From Embleya scabrispora (GTDB lineage: Bacteria; Actinomycetota; Actinomycetes; Streptomycetales; Streptomycetaceae): a DNA stretch of 64,000 nucleotides. Below are positions 1-64,000 of the stretch, in pieces (position 1 is the stretch's first letter; the number at the start of each line of letters is the position of its first letter). Location: the NCBI RefSeq assembly GCF_002024165.1, contig NZ_MWQN01000004.1, forward strand, positions 434,001 through 498,000, in the 5' to 3' direction. The position numbers and the translations under genes are program-made. The notes under the pieces were generated by a model, which worked only from the letters and a program-made list of their open reading frames with translations, did no database searches and was not told the DNA's origin.

Positions 1-446
1 CTGCCGGACCTGGTTCCCGCCGGAGGGCGACTCGCGTCGGCCATGTCGATGTCGGTCAGCAGCGCCTCGAAGCCCTCCGATCCCGGCCGCCGGTAGTCCA
101 TCGTGAAGTGGCCGTCGCGGGTCAGTACGAGGCTGTCCGACGACCATCCCGCGATGTTCAGCGTTTCCCCGGCTCCCCGGAAGGACGGGGCGAGTGGCCA
201 AAAGTGCCGGCCACGGCTCGCGAACAGGCCCCGCCGCGAGCGGTCGGTGTGCGTCTGCGTCGGTATCCGCGACGCCTCCAACTGTCGTCGCACCGGCTCG
301 GCCAGTGCTCGGAGCGCCGGTTCGGCGATCGCCCGGGCTTGCGACCGACCGTCCTGCGCTCGTCGCTCCCGATCCCCGTGCTCGTGTCGCGCGTGCGCCT
401 GACGCTCCGAAGCGGCTCGGAACGCGTCTTCGAAAGAGGGAGCCAT
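1..446 (-). CDS. hypothetical protein, cut by the window edge
   Basis: Reading the minus strand from an ATG at 446 gives an open frame that runs off the left edge, so the C-terminus is missing. The visible 148 residues start MAPSFEDAFRAA. They contain a charged Arg/Glu/Ala-rich helical stretch in the first 60 residues, then a mixed region with an FWPLAPSF motif and acidic residues near the edge. I see no signal peptide, membrane segment or recognisable domain. Uninterrupted frame and GC3 bias support coding. Function unknown. Confidence 0.5.
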   Translation of the reverse strand, partial: MAPSFEDAFRAASERQAHARHEHGDRERRAQDGRSQARAIAEPALRALAEPVRRQLEASRIPTQTHTDRSRRGLFASRGRHFWPLAPSFRGAGETLNIAGWSSDSLVLTRDGHFTMDYRRPGSEGFEALLTDIDMADASRPPAGTRSG

Positions 447-706
447 GACAACCGTCCCGCACAGGTGGCAGTGACGACCGCGGACGGGGCAGCCACCCCG
501 GCGACCGGGCTCGGATCCCGAGCAGCACCGCCATCATGCAGCAACGACACCGCGACGTGAACGCCGATCGACGCCGCTCTCGCCCTGCTCGCCGCGCGCG
601 TCACAATCGTGTGACCGCGCGTCACAGGATCGTCGCGGTGCGCTCTGCGCAGGAGAGCGCGGCGATACTCGGTCGTACCAGCGGGCACTCGCGAGGGGGA
701 GCGGCC

Positions 707-1033
707 GTGACACAGCTCGACAGGGTCGACAACACACTGTGCGCCACCGGGCGGCACGTCTTCACCGGGCAGCGGGGCCGAAATCCCGGATGCGTCGGGT
801 GGTGGGCGGTGTTGCGGGCCGGCGTGTGGGGCCTGGGAACGATCGCCATCGCGTGTGCGATCACTTCCTTCACCCACGGTCCGATGGTGGCGGGCGCGGT
901 CCTGGGCGTCGTCGTGGCCGCGATGGCGGTGTGCTTCGCGTGGAACCTGCTGCGCGGGCATCGTGGCGGATGCGCCGCGAAGCGGTCGGTACGCGCGGTG
1001 CTGTGCGCCTACGAGGGGGCCTCTCCACCGTGA
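707..1033 (+). CDS. small membrane protein, unknown function
   Basis: The start is the GTG at 707, preceded at good distance by a GAGGGGGA ribosome site; longer in-frame starts at 536 would add an unlikely arginine-rich leader. The 108-residue product has a polar N-terminus (TQLDRVDNTLCATGRH), two hydrophobic segments at about residues 28-50 and 55-75, and a short basic tail with two cysteines. It therefore probably sits in the cytoplasmic membrane with both ends inside. I do not recognise a family. It lies just upstream of an anti-sigma-like ATPase, but spacing of 145 bases gives no proof of co-transcription. Confidence 0.55.
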   Translation: MTQLDRVDNTLCATGRHVFTGQRGRNPGCVGWWAVLRAGVWGLGTIAIACAITSFTHGPMVAGAVLGVVVAAMAVCFAWNLLRGHRGGCAAKRSVRAVLCAYEGASPP

Positions 1034-1178
1034 CGCGCGGCGGCGAATCCCGAAGGGCTCGGCGAAGCGGAGGCGGCCGGCGGAGAGGGACGAAAGCCGT
1101 CGTCCGGGGTAGTTGGGATCGTCGATCGCGGGCAGGGATGCCCGTCCATCGACGCCGAGGTCACCGCCGGAGATCGAC

Positions 1179-1576
1179 ATGGACGACGAACCACCCGCAT
1201 CGCCACACCCTCGCGAGACGATCCGTTGGGACGTGCCGCCCAACCCGGGCACCTTACGCCTGGTCCGTCACGCGGTACGCGACACCCTCACCGATTGGGG
1301 CTGGGCCCGCGAACGTGTTCACACCGCCGTGTGGGTGACCTCCGAACTCGTCGGCAACGCCCTGCGCCACACCGACGCCGGCGCCGTGCTCACCCTGACG
1401 CCCCTCCCCCACGGCGTCCGCCTGACCGTCACCGACACGTCCCCACGCCCGCCCGTCCGCCGTACCCCCGGCCCCCACGGCGGGCACGGGTTGCGTGTCC
1501 TCGACACCCTCGCCCCGGGTGGAGCGTCGAACACCACCCGCACGGCAAGAGCATCCATGCCGACATCCGGACCTGA
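1179..1576 (+). pseudogene. RsbW-like ATP-binding anti-sigma regulator, apparent frameshift near the 3' end
   Basis: This is a small HATPase_c_2 protein of the RsbW/SpoIIAB type, which usually bind a sigma factor or phosphorylate a STAS protein. From ATG 1179 (MDDEPPASP) the frame shows the typical N-box (TSELVGNALRH) and the Gly-rich GGHGLRVLDTLAP box. Streptomyces relatives normally continue with a W-x-VEH..KxIHADIRT ending. That ending is present (VEHHPHGKSIHADIRT, stop at 1576) but one base out of frame, around 1515-1521 in a CCCCGGG run. As sequenced the frame instead runs on to 1712 through unrelated sequence. Either one base is missing from the assembly or the C-terminus is really changed. 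The neighbouring PP2C and STAS genes fit a partner-switching role. Confidence 0.7.
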
Positions 1577-1717
1577 CGCCGCGCGACACCGACTCGCCCG
1601 GCCGCCGGCGGGACGGAGCGAACGGCGGATCCTTTCCGGGAAAGACCGCGGGAAACGCACCGATTCCGGGGAATGCGGCCTCTCGGGCGGGGCAGACGTG
1701 GGGCGGAGGTAAAAACA

Positions 1718-1888
1718 ATGATTCCCCTTTTGGTCGTCCTGCTTCTCGCCCTGATCCTTTTCGGCGCCGGCTTCGCGCTCCAGGCCCTGTGGTGGATAGC
1801 CGTCATCGTCCTGGTCGTGTGGGCCCTGGGCTTCATATTCCGCTCGGCCGGCACCGGCGGCCGGCGGGGCCGGTGGTACCGCTGGTAG
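1718..1888 (+). CDS. small hydrophobic membrane protein (lmo0937/DUF5670-like)
   Basis: A 56-residue protein begins at ATG 1718, eight bases after a GGAGG ribosome site; the longer frame from 1673 has no such site. Almost the whole chain is two hydrophobic segments (about residues 2-20 and 23-43: IPLLVVLLLALILF and WWIAVIVLVVWALGFIF), followed by a Gly/Arg-rich tail ending RWYRW. Size and layout match the short lmo0937-type stress-associated membrane proteins that are common in actinomycetes. Function unknown. The spacing of six bases after the as-sequenced end of the upstream frame may be a by-product of the upstream frameshift. Confidence 0.65.
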   Translation: MIPLLVVLLLALILFGAGFALQALWWIAVIVLVVWALGFIFRSAGTGGRRGRWYRW

Positions 1889-2382
1889 ACCACGGACCAC
1901 ACCGCGTCATCGACGGTCCGTCGTATATCCGACAACAAGACGCGACAGACACGCTCTCCCGCTGTGTGACCGACGGGGTGGGGTGTGGGCCGAACCCGCG
2001 AATCGGGGCCGACCCGCACCCCACCCTTTTCCGTGTGCGCCGGGCGACACTCGACTGTCGAAAAACCCCGAAAACACCACCGGGCCGCGAAATGAAAACC
2101 AACTCTCCGGGCAGGGATGAAACAAGCCGGGACGGCCGTGACGAATGCGGGAGTCATTCGCACCTCCACACGACCGCCCCGGCCCCCACGTCTGCGACCC
2201 CCAGGCCACATCATGATCGAGGGTGTGGGCACACGGTTCGGCCGGTGCCACGATCCGGCGACACGCAAGACGGTGCTTTTGCCGCTTTTGATCCAGAATT
2301 ACCCGTTTTCTGCCGGGTGTTGCGTGTGGCCGGTGCATAGGACACGGTTGCAGGAAGACAACTGTTGTCCAGCGACAGAGAG
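1889..2382. other. intergenic region, no supported gene
   Basis: About 490 bases of locally lower GC content. Frames here are short shadows with poor codon bias on both strands. It probably carries the promoter of the PP2C gene that follows, but I cannot point to a convincing -35/-10 pair. Confidence 0.4.
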
Positions 2383-4103
2383 GTGGTGGGGTGCGCGCGA
2401 TGCGTTCCCCGGCTTGTGATCCGTACTTCGGGTACACCCCAGACTCCGCGCGGCGCTGACGTTCACGTCGGCTCGGTATGGAACAACGCCCCCTACCCCG
2501 TTCTCGTCGTCGACGCCGACGGGGACGTCATCGGATCCAACGAAGGCGCGCGCCGACTGCTCGCGCATGCCGAGGAGGTCGGCGAAGGGCTGACCGCGGG
2601 CGGCCTGCCGCACTGGCTCGCACAGGCGCACCACCGCCGCCCGCACTCGGCCGCGGCGCCTCGGGGGCGGTGTCGGGCGCCGTGTCGGGTCGTACGTTCG
2701 AAGCGCATCCCTCGCAGATCGAGAACGGGGATGTGGTGTGGTGGCTCGTGGAGGACACCGATCTTCGTCGAGCCGAGCAGGCACTGCGCAACGAGCGCGA
2801 ACGTGCCGAACTGTTGGCGGACATCTCCGGCGCGCTGCTGTCGTCGCTGAACCTGGAACGATGCGCGGAGGTGACGGCGCGGATGGCCGCGGATCACCTG
2901 GCCGACGCCGCGGTGGTCGTCGCCCCGGCCCAGGGTCGCCGGCACGCGCTGACCTACGCGCAGGCCGGCGGCGGCATCACGCGCACCGTGGCGTCGATCG
3001 ATCCGCGCACGGTTCCCGGACTGGCGGAGGCGTTGCAGGGTTTCCCACCGGTCCCGACCCGGTGGATCGACCCGGAGGACATCCCCGACTGGAGCGTGCC
3101 GCCCGGTTTCGCCGGTCCGATCGGCTCGGTGATCGTCACCCCACTGCCCGGACACGGAGTGCCGGCCGGGGTGCTGATCCTGCTGCGCGCGAGCACGCAC
3201 CGGGCGTTCACGGACGGCGAGGAGGTGTTCGCGCGGCTGTTCGCCGCACGGGCCGGCGCCGCCCTGTCCGCGGCACGGCTGTACGCGGAGCAGGCCTCGA
3301 TCACGACCACGCTGCTGCGGGAGTTGCTGCCGCCGCGGCTGGAGCGGGTGCACGGCGTGGAGTACGCCGGCGTCTACCGGGCCTCGCAGGACCACGAACG
3401 GGTCGGCGGTGACTTCTATGACGTCCATCCCGGTGCGGACGCGTCCCAGGAGACGTTCGTCGTGCTGGGCGACGTGGCGGGCAAGGGCCTGGAAGCGGCC
3501 GTGCTGACCGGAAAGATCCGCAGTGTCCTGCACGCGCTGTTGCCGCTGTCCGGGAATCACCAGCAGATCCTCGTCCTGCTCAACGACGCGTTGATGAACT
3601 CCCACCACACCCGGTTCGCGACCCTGGTCCTGGCCTCCGTACGGCGCAGCGCGGGGCAGGTGCTGCTGCGGTTGACCAGCGCCGGACATCTGCCGCCGTT
3701 GATCGTCCGCGCCGACGGGCGGGTGGAGGAAGCCGCGACCGGCGGCACCCTCGTGGGGGCGCTGCCCGACGTCCGGTCGCGGAGCGTGGACGTGGCACTG
3801 GCACCCGGCGAGACCTGTCTGCTGTACACGGACGGGATCACCGAGGCGCGCGGCGGGCCGCTGGGTGACCAGTTGTACGGCGAGGAGCGGTTGCGCGAGG
3901 CCCTGCGGGAGTGTGCGCGCATGCCGGCGGAGGCCTTGGTCGAGCGGGTCCAGATGCTGGCGGCCCAGTGGCTGGGCGGCGGTGGTCACGACGACATGGC
4001 CACCCTGGCGATCACCAACCCGGCCGGCGGTCTCGACGGATTCCCCGTCGCGGACGACCACCGGGACCGCGAGGGCCACGAGCCACGACGGCGGGAACCG
4101 TGA
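2383..4103 (+). pseudogene. PAS-GAF-PP2C (SpoIIE-type) serine phosphatase, apparent frameshift
   Basis: SpoIIE-type phosphatases dephosphorylate STAS anti-anti-sigma proteins. The first frame (start uncertain, GTG 2383, 2386 or 2416) encodes a PAS-like segment, NAPYPVLVVDADGDVIGSNEGARRLL. Around 2640-2665 the coding frame moves by one base, continuing as GAVSGRTFEAHPSQIENGD and EDTDLRRAEQAL. A GAF-like domain follows (to about base 3290), then the phosphatase domain with its metal-binding motifs GGDFYD, GDVAGKGLEAA and, near the end, GHDDMATLAI. The downstream frame is open from 2478 but its first 55 residues are an arginine-rich shadow. A missing base in the GC run explains everything. The gene is followed 40 bases later by the cobalamin-binding gene and the STAS gene, and probably forms one operon with them. 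Confidence 0.75.
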
Positions 4104-4143
4104 CGACGAGCACGGTCGAGGCGAGCACGGTAAGGCGAGCATT

Positions 4144-5274
4144 GTGAAGACGGACACTGTCACGACGGGCACCGCGAAGACGGGCGACGGGGAGGCGGAC
4201 GCCTCGACCCCGGGCATACCCTCCGATCTCGCGGAGCGACTGTGGACGGCCGTGATCGGCCGGGACGAGCCGGGCGCGATGGCACTGGCCACCGCGGCGG
4301 CCGATGCCGGGGCCGATGGTGAGACCCTGCTCCTCGACGTCGTGGCCGCCGTGCAGCGCCGAGTCGGGCTCGAATGGGCGGCGGACCGGATCGGTGTGGT
4401 CGAGGAGCACGCCGCCACCGCGATCATCGACCGGGTCATCGCCGTTCTCGCCCACCACCACCCCGTGCCGCACCCGTCGCGGACGCGGGGCAACGTCACG
4501 GTCGCGTGCGTGGACGGCGAATGGCATTCCCTGCCCGCCCGGTTGCTGGCCGAGACGCTCACCCGGCGCGGCTGGCGGGTGGACTTCCTCGGCGCCCACA
4601 CCCCGACTCCGCACCTGATCGCGCACCTGCATCAGAGCAACCCGACCGCCGCCCTGCTGTCGGCCTCGCTGCCCACCCACCTGCCCACCGCACACCAGGC
4701 GATCACCGCCGTGCAGTCGCTGGGCATCCCGGTCATGGTCGGCGGCGCCGCCTTCGGCGCGGACGGCCGCTACGCCCGTCTCCTGGGAGCCGACGCCTGG
4801 GCCCCCGACGCGCGACGCGCCGCGGACCGGCTCGCCCGGGGGATCACCGGCCGGCACGCGGAGCGCCGGCACGAGATCGACGATCTGCCCCATCTGGCCG
4901 ATCAGGAGTACACGTTCGTCAAGTCCAACCGCACCGCCCTGGTGCGGCAGTGCCTGGTCGCCCTCGACGAGCGCGGGCCCGGGATGCGCGCGTACAGCGC
5001 CGCCCAGCGCGAACGAACCGCCGAAGACCTGGCCCATATCGTGGACTTCCTCGCGACGGCCCTCTACGTCGACGAGGCGGACCTGTTCACCTCCTTCGTC
5101 GACTGGACCAGGGACATACTCACCGCCCGCCGCGTGCCCGCGGCCGGTTTGCGTCTGGGGCTGGACATCCTCGCCGAACAACTGCACGACTTTCCCCGCG
5201 CTCTCGGCTTCATCCGCGCCGCGACCGACACCCTGCCCGCGGCACCCGCCCACTCCGGCCCGGAAGCGGTATGA
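4144..5274 (+). CDS. cobalamin-binding sensor protein with CarH-like photoreceptor motifs
   Basis: The 376-residue protein starts at GTG 4144; further upstream the frame is only a shadow of the PP2C gene. Residues about 25-105 form a helical bundle like the B12-binding cap (MetH-type cap), and residues 115-210 a Rossmann-like B12-binding domain. The cap carries W78-x9-E88-H89 and the binding domain E126-x-H128. These are the two motif sets (Wx9EH and E/DxH) that mark adenosylcobalamin photoreceptors of the CarH/LitR family. There is no MerR DNA-binding domain; instead a helical C-terminal region (about 245-370) follows, of unknown fold. The gene sits between a PP2C phosphatase and a STAS protein and overlaps the latter by four bases, so the output is probably partner switching on a sigma factor. 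Light sensing is inferred from residues only. Confidence 0.8.
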   Translation: MKTDTVTTGTAKTGDGEADASTPGIPSDLAERLWTAVIGRDEPGAMALATAAADAGADGETLLLDVVAAVQRRVGLEWAADRIGVVEEHAATAIIDRVIAVLAHHHPVPHPSRTRGNVTVACVDGEWHSLPARLLAETLTRRGWRVDFLGAHTPTPHLIAHLHQSNPTAALLSASLPTHLPTAHQAITAVQSLGIPVMVGGAAFGADGRYARLLGADAWAPDARRAADRLARGITGRHAERRHEIDDLPHLADQEYTFVKSNRTALVRQCLVALDERGPGMRAYSAAQRERTAEDLAHIVDFLATALYVDEADLFTSFVDWTRDILTARRVPAAGLRLGLDILAEQLHDFPRALGFIRAATDTLPAAPAHSGPEAV

Positions 5275-5684
5275 CCTCCCCCAAGCCCGTCGAGTTCTCC
5301 GTCGACGTTCGGGCCGGCGACACCCGGTCGCTGCATCTGGCCATTCGGGGAGATCTCGAGTACGACACCGGCACCGCGTTCACCGAGAGGGTGAACGCGG
5401 TGCTGGACACGCATCTGCGGCGGTACGGACCGGCGCTGCGTCATCTGCACCTGGACTGGGAGGGCCTGACCGCGATCGACTCCGGCGGGTTGTCCGTCCT
5501 GATCGGACTGCGTCGCCGCACACACACCGCCGGAATCGCCCTGCACCTGCACCGACAACCCGTGCGACTGACCCGGCTGCTCGAAATCACCGGGGTCGGC
5601 GGATACCTCACCGAGCCCACCGACACGGACGGGCGCGGCTTCGCCGCAGGAGGCGACGAAGGCGGGTCCATGCCCTCCCCCTGA
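5271..5684 (+). CDS. STAS-domain anti-anti-sigma factor
   Basis: A 137-residue STAS protein whose ATG overlaps the stop of the cobalamin-binding gene (ATGA), so the two are translationally coupled. The core lies at about residues 10-120. The diagnostic loop reads LTAIDSGGLSVLIGLRRR, with the serine that is phosphorylated by RsbW-type kinases and released by PP2C enzymes. The cytoplasmic role is to bind an anti-sigma factor and free the sigma factor. With the ATPase, two PP2C genes and the cobalamin sensor nearby, a local partner-switch circuit is likely; which sigma factor it controls cannot be seen here. Confidence 0.85.
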   Translation: MTSPKPVEFSVDVRAGDTRSLHLAIRGDLEYDTGTAFTERVNAVLDTHLRRYGPALRHLHLDWEGLTAIDSGGLSVLIGLRRRTHTAGIALHLHRQPVRLTRLLEITGVGGYLTEPTDTDGRGFAAGGDEGGSMPSP

Positions 5685-6059
5685 GCGCGTCGGCGGGACG
5701 GCGGGCGGCGGCGGATCGGACACGCCGAAGCCCGGACACATGTCTGACCGCAACATTTGTCATGGATCAATAATTCGATACGCTTCGCATCGGGACGTCG
5801 GGGCGAGGCAGAGCCGTCGGCGTCGGAGAACGACTCGACGTGACGTGCGCATCGCCGGCTTGCCACCGAGCGCCATCGCTCGCCCATCCGACGAAAGGCA
5901 GCCGCCACCATGGGACGTCGACGTCGGCCGACATCCGCTCGACACGTTTGCGGTCCGCGTGGTTCGCACCGCCGTCGACCGCGCTCCCGTACCCGGCACC
6001 CCCCGCACACGGTGCGGCGGGCGTACCGCGCCTGTCACCCGACGCGGCCGATCGCCTCA
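5685..6059. other. intergenic region between STAS and MarR genes, no supported gene
   Basis: The 3' ends of two convergent transcription units meet here. A short AT-richer patch lies near 5750-5790. Frames on both strands are shadows with weak codon bias, and I see no strong hairpin. Confidence 0.4.
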
Positions 6060-6557
6060 TCAGGCGGTGCGCGCACGCGAGGACAGGGACGCATCGCCCG
6101 TCGCCTCGTCCGTGACGGGCCCGGCGGCGTTCCGCAGGGATTCGAGTCCCTTCAGCAGCATCGCCCGGGACTCGCCCGACATGCGCGCCGTGACCACCGC
6201 CAGTTCCTGCTCACGGCGGGCCCGCAGATCCGCCAGGAAGGCGCAGCCCCGGCCACTCAGCCGCAACTGGAGTTCACGGCGGCTGTTGGCGCTGGGCAGG
6301 CGCTCGACGAAACCCACCGCCTGAAGGCGGTCACACAGGCGACTCGTCGAGGAGGGCGTCGACCGCAAGCCGTCGGCCAACGTACGCAGATTGATGCCCT
6401 CGTGCCGCTCCAGCAGAAACAACACCCGCAGCTGTGATGGGGAAACCGGTGCCGTGGAGGCACGCCCCAACAACATCTCGAGCAACTCGGCCGCCGCGGT
6501 CGCCACACGCGCCGTCTCGTCCGACTGGTCGTGTCGAGAGAAGGTAACCCCGCTCAC
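6060..6557 (-). CDS. MarR-family transcriptional regulator
   Basis: A 165-residue winged-helix protein starting at GTG 6557. After a 35-residue helical N-terminus, the DNA-binding part spans about 40-110: SPSQLRVLFLLERHEGINLRTLADGL (first helices), STPSSTSRLCDRLQAVGFVERL (recognition helix) and the wing SANSRRELQLRLSGRG. Family members are dimers that usually repress nearby genes and respond to small phenolic ligands. It is transcribed away from the PP2C gene at 6722, with 165 bases between them that would hold both promoters. A link with the signalling genes around it is plausible but not shown. Confidence 0.85.
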   Translation of the reverse strand: MSGVTFSRHDQSDETARVATAAAELLEMLLGRASTAPVSPSQLRVLFLLERHEGINLRTLADGLRSTPSSTSRLCDRLQAVGFVERLPSANSRRELQLRLSGRGCAFLADLRARREQELAVVTARMSGESRAMLLKGLESLRNAAGPVTDEATGDASLSSRARTA

Positions 6558-6721
6558 CGCCTTACTCCGACGCCCGATACGGCCGCCTCTCCGACGGCCG
6601 TGCCGTCACCACAATAGACGCTATAAAGGCGATTGATTCGACTGGCCGTCCGGCCGTTCGCCGAACACGCCATGAGGGTGCCCCCGTACCGCATCCGCAG
6701 AGAACGGCTGAAGAAAATACT

Positions 6722-7969
6722 GTGAACGTATACGAGGAAGCCGAGCGTGCGCTGCGCGCCGCACCCGCGCATGGGCTGTTGGACGCCATCCGCGGCGTGC
6801 TCACGCGGCACTGCCGGGCAGGAGCCGTCGACCTGCTGATGGCCGACTACAGTCTGACCGTCCTGCAATCGGTGTCCGCGCTCCCTCCGGCCGCCGAACA
6901 CCTCTCCATCGACAACAGCCCCCAGGGTCGGGTCTTCGGCGCGCAGGAACCCGCGCACGAGCAACGCGGCCCGGCCACGATCGTCCACCTCCCGGTGACG
7001 GTACGCGGCGACCGTCTCGGGGTCCTTTCCGTCACCCTCCCGACCGACGCCTGTTCGCCGGCCGTGCGGAGCGAACTCGTCGACATCGCCGAGATGCTCG
7101 CCCACGCGATCACCGTCGCCGAACGCGACACCGACCTCTACCGCTGCGCCCGACGCAAGGACCGGCTGACCCTCGCGGCCGAGATGCAGTGGCAACTCCT
7201 GCCCGGCCACGCCTACCGACGCGACGAATACGCCATCGGCGCCCAACTCGAACCCGCCTACGCCGTCCACGGCGACAACTTCGACTGGTCCGCCACCGCC
7301 GACCACCTCACGCTGACGGTGACCGACGGCATGGGCGAGGGCATCGACGCAGCCCTGCTCAGCAACCTCACGATCAACGCCCTGCGCAACGCCCGACGCG
7401 CCGGAATTCCCCTCGCCGACCAGGCGGCCCTCGCCGACCAGGCCGTCTACGCCCGGCACCGCGGCAACGCCTACCTGTCCGTCCTGCTGCTCGACTTCGA
7501 ACTGACCACCGGGTGGGTGCAGGTGATCGACGCCGGTTCCCCGCGCCTGTTGCTCCTGCGCGAGGGAACGGTGACCGCGGTCGACTTCGACGCGCAACTG
7601 CCTCTGGGCATGTTCGAGGAGACCGACTACAAGGCGCAGGAATTCCGGGTCCGGCCCGGCGACCGGCTGGTCTTCGTCAGCGACGGGGTCCACGCGGTCG
7701 CCTCACCGGCCGGCGAAGCCTACGGCGACCGCGCGTTGGCCCGGGCGATCAGCGCCACCCGGCTGCTGCCGCCCGCCGAGATGCCCCGCGCCGTCCTGCG
7801 CGAACTCACCGGCCACCGCGGACGCCCCATCCCCGACGACGACGCCCTGATCGTCTGCCTGGACTGGTACGGCAGGCCCACCGCACCCGACGGCCCGCCG
7901 CCCGACGACACCGAACGGACCCGCGCCCACGTGTCCCCCGTCGGGGGCGCGCGGCACGCTTCGCACTGA
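6722..7969 (+). CDS. GAF-PP2C (SpoIIE-type) phosphatase with variant metal motif
   Basis: A 415-residue cytoplasmic protein from GTG 6722. Residues about 15-140 look like a GAF domain, followed by a short linker (LAAEMQWQLLPG, the usual lead-in of SpoIIE phosphatases) and a PP2C domain at about 165-385. Motif II TDGMGEGIDAALLSN, the DAGSPRLLLLR strand, the SDGVHAVASPAG segment and DDDALIVCLDW are present. The normally strict GGDFYD motif reads HGDNFDW, so one glycine and the tyrosine are changed while the key aspartates remain. Activity is therefore likely but not certain. It lies 1 kb downstream of the STAS operon and may act on the same STAS protein or on another one. Confidence 0.85.
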   Translation: MNVYEEAERALRAAPAHGLLDAIRGVLTRHCRAGAVDLLMADYSLTVLQSVSALPPAAEHLSIDNSPQGRVFGAQEPAHEQRGPATIVHLPVTVRGDRLGVLSVTLPTDACSPAVRSELVDIAEMLAHAITVAERDTDLYRCARRKDRLTLAAEMQWQLLPGHAYRRDEYAIGAQLEPAYAVHGDNFDWSATADHLTLTVTDGMGEGIDAALLSNLTINALRNARRAGIPLADQAALADQAVYARHRGNAYLSVLLLDFELTTGWVQVIDAGSPRLLLLREGTVTAVDFDAQLPLGMFEETDYKAQEFRVRPGDRLVFVSDGVHAVASPAGEAYGDRALARAISATRLLPPAEMPRAVLRELTGHRGRPIPDDDALIVCLDWYGRPTAPDGPPPDDTERTRAHVSPVGGARHASH

Positions 7970-8395
7970 CGACGCGGCGCGGCACCGAGGCGCGCTCGGG
8001 CATGAGGCGGATCCGCTGCGCACCCGGCCGCCGCGCGTCGCGTTCGCGGGGGCGGTCCGGGCCCGTGGCGGACCCGGACCCACCCGCGCGGCCCGAAGGC
8101 GTCACATCATGCCGAGAGATCGCATCCATACGGGGGAACAACGATCGGTGGCCGAGCCGCGCAAGCCATCACCGATCGCCGCGCCCGGCTCGCCGTGCTG
8201 TCGGCGGACCGGGGCCCGGACCCCGACTCGGGGGTGTCCCCGGTCCTGGCCGACGTATTGGGGCTGCCGCCTGCGCCGCAAGCACGGCATGGCGCCCGAC
8301 GCGGTGCCTGTGCCGACGCCCCGGAGGCGGCGGTGGCGGCCTTGCGGGACGGCGCCGGGACCGGGACGGAAGGGTGACGTCGCCGGTAGTGCCGC
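7970..8395. other. intergenic region with one doubtful short frame
   Basis: No gene can be supported with confidence. One short plus-strand stretch (about 8140-8377) has actinomycete-like third-position GC and is listed separately; the rest shows nothing recognisable. Confidence 0.35.
8195..8377 (+). CDS. possible short ORF, doubtful
   Basis: A 60-residue frame (MLSADRGPDPDSGVSPVLADVLG). In the same frame, coding-like third positions extend upstream to about 8140, with the peptide TDRRARLAVLSADRG, but without a start codon or ribosome site. The peptide has no recognisable domain. It could be the remains of a larger gene, a small protein or chance. Kept only because the codon bias is clearly better than in the other frames of this gap. 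Confidence 0.2.
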   Translation: MLSADRGPDPDSGVSPVLADVLGLPPAPQARHGARRGACADAPEAAVAALRDGAGTGTEG

Positions 8396-9025
8396 TCATG
8401 GTGAGACTGCCTGGCCGACCGGGTCGTCGACCGGGACGGGCGGGAGGTCGGTGTCCTGCTCCGGGGCATCCGTCTCGGGTTCGGTTCCAATCGCGCGTTC
8501 GAAACAGGCGTCGATCCGTTCGACGCGTGTCGTCAGCCAATCGCGCAGGCACTCGCCGACAACCGCCCACGCTCCGACGAGCGCGTCGTACGCCGCGGTG
8601 TAGATCTCGACCGTCTTGGCGATGACGTCCTCGTCGTCACCGGCCGCGTCGATCGCCCGGACGATCTCTTCGAGGTACTCGTCGTCTCCTTTCTGCTGTT
8701 CCCGCTTCCGGGTCGTCGCGGACTCCCTGTTCCATTCCTCTGCGCACTCCTGGGTGATCTTCCTGTCCCGGAATTCCCCCAGGATCCGCGCGACGTCCTC
8801 CCGCCGGCCCTCCAGGGCGCGCACCCCGCACCGCCCGTACGCGTCGGTCGCGGGCCCGAGGTTCGAGGGCAGGTCGTCCGGGGGCACGAGGTCCAACGGT
8901 TTCGCCCACTCGGGTGGCGTCAGTGCGCCCGGCTCGGCCTCGCCCGCGAACACCGCGTCCAGTCGCTCGCGGTGATGCGCGGCGATCCGGGCACACAGAT
9001 CCTTGTAGTCCTGCACGGTGGTCAC
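8396..9025 (-). CDS. hypothetical protein, acidic helical
   Basis: A 209-residue protein starting at GTG 9025, behind a clear GAGGTG ribosome site. It is rich in Asp, Glu, Arg and Ala and predicted to be mostly helical: residues 1-30 helix, a proline-containing segment (PPEWAKPLDLVPPDDLPS), then long charged helices to about 180 and an acidic Pro-rich tail. There is no signal peptide or membrane segment. The segment CAEEWNRESATTRKREQQ is highly charged. I do not recognise the family. It is isolated: 83 bases downstream of the aldolase operon end on the same strand, so it could also be the distal gene of a separate unit. Confidence 0.6.
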   Translation of the reverse strand: MTTVQDYKDLCARIAAHHRERLDAVFAGEAEPGALTPPEWAKPLDLVPPDDLPSNLGPATDAYGRCGVRALEGRREDVARILGEFRDRKITQECAEEWNRESATTRKREQQKGDDEYLEEIVRAIDAAGDDEDVIAKTVEIYTAAYDALVGAWAVVGECLRDWLTTRVERIDACFERAIGTEPETDAPEQDTDLPPVPVDDPVGQAVSP

Positions 9026-9108
9026 GGTGTCACCTCACGATTTCCCGGAAGACCTTGCACGGCCGGTACCCGCACAACACGCGCGGGCATGCGCGCCGGC
9101 GGCGCCCG

Positions 9109-10116
9109 TCAGGCGGACAGGGTGAGCGCGATGTCGACGATCATGTCCTCCTGGCCGCCGACCAGACCTCGGCGGCCGCATTCCATGAGGAGGTCGCGCA
9201 CGTCCACGCCGTAGCGCGCGGACGCGGCTTCGGCATGGCGCAGGAAGGACGAGTAGACGCCCGCGTAGCCCAGGGTGAGGGTTTCCCGATCGACCCGGAC
9301 CGGGCGGTCCTGGAGCGGACGAACCAGGTCGTCGGCGGCGTCCTGGAGCGCGAACAGGTCGCAGCCGTGGGCGAAGCCGGACAGGTCGGCGACCGCGATG
9401 AACGCCTCCAGCGGGCAGTTCCCGGCGCCCGCGCCGTGCCCGGCCAGCGAGGCGTCCACGCGGAAGCAGCCGTTCTCCACCGCGACCACCGAATTGGCCA
9501 CCGAGAGCGAGAGGTTCTCGTGGGCGTGGATCCCGATCTCGGTCTCCGGCCGCAGCACCTCCCGATACGCGCGCACGCGGGCGGCGACGTCGTTCATGGT
9601 GAGCCGGCCGCCGGAGTCGGTGACGTAGACGCAGTGTGCGCCGTACGACTCCATCAGCCGGGCCTGTCGGGCAAGTGCCTCCGGCGGGGCCATGTGCGAG
9701 AGCATCAGGAATCCGGAGACGTCCATGCCGAGTTCACGCGCCGCGGCGATGTGCTGCGCGGAGATGTCGGCCTCGGTGCAGTGCGTGGCGACGCGAACCG
9801 AGCGGACCCCCAGGTCGTAGGCGCGTCGCAGGTCGTGGATGGTGCCGACGCCGGGCAGCAGCAGGGTGGTCAGCCGGGCGCGCTCCAGGACGGAGGCGGC
9901 GGCCTCGATCCAGGCCCAGTCGCTGTGCGAACCGGGGCCGTAGTTGAGCGAGCCGCCCGCGAGGCCGTCGCCGTGCGCCACTTCGATGGCGTCCACGCCG
10001 GCCCGGTCGAGGGCTGCGACGATGCGCGCGACGTCCGCGGGGGTGATCCGGTGCCGCACGGCGTGCATGCCGTCCCGCAAGGTGACGTCCTGGACGTGGA
10101 TCGGGGTGGTGCTCAC
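9109..10116 (-). CDS. dmpG: 4-hydroxy-2-oxovalerate aldolase
   Basis: DmpG/MhpE/BphI cleaves 4-hydroxy-2-oxoacids to pyruvate and an aldehyde. The 335-residue protein has a DRE-TIM aldolase barrel with its N-terminal metal motif ([12 protein letters not shown]) and the metal-binding [13 protein letters not shown] strand, followed by the C-terminal lid ([14 protein letters not shown]) that contacts the dehydrogenase. The GTG start at 10116 overlaps the stop of the acetaldehyde dehydrogenase gene (GTGA), which fits the known aldolase-dehydrogenase complex that channels acetaldehyde. It is the last gene of a three-gene lower meta-cleavage operon. Length and motifs are normal for the family. Confidence 0.95.
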
Positions 10117-11114
10117 GAGGCGGCCTCCACGTGCCGGCGGGTGGTGCCGCGGCCGCTGTCGGCGCCCGGGCCGCGGGCCGCGTCGCGGGCCGCCATCCGT
10201 TCGCCGACGCGGAGCGCGGCCGAGGTCATGATGTCGAGGTTTCCGGCGTAGGCGGGCAGGTAGTGGGCGGCGCCCTCGACCTCCAGGAACACCGAGACCT
10301 GGTGGGTGGGCCGATCCGTGCCGGGAGCGAGCAGGGTCTCCAGCGGCTGGTCGGCGGGGACGGGGGTCACCTGGACCTCCTGCTTGAGCCGGTAGCCGGG
10401 CACGTACTCGGCGACGGCGGCGACCATGGCGGCCACCGCCTCCCGGATCGGCTCCACCGGGTCGAAATCGGGCGTGCCCACCAGCGCCAGGACGGTGTCG
10501 CGCATGATCAGCGGCGGCTCGGCGGGGTTGAGCACGATGATCGCCTTGCCGCGCCGGGCGCCGCCGACCTCGACGATCGCGGCCGAGGTGGTCTCGGTGA
10601 ACTCGTCGATGTTGGCGCGCGTGCCCGGCCCGGCGGACTTCGAGGCGATGGACGCCACGATCTCGGCGTACGCGACCGGGGCCACCGCGCCGATCGCGGC
10701 GACCACCGGGATGGTGGCCTGTCCGCCGCAGGTGACCATGTTGACGTTGTCGGCGTCGAGGTGCTGTTCGAGGTTGACCGCAGGGACGACGTACGGCCCC
10801 AGCGCCGCGGGCGTCAGGTCGATCAGCCGCTTGCCGTACGGCCGCAGCCGGGCCGCGTTGTGGGCGTGCGCCTTGGCCGAGGTGGCGTCGAAGACGATCG
10901 CGATCTCGTCGAATCCCGGCATCGCGATCAGCCCCTCGACCCCGTCGTGGGTGGTCGGGACGCCGAGCCGGCGGGCGCGGGCCAGGCCGTCGGAGTCGGC
11001 GTCGATGCCGACCAGCGCACCCATTTCCAGGTGTTCGGCGGTGCGCAGCACCTTGATCATCAAATCGGTGCCGATGTTGCCCGATCCGATGACGGCGACC
11101 TTGGTCCTGGTCAT
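10113..11114 (-). CDS. acetaldehyde dehydrogenase (acetylating)
   Basis: MhpF/DmpF/BphJ-type enzyme, converting acetaldehyde, NAD+ and CoA to acetyl-CoA. The 333-residue protein begins with a Rossmann fold ([19 protein letters not shown]) and has the catalytic cysteine C129 in [12 protein letters not shown]. The C-terminal domain contains the conserved [24 protein letters not shown] region. Its length matches the family. Start ATG 11114 overlaps the hydratase stop, and its own stop overlaps the aldolase start, so all three proteins are translationally coupled. It works as a heterocomplex with the downstream aldolase. Confidence 0.95.
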
Positions 11115-11934
11115 GAACCCTCCTCGTCGAAGTCCGGGCCGAAGTCGATCGCGACCGTGCCGAGCCCGGTGATGTCGGCACGGACGCTGTCCCCGGGCGC
11201 CACGGGGTGCATCGGCCCCAGCGCGCCGGAGAGCACGAGTTGCCCGGCGCGCAGCGGATCGCCGAGGTCGCGGGCCTGCCGGGCCAGCCAGGCCACCGCC
11301 TCGATCGGGTCGCCCAGGCAGGCGGCGCCGGTGCCGGTGGAGACCGCCTCTCCCCCGACCGTCATGGTCATCCGCACCTCGCGCGGCACGAATTCGTCCA
11401 GGCCCCTGCGCACGGTGCCCAGGACGTACGCGCCGGACGAGGCGTTGTCGGCCACGGTGTCGGCGAAGCGGATGTCCCAGTCGCGCACCCGGCTGCCGCA
11501 GATCTCCAGGGCCGCGACCGCGTGGTCGACGGCATCGTGCACCTGGGCGGGGTCGAGCGGCCCGTCGGCGAGATCGGCGCCGAGCACGAACGCCACCTCG
11601 GCCTCGACGCGCGGTTGCAGCACCGCGCGGTAGGGACCACGTCGCCGACGGCGTAGCCCATGTCGTCGAAGAGCACGCCGAAGTCGGGCCGGTCGACGCC
11701 CAGTTGCCGCTGGACGGCGGTGGAGGTGAGGCCGATCTTGCGGCCGACGACCCGAGCGCCGCGGGCCATGCGGTCGTCGACGATCCGGCGCTGGACGGCG
11801 TACGCCGCGGCCAGTTCGCCCGGACCGATCAGGTCGCGGACCGGGGCGCAGGGGATGCCGGTCGCGGCCGCGTCGAGCAGCCGTTCGGCCGCGGCGCGCA
11901 CCGCGTCCTCGCCGTGGGGGGAAGTACTCGTCAT
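11111..11934 (-). pseudogene. 2-keto-4-pentenoate hydratase, apparent frameshift
   Basis: MhpD/DmpE-type enzyme, adding water to 2-hydroxypenta-2,4-dienoate to give 4-hydroxy-2-oxovalerate. From ATG 11934 the first frame reads MTSTSPHGEDAVRAAAERL through [40 protein letters not shown]. The rest, [21 protein letters not shown] to [10 protein letters not shown], is in the next frame, with the acidic metal site PRVEAEVAF intact. The shift lies at about 11632-11642: one extra base in the codon for the proline of VVPY would restore a full protein of about 274 residues. It is the first gene of the lower meta-cleavage operon, so a real null would block the pathway. A sequencing error is the simpler explanation. 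Confidence 0.8.
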
Positions 11935-11974
11935 ATCGGCATCTTCGTGACCCTCGACGATCGCCCACAATCAA

Positions 11975-11997
11975 AGCGTCTCGCTCAGCGATACGCT
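11975..11997. promoter_or_regulatory. inverted repeat between hydratase and IclR genes, candidate operator
   Basis: AGCGTCTCGC-TCA-GCGATACGCT is an inverted repeat of 10-base arms with one mismatched pair. It sits in the 69-base gap between the divergent hydratase (start 11934) and IclR (start 12004) genes, just upstream of the IclR start. IclR regulators commonly bind such sites in divergent promoters of aromatic-catabolic genes. Confidence 0.4.
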
Positions 11998-12003
11998 GGT
12001 CGG

Positions 12004-12764
12004 GTGCCCGACTCCCCCGACCGCAACAGTGTTCTGAGCAAGGCGACCGCCATCCTGGAGGCGTTCACCGTCGACGACCGCACCGTCGCGCTCGCCGAGC
12101 TGGTGCGCCGCACGGGCCTGCACAAGGCCACCGTGCACCGGCTCACCGGGGAGCTGGTGGCGCTGCGGCTGCTGGACCGGCTGCCGGGGGTTACCGGCTC
12201 AGCGGCACCCTGTTCGAGCTGGGCATGCGGGCATCCGTCGAGCGCGGACTGCTCGAACTGGCCATGCCCTTCCTCCAGGACCTGTACGAGCGCACCCACG
12301 AGATCGTGCACCTGGGTGTGCGCGAGGGCACGGACGTGGTCTACGTGGCCAAGATCGGCGGGCATCGGCAGGCCCGCAGCCCCTCCCGGGTCGGCGGCCG
12401 GATGCCGATGCACTGCACCGCGATCGGCAAGACGCTGCTCGCGCACGGCGACGACGAGCTGCGACGCACCGTGCTCTCCGGTCCGCCCGAGCGGCGCACC
12501 CCGCACACGGTGGTCGCGCCCGGGTTGTTGCGCCGCCAGCTGGACGCGGTGCTGGAGAACGGTGTCGCCTTCGAGTACGAGGAGTCGGCGCTCGGTCTGG
12601 TGTGCGTGGCCGCACCCGTCCTGGGCCCGGACGACGAGCCGATCGCGGCGATCAGCGTGGCCGGCCCCAGCCCCCGCTTCCGCCCCGAGGCACACGTGGC
12701 CGCCCTACGCGCCGCGGCGACCGCGCTGGGCGGCGTACTGACCCGGCGGGACGCACTGACCTGA
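12004..12764 (+). pseudogene. IclR-family regulator of the lower pathway, apparent frameshift
   Basis: From GTG 12004 the first frame encodes the winged helix of an IclR regulator: VLSKATAILEAFTVDDRTVALAELV, then RRTGLHKATVHRLTGELVALRLLDRLPG. The ligand-binding domain (YRLSGTLFELGMRASVERGLLELAMP to VLTRRDALT) is in the next frame and includes the usual HCTAIGKTLLA and EYEESALGLVCVAAPV motifs. The shift lies at about 12188-12194 in a run of five G; a sixth G restores a protein of about 253 residues. It is divergent from the hydratase-dehydrogenase-aldolase operon and most likely controls it, in the way MhpR-type IclR proteins do. Confidence 0.8.
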
Positions 12765-12828
12765 CTCGCGGCGCGGCGCCGGACACCGCTTCGGCGGGTG
12801 CGGGGTTGGGACTTGTACGGTGGGTTTC

Positions 12829-13740
12829 GTGACCGTCGACCCGCTGCCCGATCCGACCGCCGAGTTCGAGGCGCAGCGGGGGCGGCTGTTCGGGATCGCG
12901 TATCGGATGTTGGGGTCGGCGGCGGAGGCCGAGGACGCGGTGCAGGATGCGTATCTGCGCTGGCACGCGGCCGAGCGGGGACACATCGACGCGCCGGGGG
13001 CGTGGTTGGCCAAGGTGCTGACGAATCTGTGCCTCAACCGGCTGACGTCCGCGCGGGCCCGGCGCGAGGAGTACGTCGGGCCGTGGTTGCCCGAGCCGGT
13101 GCGGACGGACACCGGGGTGCTCGGGCCGTTGGAGACCGCCGAACAGCGGGACGCGGTGTCGATGGCGATGCTCGTGATGCTGGAGCGGTTGTCGCCGCCG
13201 GAGCGGGCGGTCGTGGTGTTGCGGGACGCGTTCGGGTACAGCCATCGGGAGATCGCCGAGGTGCTGGACTGGTCGGAGGCCAACTCCCGGCAGACGCACC
13301 GGCGGGCCAGGCTGCGTCTCGCGTCCGGGCGGCCGCGTTTCGAGGCTCCGGCGGCGGTGCGGTCCGACCTGTTGGCGCGCTTCCTCGCGGCGGCGGCCGA
13401 GGGGGCGCTCGACGAACTGGAGGCGCTGCTCGCGGACGATGTGGTGGCGTGGTCCGACGGCGGTGGCAAGGTCTCCGCGTCCACGCGCCCGGTCTTCGGT
13501 CGGGACAAGGTGGCCCGGTTCCTTCTGGGCCTGGTGGCGCGCTTCTCCTCCGGTACGGAGTTCGGCTTCGCCGAGGTCAACGGCGACACGGCGCTGCTGG
13601 GTTGGGAGGGCGGAGCGCTCACGACGGCCGCGGTGGTGGAGGTCGGCGCGGAGGGCATCTCGGGCGTGCGGATGGTCCGGAATCCGGAGAAGCTGAAATT
13701 TCTCGAAGAACAATGCCGAGAGTTGTCACGTAACGCGTAG
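12829..13740 (+). CDS. sigJ: ECF41 family RNA polymerase sigma factor SigJ
   Basis: A 303-residue sigma factor (start GTG 12829; GTG 12820 is a possible alternative). Region 2 spans about residues 10-80 (FGIAYRMLGSAAEAEDAVQDAYLRW) and region 4 about 115-170 (LSPPERAVVVLRDAFGYSHREIAEVLDWSEANSRQ). A C-terminal SnoaL-like extension of about 115 residues follows. ECF41 marks are present: WLPEP in the linker, DGGGK in the extension and RNPEKL near the end. In this family the extension takes the place of a separate anti-sigma factor. ECF41 genes are usually next to a carboxymuconolactone decarboxylase, oxidoreductase or epimerase gene, and the gene that follows fits the last type. Confidence 0.9.
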   Translation: MTVDPLPDPTAEFEAQRGRLFGIAYRMLGSAAEAEDAVQDAYLRWHAAERGHIDAPGAWLAKVLTNLCLNRLTSARARREEYVGPWLPEPVRTDTGVLGPLETAEQRDAVSMAMLVMLERLSPPERAVVVLRDAFGYSHREIAEVLDWSEANSRQTHRRARLRLASGRPRFEAPAAVRSDLLARFLAAAAEGALDELEALLADDVVAWSDGGGKVSASTRPVFGRDKVARFLLGLVARFSSGTEFGFAEVNGDTALLGWEGGALTTAAVVEVGAEGISGVRMVRNPEKLKFLEEQCRELSRNA

Positions 13741-13807
13741 CCGTCCGGTTCCTTGCCGACGAGGGCGACGTCGCGCAGGTGCGGCGTCCCCGTGCCGAGG
13801 AGGACCG

Positions 13808-14584
13808 ATGAGCGAGAACGTGATCCTGGTGACGGGTGCGACCGGTGTGCTGGGGCGTGAGGTACGGGACCGGGTACGGCGTGCCGGCGTGCCGGTGCGG
13901 GCGATGACCCGCGGGACGACGCTGCCCGACGACCCGGGGGTGACCTGGGTGACCGCCGACCTGCAGACGGGTTCGGGCCTCGACGCGGCGTTCGACGGCG
14001 TCGCCACGATCATCCACTGCGCGTCGGACACGCGGCGGCCGAAGCACGACATCCCCGGTTGGCGGCACCTGTTGGACGCGGCGCGGCGGGCCGGAGTCGG
14101 GCACATCGTGAACATCTCGATCGTCGGCGTCGACCGGATCCCGTACTCCTACTACCGGATCAAGGTCGAGGGTGAGCGGTTGCTGGCCGAGTCGGGCATC
14201 CCGTGGACGAATCTGCGCGCGACGCAGTTCCCCGAGTTGCTGAACAAGGCGTTCGGCGTGCTGGCCAAGGCGCCCGTCGTCCTCGTCCCGTCGAAGACCG
14301 AGTGCCAACCGGTGGACCAGGGTGAAGTGGCCGACCGCCTGGTGGAGTTGGCGCTGGGCGTGCCGGCCGGGCGGGTCCCGGACATGGGCGGTCCGCGCGT
14401 CTACGAGGCGTCGGACCTGGCCCGTTCCTGGCTCGAGGCGACGGGCAAGCGGCGAAGGGTCGTGCCCGTACGCGTCCCGGGCAAGGCGGGCGCCGGCTTC
14501 CGCGCCGGGCAGCTGGTCACGCGGCAGCACGCGGTAGGCGTCCGAACCTGGGAGGAGTACCTCACCACCCTGCAAACCACCTGA
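13808..14584 (+). CDS. NmrA/SDR-like NAD(P)-binding protein, probable SigJ partner
   Basis: A 258-residue Rossmann protein starting at ATG 13808 after a GAGGA site. The dinucleotide motif VTGATGVLGREV is at the N-terminus. The central part shows INCAS-like HCASDTRRPKHD and an SYYRIKVEGERLLAESGIPWTNLRATQF block, typical of atypical SDR proteins that act on or sense NAD(P)H. The canonical catalytic YxxxK is represented by Y-x-x-x-K in YYRIK, so enzymatic activity is possible. It follows the SigJ gene by 67 bases on the same strand and probably belongs to its regulon. The substrate is unknown. Confidence 0.8.
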   Translation: MSENVILVTGATGVLGREVRDRVRRAGVPVRAMTRGTTLPDDPGVTWVTADLQTGSGLDAAFDGVATIIHCASDTRRPKHDIPGWRHLLDAARRAGVGHIVNISIVGVDRIPYSYYRIKVEGERLLAESGIPWTNLRATQFPELLNKAFGVLAKAPVVLVPSKTECQPVDQGEVADRLVELALGVPAGRVPDMGGPRVYEASDLARSWLEATGKRRRVVPVRVPGKAGAGFRAGQLVTRQHAVGVRTWEEYLTTLQTT

Positions 14585-14944
14585 CCTCCCCCGGCCGTGC
14601 CGATCGCCGCCCGGTTCAGGAGCAGCGGTGTCCCGAGTTCGCTCACGTGCCGTTCCCGGGCGCGGTGGGTGGCACTCGGTTCGGTGCGTGGGTCGGCGAC
14701 GAGCACCCACGGACCGAATCCACCCGGCGCGCCGTCCGTCACCGCATGACCGCCCGCAACCGCGTCCGGCTCGCCCGCCGCGACCTCTCCTTGCCCCACT
14801 GGCCCTTACCTGTCTGGGCATACATGGACTTTTCCCACCTTTGCCCGGGGTCGTCGCGCCCCTCATGGTCTCAAGGCGTGGGTCGAAGGATTCCGCGAAG
14901 GCTGGTTGTCGCTCCGGGCGCGGAGCGCACGGTGTCGGGGTGGG
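14585..14944. other. intergenic region, nothing recognised
   Basis: Convergent ends of the SDR-like gene and the RNA ligase gene. Frames here break up or have arginine/proline-rich shadow composition. No clear hairpin or repeat was seen. Confidence 0.4.
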
Positions 14945-16150
14945 TCAGGTCTCGTCGTCGAGCCGGAATGCGTCCGTCGGGTCCGGCTTGACGGTCCGCC
15001 AGATCGGCAGGTCGATGGGGCGCCCGTCGCGGAGTTGGAACATCCCGGCACCGATCCGCGCGTCCGGGTGCGCGGAGGCCGCGTGGGCGAACGCGGCGCG
15101 ATCGGCCAGGAGATGGGATGCGTCCGCGAACGCCGCCCGGGTGGCCGCCTCGATTGCGGCGGCCTCGTCCATCAGCCGGTCCGCGACCGCCCGTACCCAG
15201 GCGTCGAATTCGTCCGGGACCAGGTCGAGAAGTGCGTCGAAGGGGGCGGTCTGGGCGGTGACCTCCGCCTCCGAGCAGGAGAGGGCGTGCGCGACATGGC
15301 GCGGGTCGCGGCCGGCGAAGCGCTGCATGCCGAGGTAGCGCCAGATGTCCCGTTCGGTCACCCCGGTCAGGATCCGGTGCAGCCGCACGTAGTCGGTGAA
15401 CTTGAGCTTGACCCGCCTGCCGGAGGTGTGGCGCAGCACCCACCCCTCGGCCGTCGTCCCGGTGATGGCCGTGCCGTCCGGCAGGCGGTTCTCGGCGGCG
15501 GCGCGGGCCAGTTCGGCGAGTGAGGCGACGGGCCGGGAACGAACCACGCGTCCGCCGAGGGCGATCCAGTCGTCCGCGTGCGCGGCGAGGGGTTGTTCGG
15601 TGCCGTCGGGGCCGAGTACGGCGAGGAGGACAAGGGTGCGCTCGGAGCCGTTGTCGACCACGATGCGGTTGTCGGGATGGATGATCTCGGTGACATAGCC
15701 CAGCACCGGGTCGAGCGCGTCGGTGTCCCGCTCGTCCAGCCAGTCCTGGGCCCATCCGGCCTGCCGGGAGACGAACGCCCCCTTGGACGCGGCTCGCCAA
15801 CGGCCGGCGTAGTGGAACACCTGGCCCAGCGAGCCGTCTTCCTTGTCGAACGCCTCGAATCCGCCGTCCGGCAGCGCGGGCGCGTAGGCCGCGCCGAGGT
15901 CGTGTTCCGCGAGGCCGAAGAACTTCGGCAGGCAGGGCCCGACGATCCGGTCGGTGCCATCTTCCACGACCAGTCCGCGACAGCGCAGCGTCACCGGTGT
16001 CCATCGCCGCTCGAACACGCAGGTCCGGGTGTAGGTGTAGATCGACAACGGAAGTTGCGGATGGCGCCGACGTGCCACCAGACCACGCTCGACCGCACCG
16101 GCCAAGTCGTCGGGATGGAACAGGGCACTGACGGTGGTGGGTTCACTCAT
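14945..16150 (-). CDS. T4 RNA ligase 1-like RNA ligase
   Basis: The 401-residue protein carries the ordered motifs of the covalent nucleotidyltransferase superfamily. Motif I is at about residues 98-103 (FDKEDGSL, the lysine being the AMP attachment site), followed by an ASKGAF segment, the motif III region YVTEIIHPDNRIVVD, motif IV AEGWVLRH and motif V VKLKF. The N-terminal layout and about 130 extra C-terminal residues resemble Rnl1 rather than DNA ligases. It would join RNA 5'-phosphate and 3'-hydroxyl ends, for example in tRNA repair. Start ATG 16150 (MSEPTT) is preferred over a longer arginine-rich extension. No kinase/phosphatase partner is adjacent, so it is a stand-alone gene. Confidence 0.85.
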   Translation of the reverse strand: MSEPTTVSALFHPDDLAGAVERGLVARRRHPQLPLSIYTYTRTCVFERRWTPVTLRCRGLVVEDGTDRIVGPCLPKFFGLAEHDLGAAYAPALPDGGFEAFDKEDGSLGQVFHYAGRWRAASKGAFVSRQAGWAQDWLDERDTDALDPVLGYVTEIIHPDNRIVVDNGSERTLVLLAVLGPDGTEQPLAAHADDWIALGGRVVRSRPVASLAELARAAAENRLPDGTAITGTTAEGWVLRHTSGRRVKLKFTDYVRLHRILTGVTERDIWRYLGMQRFAGRDPRHVAHALSCSEAEVTAQTAPFDALLDLVPDEFDAWVRAVADRLMDEAAAIEAATRAAFADASHLLADRAAFAHAASAHPDARIGAGMFQLRDGRPIDLPIWRTVKPDPTDAFRLDDET

Positions 16151-16362
16151 GCGGCGGCAGCGTAGCCGGAACCCACAAGTGGCTTCGCCGATTTTCCGCC
16201 TTCGCATCCGACCGTCAGGACGCGCCGCCGAACCGCGCCGAGACGAACCAACGACACCATCCCGGCTCGCACCCTGACAGCGCATGGCCCGAGGCCCGGT
16301 TCACGTCGGCGCCGTCCGTCCGACCCGGCGCGCTGGTGCGGATCGATGCCGTGCCGGCTGAG

Positions 16363-17493
16363 TCATGGAGTCGGGGCCCGACTTGCCGTACCGACGGAAC
16401 GTATGTCGGCGGCCCCAACTACGCCACTCGTCTGGAAAAGGCCGACGGACGCGTGGCGCGCGAGGGCTTCGCGTAGCCACGGGGCTTGAGCTGCCGTCAG
16501 CCCGAGCAGGGTCCGTTCGAACGTTCCCCGGTCGGCCTGGAAGGGGCCGTTGGGCAGCAGCGGGATCGGGTCGTCCCGGAGGACGTCCCGGGGCATGCGA
16601 CCCGACGCGGGCATCGGCGGGTACGGCCGGTGGGAGGTCAGCCACAGCCACACCCCCAGGGGCAGCGGCACCGGGTACGCGGACGCGGCCGGCCCGCTGG
16701 GCATCCAGACGTGGCCGGTTTGCGGATGGACCGGTACGAGGACGATCCCGCTCCCGCCGGGGGCAGGATGGCCCGGTCCGGCCAGGACCGCGCACCGCGG
16801 CGGCAGGCCCGCGGGCAACGCGGCGTCGAGGGCAGGTCGGAACATGTCGGCGGTCAGACCGTCCGGGACCCCTATCGGACTTCCTTCGGACGCCACCAGC
16901 AGGTGGGCGAGGGCCCGGCCGGCCGCCGCCGCCCACTGCGGGCTCCACGACCAGCAGCGGTTGGATCCGAGCCGTCCTCCCCACGTGGCGATCGGCGCGA
17001 CCGGGGACGTGCCCTCGCCCTTGTCGGTCAACTCCTCCCAGGACGACGGCGCTGGGTCGATCCCGACGCGGACGCGGCGCACGGCGTGCCGGTCGAGCCG
17101 CACCGCCTGCCACAGTGAACAGTCGTCGATCCTGGTGGCCACGGGAAGGTCGCATGCCATACAGACCAGGTTGGGGCCGTCTGCGCCGTCGATGCCACAG
17201 CAGGCGCCGCCGCGCATGTCGGGAATCAGCCGGGTTCCGCGGATGTCGCCCGGCGCGATGACGATGTCGCCGCGCTCCTCGCCGGGAAGGGCGTCGGCCG
17301 GCGCGCAAGGCTCGTCCTCTGTGCGCCGTGGTCGTTCCCAGGGGTCGGGGTCCAGGGCGAACGTCCCCGGTTCCATGAGCACCGGAAGCTGGACGCCGTT
17401 GCCGTATACCTGGCGAGCGTGGACCGGAAGGCACACTCGGTACAACGCGACGGTCAGCTCGGCATCGCATCCCGCGCAGACGAAAACGAACAA
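16363..17493 (-). CDS. conserved actinobacterial hypothetical protein with cysteine pairs
   Basis: A 376-residue protein. The start is a TTG at 17493, chosen because a GGAGG site lies a few bases before it and the product then opens with MFVFVCAGC. The first 20 residues contain a CxxC pair (CAGC) and residues about 105-125 hold CC..CMAC, which may together bind a metal. The rest is rich in Pro, Trp and Gly, with segments such as SWSPQWAAAAGRALAHLLVASEGSPIG and LGVWLWLTSHRPYPP. Similar proteins starting with this CxxC segment are common, uncharacterised, in Streptomyces genomes. No membrane segment or signal peptide. Confidence 0.75.
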   Translation of the reverse strand: MFVFVCAGCDAELTVALYRVCLPVHARQVYGNGVQLPVLMEPGTFALDPDPWERPRRTEDEPCAPADALPGEERGDIVIAPGDIRGTRLIPDMRGGACCGIDGADGPNLVCMACDLPVATRIDDCSLWQAVRLDRHAVRRVRVGIDPAPSSWEELTDKGEGTSPVAPIATWGGRLGSNRCWSWSPQWAAAAGRALAHLLVASEGSPIGVPDGLTADMFRPALDAALPAGLPPRCAVLAGPGHPAPGGSGIVLVPVHPQTGHVWMPSGPAASAYPVPLPLGVWLWLTSHRPYPPMPASGRMPRDVLRDDPIPLLPNGPFQADRGTFERTLLGLTAAQAPWLREALARHASVGLFQTSGVVGAADIRSVGTASRAPTP

Positions 17494-17499
17494 AGGCCC

Positions 17500-17874
17500 T
17501 CCGTAGGGGAATCGGCCGCATCATCGCACTTCGGGACCGGCCGGCCAACGAGATTTCGTCGTCACCTGGTCGGGTTCGCCGAAGCCGGTGACGAGGCGGT
17601 GTGGTGTTTCGACGTCGCACAGCCCTCCGCGGACGGCGAGTACCCGGTCTACTACCACCATCGGGACGAGCCTCGGGCACGCTGCCTCTCGGCCGGCACA
17701 TGGGACGAACAGGCCGACGCCGTAACAGACTTCCCCTCGTTCGCGGCCTGGTTCGAGGCGATGGCCGCAGCCTTCGTCTCGCCTCGGCCCCCGGCGTGGT
17801 TCGACGAGATGGGCACCCCGGTCCTGGTCCGGCTCGCGCGGGACGGGGTCTTCCGCACCGGCGACCGGGACTGA
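17500..17874 (+). pseudogene. truncated SUKH (SMI1/KNR4) family remnant
   Basis: From about base 17540 the frame reads RHLVGFAEAGDEAVWCFDV, then PVYYHHRDEPRARC and DFPSFAAWFEAMAAAFVSPRPPAWFDEMG. This matches the C-terminal half of SUKH/SMI1-KNR4 proteins, which are immunity proteins against contact-dependent or polymorphic toxins. The N-terminal half (about 60-80 residues) is missing: upstream the frame runs into the start region of the gene on the opposite strand. I therefore treat it as a decayed immunity gene. No toxin gene is next to it. Confidence 0.55.
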
Positions 17875-17914
17875 CCAGGGCTCGCCATCGTCCCGGTCGC
17901 AGAGATCCCTGCGG

Positions 17915-19156
17915 CTACGCCGTCGTCCCGGTGTCGGGCAGTGGGATCCGCGGGGGTGTCCAGTCGGCGAATTCGAGAATTGCCTTCATCGCCACTGCCG
18001 ATGGGGTCAGGCGCATCGCGGTGTTGCGCACGGCTACCGCCAGGCGGCCTTCCGCCTTTTGGATGCGGCCCATGCGGTGCGAGGCCTTGGTCACGGCAGC
18101 GACTCTGGGGCGGCGGGTGTTGTCGTACGCGGCCAGGGCGCCGGCCTGGTTGTGGTGGGCGTGTAGGGACGCGGCCAGGACGACGGCGTCTTCGATGGCC
18201 ATGCACGCGCCCTGGCCCAGGTGTGGGGGCATCGCGTGGGCGGCGTCGCCGAGCAGGGCGACGCGGCCTGCCACGTACGTGTCCAAGGGGGTGCCCAGGA
18301 TGTCGATGTCGTGGTGCAGGACGGCTTCCGGGGCAGTGGCCCGGAGCAGGGCCGGTATCGGGTCGTGCAGGCCGTCGACGCGGCGCCGCACCTCGGCCCA
18401 TTCGTCGTCGTAGCGCACTCCCGCCTTCGCCTTGGCGACCAGGTGCCAGCACACCCGGCCGTCGCGGATGGGCATGACGCCGATCTCGGCGCCGTCGTGC
18501 AGGGTCTGCGCGATGTCGGGGGCGGGCAGGAACGCCTCGGTCGTCACTCCGCGCCAGACGGTCGAGCCGCTGTGGACGGGGGCCGGGGCGTCCGGCCACA
18601 GTCGGGCGCGCGTGCGGCTGTTGACGCCGTCGGCGACGACGGCCAGATCGGCGCCGACGGTCGCCGACCCGCCCGCGCCGGTGTAGTGGACGAGCGCCTG
18701 TGTCGAGTCCTGCGTGATGTCGGTGACCTCGGCCCCGGTGACGACGCGGTCCGAGGGGAGGGCTCCCCGCAGGATGTCGTGGAGTTCGGCCCTGTGCAGC
18801 GAGTAGATCCCGGTGCCGAGCTTGGCCTCCAATGCCGTACCGTCGATCCGGGACAACCACCGGCCGCCGCCGTCGCGCACGCCGGTGGACAGTTGTGGTC
18901 GACCGCCGGCCTTGACCGCGGGGCCGAGGCCCAGGCTCTCCAGCGCGCGCATCGCGTTGCTCATCAGGGCGATCCCCGCCCCGACCTCGCCGCCGACCGC
19001 CTTGCGTTCGAGGACGGTCACCCGCCAACCGATCCGACGTAGCCCGACGGCGACGGCCAAGCCGCCGATGCCGCCCCCGACGACCACCGCCGACCCGCCG
19101 GCCGCGTGGTTGTTCGCGTGGTTGTCCGCCTGTGCGTTCGTTGCGTTGTCCGGCAT
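17915..19156 (-). CDS. FAD-dependent aromatic monooxygenase (group A)
   Basis: A 413-residue flavoprotein hydroxylase, PHBH/salicylate hydroxylase-like. The FAD-binding GGGIGGLAVAVGLRR motif is at about residues 26-40 after an Asn/Ala-rich leader, the DG-type motif VVADGVNSRTRARL is in the middle, and GRVALLGDAAHAMPPHLGQGACMAIEDA binds the ribityl chain. It would hydroxylate an aromatic or polyketide substrate using NAD(P)H and oxygen; the substrate cannot be read from sequence. It is divergent from the TetR gene at 19241, with two operator-like repeats in the 84-base gap, so it is very probably the target of that repressor. Confidence 0.9.
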   Translation of the reverse strand: MPDNATNAQADNHANNHAAGGSAVVVGGGIGGLAVAVGLRRIGWRVTVLERKAVGGEVGAGIALMSNAMRALESLGLGPAVKAGGRPQLSTGVRDGGGRWLSRIDGTALEAKLGTGIYSLHRAELHDILRGALPSDRVVTGAEVTDITQDSTQALVHYTGAGGSATVGADLAVVADGVNSRTRARLWPDAPAPVHSGSTVWRGVTTEAFLPAPDIAQTLHDGAEIGVMPIRDGRVCWHLVAKAKAGVRYDDEWAEVRRRVDGLHDPIPALLRATAPEAVLHHDIDILGTPLDTYVAGRVALLGDAAHAMPPHLGQGACMAIEDAVVLAASLHAHHNQAGALAAYDNTRRPRVAAVTKASHRMGRIQKAEGRLAVAVRNTAMRLTPSAVAMKAILEFADWTPPRIPLPDTGTTA

Positions 19157-19172
19157 TGTTCGAGCCCCCTCG

Positions 19173-19212
19173 CTTCTACTTCTGTAGAAGACCGTATACT
19201 ACGAATGTAGAA
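19173..19212. promoter_or_regulatory. pair of TetR operator-like inverted repeats
   Basis: CTTCTAC-TTCT-GTAGAAG (19173-19190) is a perfect 7-base inverted repeat. A second copy, CTAC-GAAT-GTAGAA (from 19199), has the same right arm and a partly degenerate left arm, with centres about 23 bases apart, two helical turns. They lie between the divergent monooxygenase and TetR genes and overlap the only AT-rich stretch (GTATACT), probably the promoter. Confidence 0.65.
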
Positions 19213-19240
19213 AGCGACATGGGGGTCGGAAGGAGCGGGC

Positions 19241-19933
19241 GTGCGCGCGGAACACGATCGTCGGACGGTTCTCGCCGACGCGGCGATCGAACTGCTGGCC
19301 TCCGGCGGTATGCGGGCGCTCACCCATCGCGGCGTGGATGCCCGGGCCGAACTGCCCGTCGGCACCACCTCGGCGTACTTCCGGACCCGGAAGGCGCTGA
19401 TCACCAAAGCGGTGCGGCGCCTGGTCGAGTTGGATGCCGAAGACCTGCGGCAGGTCGCACTGGCCGCCGACGGACCGCTGCTCGCCCCGCCGCGGACCGG
19501 ACTGCTCGGCCCCGCGCACCTGGACCGCCTCGCGGACGCCACCGCGGGGTTCGTCGACCACATGCTCGGGCCCGGACGCGTGCGTACTCTCGCGCGCTAC
19601 CACTGCATCCTGGAGACCGTCCACGAACCGGAGTTGCGGGAGATCCTTCGGCACGGGGACGCGGCCAGGGCGCAGATGTGCGCACTGCTGACGGCCGCCG
19701 GCATACCCCGGGCCCGCGCCGAGGAGCGGGCCCGGCGACATCTGGCCTGCGTGGACGGACTGATCTTCGATCGGCTGACGGCCCTGCCCGGCTCCGTCCC
19801 GCCACCCGGGACACCGGAGAGCAGGGACGAGCTGCGGGAGGCCGTTCGGGGACTCCTGGAAATCGCCGTCGCGGGAGGAGAGCCCGCGCTGCCGCGCGGT
19901 TGTGCCCCGCGACCCGCACCACAGGCGGGCTGA
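19241..19933 (+). CDS. TetR-family repressor
   Basis: A 230-residue regulator from GTG 19241 after a GGAAGGAG site. Residues about 8-55 form the TetR helix-turn-helix (LADAAIELLASGGMRALTHRGVDARAELPVGTTSAYFRTRKAL). The C-terminal helical domain binds an unknown ligand. It is divergent from the FAD monooxygenase and separated by two inverted repeats, the classic arrangement for a repressor that controls both itself and a detoxifying or catabolic oxygenase. Confidence 0.9.
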   Translation: MRAEHDRRTVLADAAIELLASGGMRALTHRGVDARAELPVGTTSAYFRTRKALITKAVRRLVELDAEDLRQVALAADGPLLAPPRTGLLGPAHLDRLADATAGFVDHMLGPGRVRTLARYHCILETVHEPELREILRHGDAARAQMCALLTAAGIPRARAEERARRHLACVDGLIFDRLTALPGSVPPPGTPESRDELREAVRGLLEIAVAGGEPALPRGCAPRPAPQAG

Positions 19934-20146
19934 CCCACCCGGGCGCGGTGTTGGTGTGCGCCGGCGGACACCCGGCACGCTCGCTCTCGTTGCGTTCTGT
20001 GACCATGTCACTGGTTGGTGACAGCGCTGTCGTGGAACGCCGACGTCGGTTCCCAAGGGGGTCGGCGCCCCGGCATGGTGATCACGCAAGCACCGGGAAG
20101 CCCGGCGTCATCGAGGCTTCAACTACGCGATACCAAGGGGTACTTC

Positions 20147-20887
20147 ATGTCCGCCAACCGCCGCCGGACCGTCCTCGCCTCCGCGACCCTCGTCGCCGGC
20201 GTCCTGCTGATGACCGCCTGCCAGGACTCGGACTCCGATGCCGCGAAGGGCACTTCGTCCAACGCTCCGGGCGGTCAGGCGCCGGCCGCGCCCAACACGG
20301 CGACCCCGGGCGGTAGCCAGGGTGCCAACAGCCAAGGCGGTCAAGGCGGTCAGGGCGGAACCCAGAGCAGCGGCACCCAGGGCGGAGCGAATGCCTCCGG
20401 TGGGCAGAGCAGTGGAGGCGGCCAGGGCACGAGCGCCGGCGCCACCTCGGGCGGCGGCGGCAACGGCAAGACCGCCAAGTGCCGGACCGACAACCTGAAG
20501 GCCACCGCGATCGACAGCACCATCGGCGGCGACTCCGATGGCAGTGTCGCGGTCACGTTCAAGAACAACGGGCCGGACTGTTCGATGTCCGGCTATGCGG
20601 GCGTCGACCTGAAGACCGACGCGGGCGAGGTATCCGCGCAGCGCACCGGTCAGCAGCCGGTCTCGTTCATTCTCGAGAGTGGTAAGTCGGTGTCCTTCGG
20701 CATCGACTACCCGCTGGAGACGATGGGCGAGGCCTCCGGTCTGCGCATCACCGGCCTCGTGGTGACCCCGCCGGACGAGACGAAGTCCGTGACCCTGAAC
20801 TGGCCCGGCGTCGGCAGGCTCCCCGTCAAGAGCGGTGGCGCCCCGATCAAGGTCGGCCCGATCGGCAGCGCCGGCCAGGGCGGCTGA
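20147..20887 (+). CDS. DUF4232-type secreted lipoprotein
   Basis: A 246-residue protein from ATG 20147 (AAGGGG site). It has a lipoprotein signal ending in a lipobox (LVAGVLLMTAC, Cys at about 25), then a long Gly/Ser/Gln/Ala-rich linker (about 40-108) that probably crosses the cell wall, and a folded C-terminal domain (about 110-240) with two cysteines (KCRTDNL and DCSMSGY). The latter matches the actinobacterial DUF4232 family, of unknown function. It ends three bases before the end of the convergent nitroreductase gene. Confidence 0.85.
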   Translation: MSANRRRTVLASATLVAGVLLMTACQDSDSDAAKGTSSNAPGGQAPAAPNTATPGGSQGANSQGGQGGQGGTQSSGTQGGANASGGQSSGGGQGTSAGATSGGGGNGKTAKCRTDNLKATAIDSTIGGDSDGSVAVTFKNNGPDCSMSGYAGVDLKTDAGEVSAQRTGQQPVSFILESGKSVSFGIDYPLETMGEASGLRITGLVVTPPDETKSVTLNWPGVGRLPVKSGGAPIKVGPIGSAGQGG

Positions 20888-20890
20888 CAC

Positions 20891-21556
20891 TCATGCTCCG
20901 AGGAAGCTCACGGTTTCCGCCATGTCCGCCCGTCCGGTGCGCAGCCGTGGCACGCCTTCCTTCTCGAATCCCACCGCGACACCGCAGAACAACACGAGCC
21001 CGTCGTCGGCTCCGACGATGTGGCCGACGGTCTTGCGATACATCGTCCACATGACCTGGGGGCAGCTGTGCAGCCCTTCCGCCCTCAGCAACAGCATGAC
21101 CGTCTGCAGGTACATGCCCGCGTCCCCCCACTGCCCGGGGCCCATCGCCCGGTCGAGGTAGCAGAACAGCACGACCGGCGCGCCGAAGGCCTCCGCGTTC
21201 ACGGCGGCGATCCGTGCGGGCCTGTCGGGGTCGTCGCGCTCGATCCCCAGCGCCGCGTACCGTTGGGCGGCCGCGGCGAAGAAGCGGTCCCGGTACGGCG
21301 AGGCGAGTTCGGCCGGGTACATCGGGTACTCCCGCTCGTCACCCGGGTCTCCCGCGCGTGCCCGGGCGGTCGCGCGCCTCTTCAGTTCGGCCAACGGCTC
21401 GCCGGTCACGACATACACGTGCCACGGCTGGAGGTTCCCACTCGACGGAGCCCGCGTGGCCGCGGTCAGCACGCGTTCGAGGACATCCCTGGGCACCGGC
21501 TCGTCACTGAACGCCCGCACGGCCCGGCGGGTGGCCACGGCTTCGTACACATCCAC
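20891..21556 (-). CDS. nitroreductase family protein
   Basis: An FMN-dependent oxidoreductase. The start is set at the GTG at 21556 (MDVYEAVATRRAVRAF), because an AGAGGA site lies just upstream; a GTG 18 bases earlier is the alternative. The N-terminal RRAVRAFSDEPVPRDVLERVL and TRAPSSGNLQPWHVYVV segments are the FMN-binding signature of the nitroreductase fold, and GPGQWGDAGMYLQTVMLLLRAEGLHSCPQ is the conserved dimer-interface region. The size (221 residues) is normal. The substrate is unknown. It ends nearly flush with the convergent lipoprotein gene. Confidence 0.85.
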   Translation of the reverse strand: MDVYEAVATRRAVRAFSDEPVPRDVLERVLTAATRAPSSGNLQPWHVYVVTGEPLAELKRRATARARAGDPGDEREYPMYPAELASPYRDRFFAAAAQRYAALGIERDDPDRPARIAAVNAEAFGAPVVLFCYLDRAMGPGQWGDAGMYLQTVMLLLRAEGLHSCPQVMWTMYRKTVGHIVGADDGLVLFCGVAVGFEKEGVPRLRTGRADMAETVSFLGA

Positions 21557-21915
21557 GTCTTCTCGTCCTCTCACCCGGCGACGACCACGCCTCTACCGTC
21601 TCCGGCGCTCGCGACGTGCGGCGGGATCGCCTCCGGCGAGGTGCCGGGCGACGGCATCGACATCGGGGCGGGCATACCACCGTGGTAAGAGGGGGCCGAA
21701 TCGGGCGCTCTCCCGGGCCCGTTCCTCCGGCGCCGGGGAACGGGCCGGCGCCTCCGTGTGGGAACGGTGGCGCCGGCTCGATCCGGGAGAACTAGGCGGC
21801 TCCGGCCGCGGCTTCGCGGGTGTTGTCGGCCGCGTGGCCCGGCGCGTCCGGGCGTTGGTCGTCACGGTTTGGCCCGACAGTACCGCCCGCGCCACGACTG
21901 TGGCCGCTGTGTCGG
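21557..21915. other. intergenic region, nothing recognised
   Basis: Between the nitroreductase start and the SRPBCC stop, both on the minus strand. Frames have shadow-like Arg/Pro composition. It probably contains the nitroreductase promoter. Confidence 0.35.
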
Positions 21916-22401
21916 TCAGACGGGATGGTGGTCGGAGACGGCGCCGAGTTCGATGTCGTATTCCAGCAGGGCCTTCATCGCACACAGGGCTGTGGCGAAT
22001 CCGCCGACGGTGTCGTTCACCCAGCGCACGGCGTCATCCCCCGAGCCCTCGAAACCGGTCTCGGTGACCTCGACGAACGTGGCTTCCTCCGCGCGCGGGG
22101 TGAACCGCAACTCGACGGTGGTCGGCTGCCCGTAGTTGCCCCACTCGAACCGGATCAGCCGGGCGTCCTGGACCTCCTTGACCCGGACGTCGGCCGATGC
22201 ACCGTACGTCTCCCATTCCCAGTGCAACTCGGCGCCCGCAACCATCGGCCCGCTGCTCTTGCTGTACCAGAACCGGGAGGTCACCGCCGGGTCGGCGAAG
22301 GCGCGGAACACCTCCTCGGCGGGTTTGCGGACGATCATGCAGGCGTACGCGGCAGGGGCGCGAGAGAGCGCGAGCTCAGGCGTTTCCATACGGATAATCA
22401 T
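21916..22401 (-). CDS. SRPBCC (AHSA1-like) domain protein
   Basis: A small lipid/ligand-binding fold protein of 161 residues. MIVRKPAEEVFRAFADPAVTSRFWYSKSSGPMVAGAELHWEWETYG and the closing VRWVNDTVGGFATALCAMKALLEYDIELG helix are typical of START-like Activator of Hsp90 homologues. Such proteins often act as stress- or ArsR-linked accessory proteins of unknown ligand. Starts at 22401 and 22389 (both ATG) are possible; neither has a strong ribosome site. There is no partner gene nearby. Confidence 0.8.
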   Translation of the reverse strand: MIIRMETPELALSRAPAAYACMIVRKPAEEVFRAFADPAVTSRFWYSKSSGPMVAGAELHWEWETYGASADVRVKEVQDARLIRFEWGNYGQPTTVELRFTPRAEEATFVEVTETGFEGSGDDAVRWVNDTVGGFATALCAMKALLEYDIELGAVSDHHPV

Positions 22402-23279
22402 GCACCACGGGCGCCTTCGGCTACGGGATTCGGACCTACTCGTTCAGGAAGGCCACGGCGTTCGCGCCCGGTTCGGACTCGGTCCGTCATGCCGTGATGT
22501 CTCGGGGCCGGCGGGGGCAAGTACGGTGTGCGACTTGGGCGTTCCTTCCGGGGGCCGGGGCGGAGGGGTTGGGACGTCGGCCGTCGTGGGCCCGGCAGAC
22601 GCCGGTGCGGACCGGGGTCCGCCTCCGACCGCGGCGTCGTGAACATGGTCGCGTTGTGGATCGATGGCAGGCGGGTCGTCCCGACCGACGGCGCCTCCGT
22701 CTCCAAGTGGGGGCGATTCGAGGCCACTTCCGGCCGATGCCGCCTCCGCGCCCCGGGGCTCGGCCCCGCGTTCCCATCCCCGACGGAGGGCGGCCGCCGC
22801 CGTCCGGTGCTCGCCGTCGCCCGTTCGGGCGACTCGAGGGCGGGTCGTTCGGACGCCGGCGGGCGGATCGGTCACGCTCGGCCCGGACAGGCCCTCGACG
22901 GTGCGGGGCGTTCGGACACAGAGAGCAGGGTGAGCGGCGATGTCGCGCAACGGGTCGATGCGAGGGTTCGTCGGGCGGTCGCTGACGATGGGCTCCGCCC
23001 TGGTCGTGGCGGCCGCCGGGCAGGCCTGTGCCATCGCTCCCTCGGTTACGGAGCCGGCCTCGGCGCAGGCCGCTGCGGCGGCGGTTCGCCGGTCGAACTC
23101 CGACCTGGAGGTGATCCGGATCGATATGGATCGCAGACCAACGGGCGAAAGGGATCCGTCGGCCGTCGTCGACCGGCCGCCGTCCATGGCCTCGATGGTT
23201 GTGGGGCGTTGCCCGCTGTCCGGCGCCGGCGCGCATCGGACCCGGTTCGAGTCCGGGCATCGGGGCGGTCGGGTCGCCG
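22402..23279. other. gene-poor region with weak frames and a tRNA-like T-arm
   Basis: An 880-base stretch without a convincing gene. Long frames on the minus strand are Pro/Thr/Arg-rich shadows. A plus-strand frame at 22940 is listed with low confidence. At 23241-23257 there is a sequence exactly like a tRNA T-arm (CCCGG-TTCGAGT-CCGGG) and a possible acceptor complement (23191-23197), but no anticodon arm; see the rejected list. Confidence 0.4.
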
Positions 23280-23302
23280 TCAGGTGCCGCCCCGTACGGT
23301 GA
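22940..23302 (+). CDS. possible small secreted or membrane-attached protein, doubtful
   Basis: A 120-residue frame beginning MSRNGSMRGFVGRSLTMGSALVVAAAGQAC. The first 35 residues look like a signal sequence and third positions are reasonably GC-rich for about 55 codons. The later part has poor codon bias and its end overlaps the stop of the response regulator on the other strand. No homologous family recognised. It may be a decayed gene. Confidence 0.2.
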   Translation: MSRNGSMRGFVGRSLTMGSALVVAAAGQACAIAPSVTEPASAQAAAAAVRRSNSDLEVIRIDMDRRPTGERDPSAVVDRPPSMASMVVGRCPLSGAGAHRTRFESGHRGGRVAVRCRPVR

Positions 23303-23942
23303 CCAGGCCGGATTCGTAGGCGATGACCACCAGTTGGGCGCGATCACGGGCGTGGAGCTTGGTCATGGCCCGGTTGATGTGGGTCTTCGCGGTGGTCGGG
23401 CTGATCACCATGCGTGCGGCGATCTCGTCGTTGGACAGTCCCTGGGCGGCCAGGGCGACGGATTCGCGTTCGCGGTTGGTCAGTTCGTCCAGCCCGGTGG
23501 CGGCCGCGGGCGGTGGCTGGGTGATGTACCGGTCGATCAGCCGGCGCGTGATGGACGGGGCGAGCAGCGCGTCGCCACGCGCGGCGACGCGTACGGCGTG
23601 CAGGAAGTCCTCCGGCACGATGTCCTTGACGAGGAACCCGGCGGCGCCGGCACGCAGCGCGTCCAGGACGTACTCGTCCAGGCCGTAGTTGGTCAGAATC
23701 ACCACATGCACGCCGGCCAGTGCCGGGTCGGCGGCGATGCGCCGGGTCGCCTCGATGCCGTCGACGACGGGCATCCGGATGTCGAGCACCGCGATGTCGG
23801 GCAGCAGTTCCCGGGCCAGGGCCACGCCCTGTTCGCCGTCGGCGGCCTCCGCGACCACCTCGATGTCGTCCTCGGCATCGAGCAGCGCGCGAAATCCGCT
23901 GCGCAGCAGCGGCTGGTCGTCGACCAGCAGGACGCGGATCAC
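23280..23942 (-). CDS. NarL/LuxR-family response regulator
   Basis: A 220-residue two-component response regulator. The receiver domain (residues 1-120) has the acidic pocket DD at 8-9, phospho-acceptor D54 (AVLDIRMP) and the conserved lysine in FLVKDIVPEDF. A LuxR-type helix-turn-helix closes the protein (LTNRERESVALAAQGLSNDEIAARMVISPTTAKTHINRAMTKL). The GTG start overlaps the kinase stop (GTGA), so kinase and regulator are made together. Target genes are unknown; the divergent DUF6223 gene upstream of the kinase is one candidate. Confidence 0.95.
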   Translation of the reverse strand: MIRVLLVDDQPLLRSGFRALLDAEDDIEVVAEAADGEQGVALARELLPDIAVLDIRMPVVDGIEATRRIAADPALAGVHVVILTNYGLDEYVLDALRAGAAGFLVKDIVPEDFLHAVRVAARGDALLAPSITRRLIDRYITQPPPAAATGLDELTNRERESVALAAQGLSNDEIAARMVISPTTAKTHINRAMTKLHARDRAQLVVIAYESGLVTVRGGT

Positions 23943-25063
23943 GAGGCGCGCTCCACCGGGAGTTCCGCCTGGACGGTGAACCCGCCCCCGGCGCGCGGCT
24001 CCGCGACCAGGCGTCCGCCGAGCGCGGCGACCCGCTCCCGCATGCCGGTCAGCCCGACGCCCGCGCCGGGACTGCCGCCCGGCGTGGCCGTGCCGTCGTC
24101 GTCGACGCGAATCGCCAGCGCGTCCGGCCGGTAGTCGATCCGGACCGTCGCGGACGCGGCGCCGGCGTGCCGGACGACGTTGGTCAAGGACTCCTGGACG
24201 ATCCGGTACGCGGTACGGTCCACCGGCGCCGGCACGTCCGGCCGCTGCCCGTCGACGGTCAACGTCGCGGCCAGGCCGGACGCGCGCGCCCGGTCCACCA
24301 ACTCCGGGACGTGGTCCATCCCCAACGGCGGGGCCTTGCCGTCGTCGCGCAGCGCCTCCAATGTCGCCCGCAGGTCCCGGCTCGCCTCCCGGCCGGCCTC
24401 CCGGATCACCCGCAGCGCCTCCGGGACGTCCTCGCCGCGCCGTTGCGCCAGGTGTACGGCGACCTCGGCCTGCACCTTGATCACCGAGATCTGGTGGGTG
24501 AGCGAGTCGTGCAGCTCGCGGGCGATGTGCAGGCGCTCCTCGTCCGCGCGGCGTCGTGCCGTCTCCTCGCGGGTGCGCTCGGCCTCGTCGGCGCGCCGCT
24601 CGGCCTGCCGCAGCGCCTCACCCGCCGCGCCCGCGGCGATCAGCCAGGCGATCTCCAGGGCGCCGCGGGCCCGGGCGTACGCCTCGCCCCCGTCGTGCAG
24701 GGACACCAGCGCGGCGAGCGGCAGCACCGCGAGCAGGATCACGGACGCCGTCACCGTGGCCCTGCGGTGGCCCGCCCGCATGGCGGCGTATACCGCGAAC
24801 AGGTAGGCCACGACCGGCACATCGAAACCGGCCGCCTGATAGCCCAGCGCGCATGCGCCGGTGGCGGCCAGTACCGACACCGGCGCCCTGCGGCCGGCGG
24901 CCAGCGTCAGTCCGCCCGCCACCAGCAGTACGTACCCGAGCGGCTCGACGGCGCCGGCGGAGCGCTCCGCGGACAGCCCGGTGACCAGCTGCGCCGCCGC
25001 CACCCCGACGGCGACCGCCCCATCCCGGGCAGCGGTGCCCACGGCGAACCGTCCTGACGTCAT
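23939..25063 (-). CDS. sensor histidine kinase (HisKA_3 type)
   Basis: A 374-residue kinase. The start is the ATG at 25063; a GTG nine bases earlier is possible. Four to six hydrophobic segments fill residues about 15-140, so sensing is probably in the membrane. A coiled segment (RRADEAERTREETARRRADEE) leads to the H-box ARELHDSLTHQISVIKVQAE (HisKA_3) and the ATPase domain with N-box QESLTNVVRHA and G-box GVGLTGMRERVAALGG. This layout, with the overlapping NarL-type regulator, is the common DesK-like actinobacterial pair. It is divergent from a small membrane protein gene. Confidence 0.95.
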   Translation of the reverse strand: MTSGRFAVGTAARDGAVAVGVAAAQLVTGLSAERSAGAVEPLGYVLLVAGGLTLAAGRRAPVSVLAATGACALGYQAAGFDVPVVAYLFAVYAAMRAGHRRATVTASVILLAVLPLAALVSLHDGGEAYARARGALEIAWLIAAGAAGEALRQAERRADEAERTREETARRRADEERLHIARELHDSLTHQISVIKVQAEVAVHLAQRRGEDVPEALRVIREAGREASRDLRATLEALRDDGKAPPLGMDHVPELVDRARASGLAATLTVDGQRPDVPAPVDRTAYRIVQESLTNVVRHAGAASATVRIDYRPDALAIRVDDDGTATPGGSPGAGVGLTGMRERVAALGGRLVAEPRAGGGFTVQAELPVERAS

Positions 25064-25278
25064 AGGGCGCACCCTAGCCGGGCGCCCCGGGCGGGTGGGT
25101 CCCGCGCACGGACGAGCAGCCGGCTACCACAGGTGCGGTAGTCGCGCGGTTCCTGCCGCGTCCGCGGTAGCCGGGTACCGCGCCGGCGACAGCGCGAAGA
25201 GTCCGCGGCAGAGCGACGACCGGCAACCGGTCCGGGCGACATCCTCGGACCAATCTCGTCGCAGCAGAAGGAGCACCC

Positions 25279-25671
25279 ATGTCCGCCCTGTCCATGCTCG
25301 CCGCACCGGCCGCCGCGCACGCCTCCGCACCAACGATCGCCGTCGGCGACTTCGGCTCCGGGCGGGTAGGCGCCTCCGTGGCGGCCCTGCTCGGACTGGC
25401 CGGCGCGATCGTCGGCGCGCTGGCGCTGGCCCGCGCCACCGGCCGCATCCGCACCCGCTTCGCAGCGGGCATCGGACGCAACGGCGCCTTCGTCGCCCTG
25501 GTCGCGGGTACCGTCGGCGCGGCCCTCGGGCTGCTGGTCGTCGTCACGGCCGAAGGCGGCCTCGGGACCGGCAACGGCCTGGGCGGCGGCATCGTCGCGC
25601 TGATCGTGGGGGTGATCGCCGTGGTATTCGGCGCGTCGGCCCTGGCCCGCTTCCGGCGCGCGGCGGCCTGA
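25279..25671 (+). CDS. DUF6223-like small membrane protein
   Basis: A 130-residue protein with an alanine-rich N-terminus (possible signal or first membrane helix) and three further hydrophobic segments at about 32-52, 66-88 and 100-122 (VALVAGTVGAALGLLVVV and GGIVALIVGVIAVVFGASAL). It resembles the uncharacterised DUF6223 membrane proteins of Streptomyces. It is divergent from the histidine kinase gene, with about 215 bases in between, so regulation by that two-component system is a reasonable guess only. Confidence 0.65.
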   Translation: MSALSMLAAPAAAHASAPTIAVGDFGSGRVGASVAALLGLAGAIVGALALARATGRIRTRFAAGIGRNGAFVALVAGTVGAALGLLVVVTAEGGLGTGNGLGGGIVALIVGVIAVVFGASALARFRRAAA

Positions 25672-25750
25672 CCGGTTCGAACAGCGATGAACCTTGCCAA
25701 ACGTCGGTCGTCACGACGATCCGACGGCTTCCCGCGCGATGCGGGCGGGG

Positions 25751-25792
25751 CGGCCCCCGGGCGGCCGGGACCCGTGTGGGCCGCCCGGGCCG
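25751..25792. terminator. hairpin between convergent genes, probable terminator
   Basis: A GC-rich hairpin with arms 25751-25766 and 25778-25792 (CGGCCC..GGGCGGCC against GGCCGCCCGGGCCG, with a two-base bulge). It lies between the DUF6223 gene and the end of the ABC importer operon, and could serve both directions. Confidence 0.5.
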
Positions 25793-26938
25793 TCAAGGTG
25801 TGGTGTGGCCCACGGCCTCGGCGTAGAAGGAGCGGTCGACGAGTTTGTCCTCCGGCAGCGCCGGGGCCTCGATGACCTTGCCCTCGATGTACATGCTCTG
25901 GACCCGGTCGGTCGTGCCGCCGCGGATCTCCCAGTCGACCACCTGCGCGGGCACGGACTTCAGCAGTTCGGGTTTGCTGCCCAGCGTCGTCGCCAACTCC
26001 TCGACGAAGGCCGGGTCCTGCTTGTAGTCGCCGGCGAAGTAGGTGTTCACGGTGCGGATCAGCGCGCGCAGGAACGCGACGCCCGCGTCCCGGTTCTTCT
26101 CCAGGAGGTTTTGCCCGTAGAGCATTCCGCCGAGCGGCTCGCCGACCGGCTGGCCCCCCAGGAAGGTGTACTCCGGCTTGCCCTCGAAGTCCTTCCAGAC
26201 GGGGTCGAGCAGCCATGCGGCGTCGATACCGCCGTTCTTGAACGCCTCGGGCACACCCGCGCCGTCCAGTTGCTGGAAGGAGACCTCGGTGGGCTTCGTC
26301 CGGTGGCGGGCGAGCACGCTCTGGATCGGGTACATGATCACCGACGTCTTGCCCACCAGTGTCCCGAAGCGCGCGTTCTTGAGGTCGACGGCGTCGCCGG
26401 TCCTGCCGTTCTTGACCCGGGCCCAGACTCCGGTCCTGGACTCGGGCGCCGCCGAGTAGTTGCCGGCGACCCACTTGATGTCGAAGCCCTGCTTGACCGC
26501 GTTGACCATGCCGGCCTCGGGCGCCGAATACAGCACGTCCACCTGGCCCTTGGCGAGCAGCGTGATCGCGTCGGTGGCCGGCATCTGCTTGAGCTCGACG
26601 TCCAGGCCCTCCTTGGCGAACTCGCCCTTGGCGATCGCGGTGCGCAGCGGGCCGAGGTATTCGGCCGACAACGATCCCGCGGTCACGGTGAGTTTCGCCT
26701 TCTGCGCGAGCGGCTTGGCGGCGGGCGAACCCGCCGCGCAGCGCGCGGGCTTGCGGGTCGGGGACAGGTCGGCCGGGTCGGTCCACGCCTTCTCGCAGCC
26801 CGCGACCGCCTCGATCGCACGTTTGGGCTGCGGGGTCTTGGGCCGGTCCGAGCCGGAGTCGGCGGAGCCGCCGCAGGCGGCGAGCAGCGCGGTGCACGCC
26901 AACAGTGCGGTGGTGGTGAGGAATCCACGTCTCGCCAT
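25793..26938 (-). CDS. ABC importer substrate-binding lipoprotein (NitT/TauT family)
   Basis: A 381-residue SsuA/TauA/NMT1-like binding protein. It has a lipoprotein signal with an AACGGS lipobox at about residue 21, a short linker, and a two-lobe binding domain with features such as LTVTAGSLSAEYLGPLRTAIAKGEFAKEGLDVEL, LLAKGQVDVLYSAPEAGMVNAVKQGFDIKWVAGN and GGIDAAWLLDPVWKDF. An extra N-terminal stretch with two cysteines (GCEKAW and ARCAAG) is unusual. It is the last gene of a three-gene importer. The family carries nitrate, sulfonates, taurine, pyrimidine precursors or aromatic acids; no tauD/ssuD-like gene is near, so the substrate is open. Confidence 0.9.
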   Translation of the reverse strand: MARRGFLTTTALLACTALLAACGGSADSGSDRPKTPQPKRAIEAVAGCEKAWTDPADLSPTRKPARCAAGSPAAKPLAQKAKLTVTAGSLSAEYLGPLRTAIAKGEFAKEGLDVELKQMPATDAITLLAKGQVDVLYSAPEAGMVNAVKQGFDIKWVAGNYSAAPESRTGVWARVKNGRTGDAVDLKNARFGTLVGKTSVIMYPIQSVLARHRTKPTEVSFQQLDGAGVPEAFKNGGIDAAWLLDPVWKDFEGKPEYTFLGGQPVGEPLGGMLYGQNLLEKNRDAGVAFLRALIRTVNTYFAGDYKQDPAFVEELATTLGSKPELLKSVPAQVVDWEIRGGTTDRVQSMYIEGKVIEAPALPEDKLVDRSFYAEAVGHTTP

Positions 26939-27021
26939 GATGCGCCTTTCGGGGTCGGTGCGCCCGGTGGTGATCGGGCCGACCGGGCGCGAGCCGGCCC
27001 GGCCGAGGTGGTGACGTCGGG

Positions 27022-27894
27022 TCAGGACTGCCCGGGACCGCGGTCGCGCGGTGCCCACGGGGTGCACAGTCGGCCCACCCGGCGGATCAGCTCGGAGAAC
27101 AGCACGCCGACGACGGCGACCACGATGATCCCGACGAACATCGCGCGGTTGTCGAAGAGTTGCCGCGAATTGAAGATCACGTAGCCCAGGCCCTTGTTGT
27201 CGGGCGAGGCGATTCCCTCGGAGGCGATGATGACCAGGACCGCGACGCCCGCCGAGATCCGCAGGCCCACCATCACCTGCGGCAGCGAAGCGGGCAGCAG
27301 CACGTGCCGGAACATCTGCCAGGGGCCGGCGCCGAAGACCGCTCCGGCCTCGCGGTAGCCGTCGGGTACGGCGATGACGGCGGCCATCGTGGCGATCCAT
27401 ACGAAGAAGAACACCGTCACCGCGACGAGCGCGATGTGCGGCGACTCGCCGAGGCCGAACATGGTCATGAAGATCGGGAGGAGCGCGAGCTTGGGCACCA
27501 CGTACAGGGCGTCCAGGGTGGGTTCGAGCGCGGCCCGGATCAGGGCGTTGGTACCCATCAGGAGGCCGACGACGAATCCGCCGAGGGCGCCGATCGCGTA
27601 GCCGGGCAGGACCCGGGCGAGGGTGGCCCATACGTCCGGCCACAGCTTGCCGTCGGTGGCGTCGGACCAACCGTCCGCGACGATGGTCGAGGGCGCGGGG
27701 TAGAGCCGGTCGTCGATCCACCCCTGTTTCGCGGCGAGTTGCCACCACAGCAGGAGCAGCACGGGCACGACGACGGCCAGAGCGACCTCCAGGAGTCGGC
27801 GCCGCGTCCGCGCCCGGCCGGGGTCACGCTCTGCGGCACCCGGCTCGCGGACCAGCACTCGGATCGGCGCGGCGTCCTTCACGGTGACCGTCAC
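27022..27894 (-). CDS. ABC importer permease (SsuC/TauC type)
   Basis: A 290-residue inner-membrane permease with about six membrane helices. The first helix is at about 40-60 (LLEVALAVVVPVLLLLWWQLA); the BPD_transp_1 signature region is GYREAGAVFGAGPWQMFRHVLLPASLPQVMVGLRISAG (EAA loop). The GTG start at 27894 overlaps the ATPase stop by four bases (GTGA). Gene order ATPase, permease, binding protein matches the NitT/TauT family importers. Confidence 0.92.
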   Translation of the reverse strand: MTVTVKDAAPIRVLVREPGAAERDPGRARTRRRLLEVALAVVVPVLLLLWWQLAAKQGWIDDRLYPAPSTIVADGWSDATDGKLWPDVWATLARVLPGYAIGALGGFVVGLLMGTNALIRAALEPTLDALYVVPKLALLPIFMTMFGLGESPHIALVAVTVFFFVWIATMAAVIAVPDGYREAGAVFGAGPWQMFRHVLLPASLPQVMVGLRISAGVAVLVIIASEGIASPDNKGLGYVIFNSRQLFDNRAMFVGIIVVAVVGVLFSELIRRVGRLCTPWAPRDRGPGQS

Positions 27895-28781
27895 GGTGCG
27901 ACCTCCTCCTTGCCCATGTCCTGATCCTGGTTCCGCGCGCCGACCTGTTTCGGGTCCCGGTCCGTGTGCGGGTCCGTTTCCCGTCCCGGGCCGGTCGCCT
28001 GCTCGACCTCTCCGCGCAGCAGTTCCCACAGTTCGGCCTGCATCGCGGCGAACTCCGTTGACCTGCGAACCTCTCCGGTACGGGGGCGGGCGAACGGCGG
28101 TACCCGCTCGGCGATCAGTCGACCCGGGCGCGCGGACATCACCAGGACACGATCGCCGAGGACCAGCGCCTCCTCGAGGCTGTGCGTGACGAACAGGACG
28201 GTGCGCTTGTCGGCCTGGCAGATCTCCAGGAGTTCGTCCTGCAGGATCGTCCGCAGTTGCGCGTCCAACGCCGCGAACGGCTCGTCCATGAGCAGGATTT
28301 CCGGCTCGACCGCGAGGGCCCGCGCGATCGACACGCGCTGCTGCATACCGCCGGACAGGGCCGCGGGGTACCGGTCGGCGAAGTCCGCGAGTCCGAGTCG
28401 GTCGAGCCAGTCGCGGGCTCGGGCGTTCGCCTCCTTGCGGGGTACCCGACGCAGGTCCAGGCCGAACCGGACGTTCGCCAACACCGTCTTCCAGGGGCTG
28501 ATGCCGTAGTTCTGGAACACCATCGCGGCGGGGTTCGCGGTCGCCGCCGTCACCTCGACCCGGCCGGCGGTCGGCTTGACCAGGCCGGCCACGATCCGCA
28601 GGAAGGTGGACTTGCCGCACCCGGACGGGCCGACGACGCAGCAGAACTCTCCGGACGCGACCTCCAGTTCGAGGGGGCCGAGCGCGTGCACGCGACTCGC
28701 GCCGCGACCGAACCGGCGCTCGACCCCGGCAGCTCGGATCCCGCCGGCCTGCGCGGCCGACTCGGGCGGTTCCTGGCCCAC
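27891..28781 (-). CDS. ABC importer ATPase (SsuB/TauB type)
   Basis: A 296-residue ATPase. Walker A GPSGCGKST, Q-loop VFQNYGISPW, signature LSGGMQQRVSIARALA, Walker B ILLMDEPFAALD and the H-loop VLFVTHSLEEAL are all present. The C-terminal 60 residues form a charged tail (TDPHTDRDPKQVGARNQDQDM) longer than usual. Start is set at GTG 28781, because an AGGGG site lies eight bases upstream; GTG 28790 is an alternative. It is the first gene of the importer operon. Confidence 0.92.
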   Translation of the reverse strand: MGQEPPESAAQAGGIRAAGVERRFGRGASRVHALGPLELEVASGEFCCVVGPSGCGKSTFLRIVAGLVKPTAGRVEVTAATANPAAMVFQNYGISPWKTVLANVRFGLDLRRVPRKEANARARDWLDRLGLADFADRYPAALSGGMQQRVSIARALAVEPEILLMDEPFAALDAQLRTILQDELLEICQADKRTVLFVTHSLEEALVLGDRVLVMSARPGRLIAERVPPFARPRTGEVRRSTEFAAMQAELWELLRGEVEQATGPGRETDPHTDRDPKQVGARNQDQDMGKEEVAP

Positions 28782-29439
28782 GTGTCTCACCCCTGAAGTC
28801 CGTACGATCCGTCGTTCCTTGCAACCAGTGCCATACGCGCCCGAGTTCGAGCACACCCGGTACCCCACCGGAGTCGATCATTCCGCTCGACCGGCGTGAC
28901 GATATGACGATGCGTCAGATTTCACAATCGATAGGGTCGACAAGATGACTTTGATCTTGAAGCGCACCACCCGAAACCCGAGCACCGCACGCGACCGAAC
29001 CCCACAAGTCAGGACCCCGTGGCGACCGCACGCACGCGGCCCACACAGAAGCGAGCAACAGCAACCCGGCCGGTGCGAGATGCGGCTGCCGGTCCCTCGA
29101 CACGGGTGCACTCCTTGAGCACTGTCCCGGAGCCCGACCGAGGTTTGCCCTGTTGTTGCGGGCGGCCGGTGCGGGGTCCGTCCGAGTCGCGATGGGCCGC
29201 CGCCGCGTTCAGGGCTCCAAGACTCCGGCCTCTCGGCGAGGCGGGCGCGTCGCTCGGCGAAAACCGGCCGGCAACGGGGGCGGGGAGGATGCTCGGGTTC
29301 CGTCCTCCGAGGAGCCTTCCCACCCGGAAAGCTTGCCCGTCCCGCCGGAATCCGAGTCCTGGAGCCCTGAACGCGGCGACGGCCGGCCCGGGCCCGTCAG
29401 GTTGGTTGGGGGCGGGTCCGGGCCGGGGGGTGGTGGGGA
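28782..29439. other. intergenic region upstream of importer operon, with short repeats
   Basis: About 660 bases without a supported gene. An AT-richer part (28890-28970) contains overlapping direct repeats of TGACGAT (TGACGATATGACGAT, 28897-28911) followed by GCGTCA, a possible regulator site for the importer. A long-spaced inverted repeat at 29201-29378 is listed separately. Confidence 0.4.
29201..29378. repeat. inverted repeat, 19-base perfect arms, 140-base spacer
   Basis: CGCCGCGTTCAGGGCTCCA at 29201-29219 recurs as its exact reverse complement at 29360-29378; the similarity continues inward through GACTC with single mismatches. The arms are in non-coding DNA between the importer and the sugar dehydrogenase genes. 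Confidence 0.7.
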
Positions 29440-31632
29440 TCAGGGGGTGGTTGGGGGTGGAGTTGTGTGCCGGCTCGTGGAATCGTTCCGGGTGGGCTTG
29501 TCGGGGGTGAGGGCGTTGTCCGTGGGGGTTATCGACGTCGGCTGGGGCTTGCCGGGGGTCGGGGTCATTCCGTTCGAGTAGACGATGTCGATCAGCAGGA
29601 TCCGGTCGTTGCCCGCCGTGCCGTCCTTGTCCGTGGACGTGGTGAGCCAGATGTCCCCGTCGGGGTCGACCTCCACGGTGCGCAGTCGGTCGTACGTCCC
29701 CTCGAAGTACGTCTTTTGCTCGACCAGGTCGGAGTTGGCGTCGATGCGCAGCCGGTAGACGCGCTGGCCCCGGGTCGTGGCCACGAACACGTGGTCGTTG
29801 ATGATGGTCAGGCCGCTCGGCGAGGCGGACGACACCGGCCAGGTCTTCTTCGGTGCGATGTACCCGGCGCAACTGCCCTCGGTGCCCTGGCAGTTGGGCC
29901 AGCCGTAATTGCCGCCCCGCTGGATCAGGTTGACCTCGTCCATGATGTTGTCGCCGAACTCCGCCTGCCAGAGTCGGCCCTGGGAGTCGAAGTCCAGGCC
30001 CTGCGGGTTGCGGTGCCCGATGGACCAGACCGCGTTGCCGAACGGGTTGTCCGACGGGATCGAGCCGTCCGGGTTGATGCGCAGGATCTTGCCGTTGAGG
30101 GAGTTCTTGTCCTGCGCCCGGGAGTCGTTCTGGGCGTCGCCCATGCCGGCGTACAGCTTGCCGTCGGGGCCGAAGCGCAGCCGTCCGCCGTTGTGGTAGC
30201 GACTCTTGGCCATGCCGTCCAGCAGCACCTTGTAGCCGCTGAGCGCGTTGTTCTCCAGCTTCATCCGGGCGATGCGGTTGCCGTCGGACGAGGTGTGCAG
30301 GAAGTACACGTAGTGGTCGGTGGCGAAGTTCGGGGAGACCTCCACGCCCATCAGACCGCCCTCGCCGCCGGTGGTCTGCGAGTTGGGCACCTTGCCGAGT
30401 TTCGTCTTCTGGCCGGATTTGGTCAGTCGGTAGACGTCGAAGGTGTTCCGCTCGGTGTAGATCCCGGAGCCGTCCGGCAGGAACGCCACGCCCCAGGCCA
30501 CATCCACACCACTGGCCAGGGTCTTCACCGTGCCCGGGTCGGGGACGCCGCCCGCCTGGGAGCCGGCGGTGGTGACGCTGATCTCCGCGCCGAACGCCGA
30601 CCGGTTGCCCTTGGCGTCGAAGGCCCGCACCTTGAACCGGTACGCCGTGGCCGCCTTCAGGCCGGCGACGGTCGTGGACGCGGTCTCCGAGGTGCCGGCG
30701 GCGGCGCCGTCACGGTAGATGTCATATCCCGTGACCTGCACGTTGTCGGTGGACGGGGTCCAGGCCAGGTCGACGCTCGTCGCGGTCTTGCCGGTGGCGC
30801 GCAGCCCCTGCGGCACACTCGGCGCCTCGCCGTCGGGCGGCGCGGGCAGCGTGGCGATGGTGACCGCGTTGCTGGCGTCGGAGACGTTCGGGACGGCGTC
30901 GCGCGCGAATACGGTCCAGTCGTACCCGGTCCCGGGCGTCAGGCCGGTCACCGTGGTGGCCAGTGTGGAGCCGTCGACCTGCTTCATGAGTTGGCCGTGC
31001 TGGTAGACGTCGTACCCGGTGACCTTCACGTTGTCACCGGCCGCGTCCCAGGCGAGGGACACGGAGGTGGTGGTCGGCTCCTTGTCCTTGCGCAGGTTCT
31101 TCGGGGCCGTCGGCTTCTCGGTGTCGGTCGGGCCCTGCGGAGTGACGATCAGGCTGTCGAGGTTGGGGCCGTCCACGCCCGAGGTGGTGACGCGGATCCT
31201 GTTGGTGCCGGCGGCCAGTGGCGTCGTGACGGAGGCCGTCTTCCAGGTCGTCCAGGCGCCGGTGCCGGGGAAGGAGAGATCGTTGGCGGCCTGGGTACCG
31301 TTGACGGTGACGTCCAGCGGGCGGTCGACGGACGTGCCGTTGGCGTAGCGGAAGTCGAGCTTCGTGGCGCCCGGTTGCTCCGCCTGGACGGTGAACTCGA
31401 CGTACGCGTCGGAGACCGCGTCGAAGTTCACGAAGCCGGTGCCGGTGTGGCCGGCGTGGTTGGACTCCACCTTGCCCTTGACGACCTGGGCGGCCTCGGC
31501 CTCGTACGTGGCGGCGGCGCGAGGAAGCGGAGCGGAGTGGGCGGCGGGCATCGCCACGCAGAGCGAGGCGGTGGTGGCCGCGGCCACCAGGGCGCCGAAC
31601 GCCCTGGACGGCCGGGGTTTGCTGCGTCTCAC
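29440..31632 (-). CDS. secreted CBM-FnIII-FnIII-PQQ-type sugar dehydrogenase
   Basis: A 730-residue exported protein from GTG 31632, behind a clear GGAGG site. The signal peptide (RAFGALVAAATTASLCVAMPAAHSA) ends near residue 33. Next come a CBM6/35-like module (about 40-165; YEAEAAQVVKG to GPNLDSLIVTP), two fibronectin III repeats (about 175-270 and 275-365) and a soluble glucose/sorbosone dehydrogenase beta-propeller (about 375-690; VDVAWGVAFLPDGSGIYTERNT, YHNGGRLRFGPDGKLYAGMGDAQN, IGHRNPQGLDFDSQGRLWQAEFG). A Pro/Thr-rich tail ends it. It would oxidise a sugar outside the cell, held on a polysaccharide by the CBM. A perfect palindrome 155 bases upstream may control it. Confidence 0.88.
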   Translation of the reverse strand: MRRSKPRPSRAFGALVAAATTASLCVAMPAAHSAPLPRAAATYEAEAAQVVKGKVESNHAGHTGTGFVNFDAVSDAYVEFTVQAEQPGATKLDFRYANGTSVDRPLDVTVNGTQAANDLSFPGTGAWTTWKTASVTTPLAAGTNRIRVTTSGVDGPNLDSLIVTPQGPTDTEKPTAPKNLRKDKEPTTTSVSLAWDAAGDNVKVTGYDVYQHGQLMKQVDGSTLATTVTGLTPGTGYDWTVFARDAVPNVSDASNAVTIATLPAPPDGEAPSVPQGLRATGKTATSVDLAWTPSTDNVQVTGYDIYRDGAAAGTSETASTTVAGLKAATAYRFKVRAFDAKGNRSAFGAEISVTTAGSQAGGVPDPGTVKTLASGVDVAWGVAFLPDGSGIYTERNTFDVYRLTKSGQKTKLGKVPNSQTTGGEGGLMGVEVSPNFATDHYVYFLHTSSDGNRIARMKLENNALSGYKVLLDGMAKSRYHNGGRLRFGPDGKLYAGMGDAQNDSRAQDKNSLNGKILRINPDGSIPSDNPFGNAVWSIGHRNPQGLDFDSQGRLWQAEFGDNIMDEVNLIQRGGNYGWPNCQGTEGSCAGYIAPKKTWPVSSASPSGLTIINDHVFVATTRGQRVYRLRIDANSDLVEQKTYFEGTYDRLRTVEVDPDGDIWLTTSTDKDGTAGNDRILLIDIVYSNGMTPTPGKPQPTSITPTDNALTPDKPTRNDSTSRHTTPPPTTP

Positions 31633-31992
31633 GGTGTCCTCCAGCGAAGAGGGGCCGAGCGCGGGGGCGGCTCGGCGGCTCGTGGGGCTCGTGGTGCTCC
31701 CCGGCGGGGCCGCTGCGAGCGTCTTCGTGGTAGGCGATTTCCGGCAACGGTCGTTCGCGCGGGGGAAGTCGGCGCTGGACCCTGGATAGTTAGGAAACTT
31801 TCCTAACTGGTGATGGAGCACGCTAGAGCCCGGTGGGGCACCTGTCAACGGGTCACGCGCCACGAACCGCGGCCCGTCGGGCAAGGCCGGTGCAGCGCAG
31901 ACCCGAGGCGTCGGGTCGGGCCCGCGCCGCGTGGTCGGCGGTACCGACCCGGTCGTGATCGGGCCTCCGTGGCGGCATGCAACCCTGGTTCG
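31633..31992. other. divergent promoter region of the sugar dehydrogenase and polyprenyl synthase genes
   Basis: No gene. It contains the perfect palindrome at 31788-31808 listed below; the rest is leader sequence. The plus-strand frame open here (from 31810) is Arg/Pro-rich and only becomes coding at 31993. Confidence 0.5.
31788..31808. promoter_or_regulatory. perfect 21-base palindromic operator
   Basis: AGTTAGGAAA-C-TTTCCTAACT, with two perfect 10-base arms around one base, is the only AT-rich element in this intergenic region. Palindromes with this GTTAGGAAA/TTTCCTAAC core occur upstream of secreted carbohydrate-active enzymes in actinomycetes, to my recollection. Here it lies before the secreted sugar dehydrogenase. 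Confidence 0.7.
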
Positions 31993-33084
31993 GTGAACGA
32001 CGCCCTTATCGCCGCCCTGCACCGCGCGACCGGCCACCAACAGCGGTTCGAAGCCCGCTTCGCGGCCTATTTCGACACCCTGACCGATCCGGCGAGCGGC
32101 GCCCTGGACCTGCCGCCACACGGCGCGTTTCCCCGCCAGGCTCTCGACCTGGTACGCGAGTTGTCGCTGCGCGGCGGCAAACGCCTTCGGGTCGCGCTGC
32201 TGCACGAGGCGGCCGCCCTGGTCACGCACGAGTCGGTGCCCGGGCTCGACGATGCCGCCGTGAGCATCGAACTCCTGCACACCCACGGCCTGATCCACGA
32301 CGACATCATCGACGACGCACCCGTACGCCGAGGCGGCCCATCCACCTACTACGCCTACCGCGACCGATTCCCCGACCGGCCCGACGTCGCCCTCGCCCTG
32401 GCCGTCCTCGCCGGTGACCTGGCCGCGTTCCTGTCCATGCGCGTCCTGCTCGCCGCCGACCTGCCACCCGCCCGCATCCCGGCCATGGCCGCCGTCCCCG
32501 CCGAGGCCGGGGCCGCCATGATCAACGGGCAAATCCTGGACCTGGAACGCGACTTCCATCCCGCCGCCGGCATCGGGTTCCTGCACACCGTCACCGAGTA
32601 CAAGTCGACCCGCTACTCGGTGCTCGCCCCGCTGCGGCTGGGCCTGCTCGCCGCCGGCGCCGACATCGCTTTGTACGAGGGCGAACTGCGCGCCTACGCC
32701 ACCGCGGTGGGCATCGCCAACCAGATCCACGACGACTGGCTCGACCTCTTCGGCGACTCGGCAGCCCTCGGCAAACCGCTCGGATCCGACATCCGTACCG
32801 GGCGACGCAGCTACGTCGTCCGGGCCCTGCTGGCGGCGGCGGACGACGCCGAACGCAAGGTGCTGGACGCGGTCCTGGGAGATCCGGCCTGCGACGACGA
32901 CGCCCTCGACCGGATCCGCCGGATCGCACGCGCTCACGGCATCGACAGCAGCCTGCGAGCCGACGCCGAGCACCACGCGCGCCAAGCGGCGGCGCAGGCC
33001 GGCACGTGGGGTCACCGATGGCGGCCGGACGCCGTGGCGTTCTTCGAACACCTGCCGGCCTGGTCCGTCATGCGCGATCGGTAG
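31993..33084 (+). CDS. polyprenyl (isoprenyl) diphosphate synthase
   Basis: A 363-residue all-helical trans-prenyltransferase. GGKRLRVALLHEAA binds the diphosphate; the first Asp-rich motif is IHDDIIDDAPVRRGG and the second is QIHDDWLDLFGD. Such enzymes extend allylic diphosphates with isopentenyl diphosphate to geranyl, farnesyl or geranylgeranyl diphosphate. In the first motif the bulky residues upstream (SIELLHTHGL) are compatible with a product of C15-C20, which I cannot settle. Start GTG 31993 is chosen because coding-like composition begins there. No terpene cyclase is next to it, so it is probably a stand-alone isoprenoid gene. Confidence 0.85.
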   Translation: MNDALIAALHRATGHQQRFEARFAAYFDTLTDPASGALDLPPHGAFPRQALDLVRELSLRGGKRLRVALLHEAAALVTHESVPGLDDAAVSIELLHTHGLIHDDIIDDAPVRRGGPSTYYAYRDRFPDRPDVALALAVLAGDLAAFLSMRVLLAADLPPARIPAMAAVPAEAGAAMINGQILDLERDFHPAAGIGFLHTVTEYKSTRYSVLAPLRLGLLAAGADIALYEGELRAYATAVGIANQIHDDWLDLFGDSAALGKPLGSDIRTGRRSYVVRALLAAADDAERKVLDAVLGDPACDDDALDRIRRIARAHGIDSSLRADAEHHARQAAAQAGTWGHRWRPDAVAFFEHLPAWSVMRDR

Positions 33085-33089
33085 AAACC

Positions 33090-33109
33090 ACCCCACCCCA
33101 CCCCACCCC
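33090..33109. repeat. short tandem repeat (ACCCC)4
   Basis: Four perfect ACCCC units directly after the polyprenyl synthase stop, followed by a small CGCCCG/CGGGCG hairpin (33109-33125) that may end transcription between the convergent genes. Confidence 0.7.
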
Positions 33110-33163
33110 GCCCGCCGACCGGGCGGCTCGACCCCTCGTCGGCGGCGGGTGCGGCGAAAGCGG

Positions 33164-33894
33164 TCATCCGTCGGCCGACATCGATTCGAACGCGCCGATG
33201 AGTTCGTCGAACTCCGCCCGCACCAAGGGCACGTGGGCATCGGCGCCCGGCAGCACCCAGAACCTGTCCTCCCGGATCGCCGCGGCGACCTGTTCGCCGG
33301 CCTCCGCGGCGCTCATCGCCCCCGCCTGCGACCTGCGCATCGCGTCGAGCACGTCCCGGGCGGACGGAGTCGCGCGCCCGTCGTCGGGCGCCTCGTCGTC
33401 GGCGTCCGTAGCGGGGCGGCCGTCGACCCGGTCGAGCATCTCGGACCGCACCTTGCCCGGACACAGCAGCGACACCCCGACCGCGGTTCCGGCGAGTTCG
33501 GCGCGAAGTCCCTTGGTGAGGCCGACGATCGCGTGTTTCGTTGCGCCGTAGGGTCCGGTCATCGCGCCGCCGATCAAGCCGCCCATCGACGCGGTGTTCA
33601 CGATGTGCCCGCCCTCCGGCTGCGCGAGCATCAGCGGAACGAACGTGCGCACGCCGTGCACGACGCCCCACAGATTGACGTCCACGACCCACCGCCAGTC
33701 GGCGAGTTCGGTCTCCCACTGCCTGTTCAGCGTCCACACCCCGGCGTTGTTGCAGACGACGTCGATCCGTCCGAAGCCGGCCAGTGCGGCATCCGCGAGG
33801 GCCCGGACGGCAGCCGCGTCCCGCGTGCGATGCCGTAGCCGATCCCACCGGCCGCCCCGGTGACCACTCCGACCCGTCCCGCAAGTTCCCGCAT
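33164..33894 (-). pseudogene. short-chain dehydrogenase with internal deletion
   Basis: From ATG 33894 the frame reads MRELAGRVGVVTGAAGGIGYGIARG, the cofactor-binding start of an SDR. At about 33805-33830 it switches frame to RDAAAVRALADAALAGFGRIDVVCNNAGVWTL and then stays normal to the stop (VNTASMGG, catalytic YGATK, LLCPGKV). Between GIAR and RDAAAV, SDR proteins usually have about 35-40 residues including the second strand and acidic NAD-specificity residue; these are absent. So roughly 100 or more bases are lost, in a number that is not a multiple of three. The gene is probably dead, unlike the simple one-base shifts elsewhere in this window. Confidence 0.7.
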
Positions 33895-33975
33895 CCCGCT
33901 TCCCGCTTCCTTCCCGTCCGGACGACCCTCTCCCCCAGTCTTTCGGCCTTGTCGAATTCGGTGTCCGGTGACCGG

Positions 33976-34809
33976 TCACGGGAGGGCGTCGACGGGGCCT
34001 CCGGCGATGGAGTCGCGGCACGCCAGGCACCCGCTGTCGGGGCAGCGGGTGATGCCCTGGTCGGCGACGATGGCCGCGGTCGCGGCGGCGAGCGTCTCCC
34101 GCGCGGGGTAGGCACGCCACCGCGAGGCGCCGACGGCCACGCTGCGCGCGTAGGGGTGCAGGGTCGGTTCCAGCCGTGGGAATCCCTCGGAGCAGGATCC
34201 GACCTCGAACATGGTCACCCGGCCGTCGGCGCCCCGGGCCCAGCGCCGGAACAGGGTTCGTCCCGACCGCTGTTCGGCCAGATGAAGCGCCGTCATACGA
34301 TTGAGTCCCACCCCGACCAGGAGGATCAGCCCCTCGTGGGCGGCCAGTTCGCGGATCGGACCGTACACGTCGGTGGGGCTCTGCGCCGAGATCAGTGTGT
34401 CCGCCAGGGGGCCGAGCGCGGCGAACGAATTGAGCGGATGCGTACCGCGCACGACTTCGGGGCGGCGGATCAAGGCCGCCGGCAGCACCCCCAGGCCCGG
34501 GCCGATGAGCCCGCAGTCGACGGTGTACGCGGCACTTTCCGGGAGGGGCGCCGTGGCGTCGGGGAGCGTGGCGTAGTCGATGCCATTGCGCGCGGGGCGC
34601 AAGGCGGCGGGGGCGGCCAGCTCGAAGTGGCGTTCGGTGAAACTCGGCACCAGGACCGTGCGGCCGCTCGCCAGCAGCGCGTCCAGCAGGGCGTCCGCGC
34701 CACCGACGACGGGTGCTCCGAAGGAGCGCAGCGAGGCGTGCAGCATGACCGGACGATCCGGCGGTAGCAGTTCGTCGGTCGCCTTGCCGAGATGTTCGGC
34801 CGGGATCAT
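33976..34809 (-). CDS. AAC(3)-family aminoglycoside N-acetyltransferase-like protein
   Basis: A 277-residue member of the antibiotic_NAT/AAC(3) fold, from ATG 34809 after a strong GAGGAGG site. Family features: VMLHASLRSFGAPVVGGADALLDALLASGRTVLVPSF near the N-terminus, RRPEVVRGTHPLNSFAALGPLADTLIS in the middle, and LLVGVGLNRMTALHLAEQRS for the conserved threonine/histidine region. AAC(3) enzymes acetylate the 3-amino group of 2-deoxystreptamine antibiotics, but many relatives have other substrates. A C-terminal CPDSGCLAC cluster is unusual and might bind metal. Whether it gives resistance cannot be told from sequence. Confidence 0.8.
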   Translation of the reverse strand: MIPAEHLGKATDELLPPDRPVMLHASLRSFGAPVVGGADALLDALLASGRTVLVPSFTERHFELAAPAALRPARNGIDYATLPDATAPLPESAAYTVDCGLIGPGLGVLPAALIRRPEVVRGTHPLNSFAALGPLADTLISAQSPTDVYGPIRELAAHEGLILLVGVGLNRMTALHLAEQRSGRTLFRRWARGADGRVTMFEVGSCSEGFPRLEPTLHPYARSVAVGASRWRAYPARETLAAATAAIVADQGITRCPDSGCLACRDSIAGGPVDALP

Positions 34810-34879
34810 CGTGAACCTCCTCGAATGGGAACAGCGATGGGTCAACAGGTCGACAGATCAACGGGTCGGCCGCCGGCCG

Positions 34880-37078
34880 TCAGGCAAGGTGGCGGGCGTC
34901 GACGATCCGGCCGTGCCGGAGTTCGTCCAGTGCCTCCCGGGTCGCCCGCGTCTGGGGGTGGTCCTCGCCCAGGACCCGGCGGCGGCGGTCCAGAACGTCC
35001 TCGTAGCCGGCCTCCGCCTCCGCCGCGCGGCCCCGGCGGGCCGCGATCCAGGCGAGCTCGTGGCGGGTGAGCATCGTGCCGGGATCGTCCTCACCGAGGA
35101 TCCGCACGCGCAGGTCGAGGAGTTCGCGGTAGCGGGCCTCGGCCGCCTCCCACTCGCCCTGCCGGGCGACGATCCAGGCGAGTTCGTGACGCGTGGCCAT
35201 GGTCTGCGGGTGTTCGGGACCGAGCACCCGCAGACGGTCCGCGAGGACGGCCCCGAAGGCTTCGCGGGCCTCGCCGAGCCGGTCGTCCTGGTTGGCGATC
35301 GCCCAGGCGAGCTCGTGCCGTGTGGTGAGGACGCGGGGATCGTCCCGGTCCAGGACGCGGACGCCGTCGCGGAGGACGAGCCGATACCCCTCCTCCGCCT
35401 CGGCCCATGCCTCCCGGCAGCCGGCGATCCAGGCCAGTTCGTGGCGGCTGTCGAAAACATCCGGGTGCTCGGCACCGAACTCCCGCAGTCGGATGCGGAG
35501 CACGTCCCGGTACAGGACTTCCGCCTCGGCCAGGTCGCCCCGGTCCGCGATCGCCCAGGCCAACTGGTGCCGTACCCGCAGCACCGCGGGATGCGCGTCG
35601 CCCAGGGTGGCGCCGTGGGCCAGTGCGCGCTCGCACAGGACACTCCCCGGCCGGCCGGCGCCGCTGCGGTTGAAGGCCTTGGCCATCCGGGCCGTGGTCT
35701 CCATGAGCCGGACGAGGTGTGCTCGGTCCACCCGTCCGGCCGTGGTCTCCAGCAGACTCAGCAGGTGGGGGCCGAGCCGCAGGTGTTCCGGCCAGGCCGC
35801 CGGCCGGTCGTAGGGCAGGCGGTCCACATCGGCGGCGAGAAGGGCGATCGCGGTGTGCCGGATCCGCTCCGAGTACGGGTCCGGCCCGTCCAGGCCGCCC
35901 CGGCCGGCCGCGGCGATCACGGGATGCACGGCGATATCACCCTCGGAGCCGCCCCGGATCAGGCCGACCTCCCGCAGCCCGCGCAGCGCTTCGTCCAGGC
36001 GCCGGCTCCCGGGGGCGGCGTCGCCCTGGGCGGCGAACAGACCGTCCAGGAGGTCGGTGTCGAGCAGGCCGGCCGGGATCGTGGTGGAGGCATAGCAGCC
36101 GGCCAGGTGCAGCACCGGCCGCGCCTGGGGGATTCCCCGCTGCGCCAGTCCGGACAGGGAGAGTTCCAGGACCCGGGCCGTCGGTACTCCGGTGGACACT
36201 GCGGCAGGACGTCCGTCCGGGTGGGGATCGGCCGCTCCACCGAGCGTTTGCGCGTAGGCGGCGAACGTGCCCCCTCGGGCGGCCTGCGAACGCAGGTGAC
36301 GTCCCGCCAGATGCAGCCTCAGCGGGTGCCCCTCCAGGCGGCGTGCCAACGCCCGCGCCTGCTCCTCGTCGCCCGCCGCCGGTGCCAGTTCGCGCAGTAT
36401 CCGGGCGGCGTCACTCTCCTCCAGCCCGCCGACGGTCACCAGGCGGGCCGCCCGCCACATCCGCGGATCGCTCTCCCGGGTGGTGACCAGCGCCGCACCG
36501 TGCGAAGACGAACGCACCCAGCCCGACGCGTCCTGGATGCCGGCGGGCGAGTTTCCGACGGCCAACGCTCGGGGGTCGTCGGCCTCGTCGAACACGACCA
36601 GCCACCCGGGAGTTGCGTCGTCGAGCAGCCGCCAGAAGCGATCGGCGGCATCCGCCGCGCCCCGGGCGATCGCCCGCAGGTCGTGCGGAGCTCCGCCCAA
36701 CCGCCGTGCCACCACCGTCAGATCGCGCGACATCGTGACCGGATCGACGGCCGAGATCCACCACGCCCGATCCCCCCGGGCCCGGACGCGCTCGGCCAGG
36801 GCCTCGGCCACGGACGTCTTGCCCGCACCGCCGGGTCCGGTCAGCACCGTGGGCCGCTGCCGGAATCCGCGCGTCCACGCCAGCAAGTCCTCGACCAGCG
36901 CGTGGCGACCGTGGAATCCGGCCGGCCCCCCGGGATCACGCTTCCCGGCCCTGTCCTTGAGTCGCCGCAGCCGGGCCTCCAAGCCCTCGTCGGTGATGTG
37001 CTCCTCGACGATGTCACCGATGGAGTTCAGCCGTTCCCGCAGGAACTCGGCCACGCTGTGCTCGTCATCGCGGGTCAC
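34880..37078 (-). CDS. STAND-type (NB-ARC-like) ATPase with TPR repeats
   Basis: A 732-residue protein. After an 60-residue helical N-terminus, the nucleotide-binding domain has Walker A GPGGAGKTS (about residue 80), Walker B WLVVFDEAD and a sensor-like ALVTTRESD. A helical regulatory region follows. The C-terminus has five tandem repeats of about 42 residues, each beginning RHELAW or RHQLAW and containing a Yr..L..R.R.LG...P pattern, i.e. tetratricopeptide repeats. STAND proteins are molecular switches that oligomerise on ligand binding. Its GTG start overlaps the stop of the sigma-factor-like gene (GTGA), so the two are coupled. Confidence 0.85.
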   Translation of the reverse strand: MTRDDEHSVAEFLRERLNSIGDIVEEHITDEGLEARLRRLKDRAGKRDPGGPAGFHGRHALVEDLLAWTRGFRQRPTVLTGPGGAGKTSVAEALAERVRARGDRAWWISAVDPVTMSRDLTVVARRLGGAPHDLRAIARGAADAADRFWRLLDDATPGWLVVFDEADDPRALAVGNSPAGIQDASGWVRSSSHGAALVTTRESDPRMWRAARLVTVGGLEESDAARILRELAPAAGDEEQARALARRLEGHPLRLHLAGRHLRSQAARGGTFAAYAQTLGGAADPHPDGRPAAVSTGVPTARVLELSLSGLAQRGIPQARPVLHLAGCYASTTIPAGLLDTDLLDGLFAAQGDAAPGSRRLDEALRGLREVGLIRGGSEGDIAVHPVIAAAGRGGLDGPDPYSERIRHTAIALLAADVDRLPYDRPAAWPEHLRLGPHLLSLLETTAGRVDRAHLVRLMETTARMAKAFNRSGAGRPGSVLCERALAHGATLGDAHPAVLRVRHQLAWAIADRGDLAEAEVLYRDVLRIRLREFGAEHPDVFDSRHELAWIAGCREAWAEAEEGYRLVLRDGVRVLDRDDPRVLTTRHELAWAIANQDDRLGEAREAFGAVLADRLRVLGPEHPQTMATRHELAWIVARQGEWEAAEARYRELLDLRVRILGEDDPGTMLTRHELAWIAARRGRAAEAEAGYEDVLDRRRRVLGEDHPQTRATREALDELRHGRIVDARHLA

Positions 37079-37659
37079 TGCTCTTCCTCCTCTCCCTTGG
37101 GCGAACCGGTTGTCGGGGTCTCCCATCGCAGGCGCAGCAGCTTCCTGCTCTGATGGGCGATCTGCCGGACGTTGTTGGGCGTTTTGCGAAGGATCTCGGC
37201 GATCTCCGTCGGCGGATAGCCCTCGGCGATCAAGTGCATCACCTGCCGCTGCGCCGGGGACAGACCTTCGAGGACGTTCGAGACGAACTGCCGGTCCTCC
37301 AAGGCCGTCAACGCCGATTCGTCGGCCTGCGACACCGGCTCGACGTCGTCCAGCGGGATGGTCTGCGCGCGGCGCCGCTCGTTCTTGCACCGGTTCTTCG
37401 CCGTCTTCATCGCGTAGGCCCGCGGATGACGCACGTAGTCGGGGTCCGACTCCGGGAGGTTCCAGCGTTCGAAGAGCTTTGCCATCGCGTGCGCGACCCA
37501 CTCCTCCGCATCGGCTCGACAGGCCCCCTCCATGAGCATCAACGCCTGCACGAGCCGCCGGTATTCGGTGCGGAAGAAGTCGTCGAAGCCGCCCGGACAG
37601 CGCAGTTCCCGAGCCGCACCGGCCTTGTCCGCAACGAGATCTTCCCGCTCATCGCACAC
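37075..37659 (-). CDS. sigma-70 family (ECF-like) RNA polymerase sigma factor
   Basis: A 194-residue sigma factor. Start GTG 37659 is chosen because a GGGAGG site lies six bases upstream. Region 2 spans about 25-100 (GGFDDFFRTEYRRLVQALMLMEGACRADAEEWVAHAMAKLFERW and RHPRAYAMKTAKNRCKNE); region 4 about 125-185 (LEGLSPAQRQVMHLIAEGYPPTEIAEILRKTPNNVRQIAHQSRKLLRL). It has no anti-sigma gene beside it; instead it overlaps the STAND/TPR ATPase gene. The pair probably forms a signal-output unit, the STAND protein being the sensor. Confidence 0.88.
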   Translation of the reverse strand: MCDEREDLVADKAGAARELRCPGGFDDFFRTEYRRLVQALMLMEGACRADAEEWVAHAMAKLFERWNLPESDPDYVRHPRAYAMKTAKNRCKNERRRAQTIPLDDVEPVSQADESALTALEDRQFVSNVLEGLSPAQRQVMHLIAEGYPPTEIAEILRKTPNNVRQIAHQSRKLLRLRWETPTTGSPKGEEEEQ

Positions 37660-38054
37660 CCGGTCCCTCCCCGAGCAGCCGCCCATCCCGGCCCCGCGCT
37701 CGCACCGAACCCCCCGGCGCACGACCCTGTTCCGCGACCACCGCCGCCGAGAGCAGAGCGTCGCCGGCCACCGAAACGGGACCACCGTCACCCGGATCCA
37801 CTCGGTCACCCCCTCACGTCGCCGATTTCATCGATCGACCATAAGAGCGCCGGACGGCCCGATACGTTAAACATCCTGATCACACACTGTGCGGTGGTCG
37901 ACTCGCAGGTGTGGCCGATCGATCCTCGGCCGGTTTGGCCCCGGTCGTGGACGGACGTGTTCCGGTCGTCGGGACGGTTCGCCGTGTGGGTCGGGATCCG
38001 TTCGTAGCCTTGCGGCCTTCCGTCCCATGGGGGACGGGGAAACCGGAGGCACAC
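37660..38054. other. divergent intergenic region
   Basis: Upstream of the sigma factor (minus) and ferredoxin reductase (plus) genes. No gene. An AT-richer patch at 37850-37885 probably holds a promoter. Confidence 0.4.
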
Positions 38055-39320
38055 ATGGGCGACGAGACGCATCACCATGTCATCGTCGGAGGGAGCGCGG
38101 CCGGCATCTCCGCCGCTGTCGCACTGCGCCGGCACGGCTTCGCCGGGAACGTCACGGTCGTCGAGGCGGGGGGCGAACTCCCTTATGAGCGACCGCCGTT
38201 GTCGAAGGCGTTGGCGGGCGGCGAACACGCCTTCCTGCATGCGATCCTGCCCCGGCAGGCGTACGCCGAGCAACGCATCACCCTGCTGTCGGCCACCCGC
38301 GTCCTGGCCTTGGACCCCGACCGGCGCGCCGTCGAACTCGACGACGGGCGGACGCTGTACGCCGATCGGGTTCTGCTGGCCACCGGCGTGTTGCCGCGCA
38401 CCCTGCCGGTGCCCGGCGCGGAACTGCCCGGCGTAGTGACCCTGCGGGACGTGCGCGACGCCCGGGCGCTCGCTGCCCGGTTGCGCGCGGGCGGGCCGGT
38501 GGTCGTGGTGGGCGGCGGCTTCATCGGCCTGGAGGTCGCGGCGGTCGCGCGCGGGGTCGGCCTGGACGTCACCGTGGTCGAGACGGGCGCCCGGCCGCTG
38601 GCGGGCCCGCTCGGTCCGGAGTTGGCCGCCCGGGTGACCACGCTGCACGAGCGGGCCGGGGTACGGCTGCGGACCGGGGCGTCGGTGAGCGCGTTCATCG
38701 GCCGAACCCACGTCACCGGGGTCCGCCTGACCGGCGGGCAGGTGCTGCCCGCCGCGACGGTCGTGGTCGGCATCGGGGTGCGACCCGACACCGCACTTGC
38801 CGAAGCCGCCGGGGTGTTGTGCGAGGACGGCATCGTCGTCGATCGGCACTGCCACACCAGCGTGCCGTGGATTCTCGCCGCGGGCGACGCCACGAACCAG
38901 TCGCATCCGCACCTGCCGGCCCGTGGCCGGATCGAGCACTGGGACAACGCCGTTCGGCAGGGCGCGGTCGCCGGCGCCGTGCTCGCGGGTGTCCCGGAGA
39001 GCCACACCGCGCTGCCCTACTTCTACTCCGAGCAGTACGGCCGGACCCTACAGATGTACGGACGCGCCGCCGCCGGCGACGAGTTCGTCCTGCGCGCCGA
39101 GGCCGCGGACCCGGTGGACCCGACGGATCCGGCCGGCGGCTTCCTCGGCTTCTGGACCCGCGCGGGCGTCCTGGTCGCCGCCGCCGGCCTGGACCGTCCT
39201 CGCGAACTGCGCGCGGCACGCGCGCTCATCGAGCGTCGTGTGCCGGTGGCCGCCGCCGCGCTGGCCTCCCCCGCCACCGACCTGCGGGCACTGGCCCAAC
39301 CCGCCGCGAAGGCATCGTGA
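38055..39320 (+). CDS. ferredoxin reductase of an aromatic-ring dioxygenase
   Basis: A 421-residue FAD/NADH flavoprotein from ATG 38055 after a GGAGG site. FAD motif VIVGGSAAGISAAVALRRHGF, a PYERPPLSKALAGG loop, NAD motif VVVVGGGFIGLEVAAVARGVG and the second FAD motif ILAAGDATNQ are in the normal order; the C-terminal domain closes it. Such BphG/HcaD/ThcD-type reductases pass electrons from NADH to the Rieske ferredoxin encoded at 40242-40598. It converges with the dioxygenase operon; a long perfect hairpin separates the two transcription units. Confidence 0.92.
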   Translation: MGDETHHHVIVGGSAAGISAAVALRRHGFAGNVTVVEAGGELPYERPPLSKALAGGEHAFLHAILPRQAYAEQRITLLSATRVLALDPDRRAVELDDGRTLYADRVLLATGVLPRTLPVPGAELPGVVTLRDVRDARALAARLRAGGPVVVVGGGFIGLEVAAVARGVGLDVTVVETGARPLAGPLGPELAARVTTLHERAGVRLRTGASVSAFIGRTHVTGVRLTGGQVLPAATVVVGIGVRPDTALAEAAGVLCEDGIVVDRHCHTSVPWILAAGDATNQSHPHLPARGRIEHWDNAVRQGAVAGAVLAGVPESHTALPYFYSEQYGRTLQMYGRAAAGDEFVLRAEAADPVDPTDPAGGFLGFWTRAGVLVAAAGLDRPRELRAARALIERRVPVAAAALASPATDLRALAQPAAKAS

Positions 39321-39378
39321 CCGGCGCCCCACGGACCCGCGGCTCGCCCGCGTCGCGAACCGCCTGACGGCACACACG

Positions 39379-39421
39379 ACGCGTCGACCGGCGTGCCGCT
39401 TCGGCACGCCGGTCGACGCGT
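39379..39421. terminator. bidirectional terminator, 20-base perfect stem
   Basis: ACGCGTCGACCGGCGTGCCG (39379-39398) and its exact reverse complement (39402-39421) around a three-base CTT loop. It lies between the convergent ferredoxin reductase and dihydrodiol dehydrogenase genes, 58 bases after one stop and 22 before the other. Confidence 0.85.
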
Positions 39422-39442
39422 TCGGGAGTCACCCGCGACGGG

Positions 39443-40255
39443 TCACCCGGCCGGCGCCGCGGAAGAGGTGTGCCGGCGCGGGATACCGGTCGTGCTGATG
39501 TCGATCACGGCTCCCGTCGTGGTCGCCGACTCCCGCGCGGCGAGCAGCACGTACGCTCCGACGCCGTCCTCGGCGCGCACCGCCACGCCGAGCGCGGACC
39601 GCTCGGTCACGATGCGGTCGATGGGCACCTCCCGCGCGATCGTGGTATCCGCCAATCCCATCGCCTTCGGCCCGCTCAGACCGGTCGCCATCGGGCCGGG
39701 GGCGACCGCGTTCACCCGGATGTCCGGAGCGAGTTCGTAGGCAAGCTGCCGGACCAGGCCCAGCCCCGCGTGCTTGGCCGCCGTGTACACCGGGCCACCC
39801 CCGGGGCCCGGGTAGAACGAGGCGTTGGACAGAGTGAGCACGATGCTGCCGCGTGACCTGCGCAGCAGCGGTACCGCGGCTTTGGCGCCCAAGAGATAGC
39901 CCTTGACGTTGACCGCGAACAATTCGTCGAAGCCGGCCGCCAGGATCTCGGCGGGCGTGTCGGTCAACGACCGGGCGAAGTCCCACAGTCCGGCGTTGCC
40001 GACGAAGGTGTCCAAGCCGCCGAACGCCTCCTCGGCGCACGCACACGCGCGCACGTGATCCTCGTAGCGGGTCACGTCGCCGACCACGGTACGGACCGAA
40101 TCGCCCCATTCGGCGGCGAGTTCGGCCAGTCGTTCGGCGGACCGATCCAGCACGACCACCCGCGCGCCCTCGGCGACGAAGCGTACGACGACGGCCCGAC
40201 CGACACCGGACCCGCCGCCGGTGACCAGGACCGACGAACCCTCAAGCCACCCCAC
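39443..40255 (-). CDS. cis-dihydrodiol dehydrogenase (BphB/HcaB-like SDR)
   Basis: A 270-residue classical SDR that re-aromatises the cis-dihydrodiol made by the dioxygenase to a catechol, with NAD+. Cofactor motif VTGGGSGVGRAVVVRF, then LDRS (Asp for NAD), GNAGLWDFARSL, LSNASFYPGPGGGPVYTAAKHAGLG (catalytic Ser, Tyr and Lys) and VAPGPMATGLSGP. The GNAG-W and substrate-loop pattern resembles biphenyl and phenylpropionate dihydrodiol dehydrogenases. Start GTG 40255 lies 14 bases inside the ferredoxin gene. It is the last gene of the upper pathway operon. Confidence 0.92.
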   Translation of the reverse strand: MGWLEGSSVLVTGGGSGVGRAVVVRFVAEGARVVVLDRSAERLAELAAEWGDSVRTVVGDVTRYEDHVRACACAEEAFGGLDTFVGNAGLWDFARSLTDTPAEILAAGFDELFAVNVKGYLLGAKAAVPLLRRSRGSIVLTLSNASFYPGPGGGPVYTAAKHAGLGLVRQLAYELAPDIRVNAVAPGPMATGLSGPKAMGLADTTIAREVPIDRIVTERSALGVAVRAEDGVGAYVLLAARESATTTGAVIDISTTGIPRRHTSSAAPAG

Positions 40256-40598
40256 GGCCGGCCCCTTCCGGGTCCCGGCCGATGCGCACGTACACGTCCG
40301 TGCCGTCGACCCGTACCTCGTGTGTGGCCAGCGGCCGAAACGCCGGTGCGGCGAGCGCCGCACCGGTGCGCAGGCAGAACTTCGCCAGGTGCAGCGGACA
40401 TTCCACCGCGCCGTCCTCCACCCAGCCGTCCGCGAGGGAGAAGTCCTCGTGGGTGCAGGTGTCGTCGACGCAGAACAGCTCGCCCCCGGAGCGGAACACC
40501 GACACCGGTGGGGTGGTGTCCAGCCGCACGGCCTGGTCCTCGGGGAACTCGTCGACCCGACCGGCTCGGATCCACGGCTCCCGGTTGTATTCGCTCAT
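40242..40598 (-). CDS. Rieske-type ferredoxin (BphF/HcaC-like)
   Basis: A 118-residue electron carrier with the Rieske cluster motifs CTHEDFSLADG (C-x-H) and CPLHLAKFCLRTG (C-x2-H), separated by the usual 15-20 residues. It shuttles electrons from the reductase to the dioxygenase. It lies 13 bases after the beta-subunit stop and overlaps the dihydrodiol dehydrogenase start. The ATG at 40598 gives MSEYNREPWIRAGRVDEFPE, a normal N-terminus. Confidence 0.93.
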   Translation of the reverse strand: MSEYNREPWIRAGRVDEFPEDQAVRLDTTPPVSVFRSGGELFCVDDTCTHEDFSLADGWVEDGAVECPLHLAKFCLRTGAALAAPAFRPLATHEVRVDGTDVYVRIGRDPEGAGRGVA

Positions 40599-40611
40599 AG
40601 GAAGAGTCCGC

Positions 40612-41163
40612 TCACAGGAAGATGCTGATGCTCGGGGCCAGAAGCGTGGTGGTGTCCAGCACGATCCGGCGTCGGGCGATGTGGAATCCCGGCTCCTGCG
40701 GGATGCGGCGCAGCAGGTCGGTGCGTTCGCCGAAGAAGGTGTCGTGGTGGCGTTCCGCTCGACTGCGCAGGACGTGGAAGTTGACCCGGACCTCGAACTC
40801 GCCGGATTCCAGCCGGATCGGTCGGATGTTGGTGATCAGCCGGCGGGTTCTCGAGGGGGGTTCCTCGGACCACGAGCGGCCGGAGGCCAATCGGCGTACG
40901 CGGCCGGCCAGGAAGGCCTTGTCGTCGTCGATGAAGGCCGCGCCGTCCGGGCCGGCGATTTCCAGGTCGCGTTCGCGGACGGTTCGGGTGGTCCGGGTCG
41001 GCAGCCAGTAGTGGATGTCGTCGTCGAAGAGTTCCAGCCAGTCCTCGAACTTTTGGTCGTCCAGGAGTTCGGCCTCCAGGTAGAGGAAGCGCTCGATGTC
41101 GTAGCGGGTCGCGAGGTCGACGTCGGTGCGTCGTTGTGGTGGTGGGGCAGCGAAGTTGCTCAT
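40612..41163 (-). CDS. aromatic-ring dioxygenase beta subunit
   Basis: A 183-residue protein of the ring-hydroxylating beta family (SnoaL-like fold). It begins with ATRYDIERFLYLEAELLDDQKFEDWLELFDDDIHYWLPTR, the strongly conserved N-terminal pattern of BphE/HcaF proteins, and ends with ARRRIVLDTTTLLAPSISIFL. It is a structural subunit of the alpha3beta3 oxygenase. The ATG start overlaps the alpha-subunit stop (ATGA). Confidence 0.93.
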   Translation of the reverse strand: MSNFAAPPPQRRTDVDLATRYDIERFLYLEAELLDDQKFEDWLELFDDDIHYWLPTRTTRTVRERDLEIAGPDGAAFIDDDKAFLAGRVRRLASGRSWSEEPPSRTRRLITNIRPIRLESGEFEVRVNFHVLRSRAERHHDTFFGERTDLLRRIPQEPGFHIARRRIVLDTTTLLAPSISIFL

Positions 41164-42494
41164 GCGCGGTGTGCCTCCTGTTCCCCCTGCTGTCGGGCCT
41201 CGTCTCGGTCGGTGATTTCCGGCCAGCTCAGTCCGGACATCAGGTCGGCCCAGCGCCGGTACATGCCGCGGGCGGCCATCTCGGTGTACATGTCGTCGGT
41301 GACCCCGCCGGGCATGCCGTCGGTGCCGTGCCGTTCGTGGCCCAGGCCCATCCGCGCGTTGAAGGTGGTCTTGCGGGCCTGGTGGCCGCGCAGCACCTGC
41401 TGGATCTCGGTCCAGTTCTCGCCGTCGTCGGTCTCGAAGACGCCGGCGGCGCTGAAGGTGCGGATGGTGCTGGTGCGGACCGCCTGTTTGGCCCGCTCGT
41501 CGGCGTCCTTGGGCAGGTAGGTCCAGGACCACACCTCGATTTGGCCGGGGCCGCGCGGGTGCCAGACGCGCATGGTGTTGTTGATGGTCAGCCAGGAGAA
41601 GTTGGGGAAGACGGTGTTGTGTCCGTTGACGGCGAGCGCGCGCTGTTCGCCGATGCGGCGGTAGATCTGTTCGCGGTTGGCCACGACCCAGGCGTCGAAG
41701 TCGGGTCCGGCCTGGGTGGGTACCAGGTCGGGGCGCAGCGCGAAACCCGACCCGTGGCCGTTGCCGGCGTACTGGCGGCCCGGTGCGGCGGCGCTCTGTG
41801 CCTGGAACTCGGCGAGGATGGCGGGGTCTTCGATCAGGGCCACCAGTGCGGAGGCGTGCGAGGACGGCACGTGGTACATGTCGCTCGCGAACTGCTCGGC
41901 GGCGAACTTCCAGTTGCAGTCGATGACCCATTTCGTGGCGCCGGGTACCAGGGTCAGGCCCGCGTCGTAGCGGTCGGCGAGGGCGTCGAAGTACCAGACC
42001 ATGTCGCCGAGGTAGTCCTCGAAGGAGGGTGCGCTCTCGTCCCAGGTGCCGAAGATGAAGCCCTTGTGGTTGTGCAGGCGCGGCACCCGCGTCGGGCCCC
42101 ACTTGGCCTTGTCGATGTCGTCGTGGTAGGCGCGGTCCTGCATCGGTACGTTGACCAGTTCGCCGGCCAGGTTGTAGCCCCAGCCGTGGTAGGTGCAGGT
42201 GAAGGCGCGGGCGACGCCCTCGTCGGCGCGGCAGATGCGCATGCCCCGATGCCGGCACTGGTTCAGGAACGCCTTGACGGAGCCGTCGCGTTGGCGGACC
42301 ACCAGGACCGGGTCCTCGGCCATGTAGGTCTGCACGAAGCTGCCCGGCTTGGGGAGTTGGGTGTCGTGCGCGAGGAAGAGCCAACTGCGGGCGAAGACCC
42401 GTTCCAGTTCGGCCTGGTAGATCTCGGGGTCGGTGTAGATGCTGGGGTTGATCAGCCCTTGGTCGGGCTGGACCAGCTCGGAGACGTCGAACAT
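41160..42494 (-). CDS. aromatic-ring dioxygenase alpha subunit
   Basis: The 444-residue catalytic subunit of a Rieske non-haem iron oxygenase, adding both atoms of O2 to an aromatic ring. The Rieske cluster is bound by CRHRGMRICRADEG and CTYHGWGYNLAG (about residues 80-120). The mononuclear iron site is seen in the DMYHVPSSH motif (about 205-215). The closest families are biphenyl, phenylpropionate/cinnamate and alkylbenzene dioxygenases. The actual substrate is not readable. It is downstream of the ring-cleavage and hydrolase genes in the same operon, 16 bases from the extradiol dioxygenase. Confidence 0.94.
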   Translation of the reverse strand: MFDVSELVQPDQGLINPSIYTDPEIYQAELERVFARSWLFLAHDTQLPKPGSFVQTYMAEDPVLVVRQRDGSVKAFLNQCRHRGMRICRADEGVARAFTCTYHGWGYNLAGELVNVPMQDRAYHDDIDKAKWGPTRVPRLHNHKGFIFGTWDESAPSFEDYLGDMVWYFDALADRYDAGLTLVPGATKWVIDCNWKFAAEQFASDMYHVPSSHASALVALIEDPAILAEFQAQSAAAPGRQYAGNGHGSGFALRPDLVPTQAGPDFDAWVVANREQIYRRIGEQRALAVNGHNTVFPNFSWLTINNTMRVWHPRGPGQIEVWSWTYLPKDADERAKQAVRTSTIRTFSAAGVFETDDGENWTEIQQVLRGHQARKTTFNARMGLGHERHGTDGMPGGVTDDMYTEMAARGMYRRWADLMSGLSWPEITDRDEARQQGEQEAHRA

Positions 42495-42510
42495 GAGGCT
42501 CTTTCTCGGT

Positions 42511-43416
42511 TCAGTCGGTCGCGGGGCCGGGCACGACGGTGAAGCGGTGCCCCCAGTTGCTGGGCGACTCGTAGTGGCCGACGGTCCAGTCCCGGTCGTC
42601 GATGACCCGGCCGTTGTAGCCGTATTCGATGTCGAAGCCGGAGGGGGTGCGGACGTAGAAGGAGGTCATCCGGTCGTTGCTGTGTTCGCCGATGGACAGC
42701 GGGATGGGCAACTCCCTTTCCTGGACCGCGTCCAGGGCGCGGCCGACGGCTTCCAGGGTGGTGACTTCGAGCATCAGGTGGCCCAGGCCCGAAACGGGTG
42801 CGCCCGGGAGCGCGGCGAAGGCGATCGAGTGGTGGCGGGGGTTGCAGTGCAGGAAGTGTGCGGACCGCGGGCCGAACGCGATCGTGTCGGAGAGCCGGAA
42901 GCCGAGGTGGTCGGTGTAGAAGGCGGCGGCCCCGGCGGCGTCTTCGGCCAGCAGGAAGGTGTGGCCGATGCCGATCTCGCCGGCCTCGGTTTCGCCGGCG
43001 ACGAAGGTGACGCCGCGCGGTGAGGTGAAGCCGGACGTGTCGACGGTCGGGCCCCAGTACGCCTCGATGGTGTTGCCGGTCGTGTCGCGGAACACGATCA
43101 GGGCGCGGACGCGGCGGCGTTCGGCCAACCCCGGGTCCTCGTGCACCTCGATCCCGCGCGAGCGCAGCGTGTCGGCGAGGGCTTCCAGCCGGTCGGCCGA
43201 CCGGACTTCCAGGCCGAGGGCGACGAGCGACTGCGGGCCGGCGGGCTCGCCGGCCTCGATCGCCAGCCGCCAGGAACGGCTGTCGGTCTTGAACAGGAGG
43301 GTGTCCGGGTCGGCCGAGCGGGCGGCCTGCAATCCGAGGATCTCGGGCCCGAAGTGCCGCCACGCCTCCAGAGGGCCGCGTACGACGACGTAGCCCAGGG
43401 CGCTCACGATGCTCAT
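42511..43416 (-). CDS. extradiol ring-cleavage dioxygenase (BphC-like, type I)
   Basis: A 301-residue vicinal-oxygen-chelate protein with two tandem glyoxalase/bleomycin-like modules. The iron ligands of the C-terminal module are recognisable: His in EIGIGHTFLLAE, His in NPRHHSIAFAAL and Glu in GFDIEYGYNG. It splits a 3-substituted catechol beside the hydroxyls to a yellow 2-hydroxy-6-oxo-dienoate, the substrate of the hydrolase encoded next to it. ATG 43416 (MSIVSALGYVVV) matches family starts. Confidence 0.93.
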   Translation of the reverse strand: MSIVSALGYVVVRGPLEAWRHFGPEILGLQAARSADPDTLLFKTDSRSWRLAIEAGEPAGPQSLVALGLEVRSADRLEALADTLRSRGIEVHEDPGLAERRRVRALIVFRDTTGNTIEAYWGPTVDTSGFTSPRGVTFVAGETEAGEIGIGHTFLLAEDAAGAAAFYTDHLGFRLSDTIAFGPRSAHFLHCNPRHHSIAFAALPGAPVSGLGHLMLEVTTLEAVGRALDAVQERELPIPLSIGEHSNDRMTSFYVRTPSGFDIEYGYNGRVIDDRDWTVGHYESPSNWGHRFTVVPGPATD

Positions 43417-43473
43417 GGTCTGGTCCTGCTCCCTTGTTCGGTGGACGGGCGTCCGGTTCGGACCGGACACGCC

Positions 43474-44322
43474 CTAGACGGCGTCGGCGAGGAACGCTCG
43501 GGTCATCGCCTGGAATCGTTCGGCCTGTTCGATCTGCGCCCAGTGGCCGCAGTGCGGCAGCAGGTACAGGCGGGCACGGGGGATGCGGCGGGCGAACCAC
43601 TCGCTGCCCTCGGGCGGGACGACGACGTCCTCGCGGCCGTGCACCAACAGCACCTCGTTGGTGATCCGCTTCAGCGCGATCTCGGGCAGCCCCGGACCGG
43701 CGCCGGGTGCCATGGTGAACGTCTGTCGATGCGAGCGCTCCACCTCCGGACGGACGGCCATCGCCAGACGCTCCTCGGCGATGGCGCCGAGCCGGTCCCC
43801 GAACAACGTGGGGTCGTACAGCATGAACGAGATCAACTCGGCCATCGACCGTGCGGTGGGGTCGTCGTAGAAGGTGATCAGCCGCATCATCGCGGGCGAC
43901 GGCGTGGTGGCGGTGCCCGCGCCGGCGGCACCCATCAGCACGGCCCTGCCGAATCGCTGCGGAGCGCGGACCAGCAGGTGCAGCGCGAGGGCGCCGCCCA
44001 GCGAGTTGCCGACGAGGTGGACCCGTTCCAGGCCCAGTTCGTCGAGCAGGCCCAGGCAGGCCGCCACGTTCTGGCGAAGGCGGGAGCCGGGCGGGGTGTG
44101 CTCGGGGTGGCTGGAGTCGCCCCACCCGACCTGGTCCACGACCAGGCAGTCGTAGGTGTCGGACAACGCCGCGACGGTGCCGGCGAAGTTGGACATGCCG
44201 GTCGCGCCGGGACCCGAGCCGTGCAGGAAGAGGATGGTCTCCGCGTTGCCTCGGCCGGCGCGGTGGACTCGGAGGGTGTACTCCCCCACCCTCACATCGG
44301 AGGTGACGACCGTATCGCTCAT
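43474..44322 (-). CDS. meta-cleavage product C-C hydrolase (BphD/MhpC-like)
   Basis: A 282-residue alpha/beta hydrolase. The oxyanion region FLHGSGPGATGMSNF and VDQVGWGDSSHPEH, the nucleophile elbow LVGNSLGGALALHL (serine), the acid HGREDVVVPPE and the base PHCGHWAQIEQAERF are all in place, as in BphD/MhpC/TodF. It hydrolyses the ring-cleavage product to a carboxylic acid and 2-hydroxypenta-2,4-dienoate, which feeds the hydratase at 11 kb. It is the first gene of the upper operon; ATG 44322 starts MSDTVVTSDVRVGEY. Confidence 0.92.
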   Translation of the reverse strand: MSDTVVTSDVRVGEYTLRVHRAGRGNAETILFLHGSGPGATGMSNFAGTVAALSDTYDCLVVDQVGWGDSSHPEHTPPGSRLRQNVAACLGLLDELGLERVHLVGNSLGGALALHLLVRAPQRFGRAVLMGAAGAGTATTPSPAMMRLITFYDDPTARSMAELISFMLYDPTLFGDRLGAIAEERLAMAVRPEVERSHRQTFTMAPGAGPGLPEIALKRITNEVLLVHGREDVVVPPEGSEWFARRIPRARLYLLPHCGHWAQIEQAERFQAMTRAFLADAV

Positions 44323-44765
44323 GTGTTCGGCTCCCGTTCGAGTGAGTCGCCTCGAGATCGTGTGTCGCGTGGACGTCCCGGCGCGCGGCGCACGAGCCCG
44401 GTTCTCCGGTGCGGGCGCGGCGATCGGGTGATCGCATCCACGTCCTGTGAGTCTCGGTCGCGCGATCCGAATCGCGGCCGGATCGTTCCGGTGGCCGGGA
44501 CGCGCGCCTGCGGCGCGGGCGTATCGTCGACGGGAATCCGCGTTCGACCGTGGCGAGTTGGGCCGGGCCGGGTTCGGCCCTTTCGACCGGCGGAACGAAT
44601 CGTTCTTCGCTGCGCCGGGCGGTGGCGCGGTGCGGCCGATGGGGCGGGGCTGCTCACCTCGGCGGTGGCGCCGGCGTCCGGCATCCCGGCGGGCCGGGCT
44701 CGCCGGCCACCCCGGTGGTGTATCCGTCGCCGGTGTCGGTGGGAAGTCGACGACCCGGCGGTGCT
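44323..44765. other. upper-operon promoter region with an inverted repeat
   Basis: No gene. The region upstream of the aromatic operon. At 44461-44476 CGCGAT-CCGA-ATCGCG is a perfect 6-base inverted repeat, a possible operator. The remaining sequence is GC-rich without clear structure. Confidence 0.45.
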
Positions 44766-45377
44766 CTACGCGGTGGTGGCCGGTCGGCCGGCACTCTCGC
44801 TGATGGTGGTCAGGACGAGTTGGCGCAACCGGCGCATCCCGGCGGGCACGCCGACGGTCCCGGCGTCGGTGAACACCACCAGGCCGGCGGTGAACGACAT
44901 GGTCAACTCGCCCAGTTCCAAGGCCAGTTCCTGCGGATCGGGGACGCCGCACGCGCGCGCGACCGGCTCGATCACGGCGATCAACCCGGTGCGGACCCGG
45001 TCGCGGGCCTCGGACACCAGTCGCGTGATGGTCGCGTCTCCGTCCTCCTGCAACTGCAGCAGGAACATCAGTCGCATGAACGGCATCTGATCACTGATCA
45101 CGTGCGCGGCGGCGTCGTAGAAGGCGCCGAGCCGGTCGAGCGGATCGCCGGGCAGGTCGTCCACGGCCGGCAGCGACGCGAAGAACAATCCGGAGGAACG
45201 CTCGAACACCGCCGCCAGCAGGCCGTACTTGTTGGTGAAGTGGTGGTAGATCGATCCCACGGGGAAGCCGGACGCCTGGCAGACCTGGCCGACGGTGACG
45301 TTCGCGTAGCCCCGGGTGCCGAACAGACGCTCTGCCGCGTCCAGGATCCGGTCCCGGTTCGCGTTCGTCTTGTCCAT
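44766..45377 (-). CDS. TetR-family regulator near the aromatic operon
   Basis: A 203-residue TetR protein. Start ATG 45377 is preferred to a GTG nine bases upstream, because an AGGGTG site fits it. The DNA-binding domain is at residues about 8-55 (NRDRILDAAERLFGTRGYANVTVGQVCQASGFPVGSIYHHFTNKYGLLAAVFE). The C-terminal domain binds an unknown effector. It lies 10 bases after the IclR gene stop on the same strand, so the two are probably co-transcribed and form a regulatory pair for the upper aromatic operon downstream. Confidence 0.88.
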   Translation of the reverse strand: MDKTNANRDRILDAAERLFGTRGYANVTVGQVCQASGFPVGSIYHHFTNKYGLLAAVFERSSGLFFASLPAVDDLPGDPLDRLGAFYDAAAHVISDQMPFMRLMFLLQLQEDGDATITRLVSEARDRVRTGLIAVIEPVARACGVPDPQELALELGELTMSFTAGLVVFTDAGTVGVPAGMRRLRQLVLTTISESAGRPATTA

Positions 45378-45387
45378 GGGCGACACC

Positions 45388-46218
45388 CTACCCAGCGGCT
45401 GGGATCAGGTGGGCGGCCGAGCCGGCCGGAATCGATCGGGAGATCGCGGCGGCCGTGTGACGCAGCGGGTTCACCAGGACGGTTCCGCTGCCCGCAGCCG
45501 CCGCGAAGGCGACGGACACCGCCGCGACGGCCCGGCCCGCGACCAGTATCGGTACCGCCACGCAGGCCAACCCGTCGACGGCCTCCTCCCGGTCGACGGC
45601 GTAACCGTCGACGCGCACGGCGGCCAGTTCCCGGCGCAGGGCCGGCACCGAGGTGAGCGACCGGGCGGTGCGGGGCGCCGGCGGCGCGGCCGACACCTCG
45701 GCGATCGTGCGGTCCGTGGAGAACGCCAACATCGCCTTGCCGATCGCCGTACACCGGGCCGGCAATCGACCCCCGACCAGCGCCGGGGAACGGTCGTATC
45801 GGCGGCCGCGAAGCTTTTCCAGGTACACCGCGTCCGCGTCGCGCAGGATCGCGAGGTGCAGCGTCTGCCCGGTCACCCGGTGCAGTTCCTCCAAATGCAC
45901 CAGGGCCGCGTCGCGCAACGCCACCTCCGGGGGCAGGGTTCCGAGCGAGAACATCCGCAGACCCATCCGGTAGCCGTCGCTGTGCTGCTCGATCGCGCCG
46001 ACCTCGAGCAACATCGCCAACACCCGATGGGCGGTGGACTTGGGCAGCCCACTGCGGCGCACGATCTGCGCGAGGGTCAGTACGCGCCGGCTGTGACTGA
46101 AGACGCCCAACACCCGAAACGCCTTCCACAACACCGACGGCGCCAACGTGTCCCCGCCACCGAGCCCGATCTCCGCCGCGGTCCCGCCGGCCACGCCCCT
46201 GTCCTCGTCCATGTCCAC
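45388..46218 (-). CDS. IclR-family regulator near the aromatic operon
   Basis: A 276-residue IclR regulator (ATG 46218; ATG 46212 also possible). The winged helix is at about 25-90 (PSVLWKAFRVLGVFSHSRRVLTLAQIVRRSGLPKSTAHRVLAMLLEVGAIEQHSDGYRMG). The effector domain has the usual RCTAIGKAMLAFSTDR and DREEAVDGLACVAVPILVAGRAVAAVSVA motifs. IclR proteins often activate aromatic catabolic operons. A set of ACTCTAGAATC repeats 23 bases upstream of its start is a likely self-binding site. Confidence 0.9.
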   Translation of the reverse strand: MDMDEDRGVAGGTAAEIGLGGGDTLAPSVLWKAFRVLGVFSHSRRVLTLAQIVRRSGLPKSTAHRVLAMLLEVGAIEQHSDGYRMGLRMFSLGTLPPEVALRDAALVHLEELHRVTGQTLHLAILRDADAVYLEKLRGRRYDRSPALVGGRLPARCTAIGKAMLAFSTDRTIAEVSAAPPAPRTARSLTSVPALRRELAAVRVDGYAVDREEAVDGLACVAVPILVAGRAVAAVSVAFAAAAGSGTVLVNPLRHTAAAISRSIPAGSAAHLIPAAG

Positions 46219-46240
46219 GTCCCGACTCCGCTCACCGAAA

Positions 46241-46275
46241 ACTCTAGAATCAAGACTCTAGAATCCAGATTCTAG
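46241..46275. promoter_or_regulatory. direct and inverted repeats upstream of IclR gene, candidate operator
   Basis: ACTCTAGAATC occurs twice (46241-46251 and 46255-46265, 14 bases apart). The second copy also forms a perfect inverted repeat with the following half, CTAGAATC-CA-GATTCTAG (46258-46275). The cluster is AT-rich against a GC-rich background and lies upstream of the IclR start, so autoregulation is likely. Confidence 0.7.
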
Positions 46276-46302
46276 TCACGGTAACCGCAGCCCCCGGACG
46301 GG

Positions 46303-46980
46303 TCAACCCGGGCGCGGGGGTGTCGCATCGTCGCGACTGCCGTGGATGTCGTCCTCGGCCTCGGGGTGTGTCGCGTACGGATTCGGCGCGTCGTCCGCGA
46401 GTACGCCCACGAACGGTTCACCCTCGCCCGCGAAGGTGTACGCACCGCCTTCGATGCGCTCGATCAGGCCGCGCGTCCATTCCGCGCCGGCGTCGGCCGA
46501 GTGCACCCACATGTTCATGATCTCGCCGATGTGCCCCAGTTGTTCGAGCCCTTCCTTCGGCGTGTAGTACTCGGTGACCGAGGACCGCCACCGCTCGAGC
46601 CCCGCGACCCTCTCCTCGAGGAGTGCGACGGCCTCGGCTCGCGGCAGGTCGACGATGAAGCCGATGCCGGCCGAGAGCACGTCGGTCTTCTGCTCGTGCG
46701 AACTCAGGGCCTCGCGAAGCAGGGTGAAGTACTCCTCGGTTCCCTTGTCGTTGATCTCGTACTCGACGCGGGGCGGGCCGCCCACGGTGCTCGGGGCGAC
46801 GTCGTGCGCGACGAGGAGTCCCTGCTTCGCCATCTGCTTGAGCGCGTGGTAGATCGAGCCCGGCTTGGCGTTGGACCACTCGTGGGCCCCCCAGAACTCC
46901 AGGTCGTTGCGCACCTGGTAGCCGTGCGCTCGTCCGTGCTGGCGGACCGCGCCAAGAATCAGCAGCCGGATCGCCGACAT
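46303..46980 (-). CDS. PadR-family transcriptional regulator
   Basis: A 225-residue PadR protein. ATG 46980 (MSAIRLLILGAVRQHGRAHGYQVRND) is preferred because a GGAGAGGAG site lies six bases upstream; earlier ATGs overlap that site. The winged helix is LEFWGAHEWSNAKPGSIYHALKQMAKQGLLVAH, followed by VEYEINDKGTEEYF (wing) and a long helical dimerisation domain. PadR proteins repress exporters or phenolic acid decarboxylases. It is divergent from a DrrAB-like exporter, with three copies of one operator motif in the gap. Confidence 0.92.
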   Translation of the reverse strand: MSAIRLLILGAVRQHGRAHGYQVRNDLEFWGAHEWSNAKPGSIYHALKQMAKQGLLVAHDVAPSTVGGPPRVEYEINDKGTEEYFTLLREALSSHEQKTDVLSAGIGFIVDLPRAEAVALLEERVAGLERWRSSVTEYYTPKEGLEQLGHIGEIMNMWVHSADAGAEWTRGLIERIEGGAYTFAGEGEPFVGVLADDAPNPYATHPEAEDDIHGSRDDATPPRPG

Positions 46981-47019
46981 GCGCATCTCCTCTCCGGGCA
47001 ATTTTTACCGAAATCACTA

Positions 47020-47123
47020 TACAAGTTTGACTAGCGACGTGGCGCCGACCGCCATCGCGATGTAATCAAGTTTGACTAGCCGCTCGAAACGTCGTACCTT
47101 GCGTCTCTAGTCAAGTTTGACCA
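47020..47123. promoter_or_regulatory. three operator copies, CAAGTTTGACTAG type (PadR sites)
   Basis: Copies at 47022-47034 (CAAGTTTGACTAG), 47067-47079 (CAAGTTTGACTAG) and 47107-47123 (CTAGTCAAGTTTGACCA). The third shows the full palindromic form, AGTCAA-GT-TTGACY. They lie between the PadR gene and the exporter genes; the third covers the expected promoter of the exporter. Confidence 0.75.
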
Positions 47124-47130
47124 CTGACTC

Positions 47131-48081
47131 ATGGAGGCTGACTTGCCCGAGCACGATCCGGCGATCGTCGTCGAAGGACTGCGCAAGAGGTACGGGGACA
47201 AGCAGGCCCTCGACGGCCTCGATCTCACCGTCCGCGCCGGGACCGTACAGGGGATCCTCGGCCCGAACGGCGCCGGCAAGACCACGGCCGTACGCATCAT
47301 GTCCACGCTGCTGCGCCCCGACGAGGGACGGGTCGAGGTGGCGGGAATCGACGTCCGGACCCGGGCCGACGAGGTGCGCGCACGCATCGGGCTGCTCGGC
47401 CAGAACGCGGCGGTCGACGAAGAGCTCGGCGGCCGCCAGAACCTGGAGATGTTCGGCCGTCTCCACCATCTCGGCGCCCGCCGAGCCCGCGCCCGGGCCG
47501 ACGAACTCCTGGCCCGGTTCGGGCTCGCGGACACCGGCACCAAGGCCGTCAGGCAGTACAGCGGCGGCATGCGGCGACGGCTCGACCTGGCGGCGTCGCT
47601 CATCTCCCGGCCGCAGGTGCTCTTCCTGGACGAGCCCACGACCGGGCTCGACCCCCGCGGTCGCGCCGAGGTGTGGAACGCGGTGCGCTCGCTGGTGGAC
47701 GGCGGCACCACCGTCCTGCTGACCACGCAATACCTGCAGGAGGCCGACCAGTTGGCCGATCGGATAGCGGTGATCGACCACGGAAGGGTCATCGCGGAGG
47801 GCACGGCGGACGAGCTGAAGTCCGAGACCGGCGGTGACCGCATCGACGTGGTCCTGCGCGACGCGGCCCAGTTGGCGCGTGCGGCCTCGCTCCTGCCCGG
47901 TGACGTGGTCGTCGACGAGGACCGGCGCATGGTCGGTGCCTCGATCACGGACCGGATGGCCGCGCTGACCGAGACCATGCGGGTGCTGGAGGCGGCCGGC
48001 ATCGAGGCCGAGGACATCGTGGTGCGCCGACCGACGCTCGACGAGGTCTTCATGCACCTGACGAGGGAGGACGCCATATGA
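47131..48081 (+). CDS. ABC exporter ATPase (DrrA-like)
   Basis: A 316-residue ATPase of the daunorubicin-resistance type. Walker [11 protein letters not shown]-loop [13 protein letters not shown], signature [15 protein letters not shown], Walker [13 protein letters not shown] and switch His region [16 protein letters not shown]. The C-terminal extension ([15 protein letters not shown] to [13 protein letters not shown]) is the DrrA-family one. ATG 47131 has no ribosome site, while TTG 47143 is placed five bases after GGAGG, so the shorter form (starting at 47143) may be the real one, or the longer message may be leaderless. Confidence 0.92.
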
Positions 48082-48902
48082 GTGCGACATCCGGTGCGGA
48101 CACGGCGTACGGTACGGGCTCGAAGCCGATCTGGGCGATCATCGACTCCTGGACGATGACCAGGCGCGAACTGGCCCGCTGGGCGCGCCAACCCGTGCAG
48201 GTGGTCGTCGGCCTGGTCTTCCCGGTCATGATGCTGCTGATGTTCGGCTACCTGATCGGCGGCGGACGAGGCGTCGCCGGGGACTTCAGGACCTACCTGG
48301 TGCCCGGCATGCTCACCATGACCATGGCGTTCGGCCTCGAGGCGACGATGCTCTCGGTCACCCGGGACCTCGACAAAGGGGTCGTCGACCGGTTCCGTTC
48401 GATGCCCATGAACTCCGGCGCGGTCCTGGTCGGGCGAAGCATCGCGGACATGCTGCAGTCGGCCGTCGGCCTGATCGTGATGATCGCGGTCGGATACGCC
48501 ATCGGCTGGCGCACCCACGAGGGATTCGCTCCCTTCCTGGGCGCGGTGGGACTGCTGTTGTTGCTGCGGTTCGCGATGTTGTGGGTCGGCATCCACCTGG
48601 CGATGGTCGCGGGCCGGCCGGAGTTGGTGCAGGCGGTGCAGATCCTGGTCTGGCCGCTCGGATTCCTTTCCAACGCCATCGCCTCGCCCGAGTCGATGCC
48701 GTCGTGGCTGGGCGCGATCGTGGAGTGGAACCCGATGTCCGCGACGGCCACCGCTGTGCGCGATCTGTTCGGCAACCCGGGCGCGGGTGGCGACTCCTGG
48801 GCCGCGACCCACGCGGAACTCCTCGCGGTCGCCTGGCCGGTGGCGTTGATCGCGGTGTTCTCCCCACTGGCGGTCGGGCGGTTCCGGGACCTGAGCCGCT
48901 GA
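48078..48902 (+). CDS. ABC exporter permease (DrrB-like)
   Basis: A 274-residue ABC-2 type membrane protein with about six helices (first at about 43-62, [21 protein letters not shown]). The ABC-2 signature region ([40 protein letters not shown]) is present. ATG overlaps the ATPase stop (ATGA). With the ATPase it exports a hydrophobic compound or drug; regulation by PadR is likely from the operator positions. Confidence 0.92.
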
Positions 48903-48918
48903 CGACGAACCCGTGATC

Positions 48919-48957
48919 GCCCCGGGCGGACCCCCACACCGGGTCCGCCCGGGGCGC
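48919..48957. terminator. bidirectional terminator, 16-base perfect stem
   Basis: CGCCCCGGGCGGACCC (48919-48934) pairs exactly with GGGTCCGCCCGGGGCG (48942-48957) around a 7-base loop. It is between the convergent exporter permease (ends 48902) and the flavin dehydrogenase (ends 48966). Confidence 0.85.
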
Positions 48958-48965
48958 GCGAAGCC

Positions 48966-50627
48966 TCACGCGAGGCGTTGCGCCAGCGCGCGTCCGGCCG
49001 CGCGGCCGGAGAAGATGCAGCCGCCGAGGAAGGTGCCCTCCAGGGCGTTGTAGCCGTGGACGCCCCCGCCGCCGAAGCCGGCTGCCTCGCCGGCCGCGTA
49101 CAGGCCCGGGATCACCTCGCCGTCCGGGCGCAGCGCCCGTGCGTCGAGGTCGGTTTCCAGGCCGCCGAGGCTCTTGCGGGTGAGGATGTGCAGGCGTACG
49201 GCGATCAGGGGGCCGTGTGCGGGGTCGAGGAAGCGGTGCGGTTTGACGACGCGGGTGATCTTGTCGGGCAGGTAGGCGCGGGCGTTGCGGATCGACATCA
49301 GTTGGAGGTCCTTGCCGTACGGGTTGGCCGCCTCGCGGTCGCGGGCCAGCACCTCGCGCTCGATGTCGGCGTAGTCGAGCGGGGTGTCGGGGGTGAGCGC
49401 GTTCATCCCGTCGACGAGGGCGCGCAGGTCGTGGCGGACCACGAAGTCCTCGCCGTGGTCGAGGAAGGCCTGTACCGGACCCGGCGCGCCCTTCTTGACC
49501 CGGGAGAGGGCGAGTTTGAGGTCCTTGCCGGTGATGTCGGGGTTCTGTTCGGACCCGGAGAGCGCGAATTCCTTCTCCACAATGGTGCGGGTGAGCACGA
49601 ACCAGGTGTGGTGGTGTCCGGTGGCGCCGATGTGGCGCAGTGTGGCGAGGGTGTCGTGGCCGGGGAACAGCGGGGCGGGCAGGCGTTTGCCGGTGGCGTC
49701 GAACCACAGCGAGGACGGGCCGGGGATGATCCGGATCGCGTGGTCGGGCCAGACGGGGTCCCAGTTTTTGATGCCCTCGGTGTAGTGCCACATGCGGTCC
49801 CGGTTGACCAGGGACGCCCCGGCGCGTTCGGCGGCGTCGAGCATCCGGCCGTCGACGTACGCGGGCACCCCGGTGATCATCTCGGCCGGGGCGGGGCCGA
49901 GCCGGTCGACCGGCCAGTGCGCGCGGACCCGTTCGTGGTCGCCGCCGATCCCGCCCGAGGTGATCACGACGGCCTGGGCGCGCAGTTCGAACTCCCCGGC
50001 CGCCTCGCGCGAGGAGCGCACGCCACGCGGCGCGTCGTCGGGTGCGAGCAGGGTCCCGCGCACACCGGTGACCGCGCCGTCCTCGACCACCAGGTCGTCG
50101 ACCCGGTGCCGGAACCGGAAGTCCACCAGGCCGCGCTCGGCCGCCGCGAGCACCGGCTCACGAAACACCCGCACCACCTCGGGGCCGGTGCCCCAGGTCA
50201 GATGGAAACGCGGTACGGAGTTGCCGTGCCCGGTCGCGGTGCCACCGCCACGCTCCGCCCACCCGACGGCGGGGGTCAGCCGCAGGCCGAGACCGTGCAG
50301 GTAGGCCCGTTTGGCACCGGCGGCGAAGTCGACGTAGGCCTCGGCCCACCGGCGCGGCCACCGATCCTCACGCTCCCGATCGAAGCCCGCCGAGCCGAGC
50401 CAGTCGGCGAGGGCGAGTTCCCGCGAGTCCTTGATGCCCATACGGCGCTGCTCGGGACTGTCCACCAGGAACAGCCCGCCCAGCGACCAGAACGCCTGAC
50501 CACCCAGATTGGCCTCGTTCTCCTGGTCCACCACGATCACCCGCCGCCCCGCACGGGTGAGTTCGTATGTGGCCACCAAGCCGGCCAGGCCGGCACCGAC
50601 GACGATGACGTCCGCGTGGTCGATCAC
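48966..50627 (-). CDS. FAD-binding dehydrogenase (KstD/fumarate reductase-like)
   Basis: A 553-residue flavoprotein. GTG 50627 is chosen for its GGAGGTTC ribosome site. The N-terminal FAD motif is VIVVGAGLAGLVATYELTRAGRRVIVVDQE; SWSLGGLFLVDSPEQRRMGI, a GGIGGDHERVR segment, and the C-terminal GLYAAGEAAGFGGGGVHGYNALEGTFLGGCIFSGR are typical of the FAD_binding_2 family of putative dehydrogenases related to 3-ketosteroid delta-1-dehydrogenases and fumarate reductases. Substrate unknown, possibly a steroid- or enone-like compound. Not obviously part of the aromatic or uronate operons. Confidence 0.85.
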   Translation of the reverse strand: MIDHADVIVVGAGLAGLVATYELTRAGRRVIVVDQENEANLGGQAFWSLGGLFLVDSPEQRRMGIKDSRELALADWLGSAGFDREREDRWPRRWAEAYVDFAAGAKRAYLHGLGLRLTPAVGWAERGGGTATGHGNSVPRFHLTWGTGPEVVRVFREPVLAAAERGLVDFRFRHRVDDLVVEDGAVTGVRGTLLAPDDAPRGVRSSREAAGEFELRAQAVVITSGGIGGDHERVRAHWPVDRLGPAPAEMITGVPAYVDGRMLDAAERAGASLVNRDRMWHYTEGIKNWDPVWPDHAIRIIPGPSSLWFDATGKRLPAPLFPGHDTLATLRHIGATGHHHTWFVLTRTIVEKEFALSGSEQNPDITGKDLKLALSRVKKGAPGPVQAFLDHGEDFVVRHDLRALVDGMNALTPDTPLDYADIEREVLARDREAANPYGKDLQLMSIRNARAYLPDKITRVVKPHRFLDPAHGPLIAVRLHILTRKSLGGLETDLDARALRPDGEVIPGLYAAGEAAGFGGGGVHGYNALEGTFLGGCIFSGRAAGRALAQRLA

Positions 50628-50793
50628 AGCGGAACCTCCTTGGAAGATCTCGGATGGACCCAACGCGCCTGGACGCGGAGGTATGCAGCCATCATCGTGC
50701 CGCCTCACCCGGGTGGGAGTCGCGGACGCGGTCGAACCCGACGACGAGATCGTCGGCCCGGACGCCCGCCGGAGGTGCGGGTCCGGGCCGTGG

Positions 50794-52197
50794 TCACAGC
50801 TTGAATGCCTTTCGGGGGTTGACCGTGACCAGGTCCACGGCCGTTTCCATTGCCTCGTCCTCGTCCAGACGGTGTTCGGCGACCAGTTCGCCGAGGTAGC
50901 CGCAGTCCAGTCGCCGTGACATGTCGTGGCGGGCGGGGATCGAGCAGAAGGCTCGGGTGTCGTCGACGAAGCCGGACGTCCGGGAGAATCCCGCCGTCTC
51001 GGTGACCGCGCGGCGGAACCGGCGGATGGCGTCGGGGGCGTCGAGGAACCACCACGGGGCGCCGGCGTACACCGAGGGGTAGAAGCCGGCCAGCGGGGCG
51101 ATCTCCCGGGTGAAGACGGTCTCGTCGAGGGTGAACAGGATCAGGTGGAATCCTTCGGCGGTTCCGTACCTGTGCAGGAGCGGACGCAGGGCGTCGGTGA
51201 ACTCGGCGCGCAGCGGGATGTCATGACCGGTGTCGGGGCCGTACCGGTGGTGGGTGGGCTCGTGGTGGTTGCGGCGCACGGACGGGTGCAGGGTCATCAC
51301 GAGGCCGTCGTCGCAGGACATGCGGGCCATCTCCAGGAGCATGTGCCGCCGGAAGGCAACGCCCTCGGCCCGGCTCGCCGTGCCCCGCAGAGCGGCGCGG
51401 TAGATGCGGGCGGCCTCGCCGGGGGTCAGCGGTTCGGTGCCCACGTCGGGGTGGCTGTGGTCGGCGGAGGTGGCGCCGTGCGCGATGAAGTGGCGTCGTC
51501 GGTCCTCCAACGCCCGGATGTAGCCGTCGTAGTCCGAGGTGTCGATGTCCGCGGCCTCGCCCAGGCGCGCCACGGCCGCCGCCCAATCCGCACCGGGTTC
51601 CAGGTAGCGGTCGGGTCGGAACGTGGGCAGGACTCGCGCCGTCCACTCGGGGTCGGCGGCCAGTGCCCGGTGTGCCGCCAGATCGTCCGCGGGGTCGTCG
51701 GTGGTGGCCAGCACCTCGATGCCGAAGCGGCGGAACAGCGCCCGAGGGTGGTACGCCGGGTCGGCCAGCCGCGCGGCGATCGCGTCGTAGATCCGGTCGG
51801 CCGTGGCCGCGGCGGGGCGCTCGGTCACGCCGAAGATCTCGACGAGTTCCGCCTCCATCCAGTAGCGGACGGGGGTGCCCCGGAAGGCGGCCCAGTTCCC
51901 ACACATCGCGCGCCACGCCCGGCGGGCCTGCGCTTCGGGCAACGGCCCCTGTCCCACGCCGAGTTCGTCCAGCGGGACGCCGCAGGCGTGGAGCAGGCGC
52001 GTGACGTAGTGATCGGTGGAGATCAGCAGGCTCGCCGGATCGTTGAACGGCCGGTCGTCGACGAGCAGGCGAGGGTCCACGTGACCGTGCGGCGACAGGA
52101 TCGGCAGGTCGCGGACGGCTTCGTAGAGCCGGCGGGCGACGGCGCGTGCCGGTGCGTCGACGGGCAGGAGCCGGTCGGGATGGAGTGAGGAGGGCAT
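50794..52197 (-). CDS. uxaC: glucuronate (uronate) isomerase UxaC
   Basis: A 467-residue amidohydrolase-fold isomerase, converting D-glucuronate to D-fructuronate (and galacturonate to tagaturonate). The metal motif SPHGHVDPRLLVDDRPF is near residue 35, with RYWMEAELVEIFGV, LATTDDPADDLAAH, HSHPD and LHPSVRRNHHEPTHHRYGPDTGHDIP further on, and the closing CGYLGELVAEHRLDEDEAMETAVDLVTVNPRKAF. Length matches UxaC. An operator-like repeat lies 32-55 bases upstream of its ATG, shared with the larA/uxuB intergenic region. Confidence 0.93.
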   Translation of the reverse strand: MPSSLHPDRLLPVDAPARAVARRLYEAVRDLPILSPHGHVDPRLLVDDRPFNDPASLLISTDHYVTRLLHACGVPLDELGVGQGPLPEAQARRAWRAMCGNWAAFRGTPVRYWMEAELVEIFGVTERPAAATADRIYDAIAARLADPAYHPRALFRRFGIEVLATTDDPADDLAAHRALAADPEWTARVLPTFRPDRYLEPGADWAAAVARLGEAADIDTSDYDGYIRALEDRRRHFIAHGATSADHSHPDVGTEPLTPGEAARIYRAALRGTASRAEGVAFRRHMLLEMARMSCDDGLVMTLHPSVRRNHHEPTHHRYGPDTGHDIPLRAEFTDALRPLLHRYGTAEGFHLILFTLDETVFTREIAPLAGFYPSVYAGAPWWFLDAPDAIRRFRRAVTETAGFSRTSGFVDDTRAFCSIPARHDMSRRLDCGYLGELVAEHRLDEDEAMETAVDLVTVNPRKAFKL

Positions 52198-52228
52198 ACC
52201 CGAATGGTCGTCGGCGGCCGCGGCGCGC

Positions 52229-52252
52229 GGCAATCGGTTGTCATGTGTTGCC
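52229..52252. promoter_or_regulatory. LacI-type operator upstream of uxaC
   Basis: GGCAATCGGTTGTC directly followed by ATGTGTTGCC. It matches, with two C/T differences, the site at 55359-55382. The core resembles a LacI-family palindrome with central CG. It sits between larB (ending 52281) and the uxaC start (52197), so uxaC appears to have its own promoter. Confidence 0.75.
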
Positions 52253-52280
52253 ACGAGGCGGGACTCGTGCCGGCCGACCC

Positions 52281-52970
52281 CTATGTCGCGGCGCCGGCCG
52301 CGGGCGTGAGGGGTGCCGCGATCTGCGCGGCGAGGTGCCCGGCCCCGAAGCCGTTGTCGATGTTGACGACCGCGACCCCGGGGCTGCACGCGTTGAGCAT
52401 CGACAGCAGGGGGGCCAGGCCGCCGAAGGCCGCTCCGTAGCCGACGGAGGTCGGCACCGCGACGACGGGCGCGGCGACCAGCCCCGCCACCACGCTGGGC
52501 AGCGCGCCGTCCATGCCCGCGGCGACCACCACGACCCGGGCGGAACGCAGCAGGTCGAGCATGCCGATCACACGGTGGAGTCCGGCCACGCCCACGTCCA
52601 CGGCCAGCTCGCAGCGCCGGCCCAGGTAGCGGGCGGTCAACTCGGCCTCCAACGCCACCGGGAGATCGGAGGTGCCCGCCGCCAACACGACCACGAGACC
52701 TCCCTCCGGAGCGGGCGGTACGGGCGGCCACACCAGCAGCCGGGCCTGCGACTCGTGCCGGGCGTCGGGCAGTTCGGCGAGCACGGCCCGCGCGTGCTCG
52801 GGGCCGGCGCGGGTGAACAGGGCCGGCGCCCGGCCGTGTTCGCGCAGCTCGGCGGCGATCGCGCCCACCTGCTCCGGGGTCTTGCCCTCGCAGAAGATCG
52901 CCTCCGGATATCCCCTGCGGTCGATCCGCTCGTGGTCCAGACGTGCGAACGATTCGGTCGTGTCAGCCAT
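52281..52970 (-). CDS. larB: nickel pincer cofactor biosynthesis protein LarB
   Basis: LarB carboxylates and hydrolyses nicotinic acid adenine dinucleotide to start the pincer cofactor. The 229-residue protein has the conserved DHERIDRRGYPEAIFCEGKTPEQV segment and a PurE-like domain (VVVLAAGTSDLPVALEAE, GVAGLHRVIGMLDLLRSARVVVVAAGMDGALPSVVAGLVAAPVVAVPTSVGYGAAFGG). Start ATG 52970 overlaps the larE end by eight bases, so larE and larB are co-translated. Length is normal for LarB. Confidence 0.92.
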   Translation of the reverse strand: MADTTESFARLDHERIDRRGYPEAIFCEGKTPEQVGAIAAELREHGRAPALFTRAGPEHARAVLAELPDARHESQARLLVWPPVPPAPEGGLVVVLAAGTSDLPVALEAELTARYLGRRCELAVDVGVAGLHRVIGMLDLLRSARVVVVAAGMDGALPSVVAGLVAAPVVAVPTSVGYGAAFGGLAPLLSMLNACSPGVAVVNIDNGFGAGHLAAQIAAPLTPAAGAAT

Positions 52971-53807
52971 GGCGAACTCCGATCAGGGAAAGTGTGAAGG
53001 CGCCCGATTGCAGGCCCGCGAGATCGACGGCGACCATCCGGAACCCGGCGGCCCGGACCACCGCCAGAGCCGCCTCGCGCAGCTCGCCCGCGAGCGCCCC
53101 GATCTCGGCGACGGGCACCTCGATCCGGGCGACGTCGCCGTGGTGACGGACCCGGCAGTCGCTGAAACCCAGCCCCGCAGCCCCCGTTCCGCCGCCTCGA
53201 CCTGTCCCAGCTTGTCCGGTGTGACCTCGCTGAAGTGCGGGATCCGCGAGGCCAGACAGGGCGCGGCCGGCTTGTCCGCGCACGGCAGGCCCAGCGCGGC
53301 GGCGATCCGGCGCACCGCCGCCTTGTCCAGCCCCGCGTCGGCGAGCGGGCGCGACACCCGGTGGCGCACGGCGGCCTCGGCACCGGGGCGATCCACACGC
53401 ACCACGTCGTCGGCGTTCTCCCCGTAGGCCACGGCCGTCAGGCCGTGCGCCCGGACCACCTCGGCGGAAATGCGGGAGAACAACTCGTCCTTGCAGTGGA
53501 AGCACCGGTCGGGGCCGTTGGCCCGGTACGCCGGCAGGTCGCCCTCCCGGGTGGCCACCTCGACCACGCGCGCCCCGATCGTCGCGGCGACACGCAGGGC
53601 CGCCGTGTGCTCGTCCGCGGCGAGGCTGGGCGAGACGCCGAGCACCGCGACCACGCGGTCGGCGCCCAGCGCTCGCACGGCCAGGGCCAACAGCACGGAG
53701 GAGTCCACTCCCCCGGAGAAGGCCACGCCGAGTCGGCCGGGCGTGTGCAGCAGTGCGCCGACGCGGTCGACGGCCTCGGCGTCGGTGTCGGACAGTCCCG
53801 GGAGCAT
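52963..53807 (-). pseudogene. larE: pincer cofactor sulfur transferase LarE, apparent frameshift
   Basis: LarE is the PP-loop ATPase that sacrifices sulfur to the pincer cofactor. From ATG 53807 the frame has the PP-loop VAFSGGVDSSVLLALAV, DRCFHCKDELFSRI and PAAPCLASRIPHFSEV; the cysteine before LASR is the sulfur donor of the single-cysteine type. Near 53170-53180 the frame breaks; the last 70 residues, LGFSDCRVRHHGDVARIEVPVAEIGALAGEL to SLIGVRHG, are in the next frame. One missing base in the GGGGCTGGG run restores a complete LarE of about 281 residues. If real, the loss of this C-terminal part would hit cofactor synthesis. Confidence 0.82.
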
Positions 53808-53950
53808 GACGTGCTTCTCCTGTTCGCGGTTGGTTCGCCGGTGTTCCGCCGTCGGGTCCGCACCGACGTGTGCGCGGCCACGTCCGCCCCGCGTATGCCC
53901 GCGGCCGGCGCGTCCGCGGCGCATGTCCGCGCCGATGACGACGACTTCGG

Positions 53951-55327
53951 TCAGTCGAGTTCCCAGGCCCGGGCGGTGAGCGCCTCGACCAGTTCGGTGT
54001 CCCCGGCCAGAGCGGGATCGAGGAAGGTCAGCACCGCGTGCACGGCCTCGGCCGGCGATCCGGTGAGCACCGGTGCGGCGCCGTCGCGTACGGGGATCCC
54101 GTTGCTTCCGAGCAGGTGCAGCATCCACGCGGCGAGAACGCGGACCGCGCCGGGCGGCATCGCGCCGGACGCCCGCTCGGCGTAGAGCGTCGGAAGCACG
54201 CGCACCGGGATCTTCTGCGCCCCGTCCTCGGCGATCTTGGCGAGGGTGTGCCGGATGCGCGGATTCGCGAAGCGGTCCGTCAGCGCGTCCCGGTAGGCGG
54301 TCAGCACGGTTTCCGGGAAGTCCAGGTGGGCCGAGGCCTCGTCCCACCATTCGCGCACCCAGACCCGGCAGACCGGATCGGCCACGGCCTCGGCGACGGT
54401 GGCGTGCCCGCGCAGCGGCGCCGCGTACGCCAACAACGAGTGGGCGCCGTTGAGCAGCGACAGTTTGCGTTCCTCGTACGGCGTGACGTCGGCGACGAAG
54501 CGGGCCCCCGCGTCCTCCCAGCGGGGCCGCCCCGCCGGGAACTCGCCGCTGAGCACCCACTCGGTGAACGGCTCGGTGACGACGGGGGCCTCGTCGGCGC
54601 GCCCGGTCGCCTCACGGACGGCGGCCACGTCGTCCGGGGTGGTCCACGGGGTGATCCGGTCGACCATGGTGGCGACGTACGAGGCGTGCGCGGCCGCCTC
54701 GCGCCATGCGGGGCGCCCGATCGTGTCGGCCAGTTCGCCGACCATCCGCGCGGTGACCTCGCCGTTGCCCGGCAGGTTGTCGCAGGGCACGACGGCCACG
54801 GGGCCGCCGCCCGCGCGCCGCCTGGCGGCCAGCCCGGCCAGCAGCCGTGCGGCGACCGTCGACACCGGGGCCGTCGGATCGGCGCGCAGTGCGGCGACGT
54901 CGGCGCTCACATCGGCGCGGCGGGTGTCCAGGCCGCCCCCGGGGGCGCGGGCGTACGCCGCCTCGGTGACCGTCAGGGTGACCACCGCGAGTTCCGGCCG
55001 GCGCCAGTGCTCCAGCCATGCGGCGTGGTCGCCGCCGGGGTGCGCCGAGGTGAGTGAACCGACCACCTCGAGGCGGTCGCGGTCGGGGCCGCGGGTGACC
55101 AACGTGTAGAGCCCGTCCTGGGCGGTCAGCCGCTCGGCGATCGTGGTGCTGCGCCCGGTGAACGCGGCGATCCCCCACCGGTCGGCGTCTCCGGCGTGCT
55201 CCGTGTACCAGGCTTGATGGGCTCGGAAGAAGCCGCCCAGGCCGAGGTGCAGCATGCGCACCGGCGCGGCGGGGCGTGCGTCGACCGCGCGGGACAGCGG
55301 CCGGGTCACGGGTCGGGGGCTTGGCAT
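53951..55327 (-). CDS. mannitol dehydrogenase/fructuronate reductase family protein (UxuB-like)
   Basis: A 458-residue polyol/hexuronate dehydrogenase. The N-terminal Rossmann motif is MLHLGLGGFFRAHQAWYTEHAGD; VVPCDNLPGNGEV and the catalytic ERKLSLLNGAHSLLAYAA (K-x4-N-x2-H) follow. The C-terminal domain has WMLHLLGSNGI. Next to UxaC the most likely reaction is D-fructuronate to D-mannonate (UxuB), rather than mannitol oxidation. It is divergent from larA with a shared operator in the 99-base gap, and lies 143 bases upstream of larE, so larE and larB may follow it in one transcript. Confidence 0.88.
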   Translation of the reverse strand: MPSPRPVTRPLSRAVDARPAAPVRMLHLGLGGFFRAHQAWYTEHAGDADRWGIAAFTGRSTTIAERLTAQDGLYTLVTRGPDRDRLEVVGSLTSAHPGGDHAAWLEHWRRPELAVVTLTVTEAAYARAPGGGLDTRRADVSADVAALRADPTAPVSTVAARLLAGLAARRRAGGGPVAVVPCDNLPGNGEVTARMVGELADTIGRPAWREAAAHASYVATMVDRITPWTTPDDVAAVREATGRADEAPVVTEPFTEWVLSGEFPAGRPRWEDAGARFVADVTPYEERKLSLLNGAHSLLAYAAPLRGHATVAEAVADPVCRVWVREWWDEASAHLDFPETVLTAYRDALTDRFANPRIRHTLAKIAEDGAQKIPVRVLPTLYAERASGAMPPGAVRVLAAWMLHLLGSNGIPVRDGAAPVLTGSPAEAVHAVLTFLDPALAGDTELVEALTARAWELD

Positions 55328-55358
55328 GACGGCATGCTCGCCGCCGCCGACCCGGCGC

Positions 55359-55382
55359 GGCAACCGGTTGCCATGTGTTGCC
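55359..55382. promoter_or_regulatory. LacI-type operator in the uxuB-like/larA divergent promoter
   Basis: GGCAACCGGTTGCC, a perfect 14-base palindrome with central CG typical of LacI-family sites, directly followed by ATGTGTTGCC. It matches the site upstream of uxaC (52229-52252). It is centred between the two divergent start codons (55327 and 55427). Confidence 0.8.
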
Positions 55383-55426
55383 CCGGGCACTTGCACCGGG
55401 TCGGACGCCATGATCCCCTGGCCGCC

Positions 55427-56656
55427 ATGACAGCACAGATCGGTGGGCCGGGCACCGTCCTGGCCGAGGACCGGGTGCGAGCCTTCGTCGCCGAACAACT
55501 GGCCGGCGAGGACCTCGACGGCCGGAGCGTTTGCCTGGTCGTACCCGACGGCACCCGCAGCTGCCCGCTTCCGCTGCTGCTCGCGGCGGTGCACGAGGCA
55601 CTGTACGGCCGGGTCTCCCGGTTGACGGTGCTGGTCGCGTTGGGTACGCACGCGCCGATGGGCGAAGCCGAACTGGCCGCCCACATCCCGCCGTTGCCGG
55701 GCATGACCGTCCTCAACCACGAGTGGTGGGAGCCGTCGACGTTCGCCTCGGTCGGCACGATCGGCGCGGAGCGGGTGGCCGAGTTGTCCGGCGGCCTGCT
55801 GCGCCAAGGGGTCGACGTACGCCTGAACCGGGCCGTCGTGGAGCACGACGTGGCCCTGGTCGTCGGCCCGGTGTTCCCGCACGAGGTGGTCGGCTTCTCG
55901 GGTGGGGACAAGTACTTCTTCCCGGGCGTCGCGGGCGCCGACATCATCGACCTGTCGCACTGGCTCGGGGCCCTGATCACCAGCGCGGAGATCATCGGCA
56001 CGCGCGGCATCACCCCGGTGCGCGCGCTGATCCACGAGGCGGCAGCGCTGATTCCGAGCCGCCGGCGCGCGTTGTGCGTCGTGGTCGAATCCGGCACCGG
56101 GGCACTGCACTCGATGGCGTACGGGACGCCGGAGGCGGCCTGGTCGGCGGCGGCCGACGTGTCCGCGCAGGTCCACGTGCGCTACCTGGACGCCCCCGTG
56201 CGGCGGGTGTTGTCCGTGATCCCGGAGAAGTACGAGGACATCTGGACCGCGGCGAAGGGCTTCTACAAGCTCGAACCGGTCGTCGCGGACGGCGGCGAGG
56301 TCATCCTGTACGCGCCGCACGTGCGGACGATCGCCGCGATGCACCCGGAGATCGAGCGGATCGGCTACCACTGCCGCGACTACTTCACCAAGCAGTGGGA
56401 CCGCTTCAAGCACCTGCACTGGGGCGTCCTGGCGCACTCCACACACCTGCGCGGCGCGGGTACGTACGACGAAGTGCACGGCGAGCGCTGCCGGTTGACC
56501 GTCACCCTCGCGACCGGCATTCCCGAAGACGTCGTCCGCGGCGCGAACCTCGGCCATCTGGACCCCGCCGCCGTGGACTTCGCGGCGTTCGCGGCCGACC
56601 CGGACACCCTCGTCGTGCCGCAGGCCGGCGAGATCCTGCATCGGTTGCGCCCGTGA
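55427..56656 (+). CDS. larA: nickel-dependent 2-hydroxyacid racemase/epimerase (LarA family)
   Basis: A 409-residue LarA (DUF2088) protein. Residues expected to bind the nickel-pincer nucleotide and act in catalysis are visible: H98 (LNHEWW), H152 and K162 in FPHEVVGFSGGDKYFFPG (the lysine holds the cofactor) and H178 (LSHW). LarA enzymes invert the alpha carbon of 2-hydroxyacids such as lactate, malate or gluconate. Here the gene is divergent from a UxuB-like reductase, shares an operator with uxaC and is coupled to larC, so the substrate is more likely a sugar acid (for example mannonate/gluconate) than lactate. This is an inference from context. Confidence 0.9.
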   Translation: MTAQIGGPGTVLAEDRVRAFVAEQLAGEDLDGRSVCLVVPDGTRSCPLPLLLAAVHEALYGRVSRLTVLVALGTHAPMGEAELAAHIPPLPGMTVLNHEWWEPSTFASVGTIGAERVAELSGGLLRQGVDVRLNRAVVEHDVALVVGPVFPHEVVGFSGGDKYFFPGVAGADIIDLSHWLGALITSAEIIGTRGITPVRALIHEAAALIPSRRRALCVVVESGTGALHSMAYGTPEAAWSAAADVSAQVHVRYLDAPVRRVLSVIPEKYEDIWTAAKGFYKLEPVVADGGEVILYAPHVRTIAAMHPEIERIGYHCRDYFTKQWDRFKHLHWGVLAHSTHLRGAGTYDEVHGERCRLTVTLATGIPEDVVRGANLGHLDPAAVDFAAFAADPDTLVVPQAGEILHRLRP

Positions 56657-57876
56657 GGGCCGCGTGGGTCGACGCCTCCGCCGGCATCGCCGGGGACATG
56701 CTGCTCGCCGCCCTCGTCGACGCCGGGGCCGCGTTGGACGCCGTGCGGGCGGCGGTGGAGGCCGTGGTCCCGGGCGAAGTACGCCTGGAGCGGACGCAGG
56801 TCACCCGCGCCGGCATGCGGGCGACGCGGATCGAGGTGACGCCGAGCGCGCACGACCACGCACACCGCACGTGGCGGGAGGTACGGCGCCTGATCGAGCA
56901 GGCGCCCCTGGCCGATCCGGTCCGCACGTCGGCGCTGGCCGCCTTCGCCCGCCTCGCCGTCGCCGAGGCACACGTACACGGCACCTCCCCGGAGGAGGTG
57001 CACTTCCACGAGGTGGGTGCCTGGGACTCCATCGCCGACGTCGTCGGTGTGTGTGCCGCGCTGCACGACCTCACCGTGACCGAACTGACAGCGGGTCCCG
57101 TGGCGTTGGGCTTCGGCCGCGTCACCACCGCGCACGGCGAACTGCCCGTCCCCGCCCCCGCGGTGGCCGAACTCGCGGCCGAATGGCAGGTGTTCGCGGG
57201 CGGCGAGGGCGAACTCGCCACCCCCACGGGCCTGGCACTGCTCACCACGCTGGCCCGCGAGTGCGCGCCTTTGCCGCACCTGCGGCTCGAGCGCACCGGT
57301 GTCGGGGCCGGCGGCCGGGACATCCCCGGACGCCCCAACGTCACCCGCGTCTTCCTCGGCACCCCGGTGCCGGCGACGACCGCGGACGCCGCCGAAGCCG
57401 TCGTCCTGGAAACCAACATCGACGACCTGGACCCGCGCGTGTGGCCCGGCGTCCTCGCCTCGCTCATGGAGGCCGGCGCCTCGGACGCCTGGCTGACCCC
57501 GATCCTGATGAAGAAGGGCCGCCCCGCGCACACGCTCTCCGTCCTGTGCCCACCGCGGGAGGTCGAACCCCTGCGCGACGCGGTCTTCCGCCTCACCACC
57601 ACCCTGGGCGTCCGCGAACGGCCGGTCCGCAAGACCGAGCTGCGACGGGGCTGGACCCTCGTGGACGTCCTCGGCGACCGCCTGCCCGTCAAGGTGGGCC
57701 ACCGCGGCGGCAGAATCCTCCAGGCGACCCCCGAGTTCGCGCCCGCCGCCGCCCTCGCCGCCCGGCTCGGCCTTCCCGTCCACGTCGTCCTCGCCGCCGC
57801 CACCGCCGCCGCCCAGCGGGCGGCCCTGACCACCGGCGCCCCCACCCCGCGCACGCTCACCCCCGAACCCGCCTGA
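56653..57876 (+). CDS. larC: nickel pincer cofactor synthase LarC, single reading frame
   Basis: LarC inserts nickel in the pincer nucleotide in a CTP-dependent reaction. The 407-residue protein starts at GTG 56653, overlapping the larA stop (GTGA). Features: WVDASAGIAGDMLLAALVDAG at the N-terminus, the histidine-rich SAHDHAHRTW and EVHFHEVGAWDSIADVVG metal-binding parts, ETNIDDLDPRVWPGVLASLMEAGASDAWLTPILMKKGRPAH, and the C-terminal VLGDRLPVKVGHRGGRILQATPEF. In Lactiplantibacillus plantarum the gene is split in two frames joined by programmed frameshifting; here it is one continuous frame. Confidence 0.92.
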   Translation: MRAAWVDASAGIAGDMLLAALVDAGAALDAVRAAVEAVVPGEVRLERTQVTRAGMRATRIEVTPSAHDHAHRTWREVRRLIEQAPLADPVRTSALAAFARLAVAEAHVHGTSPEEVHFHEVGAWDSIADVVGVCAALHDLTVTELTAGPVALGFGRVTTAHGELPVPAPAVAELAAEWQVFAGGEGELATPTGLALLTTLARECAPLPHLRLERTGVGAGGRDIPGRPNVTRVFLGTPVPATTADAAEAVVLETNIDDLDPRVWPGVLASLMEAGASDAWLTPILMKKGRPAHTLSVLCPPREVEPLRDAVFRLTTTLGVRERPVRKTELRRGWTLVDVLGDRLPVKVGHRGGRILQATPEFAPAAALAARLGLPVHVVLAAATAAAQRAALTTGAPTPRTLTPEPA

Positions 57877-58026
57877 TCCCGGAGCGCCGCCGCACGGTGG
57901 GTGGCGGCGGCGAAACGGGGTACAGTGCGCTGCCTCCCCATCCCGTGGGCGGCCGCGGCATCGTCCGACCACCGGTGTCGCCGCCCCGGGACCGGGGCCT
58001 TCCCGCGAGAACGGAAGTGAGATCGG

Positions 58027-59073
58027 GTGAGCGAGCGTGACGGCGCACCGACCGCCGCGACCGGTGGGAAGGCGCCGACGATCTACGACGTCGCCCGGGC
58101 CGCGGGAGTGGCCGCGTCCACCGTGTCCCGGGCGTTCGCCAGACCCGGCCGGGTCAACGCGGCGACCGCGGAGCGCATCCGGCGGGTGGCCGCGGAACTC
58201 GGCTACCGGGTCAATCCGTTGGCGTCGGGATTGCCCACCGGCCGCACCTCGATGCTCGCGCTGGTGGTCTCCGACGTGACCAACCCGTTCTACGCCGAGA
58301 TCATCCGGGGAGCCGAGTCCGCCGCCGCCGAGGCCGGCTTCGTGCTCCTGCTGATCGACGCCCAGGAGAGCGACCGGGTGGAACGCGCCAGCCTGGAAAG
58401 GGCGTTGCCCGCCGTCGAGGGGCTCGTCCTGGCGGGTACCCGCCTGTCGGACTCGGCCATCCGGATGACCGCGAAGCAGCGGCCGGTGGTCGTGCTCAAC
58501 CGCGACGTCGCCGACGTGCCCAGCATCACCCTGGACAACCCGCACGGCATGCTCGTGACCGCGGAACACCTGGCCCGGTTGGGCCATCGCACGGTGACCT
58601 ACGTGGCCGGCCCCGAGGCCTCGTGGGCGGACGGGATGCGGTTGCGGAGCCTGCGCGAGGCGGCGACCGGGCTGGGCCTGCGGGTGCAGCGCGTGGGCCC
58701 GTTCGCGCCGACGGTCGCGGGCGGTCGCGAAGCCGCCGACGCGCTCCCCCAGGACCTGCCGACCGCCGTCGTGGCCTACAACGACCAACTGGCGATCGGG
58801 GTCGTGCTCGCCCTCCAGGCGCGCGGCGTGCGGGTTCCCCGGGACGTCAGCGTGGTCGGCTTCGACGACATCTTCCCGACCCGCATCGTGCGGCCCGGGC
58901 TGACCACCGTCGCCGCCCCGCTGCGCGCCCAGGGACGGGCCGCCGTCGACGCGCTGCTGTCCTCGCGCGGCAAACCGGCACCGCGCACCGGCAAGCCCAT
59001 GACCCTGCCGGTCAAGCTGGTCGTCCGCGACTCGACGGCCCGGGCCCGGCGCGGCCCGCGTCGGAGCGGGTAG
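58027..59073 (+). CDS. LacI-family transcriptional regulator
   Basis: A 348-residue LacI/GalR repressor. The DNA-binding domain is residues about 16-70 (TIYDVARAAGVAASTVSRAFARPGRVNAATAERIRRVAAELGYR), with a hinge and a periplasmic-binding-like sensor domain (MLALVVSDVTNPFYAEIIRGAESAA, TAVVAYNDQLAIGVVLALQ, DVSVVGFDDIFPTRIVRPGLTTVA). It lies 150 bases after larC on the same strand. Two GGCAAYCGGTTGYC sites, upstream of uxaC and larA/uxuB-like, are likely its targets. The ligand is probably a uronate or aldonate. Confidence 0.92.
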   Translation: MSERDGAPTAATGGKAPTIYDVARAAGVAASTVSRAFARPGRVNAATAERIRRVAAELGYRVNPLASGLPTGRTSMLALVVSDVTNPFYAEIIRGAESAAAEAGFVLLLIDAQESDRVERASLERALPAVEGLVLAGTRLSDSAIRMTAKQRPVVVLNRDVADVPSITLDNPHGMLVTAEHLARLGHRTVTYVAGPEASWADGMRLRSLREAATGLGLRVQRVGPFAPTVAGGREAADALPQDLPTAVVAYNDQLAIGVVLALQARGVRVPRDVSVVGFDDIFPTRIVRPGLTTVAAPLRAQGRAAVDALLSSRGKPAPRTGKPMTLPVKLVVRDSTARARRGPRRSG

Positions 59074-59097
59074 AGCGGTACGCGGTCCCGGAGTCGG

Positions 59098-59745
59098 CTA
59101 CCGCCGCGCGTCGTGGGCGGCGGGAGCGACCTCGGCAAGCCACGCGTCGGCGATCAGCCGATGTCCCAGCGGGCTCGGGTGCACCCCGTCCGGGGCCAAC
59201 TCCGCCGACTCCCGCTCCCGCGCCGCGCGGGGCAGCAGGAGGTCGGCGCGAACCACCCGGGCCGCGTTGCGCTCGGCCGCCCGCAGCACGGCGTCGGTAC
59301 GCGGCGACAGGTCTTCGAACCAGCGTTCCTGCTCCGGCCCGACCGGGAGCAGGAACGGGGTGATGACGACCAGCCGTGCGGACGACTTGTGCGCGGTGGC
59401 CGCGAGCAGCCGGTCGAGGCACGCCTCGAACTCGTGGATCGGACTGGGCAGGTCGCGGTCGTAGCGTCGCCAGGTGTCGTTGATGCCGATCTTGACCGTG
59501 ACGACCGTGGGCCCGTGGTCCAGGACGTCGGTGCTCCAGCGGGATTCGAGGTCGTACACGCGGTTGCCGTTGATCCCCCTGTTGACGACGCGGGGGCCGG
59601 GCCCGTGCCGCGCCCGCTCGCGCAGGGTCCGGGCGATCTCGTGCACGTACCCCCCACCGAGCGACGCGGGATCCGCGCGGTCGCGGCCCGCGTCGGTGAT
59701 GGAGTCGCCGATGAACAGGAGCGTGTCGTCGTCCGTGAAATGCAT
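59098..59745 (-). CDS. SGNH/GDSL-type hydrolase
   Basis: A 215-residue esterase-like protein without signal peptide. The block I LLFIGDSITDAGRD (catalytic serine), block II GGGYVHEIARTL, block III VTVKIGINDTWRR and block V DGVHPSPLGHRLIADAWLAEVAP (catalytic Asp and His) are all visible. Many such enzymes remove acetyl groups from carbohydrates, which would fit the neighbouring polysaccharide lyases. The ATG at 59745 is used; upstream in-frame sequence is shadow. It converges with the LacI gene. Confidence 0.85.
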   Translation of the reverse strand: MHFTDDDTLLFIGDSITDAGRDRADPASLGGGYVHEIARTLRERARHGPGPRVVNRGINGNRVYDLESRWSTDVLDHGPTVVTVKIGINDTWRRYDRDLPSPIHEFEACLDRLLAATAHKSSARLVVITPFLLPVGPEQERWFEDLSPRTDAVLRAAERNAARVVRADLLLPRAARERESAELAPDGVHPSPLGHRLIADAWLAEVAPAAHDARR

Positions 59746-59840
59746 GCCTGCCGTCCTGGCGTCGATGGGTGGGGCGGGTGACGGGACATCCCGCTCCTGG
59801 CCCGCCGGATCACAGTCTCGACCATGTCGGGTCGAGGGGT

Positions 59841-60659
59841 TCATCCCGCGGCGCGCCTCAGCGTCCGGGCCTCGCGCGCCAGCACGGCGGGGTCGTCGCC
59901 GGGGACGAACTCCAGGAGCGCTTCTACGCCCCGGCCCGCCTGCAGGCCCAGGGCCGCGACCCACAGGTCCCGGCGGTCCGCGAGCGGCAGCCGGTTGTTG
60001 CCCGGCCACCACGAGAAGACGTGTACGGCGGTGACCCGTTCGCCGAGTGCGACGAGCCCGGCCAGCGCTTCCTCGTCGGGAGTGTTCTGCGGCGGCTGCC
60101 AGTACGTGCGGACGTTGTCCGCGTCCACCTCGTCGAGCAGCCGAAGGGTCGAGGCCACGGTGTCGGTGAGCGTGTTGCCGTGGAATTCCGTCGCGAGTTC
60201 CAAGCCGTGGTCGGCGGCGATCCGGGCCGCCTCCCGCAGGCCGCGTACGGTGGTGCGCCGCTCCTCCGGCAGGGCCTCGCGCGATCCGGTCGCGCCCGCC
60301 CAGACCCGTATCCGGGGAGCCCCCAGCAGCACGGCGGCCCGGGCGACGGCCGGAAATCCGGCCAGTTCGGCGGGAGTGGCGCGAAAGTACGAGCCGTAGG
60401 AGCAGCAGACCAGCCCGTGGCGGGCGGAGACCTCACGGACCGCGCGGACCGCGCCGGGCTCCCCCGCGGGCGCGTGTACGTCCGCTCCCCACTCGATCAC
60501 CTCCAGGCCCGCGTCGACCGCGAGGCGCGCGACCTCGGCGGCGGGCAGCCGGCGGAAGGTGACCGAGCACAGGCCCGGCCGGATCCGCCCGGCGTCCGGC
60601 GCGGCCGACGGGCGGAGCGGGGGGCGCTCCACCGCGCTCCGTTGGCTCTCCTCGGTCAT
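59841..60659 (-). CDS. sugar phosphate isomerase/epimerase (AP_endonuc_2 TIM barrel)
   Basis: A 272-residue xylose-isomerase-like barrel. GLCSVTFRRLPAAEVARLAVDAGLEVIEWGADVHAP is the first unit; EFHGNTLTDTV carries a metal-ligand glutamate and histidine; NVRTYWQPPQNTP and VTAVHVFSWWPGNNRLPL hold more predicted ligands. It would isomerise or epimerise a sugar or sugar acid. It is 95 bases upstream of the SGNH hydrolase on the same strand, in a likely operon with it; it is separated from the PL6 genes by a terminator. Confidence 0.82.
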   Translation of the reverse strand: MTEESQRSAVERPPLRPSAAPDAGRIRPGLCSVTFRRLPAAEVARLAVDAGLEVIEWGADVHAPAGEPGAVRAVREVSARHGLVCCSYGSYFRATPAELAGFPAVARAAVLLGAPRIRVWAGATGSREALPEERRTTVRGLREAARIAADHGLELATEFHGNTLTDTVASTLRLLDEVDADNVRTYWQPPQNTPDEEALAGLVALGERVTAVHVFSWWPGNNRLPLADRRDLWVAALGLQAGRGVEALLEFVPGDDPAVLAREARTLRRAAG

Positions 60660-60707
60660 GGCCCTGCCTTCCTGCGGTCGGCCCGTGGCTGGTCTGCGGG
60701 GTGCGGA

Positions 60708-60739
60708 GCGGTCCGCCCGGACGGGGCCGGGCGGACCGC
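60708..60739 (-). terminator. terminator downstream of the PL6 genes
   Basis: GCGGTCCGCCCGG (60708-60720) and its exact reverse complement (60727-60739) around a 6-base loop, 70 bases after the stop of the first PL6 gene on the minus strand and 48 bases before the isomerase start. It should end the PL6 transcript. Confidence 0.75.
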
Positions 60740-60808
60740 TTCGGATGCACGGGCGGGGTCGGATGGACGTACCGGTCGGGGGTGCGGTGCCCCGTCACCG
60801 GTGGTGGC

Positions 60809-62233
60809 TCAGGGAGCGTTCGGGCCCACGTCCGCGGCGGTGAGCGGGTGCCGGAGTGCGGGACCCGTCGAATACTCGTCGGCACCGATGTCCCGTACGC
60901 TGCCGCGCTGGTCGCCGTCGATGTCGTCGGCCACGGCCGTGCTGCCGGTGGCCGCGCCGATCGCCGGGCTGCCCGCCGTCAGCCGCAACACGCCGTCCGC
61001 GCCCTGGGCGAGCCGGGGGTCGGCCCGGGTGAAGCCGCCGGCGGGGATGTTGCCGTTGCCGGCCGCCCCCCACAGCAGGTTGCTCTTCCAGGTGAAGTTG
61101 GTGGTGGCCCCCATGGCGACGAGGTCGCCGGAGTCGCCGACCAGCAGGTTGTCGGCGATGGTCACGTCCCGCGGCTCGAACGCCCGCGTCTCGCCGGACA
61201 ACATGCCGTTGTTGTCGATCAGGGTGTTGTGCGCGATCACGGTGCGGTCGCAGGCGTCGTTGCCCCGCCGCTGGGTCTCCGTCTCGCTCGGGTTGTGGTC
61301 ACGGGTGCTGCCGCTGCCGACCACCAGGGCGCGGCCGGACAGACCGCTGAGGTAGTTGTTGACGATCACATGGTCGTTGCCGTAGATCCGCACCCCGTCG
61401 AAGCCGCCGATCAGGTAGTTGCCCTCGACCGTCGAGCCGTTGCCGTGGCGCAGCACGATGCCGCCCTTGCTGTCACGGATGGTGTTGTATCGGATGGTGT
61501 TGCCCGAGGACTTCACCGAGATGGCCTCGGGGTCGCCGTTGCAGCGCTCGAACAGGTTGTACTCGACCTTTCCGCCGGCGTTGGCCAGGGCCCGGCCGCT
61601 GACGCCGAAGCGGATCGGCTCGCCGCCGTTGTCCCCGGTGAAGCTGTGGTCGGAGAAGTGGTTGCGGAAGATCTGCACATTCTGCGCCATGTCGGTCTTG
61701 TTGGGACCGTCGACGACGACGAAGATGCCTGTGGTGGTCTTGTTGTGGAAGTGGTTCCGGTCGATCTTCGTGTCGTTCGCCCGGACGACGACCCAGTACG
61801 GATCGCCGTTGTCCGCGAACTGGAAGTCGTTGCGGGTCAGCCGGATCGCCGAGCAGTTCGTCGGGATCTCCAGCGTGGTGCTCTGCCGGAAGGCGAAGCC
61901 GCTGATCACGATGTTGGTCGAATTGCTCAACACGAAGCCGCGTTCGCCCCGCAGCACCACGCCGCCGCGCGTCTTCGACACGATGGTGATGGGTGCGGCG
62001 CTCGTGCCGTTCTTGCCGGAGATGTTGATCGAGCCGCCCGCCGGGACCGTGTAGGTTCCGTCGGCGACGACGATCCGGTCACCGGGCGCGGCGCCGTTGA
62101 TCGCGCTTTGGAGCGCGCTGAGCGAGGTGACCGGTATATCGGCCGCCGACGCGCTGCCCGACAGCGAGGTGGTCAGGGGTACCGCGGCGAGTGCGGCCAC
62201 GGCGGAGCCTTTGAGGAACGTGCGTCGTTGCAT
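60809..62233 (-). CDS. secreted PL6-family polysaccharide lyase (copy 1)
   Basis: A 474-residue parallel beta-helix protein. The signal (RRTFLKGSAVAALAAVPLTTSLSGSASA) has a twin-arginine start (QRRTFLK), so export as folded protein is likely. The PL6 (chondroitinase B/alginate lyase-type) signature is GDPEAISVKSSGNTIRYNTIRDSKGGIVLRHGN, holding calcium-site Glu, catalytic Lys and Arg. The family cleaves alginate or dermatan sulfate by beta-elimination next to a uronic acid. ATG 62233 has a GGAGG site. It is 35 bases from the second copy, in one operon. Confidence 0.9.
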   Translation of the reverse strand: MQRRTFLKGSAVAALAAVPLTTSLSGSASAADIPVTSLSALQSAINGAAPGDRIVVADGTYTVPAGGSINISGKNGTSAAPITIVSKTRGGVVLRGERGFVLSNSTNIVISGFAFRQSTTLEIPTNCSAIRLTRNDFQFADNGDPYWVVVRANDTKIDRNHFHNKTTTGIFVVVDGPNKTDMAQNVQIFRNHFSDHSFTGDNGGEPIRFGVSGRALANAGGKVEYNLFERCNGDPEAISVKSSGNTIRYNTIRDSKGGIVLRHGNGSTVEGNYLIGGFDGVRIYGNDHVIVNNYLSGLSGRALVVGSGSTRDHNPSETETQRRGNDACDRTVIAHNTLIDNNGMLSGETRAFEPRDVTIADNLLVGDSGDLVAMGATTNFTWKSNLLWGAAGNGNIPAGGFTRADPRLAQGADGVLRLTAGSPAIGAATGSTAVADDIDGDQRGSVRDIGADEYSTGPALRHPLTAADVGPNAP

Positions 62234-62268
62234 GGTGCCTCCTGGATCGAAGTGGGGCGGATGCGCGC

Positions 62269-63702
62269 TCAGTCGGCCCGGGGACCGACGTCGGCCGGGG
62301 TCAGCGGTCCGCACCTCGGTGCCCGGCGGAAGTATTCGTGCGCGCCCACGTCGGGCGTCCTGGTGCGGGGCTGACCGTCGATGTCGTGCGTGATGCGCGG
62401 CCGGCGCGGCGTGCCGGCGTCGATCGCGGGGCTGCCGGCGGCCGGGCGGGCGATGCCGTACGCGTCCTTCACCAGCTTCGGGTCGACCCGGGTACCGCCG
62501 CCCGCGGGGATGTTGCCGTCCGCGGCGGCGCCCCACAGGAGGTTGCCCGTCCAGGTGAAGCGCACGGTGTTGGCCATCGCGACCAGTTGGCCCGTGTCCG
62601 CGACGAGCAGGTTGTCGGCGACGGTGACATCGCGCGGCTCGTGCGGGCGCTGGCTCTCGCCGGAGATCGTGCCGCCGTTGTTCACCAGGGTGTTGTGGGC
62701 GATCAGGATGCGGTCGGGGGCGTCGTTGCCGCGGCGCGCCTCGGGCGTCTCGCCGGGCAGGTGGTCGCGCTCCGATCCGCTGCCGATCACCAGGGCGCGC
62801 CCGGCCAGGCCGGACAGGTGGTTGTTGACGATCACATGGTCGTTGCCGTAGATCCGCACGCCTTCGGTGCCGTCGATGAAGTGGTTGGCCTCCACCCGGT
62901 TGCGGTTGCCGTGCCGCAGTACGATCCCGCCGAAACTGTTGCGGATGGTGTTGTGCCGGATGGTGTTGTCCGAGCTCTTCACCGAGATCGCCTCGGGGTC
63001 CCCGTTGGCCCGCTCGAACAGGTTGTACTCCACGATCGCGTGGGCACTGGACAGGGCCCGGGGGCTGACGCCGAGCCGGATCGGTTCGCCGCCGTTGGAG
63101 CCGGTGAAGGTGTGGTCGGAGAAGTGGTTGCGGTACACGTGGACGCGCTGGGCCATCTCCTCGGTGTTCGCGCCCTCGATGCCGAGGTAGATGCCGAGGG
63201 TGCTCTTGCCGTGGAAGTGGTTGTGGTCGACGGTGCTGTCGTCCGCGCGCACCATCACCCAGTGCACGCCCTCGATGTCGGCCAGGTGGATGTCGTTGCG
63301 GGTGAGCCTGATGTGCGCGCAGTCCGGGGGTATGTCCAGCGTGTTCCGCTGCCTGAAGGAGAAGCCGCCGAGGGTGATGTGCTTCGACGCTTCGAAGACG
63401 AAGCTGTGCTCGCCTTCCAGGATGACGCCGCCCTGCGTCCGAGCCGCGATGGTGATCGGCGCGCGCTCGGTGCCCTGCTTGTTCCGAATGGTGAGCGGGC
63501 GGTCCGAGGGGACGGTGTAGGTCCCGTCGGCCACCACGATCCGGTCGCCGGGTCGGGCCCGGTCGATCGCGGCCTGAAGCTCGTCCAGGGTGCGGACGGC
63601 CCTGGGGGCCGCGCTCGCGCTCGCGGTCAGCGCTCCGCCGACGGGGGCGGCGGTCAGCGCCACCCCTGCCGCGGTACCCATCAGGAACGTGCGGCGTTGC
63701 AT
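62269..63702 (-). CDS. secreted PL6-family polysaccharide lyase (copy 2)
   Basis: A 477-residue close paralogue of the next gene. It begins with the same MQRRTFL twin-arginine start, and keeps LTRNDIHLADIEGVHWVMVR, GNGGEP-type SNGGEPIRLGV, GDPEAISVKSSDNTIRHNTIRNSFGGIVLRHGN and IPAGGGTRVDPKL. The catalytic Lys and Arg are present in both, and the order of beta-helix turns is the same. The pair thus arose by tandem duplication and may have divided substrate range. Upstream lies the end of a glycoside hydrolase on the same strand, 51 bases away. Confidence 0.9.
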   Translation of the reverse strand: MQRRTFLMGTAAGVALTAAPVGGALTASASAAPRAVRTLDELQAAIDRARPGDRIVVADGTYTVPSDRPLTIRNKQGTERAPITIAARTQGGVILEGEHSFVFEASKHITLGGFSFRQRNTLDIPPDCAHIRLTRNDIHLADIEGVHWVMVRADDSTVDHNHFHGKSTLGIYLGIEGANTEEMAQRVHVYRNHFSDHTFTGSNGGEPIRLGVSPRALSSAHAIVEYNLFERANGDPEAISVKSSDNTIRHNTIRNSFGGIVLRHGNRNRVEANHFIDGTEGVRIYGNDHVIVNNHLSGLAGRALVIGSGSERDHLPGETPEARRGNDAPDRILIAHNTLVNNGGTISGESQRPHEPRDVTVADNLLVADTGQLVAMANTVRFTWTGNLLWGAAADGNIPAGGGTRVDPKLVKDAYGIARPAAGSPAIDAGTPRRPRITHDIDGQPRTRTPDVGAHEYFRRAPRCGPLTPADVGPRAD

Positions 63703-63753
63703 GGTGCCTCCGTGAGGATGTGGTGGAGGTACGGACGGTGTTCCGGCCGGCGA

Positions 63754-64000
63754 TCAGCCGGCGGTCGGGGCGTCCCGGGTGGTGTCCTCGGCGTCCTGGC
63801 TCGCCTGGGCGTCCAGGAACAGTTCGATGACGGGTACGGGGGTGTCGGGGCGGCCGACCGGGATCTGAAGCGTCAGCGTTCCGGCGGGCTGGCCGCCCAT
63901 CTCGGTGTTGACCGCGGGCCGGTCCGGGTCGATGTGGACCGGGACGATCTCGGACGCGTCGCCCAGCAGTTGGGCGTAGCGTACCCGGCCGGCCAGGCCC
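63754..64000 (-). CDS. C-terminal end of a glycoside hydrolase, possibly alpha-L-fucosidase; cut by the window edge
   Basis: The last 81 residues of a minus-strand gene, ending TGA at 63754. Sequence LAGRVRYAQLLGDASEIV followed by TEMGGQPAGTLTLQIPVGRPDTPVPVIELFLD is what I recall from the C-terminus of GH29 fucosidases and related bacterial hydrolases, but the catalytic part lies outside the window. An acidic tail ends it. It probably belongs to the same polysaccharide-degrading operon as the two PL6 lyases. Low certainty for the enzyme class. Confidence 0.5.
   Translation of the reverse strand, partial: GLAGRVRYAQLLGDASEIVPVHIDPDRPAVNTEMGGQPAGTLTLQIPVGRPDTPVPVIELFLDAQASQDAEDTTRDAPTAG

Follow-up and report, generated by a model that had tools for sequence, protein, structure and literature searches.

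A predicted photocobilin encoded between PP2C and STAS genes in Embleya scabrispora and other actinomycetes

The window analysed here is a 64,000-nucleotide stretch of the Embleya scabrispora genome (contig NZ_MWQN01000004.1, positions 434,001 to 498,000). Judged by its sequence and modelled fold, the protein encoded at 4144-5274 is a photocobilin (Pcob), in which a B12 domain is followed by a photoglobin. By analogy with characterized photocobilins, it is probably a vitamin B12 light sensor of a known kind that also uses biliverdin. Its gene lies between a PP2C phosphatase gene and a STAS gene, and homology, domain order, conservation of the chromophore residues and conservation of the operon were all observed directly. 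The explanation that best accounts for these observations, and that we hold to be fairly probable, is that light acts through the Pcob on the PP2C and thereby on STAS partner switching. Judging from this gene context, light probably switches a sigma-factor pathway in this way by protein contact. The features are collected in Table 1.

Table 1. Features of the window around the predicted photocobilin gene; residue numbers count from the GTG at 4144, and Sas denotes SasPcob of Saccharothrix syringae.
Feature	Position	Strand	Basis or remark
Possible RsbW-like HATPase	1113..1712	+	Borderline: PF13581 at 27.4 bits, with the cut-off at 27.4
PP2C N-terminus, continued in a different frame	2365..2664	+	Shifted by one base relative to the Embleya hyalina gene, which is intact
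PP2C (SpoIIE-type) with GAF	2478..4103	+	PF07228 E 8.3e-42, PF01590 E 7.4e-05; frame upstream of ~2665 looks spurious
Predicted photocobilin (Pcob), 376 aa	4144..5274	+	GTG start; first ~27 residues poorly conserved; phmmer and fold match
Four-helix cobalamin cap, B12-binding_2, residues 29-105	4228..4458	+	PF02607 at 29-102; helices 29-38, 42-54, 59-79 and 85-105 in the AlphaFold model
Wx9EH: W78 (4375-4377), E88-H89 (4405-4410)	4375..4410	+	Aligns with Sas W61, E71-H72; invariant in 81/81 and 80/80
Rossmann B12-binding domain, residues 117-232	4492..4839	+	PF02310 at 117-225; alternating strands and helices in the AlphaFold model
E126-x-H128, predicted lower axial His H128	4519..4527	+	Aligns with Sas E106, H108
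H157	4612..4614	+	Aligns with Sas H137, which putatively forms a cross-dimer salt bridge with the biliverdin propionate (role: PMC10979010)
Predicted photoglobin/biliverdin domain, residues ~254-361	4903..5226	+	phmmer, AlphaFold model, Foldseek
D295	5026..5028	+	Aligns with Sas D270; biliverdin A/B/C rings (role: PMC10979010)
W321	5104..5106	+	Aligns with Sas W296; biliverdin D ring (role: PMC10979010)
STAS anti-sigma-factor-antagonist-like protein, 137 aa	5271..5684	+	PF13466 E 4.4e-11, PF01740 E 7.5e-10; candidate phosphosite S71 (5481-5483)
Second PP2C (SpoIIE) gene	6722..7969	+	PF07228 E 2.4e-39; place varies among relatives, outside the conserved three-gene core

A Pfam scan of the whole protein found B12-binding_2 and B12-binding as its sole domains and no MerR or HTH domain, as the sequence-only reading had stated, and left the C-terminal third unnamed. 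That third holds the photoglobin domain, which the same reading had missed. When the protein was compared with solved structures by phmmer, the top match was SasPcob (8J2W/8J2X; E ~1e-73 over residues 31-354, 46% identity at 315 aligned positions), followed by AbPcob (E 6e-40); CarH-type structures scored E 3e-10 to 2e-8 in alignments that end at residue ~228. The AlphaFold model (mean pLDDT 81.6) predicts four helices, a Rossmann domain and then seven helices at 254-361. Searched with Foldseek, this model ranked 8J2W, 8J2X and 8J2Y at the top (E 7.6e-25 to 1.2e-17, target-normalised TM 0.88-0.89), with 8J2W_A the best match (E 7.6e-25, TM 0.89 by target length), above the CarH chains, which aligned over ~200-220 columns. 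Because the phmmer match, the predicted fold and the Foldseek ranking all lead to the same proteins, we assign the protein to the photocobilins.

The best NCBIfam match is the CarH model NF052513, and on that ground one might suppose a CarH-like, light-dependent repressor that binds DNA together with a separate DNA-binding partner. We regard this as extremely improbable, since the score of 51 bits is far below the 400-bit cut-off (the match begins only at model position 80), the protein has no HTH domain and photocobilin structures match it far better; the systematic survey of neighbours covered PP2C, STAS and RsbW-like kinase genes, so that a DNA-binding neighbour may still exist. A CarH that has lost its DNA-binding domain was ruled out as well by the C-terminal globin and by the fold search. 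The earlier description of a CarH-like adenosylcobalamin (AdoCbl) photoreceptor thus stands, by homology, for the type of photoreceptor, but not for CarH: the protein is predicted to be a photocobilin with a photoglobin, and it has Ala after W78.

The residues expected to hold the chromophores are present. W78-x9-E88-H89 and E126-x-H128 were read exactly, nine residues separating W78 from E88, and by alignment Sas W61, E71, H72, H108, D270, W296 and H137 each fall on the same amino acid in the window protein (Table 1). All four elements of a published CBD photoreceptor signature (GxxW, EH, GxxH, GxxxP; available part of PMC11796333) can be located, at G75xxW78, E88H89, G125xxH128 and G150xxxP154, the last of these being our own assignment from the sequence. 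The residue that follows W78 is Ala (A79), as in all 26 aligned sequences. In many CarH proteins a His after the Trp is the upper ligand of a bis-His light state (available part of PMC9304148), while the light state of SasPcob is aquo/hydroxo (available part of PMC10979010); Ala at this position fits the latter and not the former.

We used two partly overlapping samples. The first comprises 120 Pcob places picked from the matches listed (L060-L179; 97 regions for the 128 matches listed in the window's family and 23 for the 41 listed outside it), of which 103 were assigned to the window's class by a hand division according to kinship. Related stretches numbered 358, and the best 80 of them form the second sample, which leans to close relatives and shares genomes with the first. 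The W, E, H, H108, D270 and W296 positions (Sas numbering) are invariant in 81/81 Pcobs with both a PP2C and a STAS neighbour and in 80/80 of the best 80 of 358, while the H137 position is His in 79/81 and in 78 of the 80. The Wx9EH and axial-His motif is therefore not a chance occurrence, and the expectation that it would be conserved beside STAS genes is borne out, 74 of the 80 having a STAS gene. Among the 39 other Pcobs of the first sample, W, E, H and H108 are kept in 38 (the exception is one shortened match), D270 is Asp in 30 (5 gaps) and W296 is Trp in 29 (7 gaps).

The PP2C, Pcob and STAS genes follow one another in the same orientation on the + strand. As had been read from the sequence, the Pcob gene follows the PP2C gene, whose ORF ends 40 bp before the Pcob start, and it shares four bases with the STAS gene, where ATGA at 5271-5274 is both STAS start and Pcob stop. 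Across the 120 places, a PP2C upstream and a STAS downstream were found in 85, a PP2C only in 15, a STAS only in one and neither in 19; the count of 81 used above for residues came from a first, stricter STAS scan, which a profile scan raised to 85. Within the window's class the PP2C is upstream in 100/103 and the STAS downstream in 86/103, with a PP2C and no detected STAS in 15/103 and neither in 2/103. In the 17 places outside the class, there was neither a PP2C upstream nor a STAS downstream in any (0/17); at L171 a PP2C follows the Pcob. In the best 80 of 358, the PP2C is upstream in 80/80 and the STAS downstream in 74/80; these loci span Streptomyces, Saccharothrix, Embleya hyalina and 22 Mycobacterium/Mycolicibacterium records (both neighbours in 22/22), and the single Nocardioides, Nocardia and Actinoallomurus loci among them have a PP2C and no detected STAS. 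Co-occurrence counts of this kind are weighted by related Streptomyces.

The genes are also closely spaced. From the PP2C stop to the conserved Pcob core the median distance is 17 bp (79 pairs), and Pcob and STAS overlap by an exact ATGA, read in the STAS frame, in 68/86 of the class places and in 70/74 of the loci from the best 80 of 358. As a yardstick, PP2C stops in the same loci read ATGA in 114/194, the frame having been checked only for STAS, so that ATGA is common at the stops of these loci. Gene fusions were considered as proof of partnership, but none joining PP2C to Pcob or Pcob to STAS turned up among 121 and 81 Pcob ORFs.

Both neighbours look competent for partner switching. The metal-site Asp residues are present in 98/98 aligned PP2C proteins (matches scoring >300). 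The D-S/T motif of the STAS protein, whose S71 is a candidate phosphosite by comparison with SpoIIAA/RsbV, has Ser or Thr in 80/84 relatives with a letter there; the window STAS has Ser, and that of the sister species E. hyalina (L061), the nearest relative found, has Cys. By sequence, then, the operon encodes a PP2C with a predicted intact metal site and a STAS protein with a candidate phosphorylatable Ser. The E. hyalina PP2C gene is an unbroken ORF, and that of the window is shifted by one base near 2660, which splits off an N-terminal segment. This break may be an assembly error or may be real; if it is real, the PP2C of the window's strain is without that segment. The description of the locus as a STAS partner-switching operon holds in that both PP2C and STAS are neighbours, with the correction that the PP2C, not the STAS, is the more constant one.

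That constancy bears on the question of which protein the Pcob contacts. The PP2C is its likeliest target because it is the most constant neighbour, keeping its place where no STAS was detected and also beside the paralogue described below; because a GGDEF gene takes the same upstream side in Pcobs of other actinobacterial classes; and because the cyclase of a published fusion is light-activated and standalone Pcobs act on it in trans. With the PP2C as effector, the STAS protein becomes its natural substrate. Alternatively, the STAS protein itself may be what the Pcob acts on, either by shielding it from the kinase or the PP2C or by offering it to them, with the PP2C merely resetting the system, much as RsbR-type globin-STAS proteins work in the stressosome. 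The frequent ATGA overlap, suggestive of coupled translation, speaks for this arrangement, as does RsbR itself, in which a STAS domain is likewise linked to a non-heme globin. We nevertheless think it unlikely: the STAS gene is less constant than the PP2C gene in both samples, and its product has diverged more than those of the other two genes (mean distance 0.53, compared with 0.36 and 0.34), although divergence may also hinder its detection. The correlation of distances was rejected as partner evidence, since it does not favour the PP2C over the STAS (Spearman 0.51 and 0.56) and is uninformative without a species tree.

A second alternative concerns the stimulus. Here the same dimer switch would report the level of AdoCbl or the redox state of cobalamin, not light, which would suit soil actinomycetes, whose life is presumably spent largely in the dark, and would agree with the report that AdoCbl binding alone lowers the diguanylate cyclase (DGC) activity of AbDPcob (available part of PMC10979010). 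Against this, the residues holding the photolabile adenosyl group, Trp and Glu-His, do not vary, and neither do the biliverdin Asp and Trp of the operon Pcobs, for which an AdoCbl sensor would have no use; moreover, CarA, a B12-independent relative, is without the Trp of the motif (available part of PMC9304148). We consider such a sensor improbable, more so than direct action on the STAS protein.

We therefore favour light sensing with the PP2C as direct target, and by analogy with SasPcob we envisage the following course. In the dark, AdoCbl would be bound base-off/His-on via H128, W78 and E88-H89 would hold the adenosyl group and the head-to-tail dimer, and the C-terminal globin would probably bind biliverdin. 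Green light, or red light via biliverdin, would break the Co-C bond, free the adenosyl group and open the dimer, and the surface thus exposed would alter the activity of a protein partner, which the gene context suggests to be the PP2C encoded just upstream. The PP2C would in turn remove the phosphate from the STAS protein, whose gene directly follows that of the Pcob, and the dephosphorylated STAS protein, again as the context suggests, would bind to an RsbW-like kinase with its gene elsewhere and so release a sigma factor.

The sequence-only reading had named an RsbW-like ATPase as a possible interaction partner to check. The window does contain a borderline Pfam match to one (Table 1), but such a kinase is not a constant neighbour, being found within ~5 kb in 49/120 and 29/80 loci. 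The window's genome (10.96 Mb) has, at E <= 0.001, 36 SpoIIE, 20 STAS_2 and 76 HATPase_c_2 matches, numbers that single out no one kinase for the operon. At 12820-13740 the + strand encodes a sigma factor of the sigma-70 type, with regions 2 and 4 and a C-terminal part that weakly matches SnoaL-like domains, and the - strand at 10113-11968 carries an acetaldehyde dehydrogenase gene and an FAA-hydrolase-family gene, as would suit a meta-cleavage pathway. Two of the three B12-binding_2 domains of the genome are in Pcobs. The second Pcob (L160, C1 near 5520845) is 34% identical to the first and has its own PP2C upstream, and on either side of this pair a STAS gene runs in the opposite direction. 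Of these two STAS proteins, one is longer: it has 228 aa, and its domain spans residues 113-213.

Biliverdin use was also considered from the side of supply. The window's own genome has a heme oxygenase, and in the window's family one is present in 93/112 genomes with a Pcob and in 128/185 without (Fisher p 0.009, odds ratio 2.2, uncorrected for kinship), a difference too weak to serve as proof of biliverdin use. Heme oxygenase was undetected in 19/112 Pcob genomes of the family; the Pcob was aligned for 15 of the 19, and all 15 still keep the Asp and Trp. Since genomes in which no heme oxygenase was seen retain these residues, a simple requirement for biliverdin is disfavoured or its source is unseen: either the ligand may be something other than biliverdin, or biliverdin may come from elsewhere.

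Among the 17 places outside the window's class, of whose neighbours some were scanned, the Pcobs at L175:3990-4946 and L176:5972-7027 are each immediately preceded by a separate GGDEF gene, and for that at L156:6364-7182 such a gene lies two genes upstream, separated from the Pcob by an ABM-domain gene. An ABM-domain gene directly precedes the Pcob at L159 as well. The Pcob and GGDEF pairs of L156, L175 and L176 resemble an unfused version of the AbDPcob arrangement. With these places in mind we advance, tentatively and at somewhat less than even odds, a broader proposal: the photocobilins of Actinomycetes would be diffusible, light-gated regulators of a dedicated PP2C, responding to green light via B12 and to red light via biliverdin, and feeding anti-sigma/STAS partner switching where a STAS protein is present, while in other actinobacterial classes the same module would govern diguanylate cyclases, the effector gene again lying upstream. 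The genera concerned are Streptomyces, Mycobacterium, Nocardioides, Nocardia, Saccharothrix and Actinoallomurus, and the step would be a light-driven counterpart of RsbT-RsbU.

Two further places deserve mention in their own right. At L166:5061-8220, also outside the class, a Pcob-like gene (292 aa) in an actinobacterial genome is directly followed by a heliorhodopsin gene (PF18761, E 1.7e-101) and an NmrA/DUF2867 gene, so that two photoreceptor types apparently share one operon, as far as sequence can tell; the available part of a 2024 survey of heliorhodopsin neighbours (PMC11109279) does not contain the word 'cobalamin' and has B12 only in a reference title. At L168:3759-5648 a 629-aa ORF carries a phycobilisome-like stretch N-terminal to its B12 domains, in the reverse order (PF00502, E 2.3e-4, just under the cut-off).

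Photocobilins were described in 2024, in a paper whose available part calls the function of standalone photocobilins less clear, reports from STRING a potential interaction of SasPcob with STAS, SpoIIE and PP2C proteins, and proposes a role in stress response (PMC10979010). Because these links had already been given for SasPcob, the window protein adds to the known photocobilins. The SignatureFinder paper (PMC11796333) adds more such proteins in its available part, and its main text does not contain 'anti-sigma', 'sigma factor', 'phosphatase' or 'PP2C'. A literature search by title and abstract, which did not cover the Schneider 2022 photoglobin paper, found no report of this PP2C/STAS light system besides the photocobilin paper. 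What we add is a quantified PP2C-Pcob-STAS operon across several genera, with both chromophore sites conserved within it, and a ranking of the PP2C above the STAS protein as target, inferred from context. If the proposal is true, light feeds sigma-factor control in many actinobacteria, several Mycobacterium species included, by protein contact, and a strict three-gene operon in a genetically tractable Streptomyces would allow a direct test of the path from light to PP2C/STAS via B12 and biliverdin.

Among known systems, SasPcob is the closest. It is a standalone photocobilin, solved in the dark (8J2W) and in the light (8J2X), that passes from a dark dimer to a light monomer and binds biliverdin in its photoglobin (available part of PMC10979010). 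The window protein shares its domain order, its AdoCbl residues, its biliverdin Asp/Trp/His, the lack of a fused output and the lack of a His after the Trp; the two differ in that they are 46% identical and that binding and photochemistry are transferred to the window protein from SasPcob. AbDPcob (sensor 8J2Y) is a photocobilin-diguanylate cyclase fusion whose cyclase is activated by light and on which standalone Pcobs act in trans (available part of PMC10979010), with the DGC preceding the sensor (available part of PMC11796333). It has the same sensor module, and light raises the activity of its enzyme partner, but its output makes c-di-GMP within one chain and its biliverdin Asp is His, whereas the enzyme adjoining the window's sensor is a PP2C. 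CarH/LitR (5C8D, 3WHP) share the cobalamin-binding module with Wx9EH and ExH, but they have a MerR DNA-binding domain, no globin and a bis-His light state formed with the His after the Trp, where the window protein has Ala.

Partner switching itself is the business of RsbU/RsbT-RsbV-RsbW, and RsbR is a non-heme globin. These systems resemble the operon described here in their PP2C and STAS pair and in a globin-fold sensor that feeds a STAS/PP2C output; they differ from it in that the sensor of the window is predicted to be a B12/bilin photoreceptor and that no kinase is its constant neighbour.
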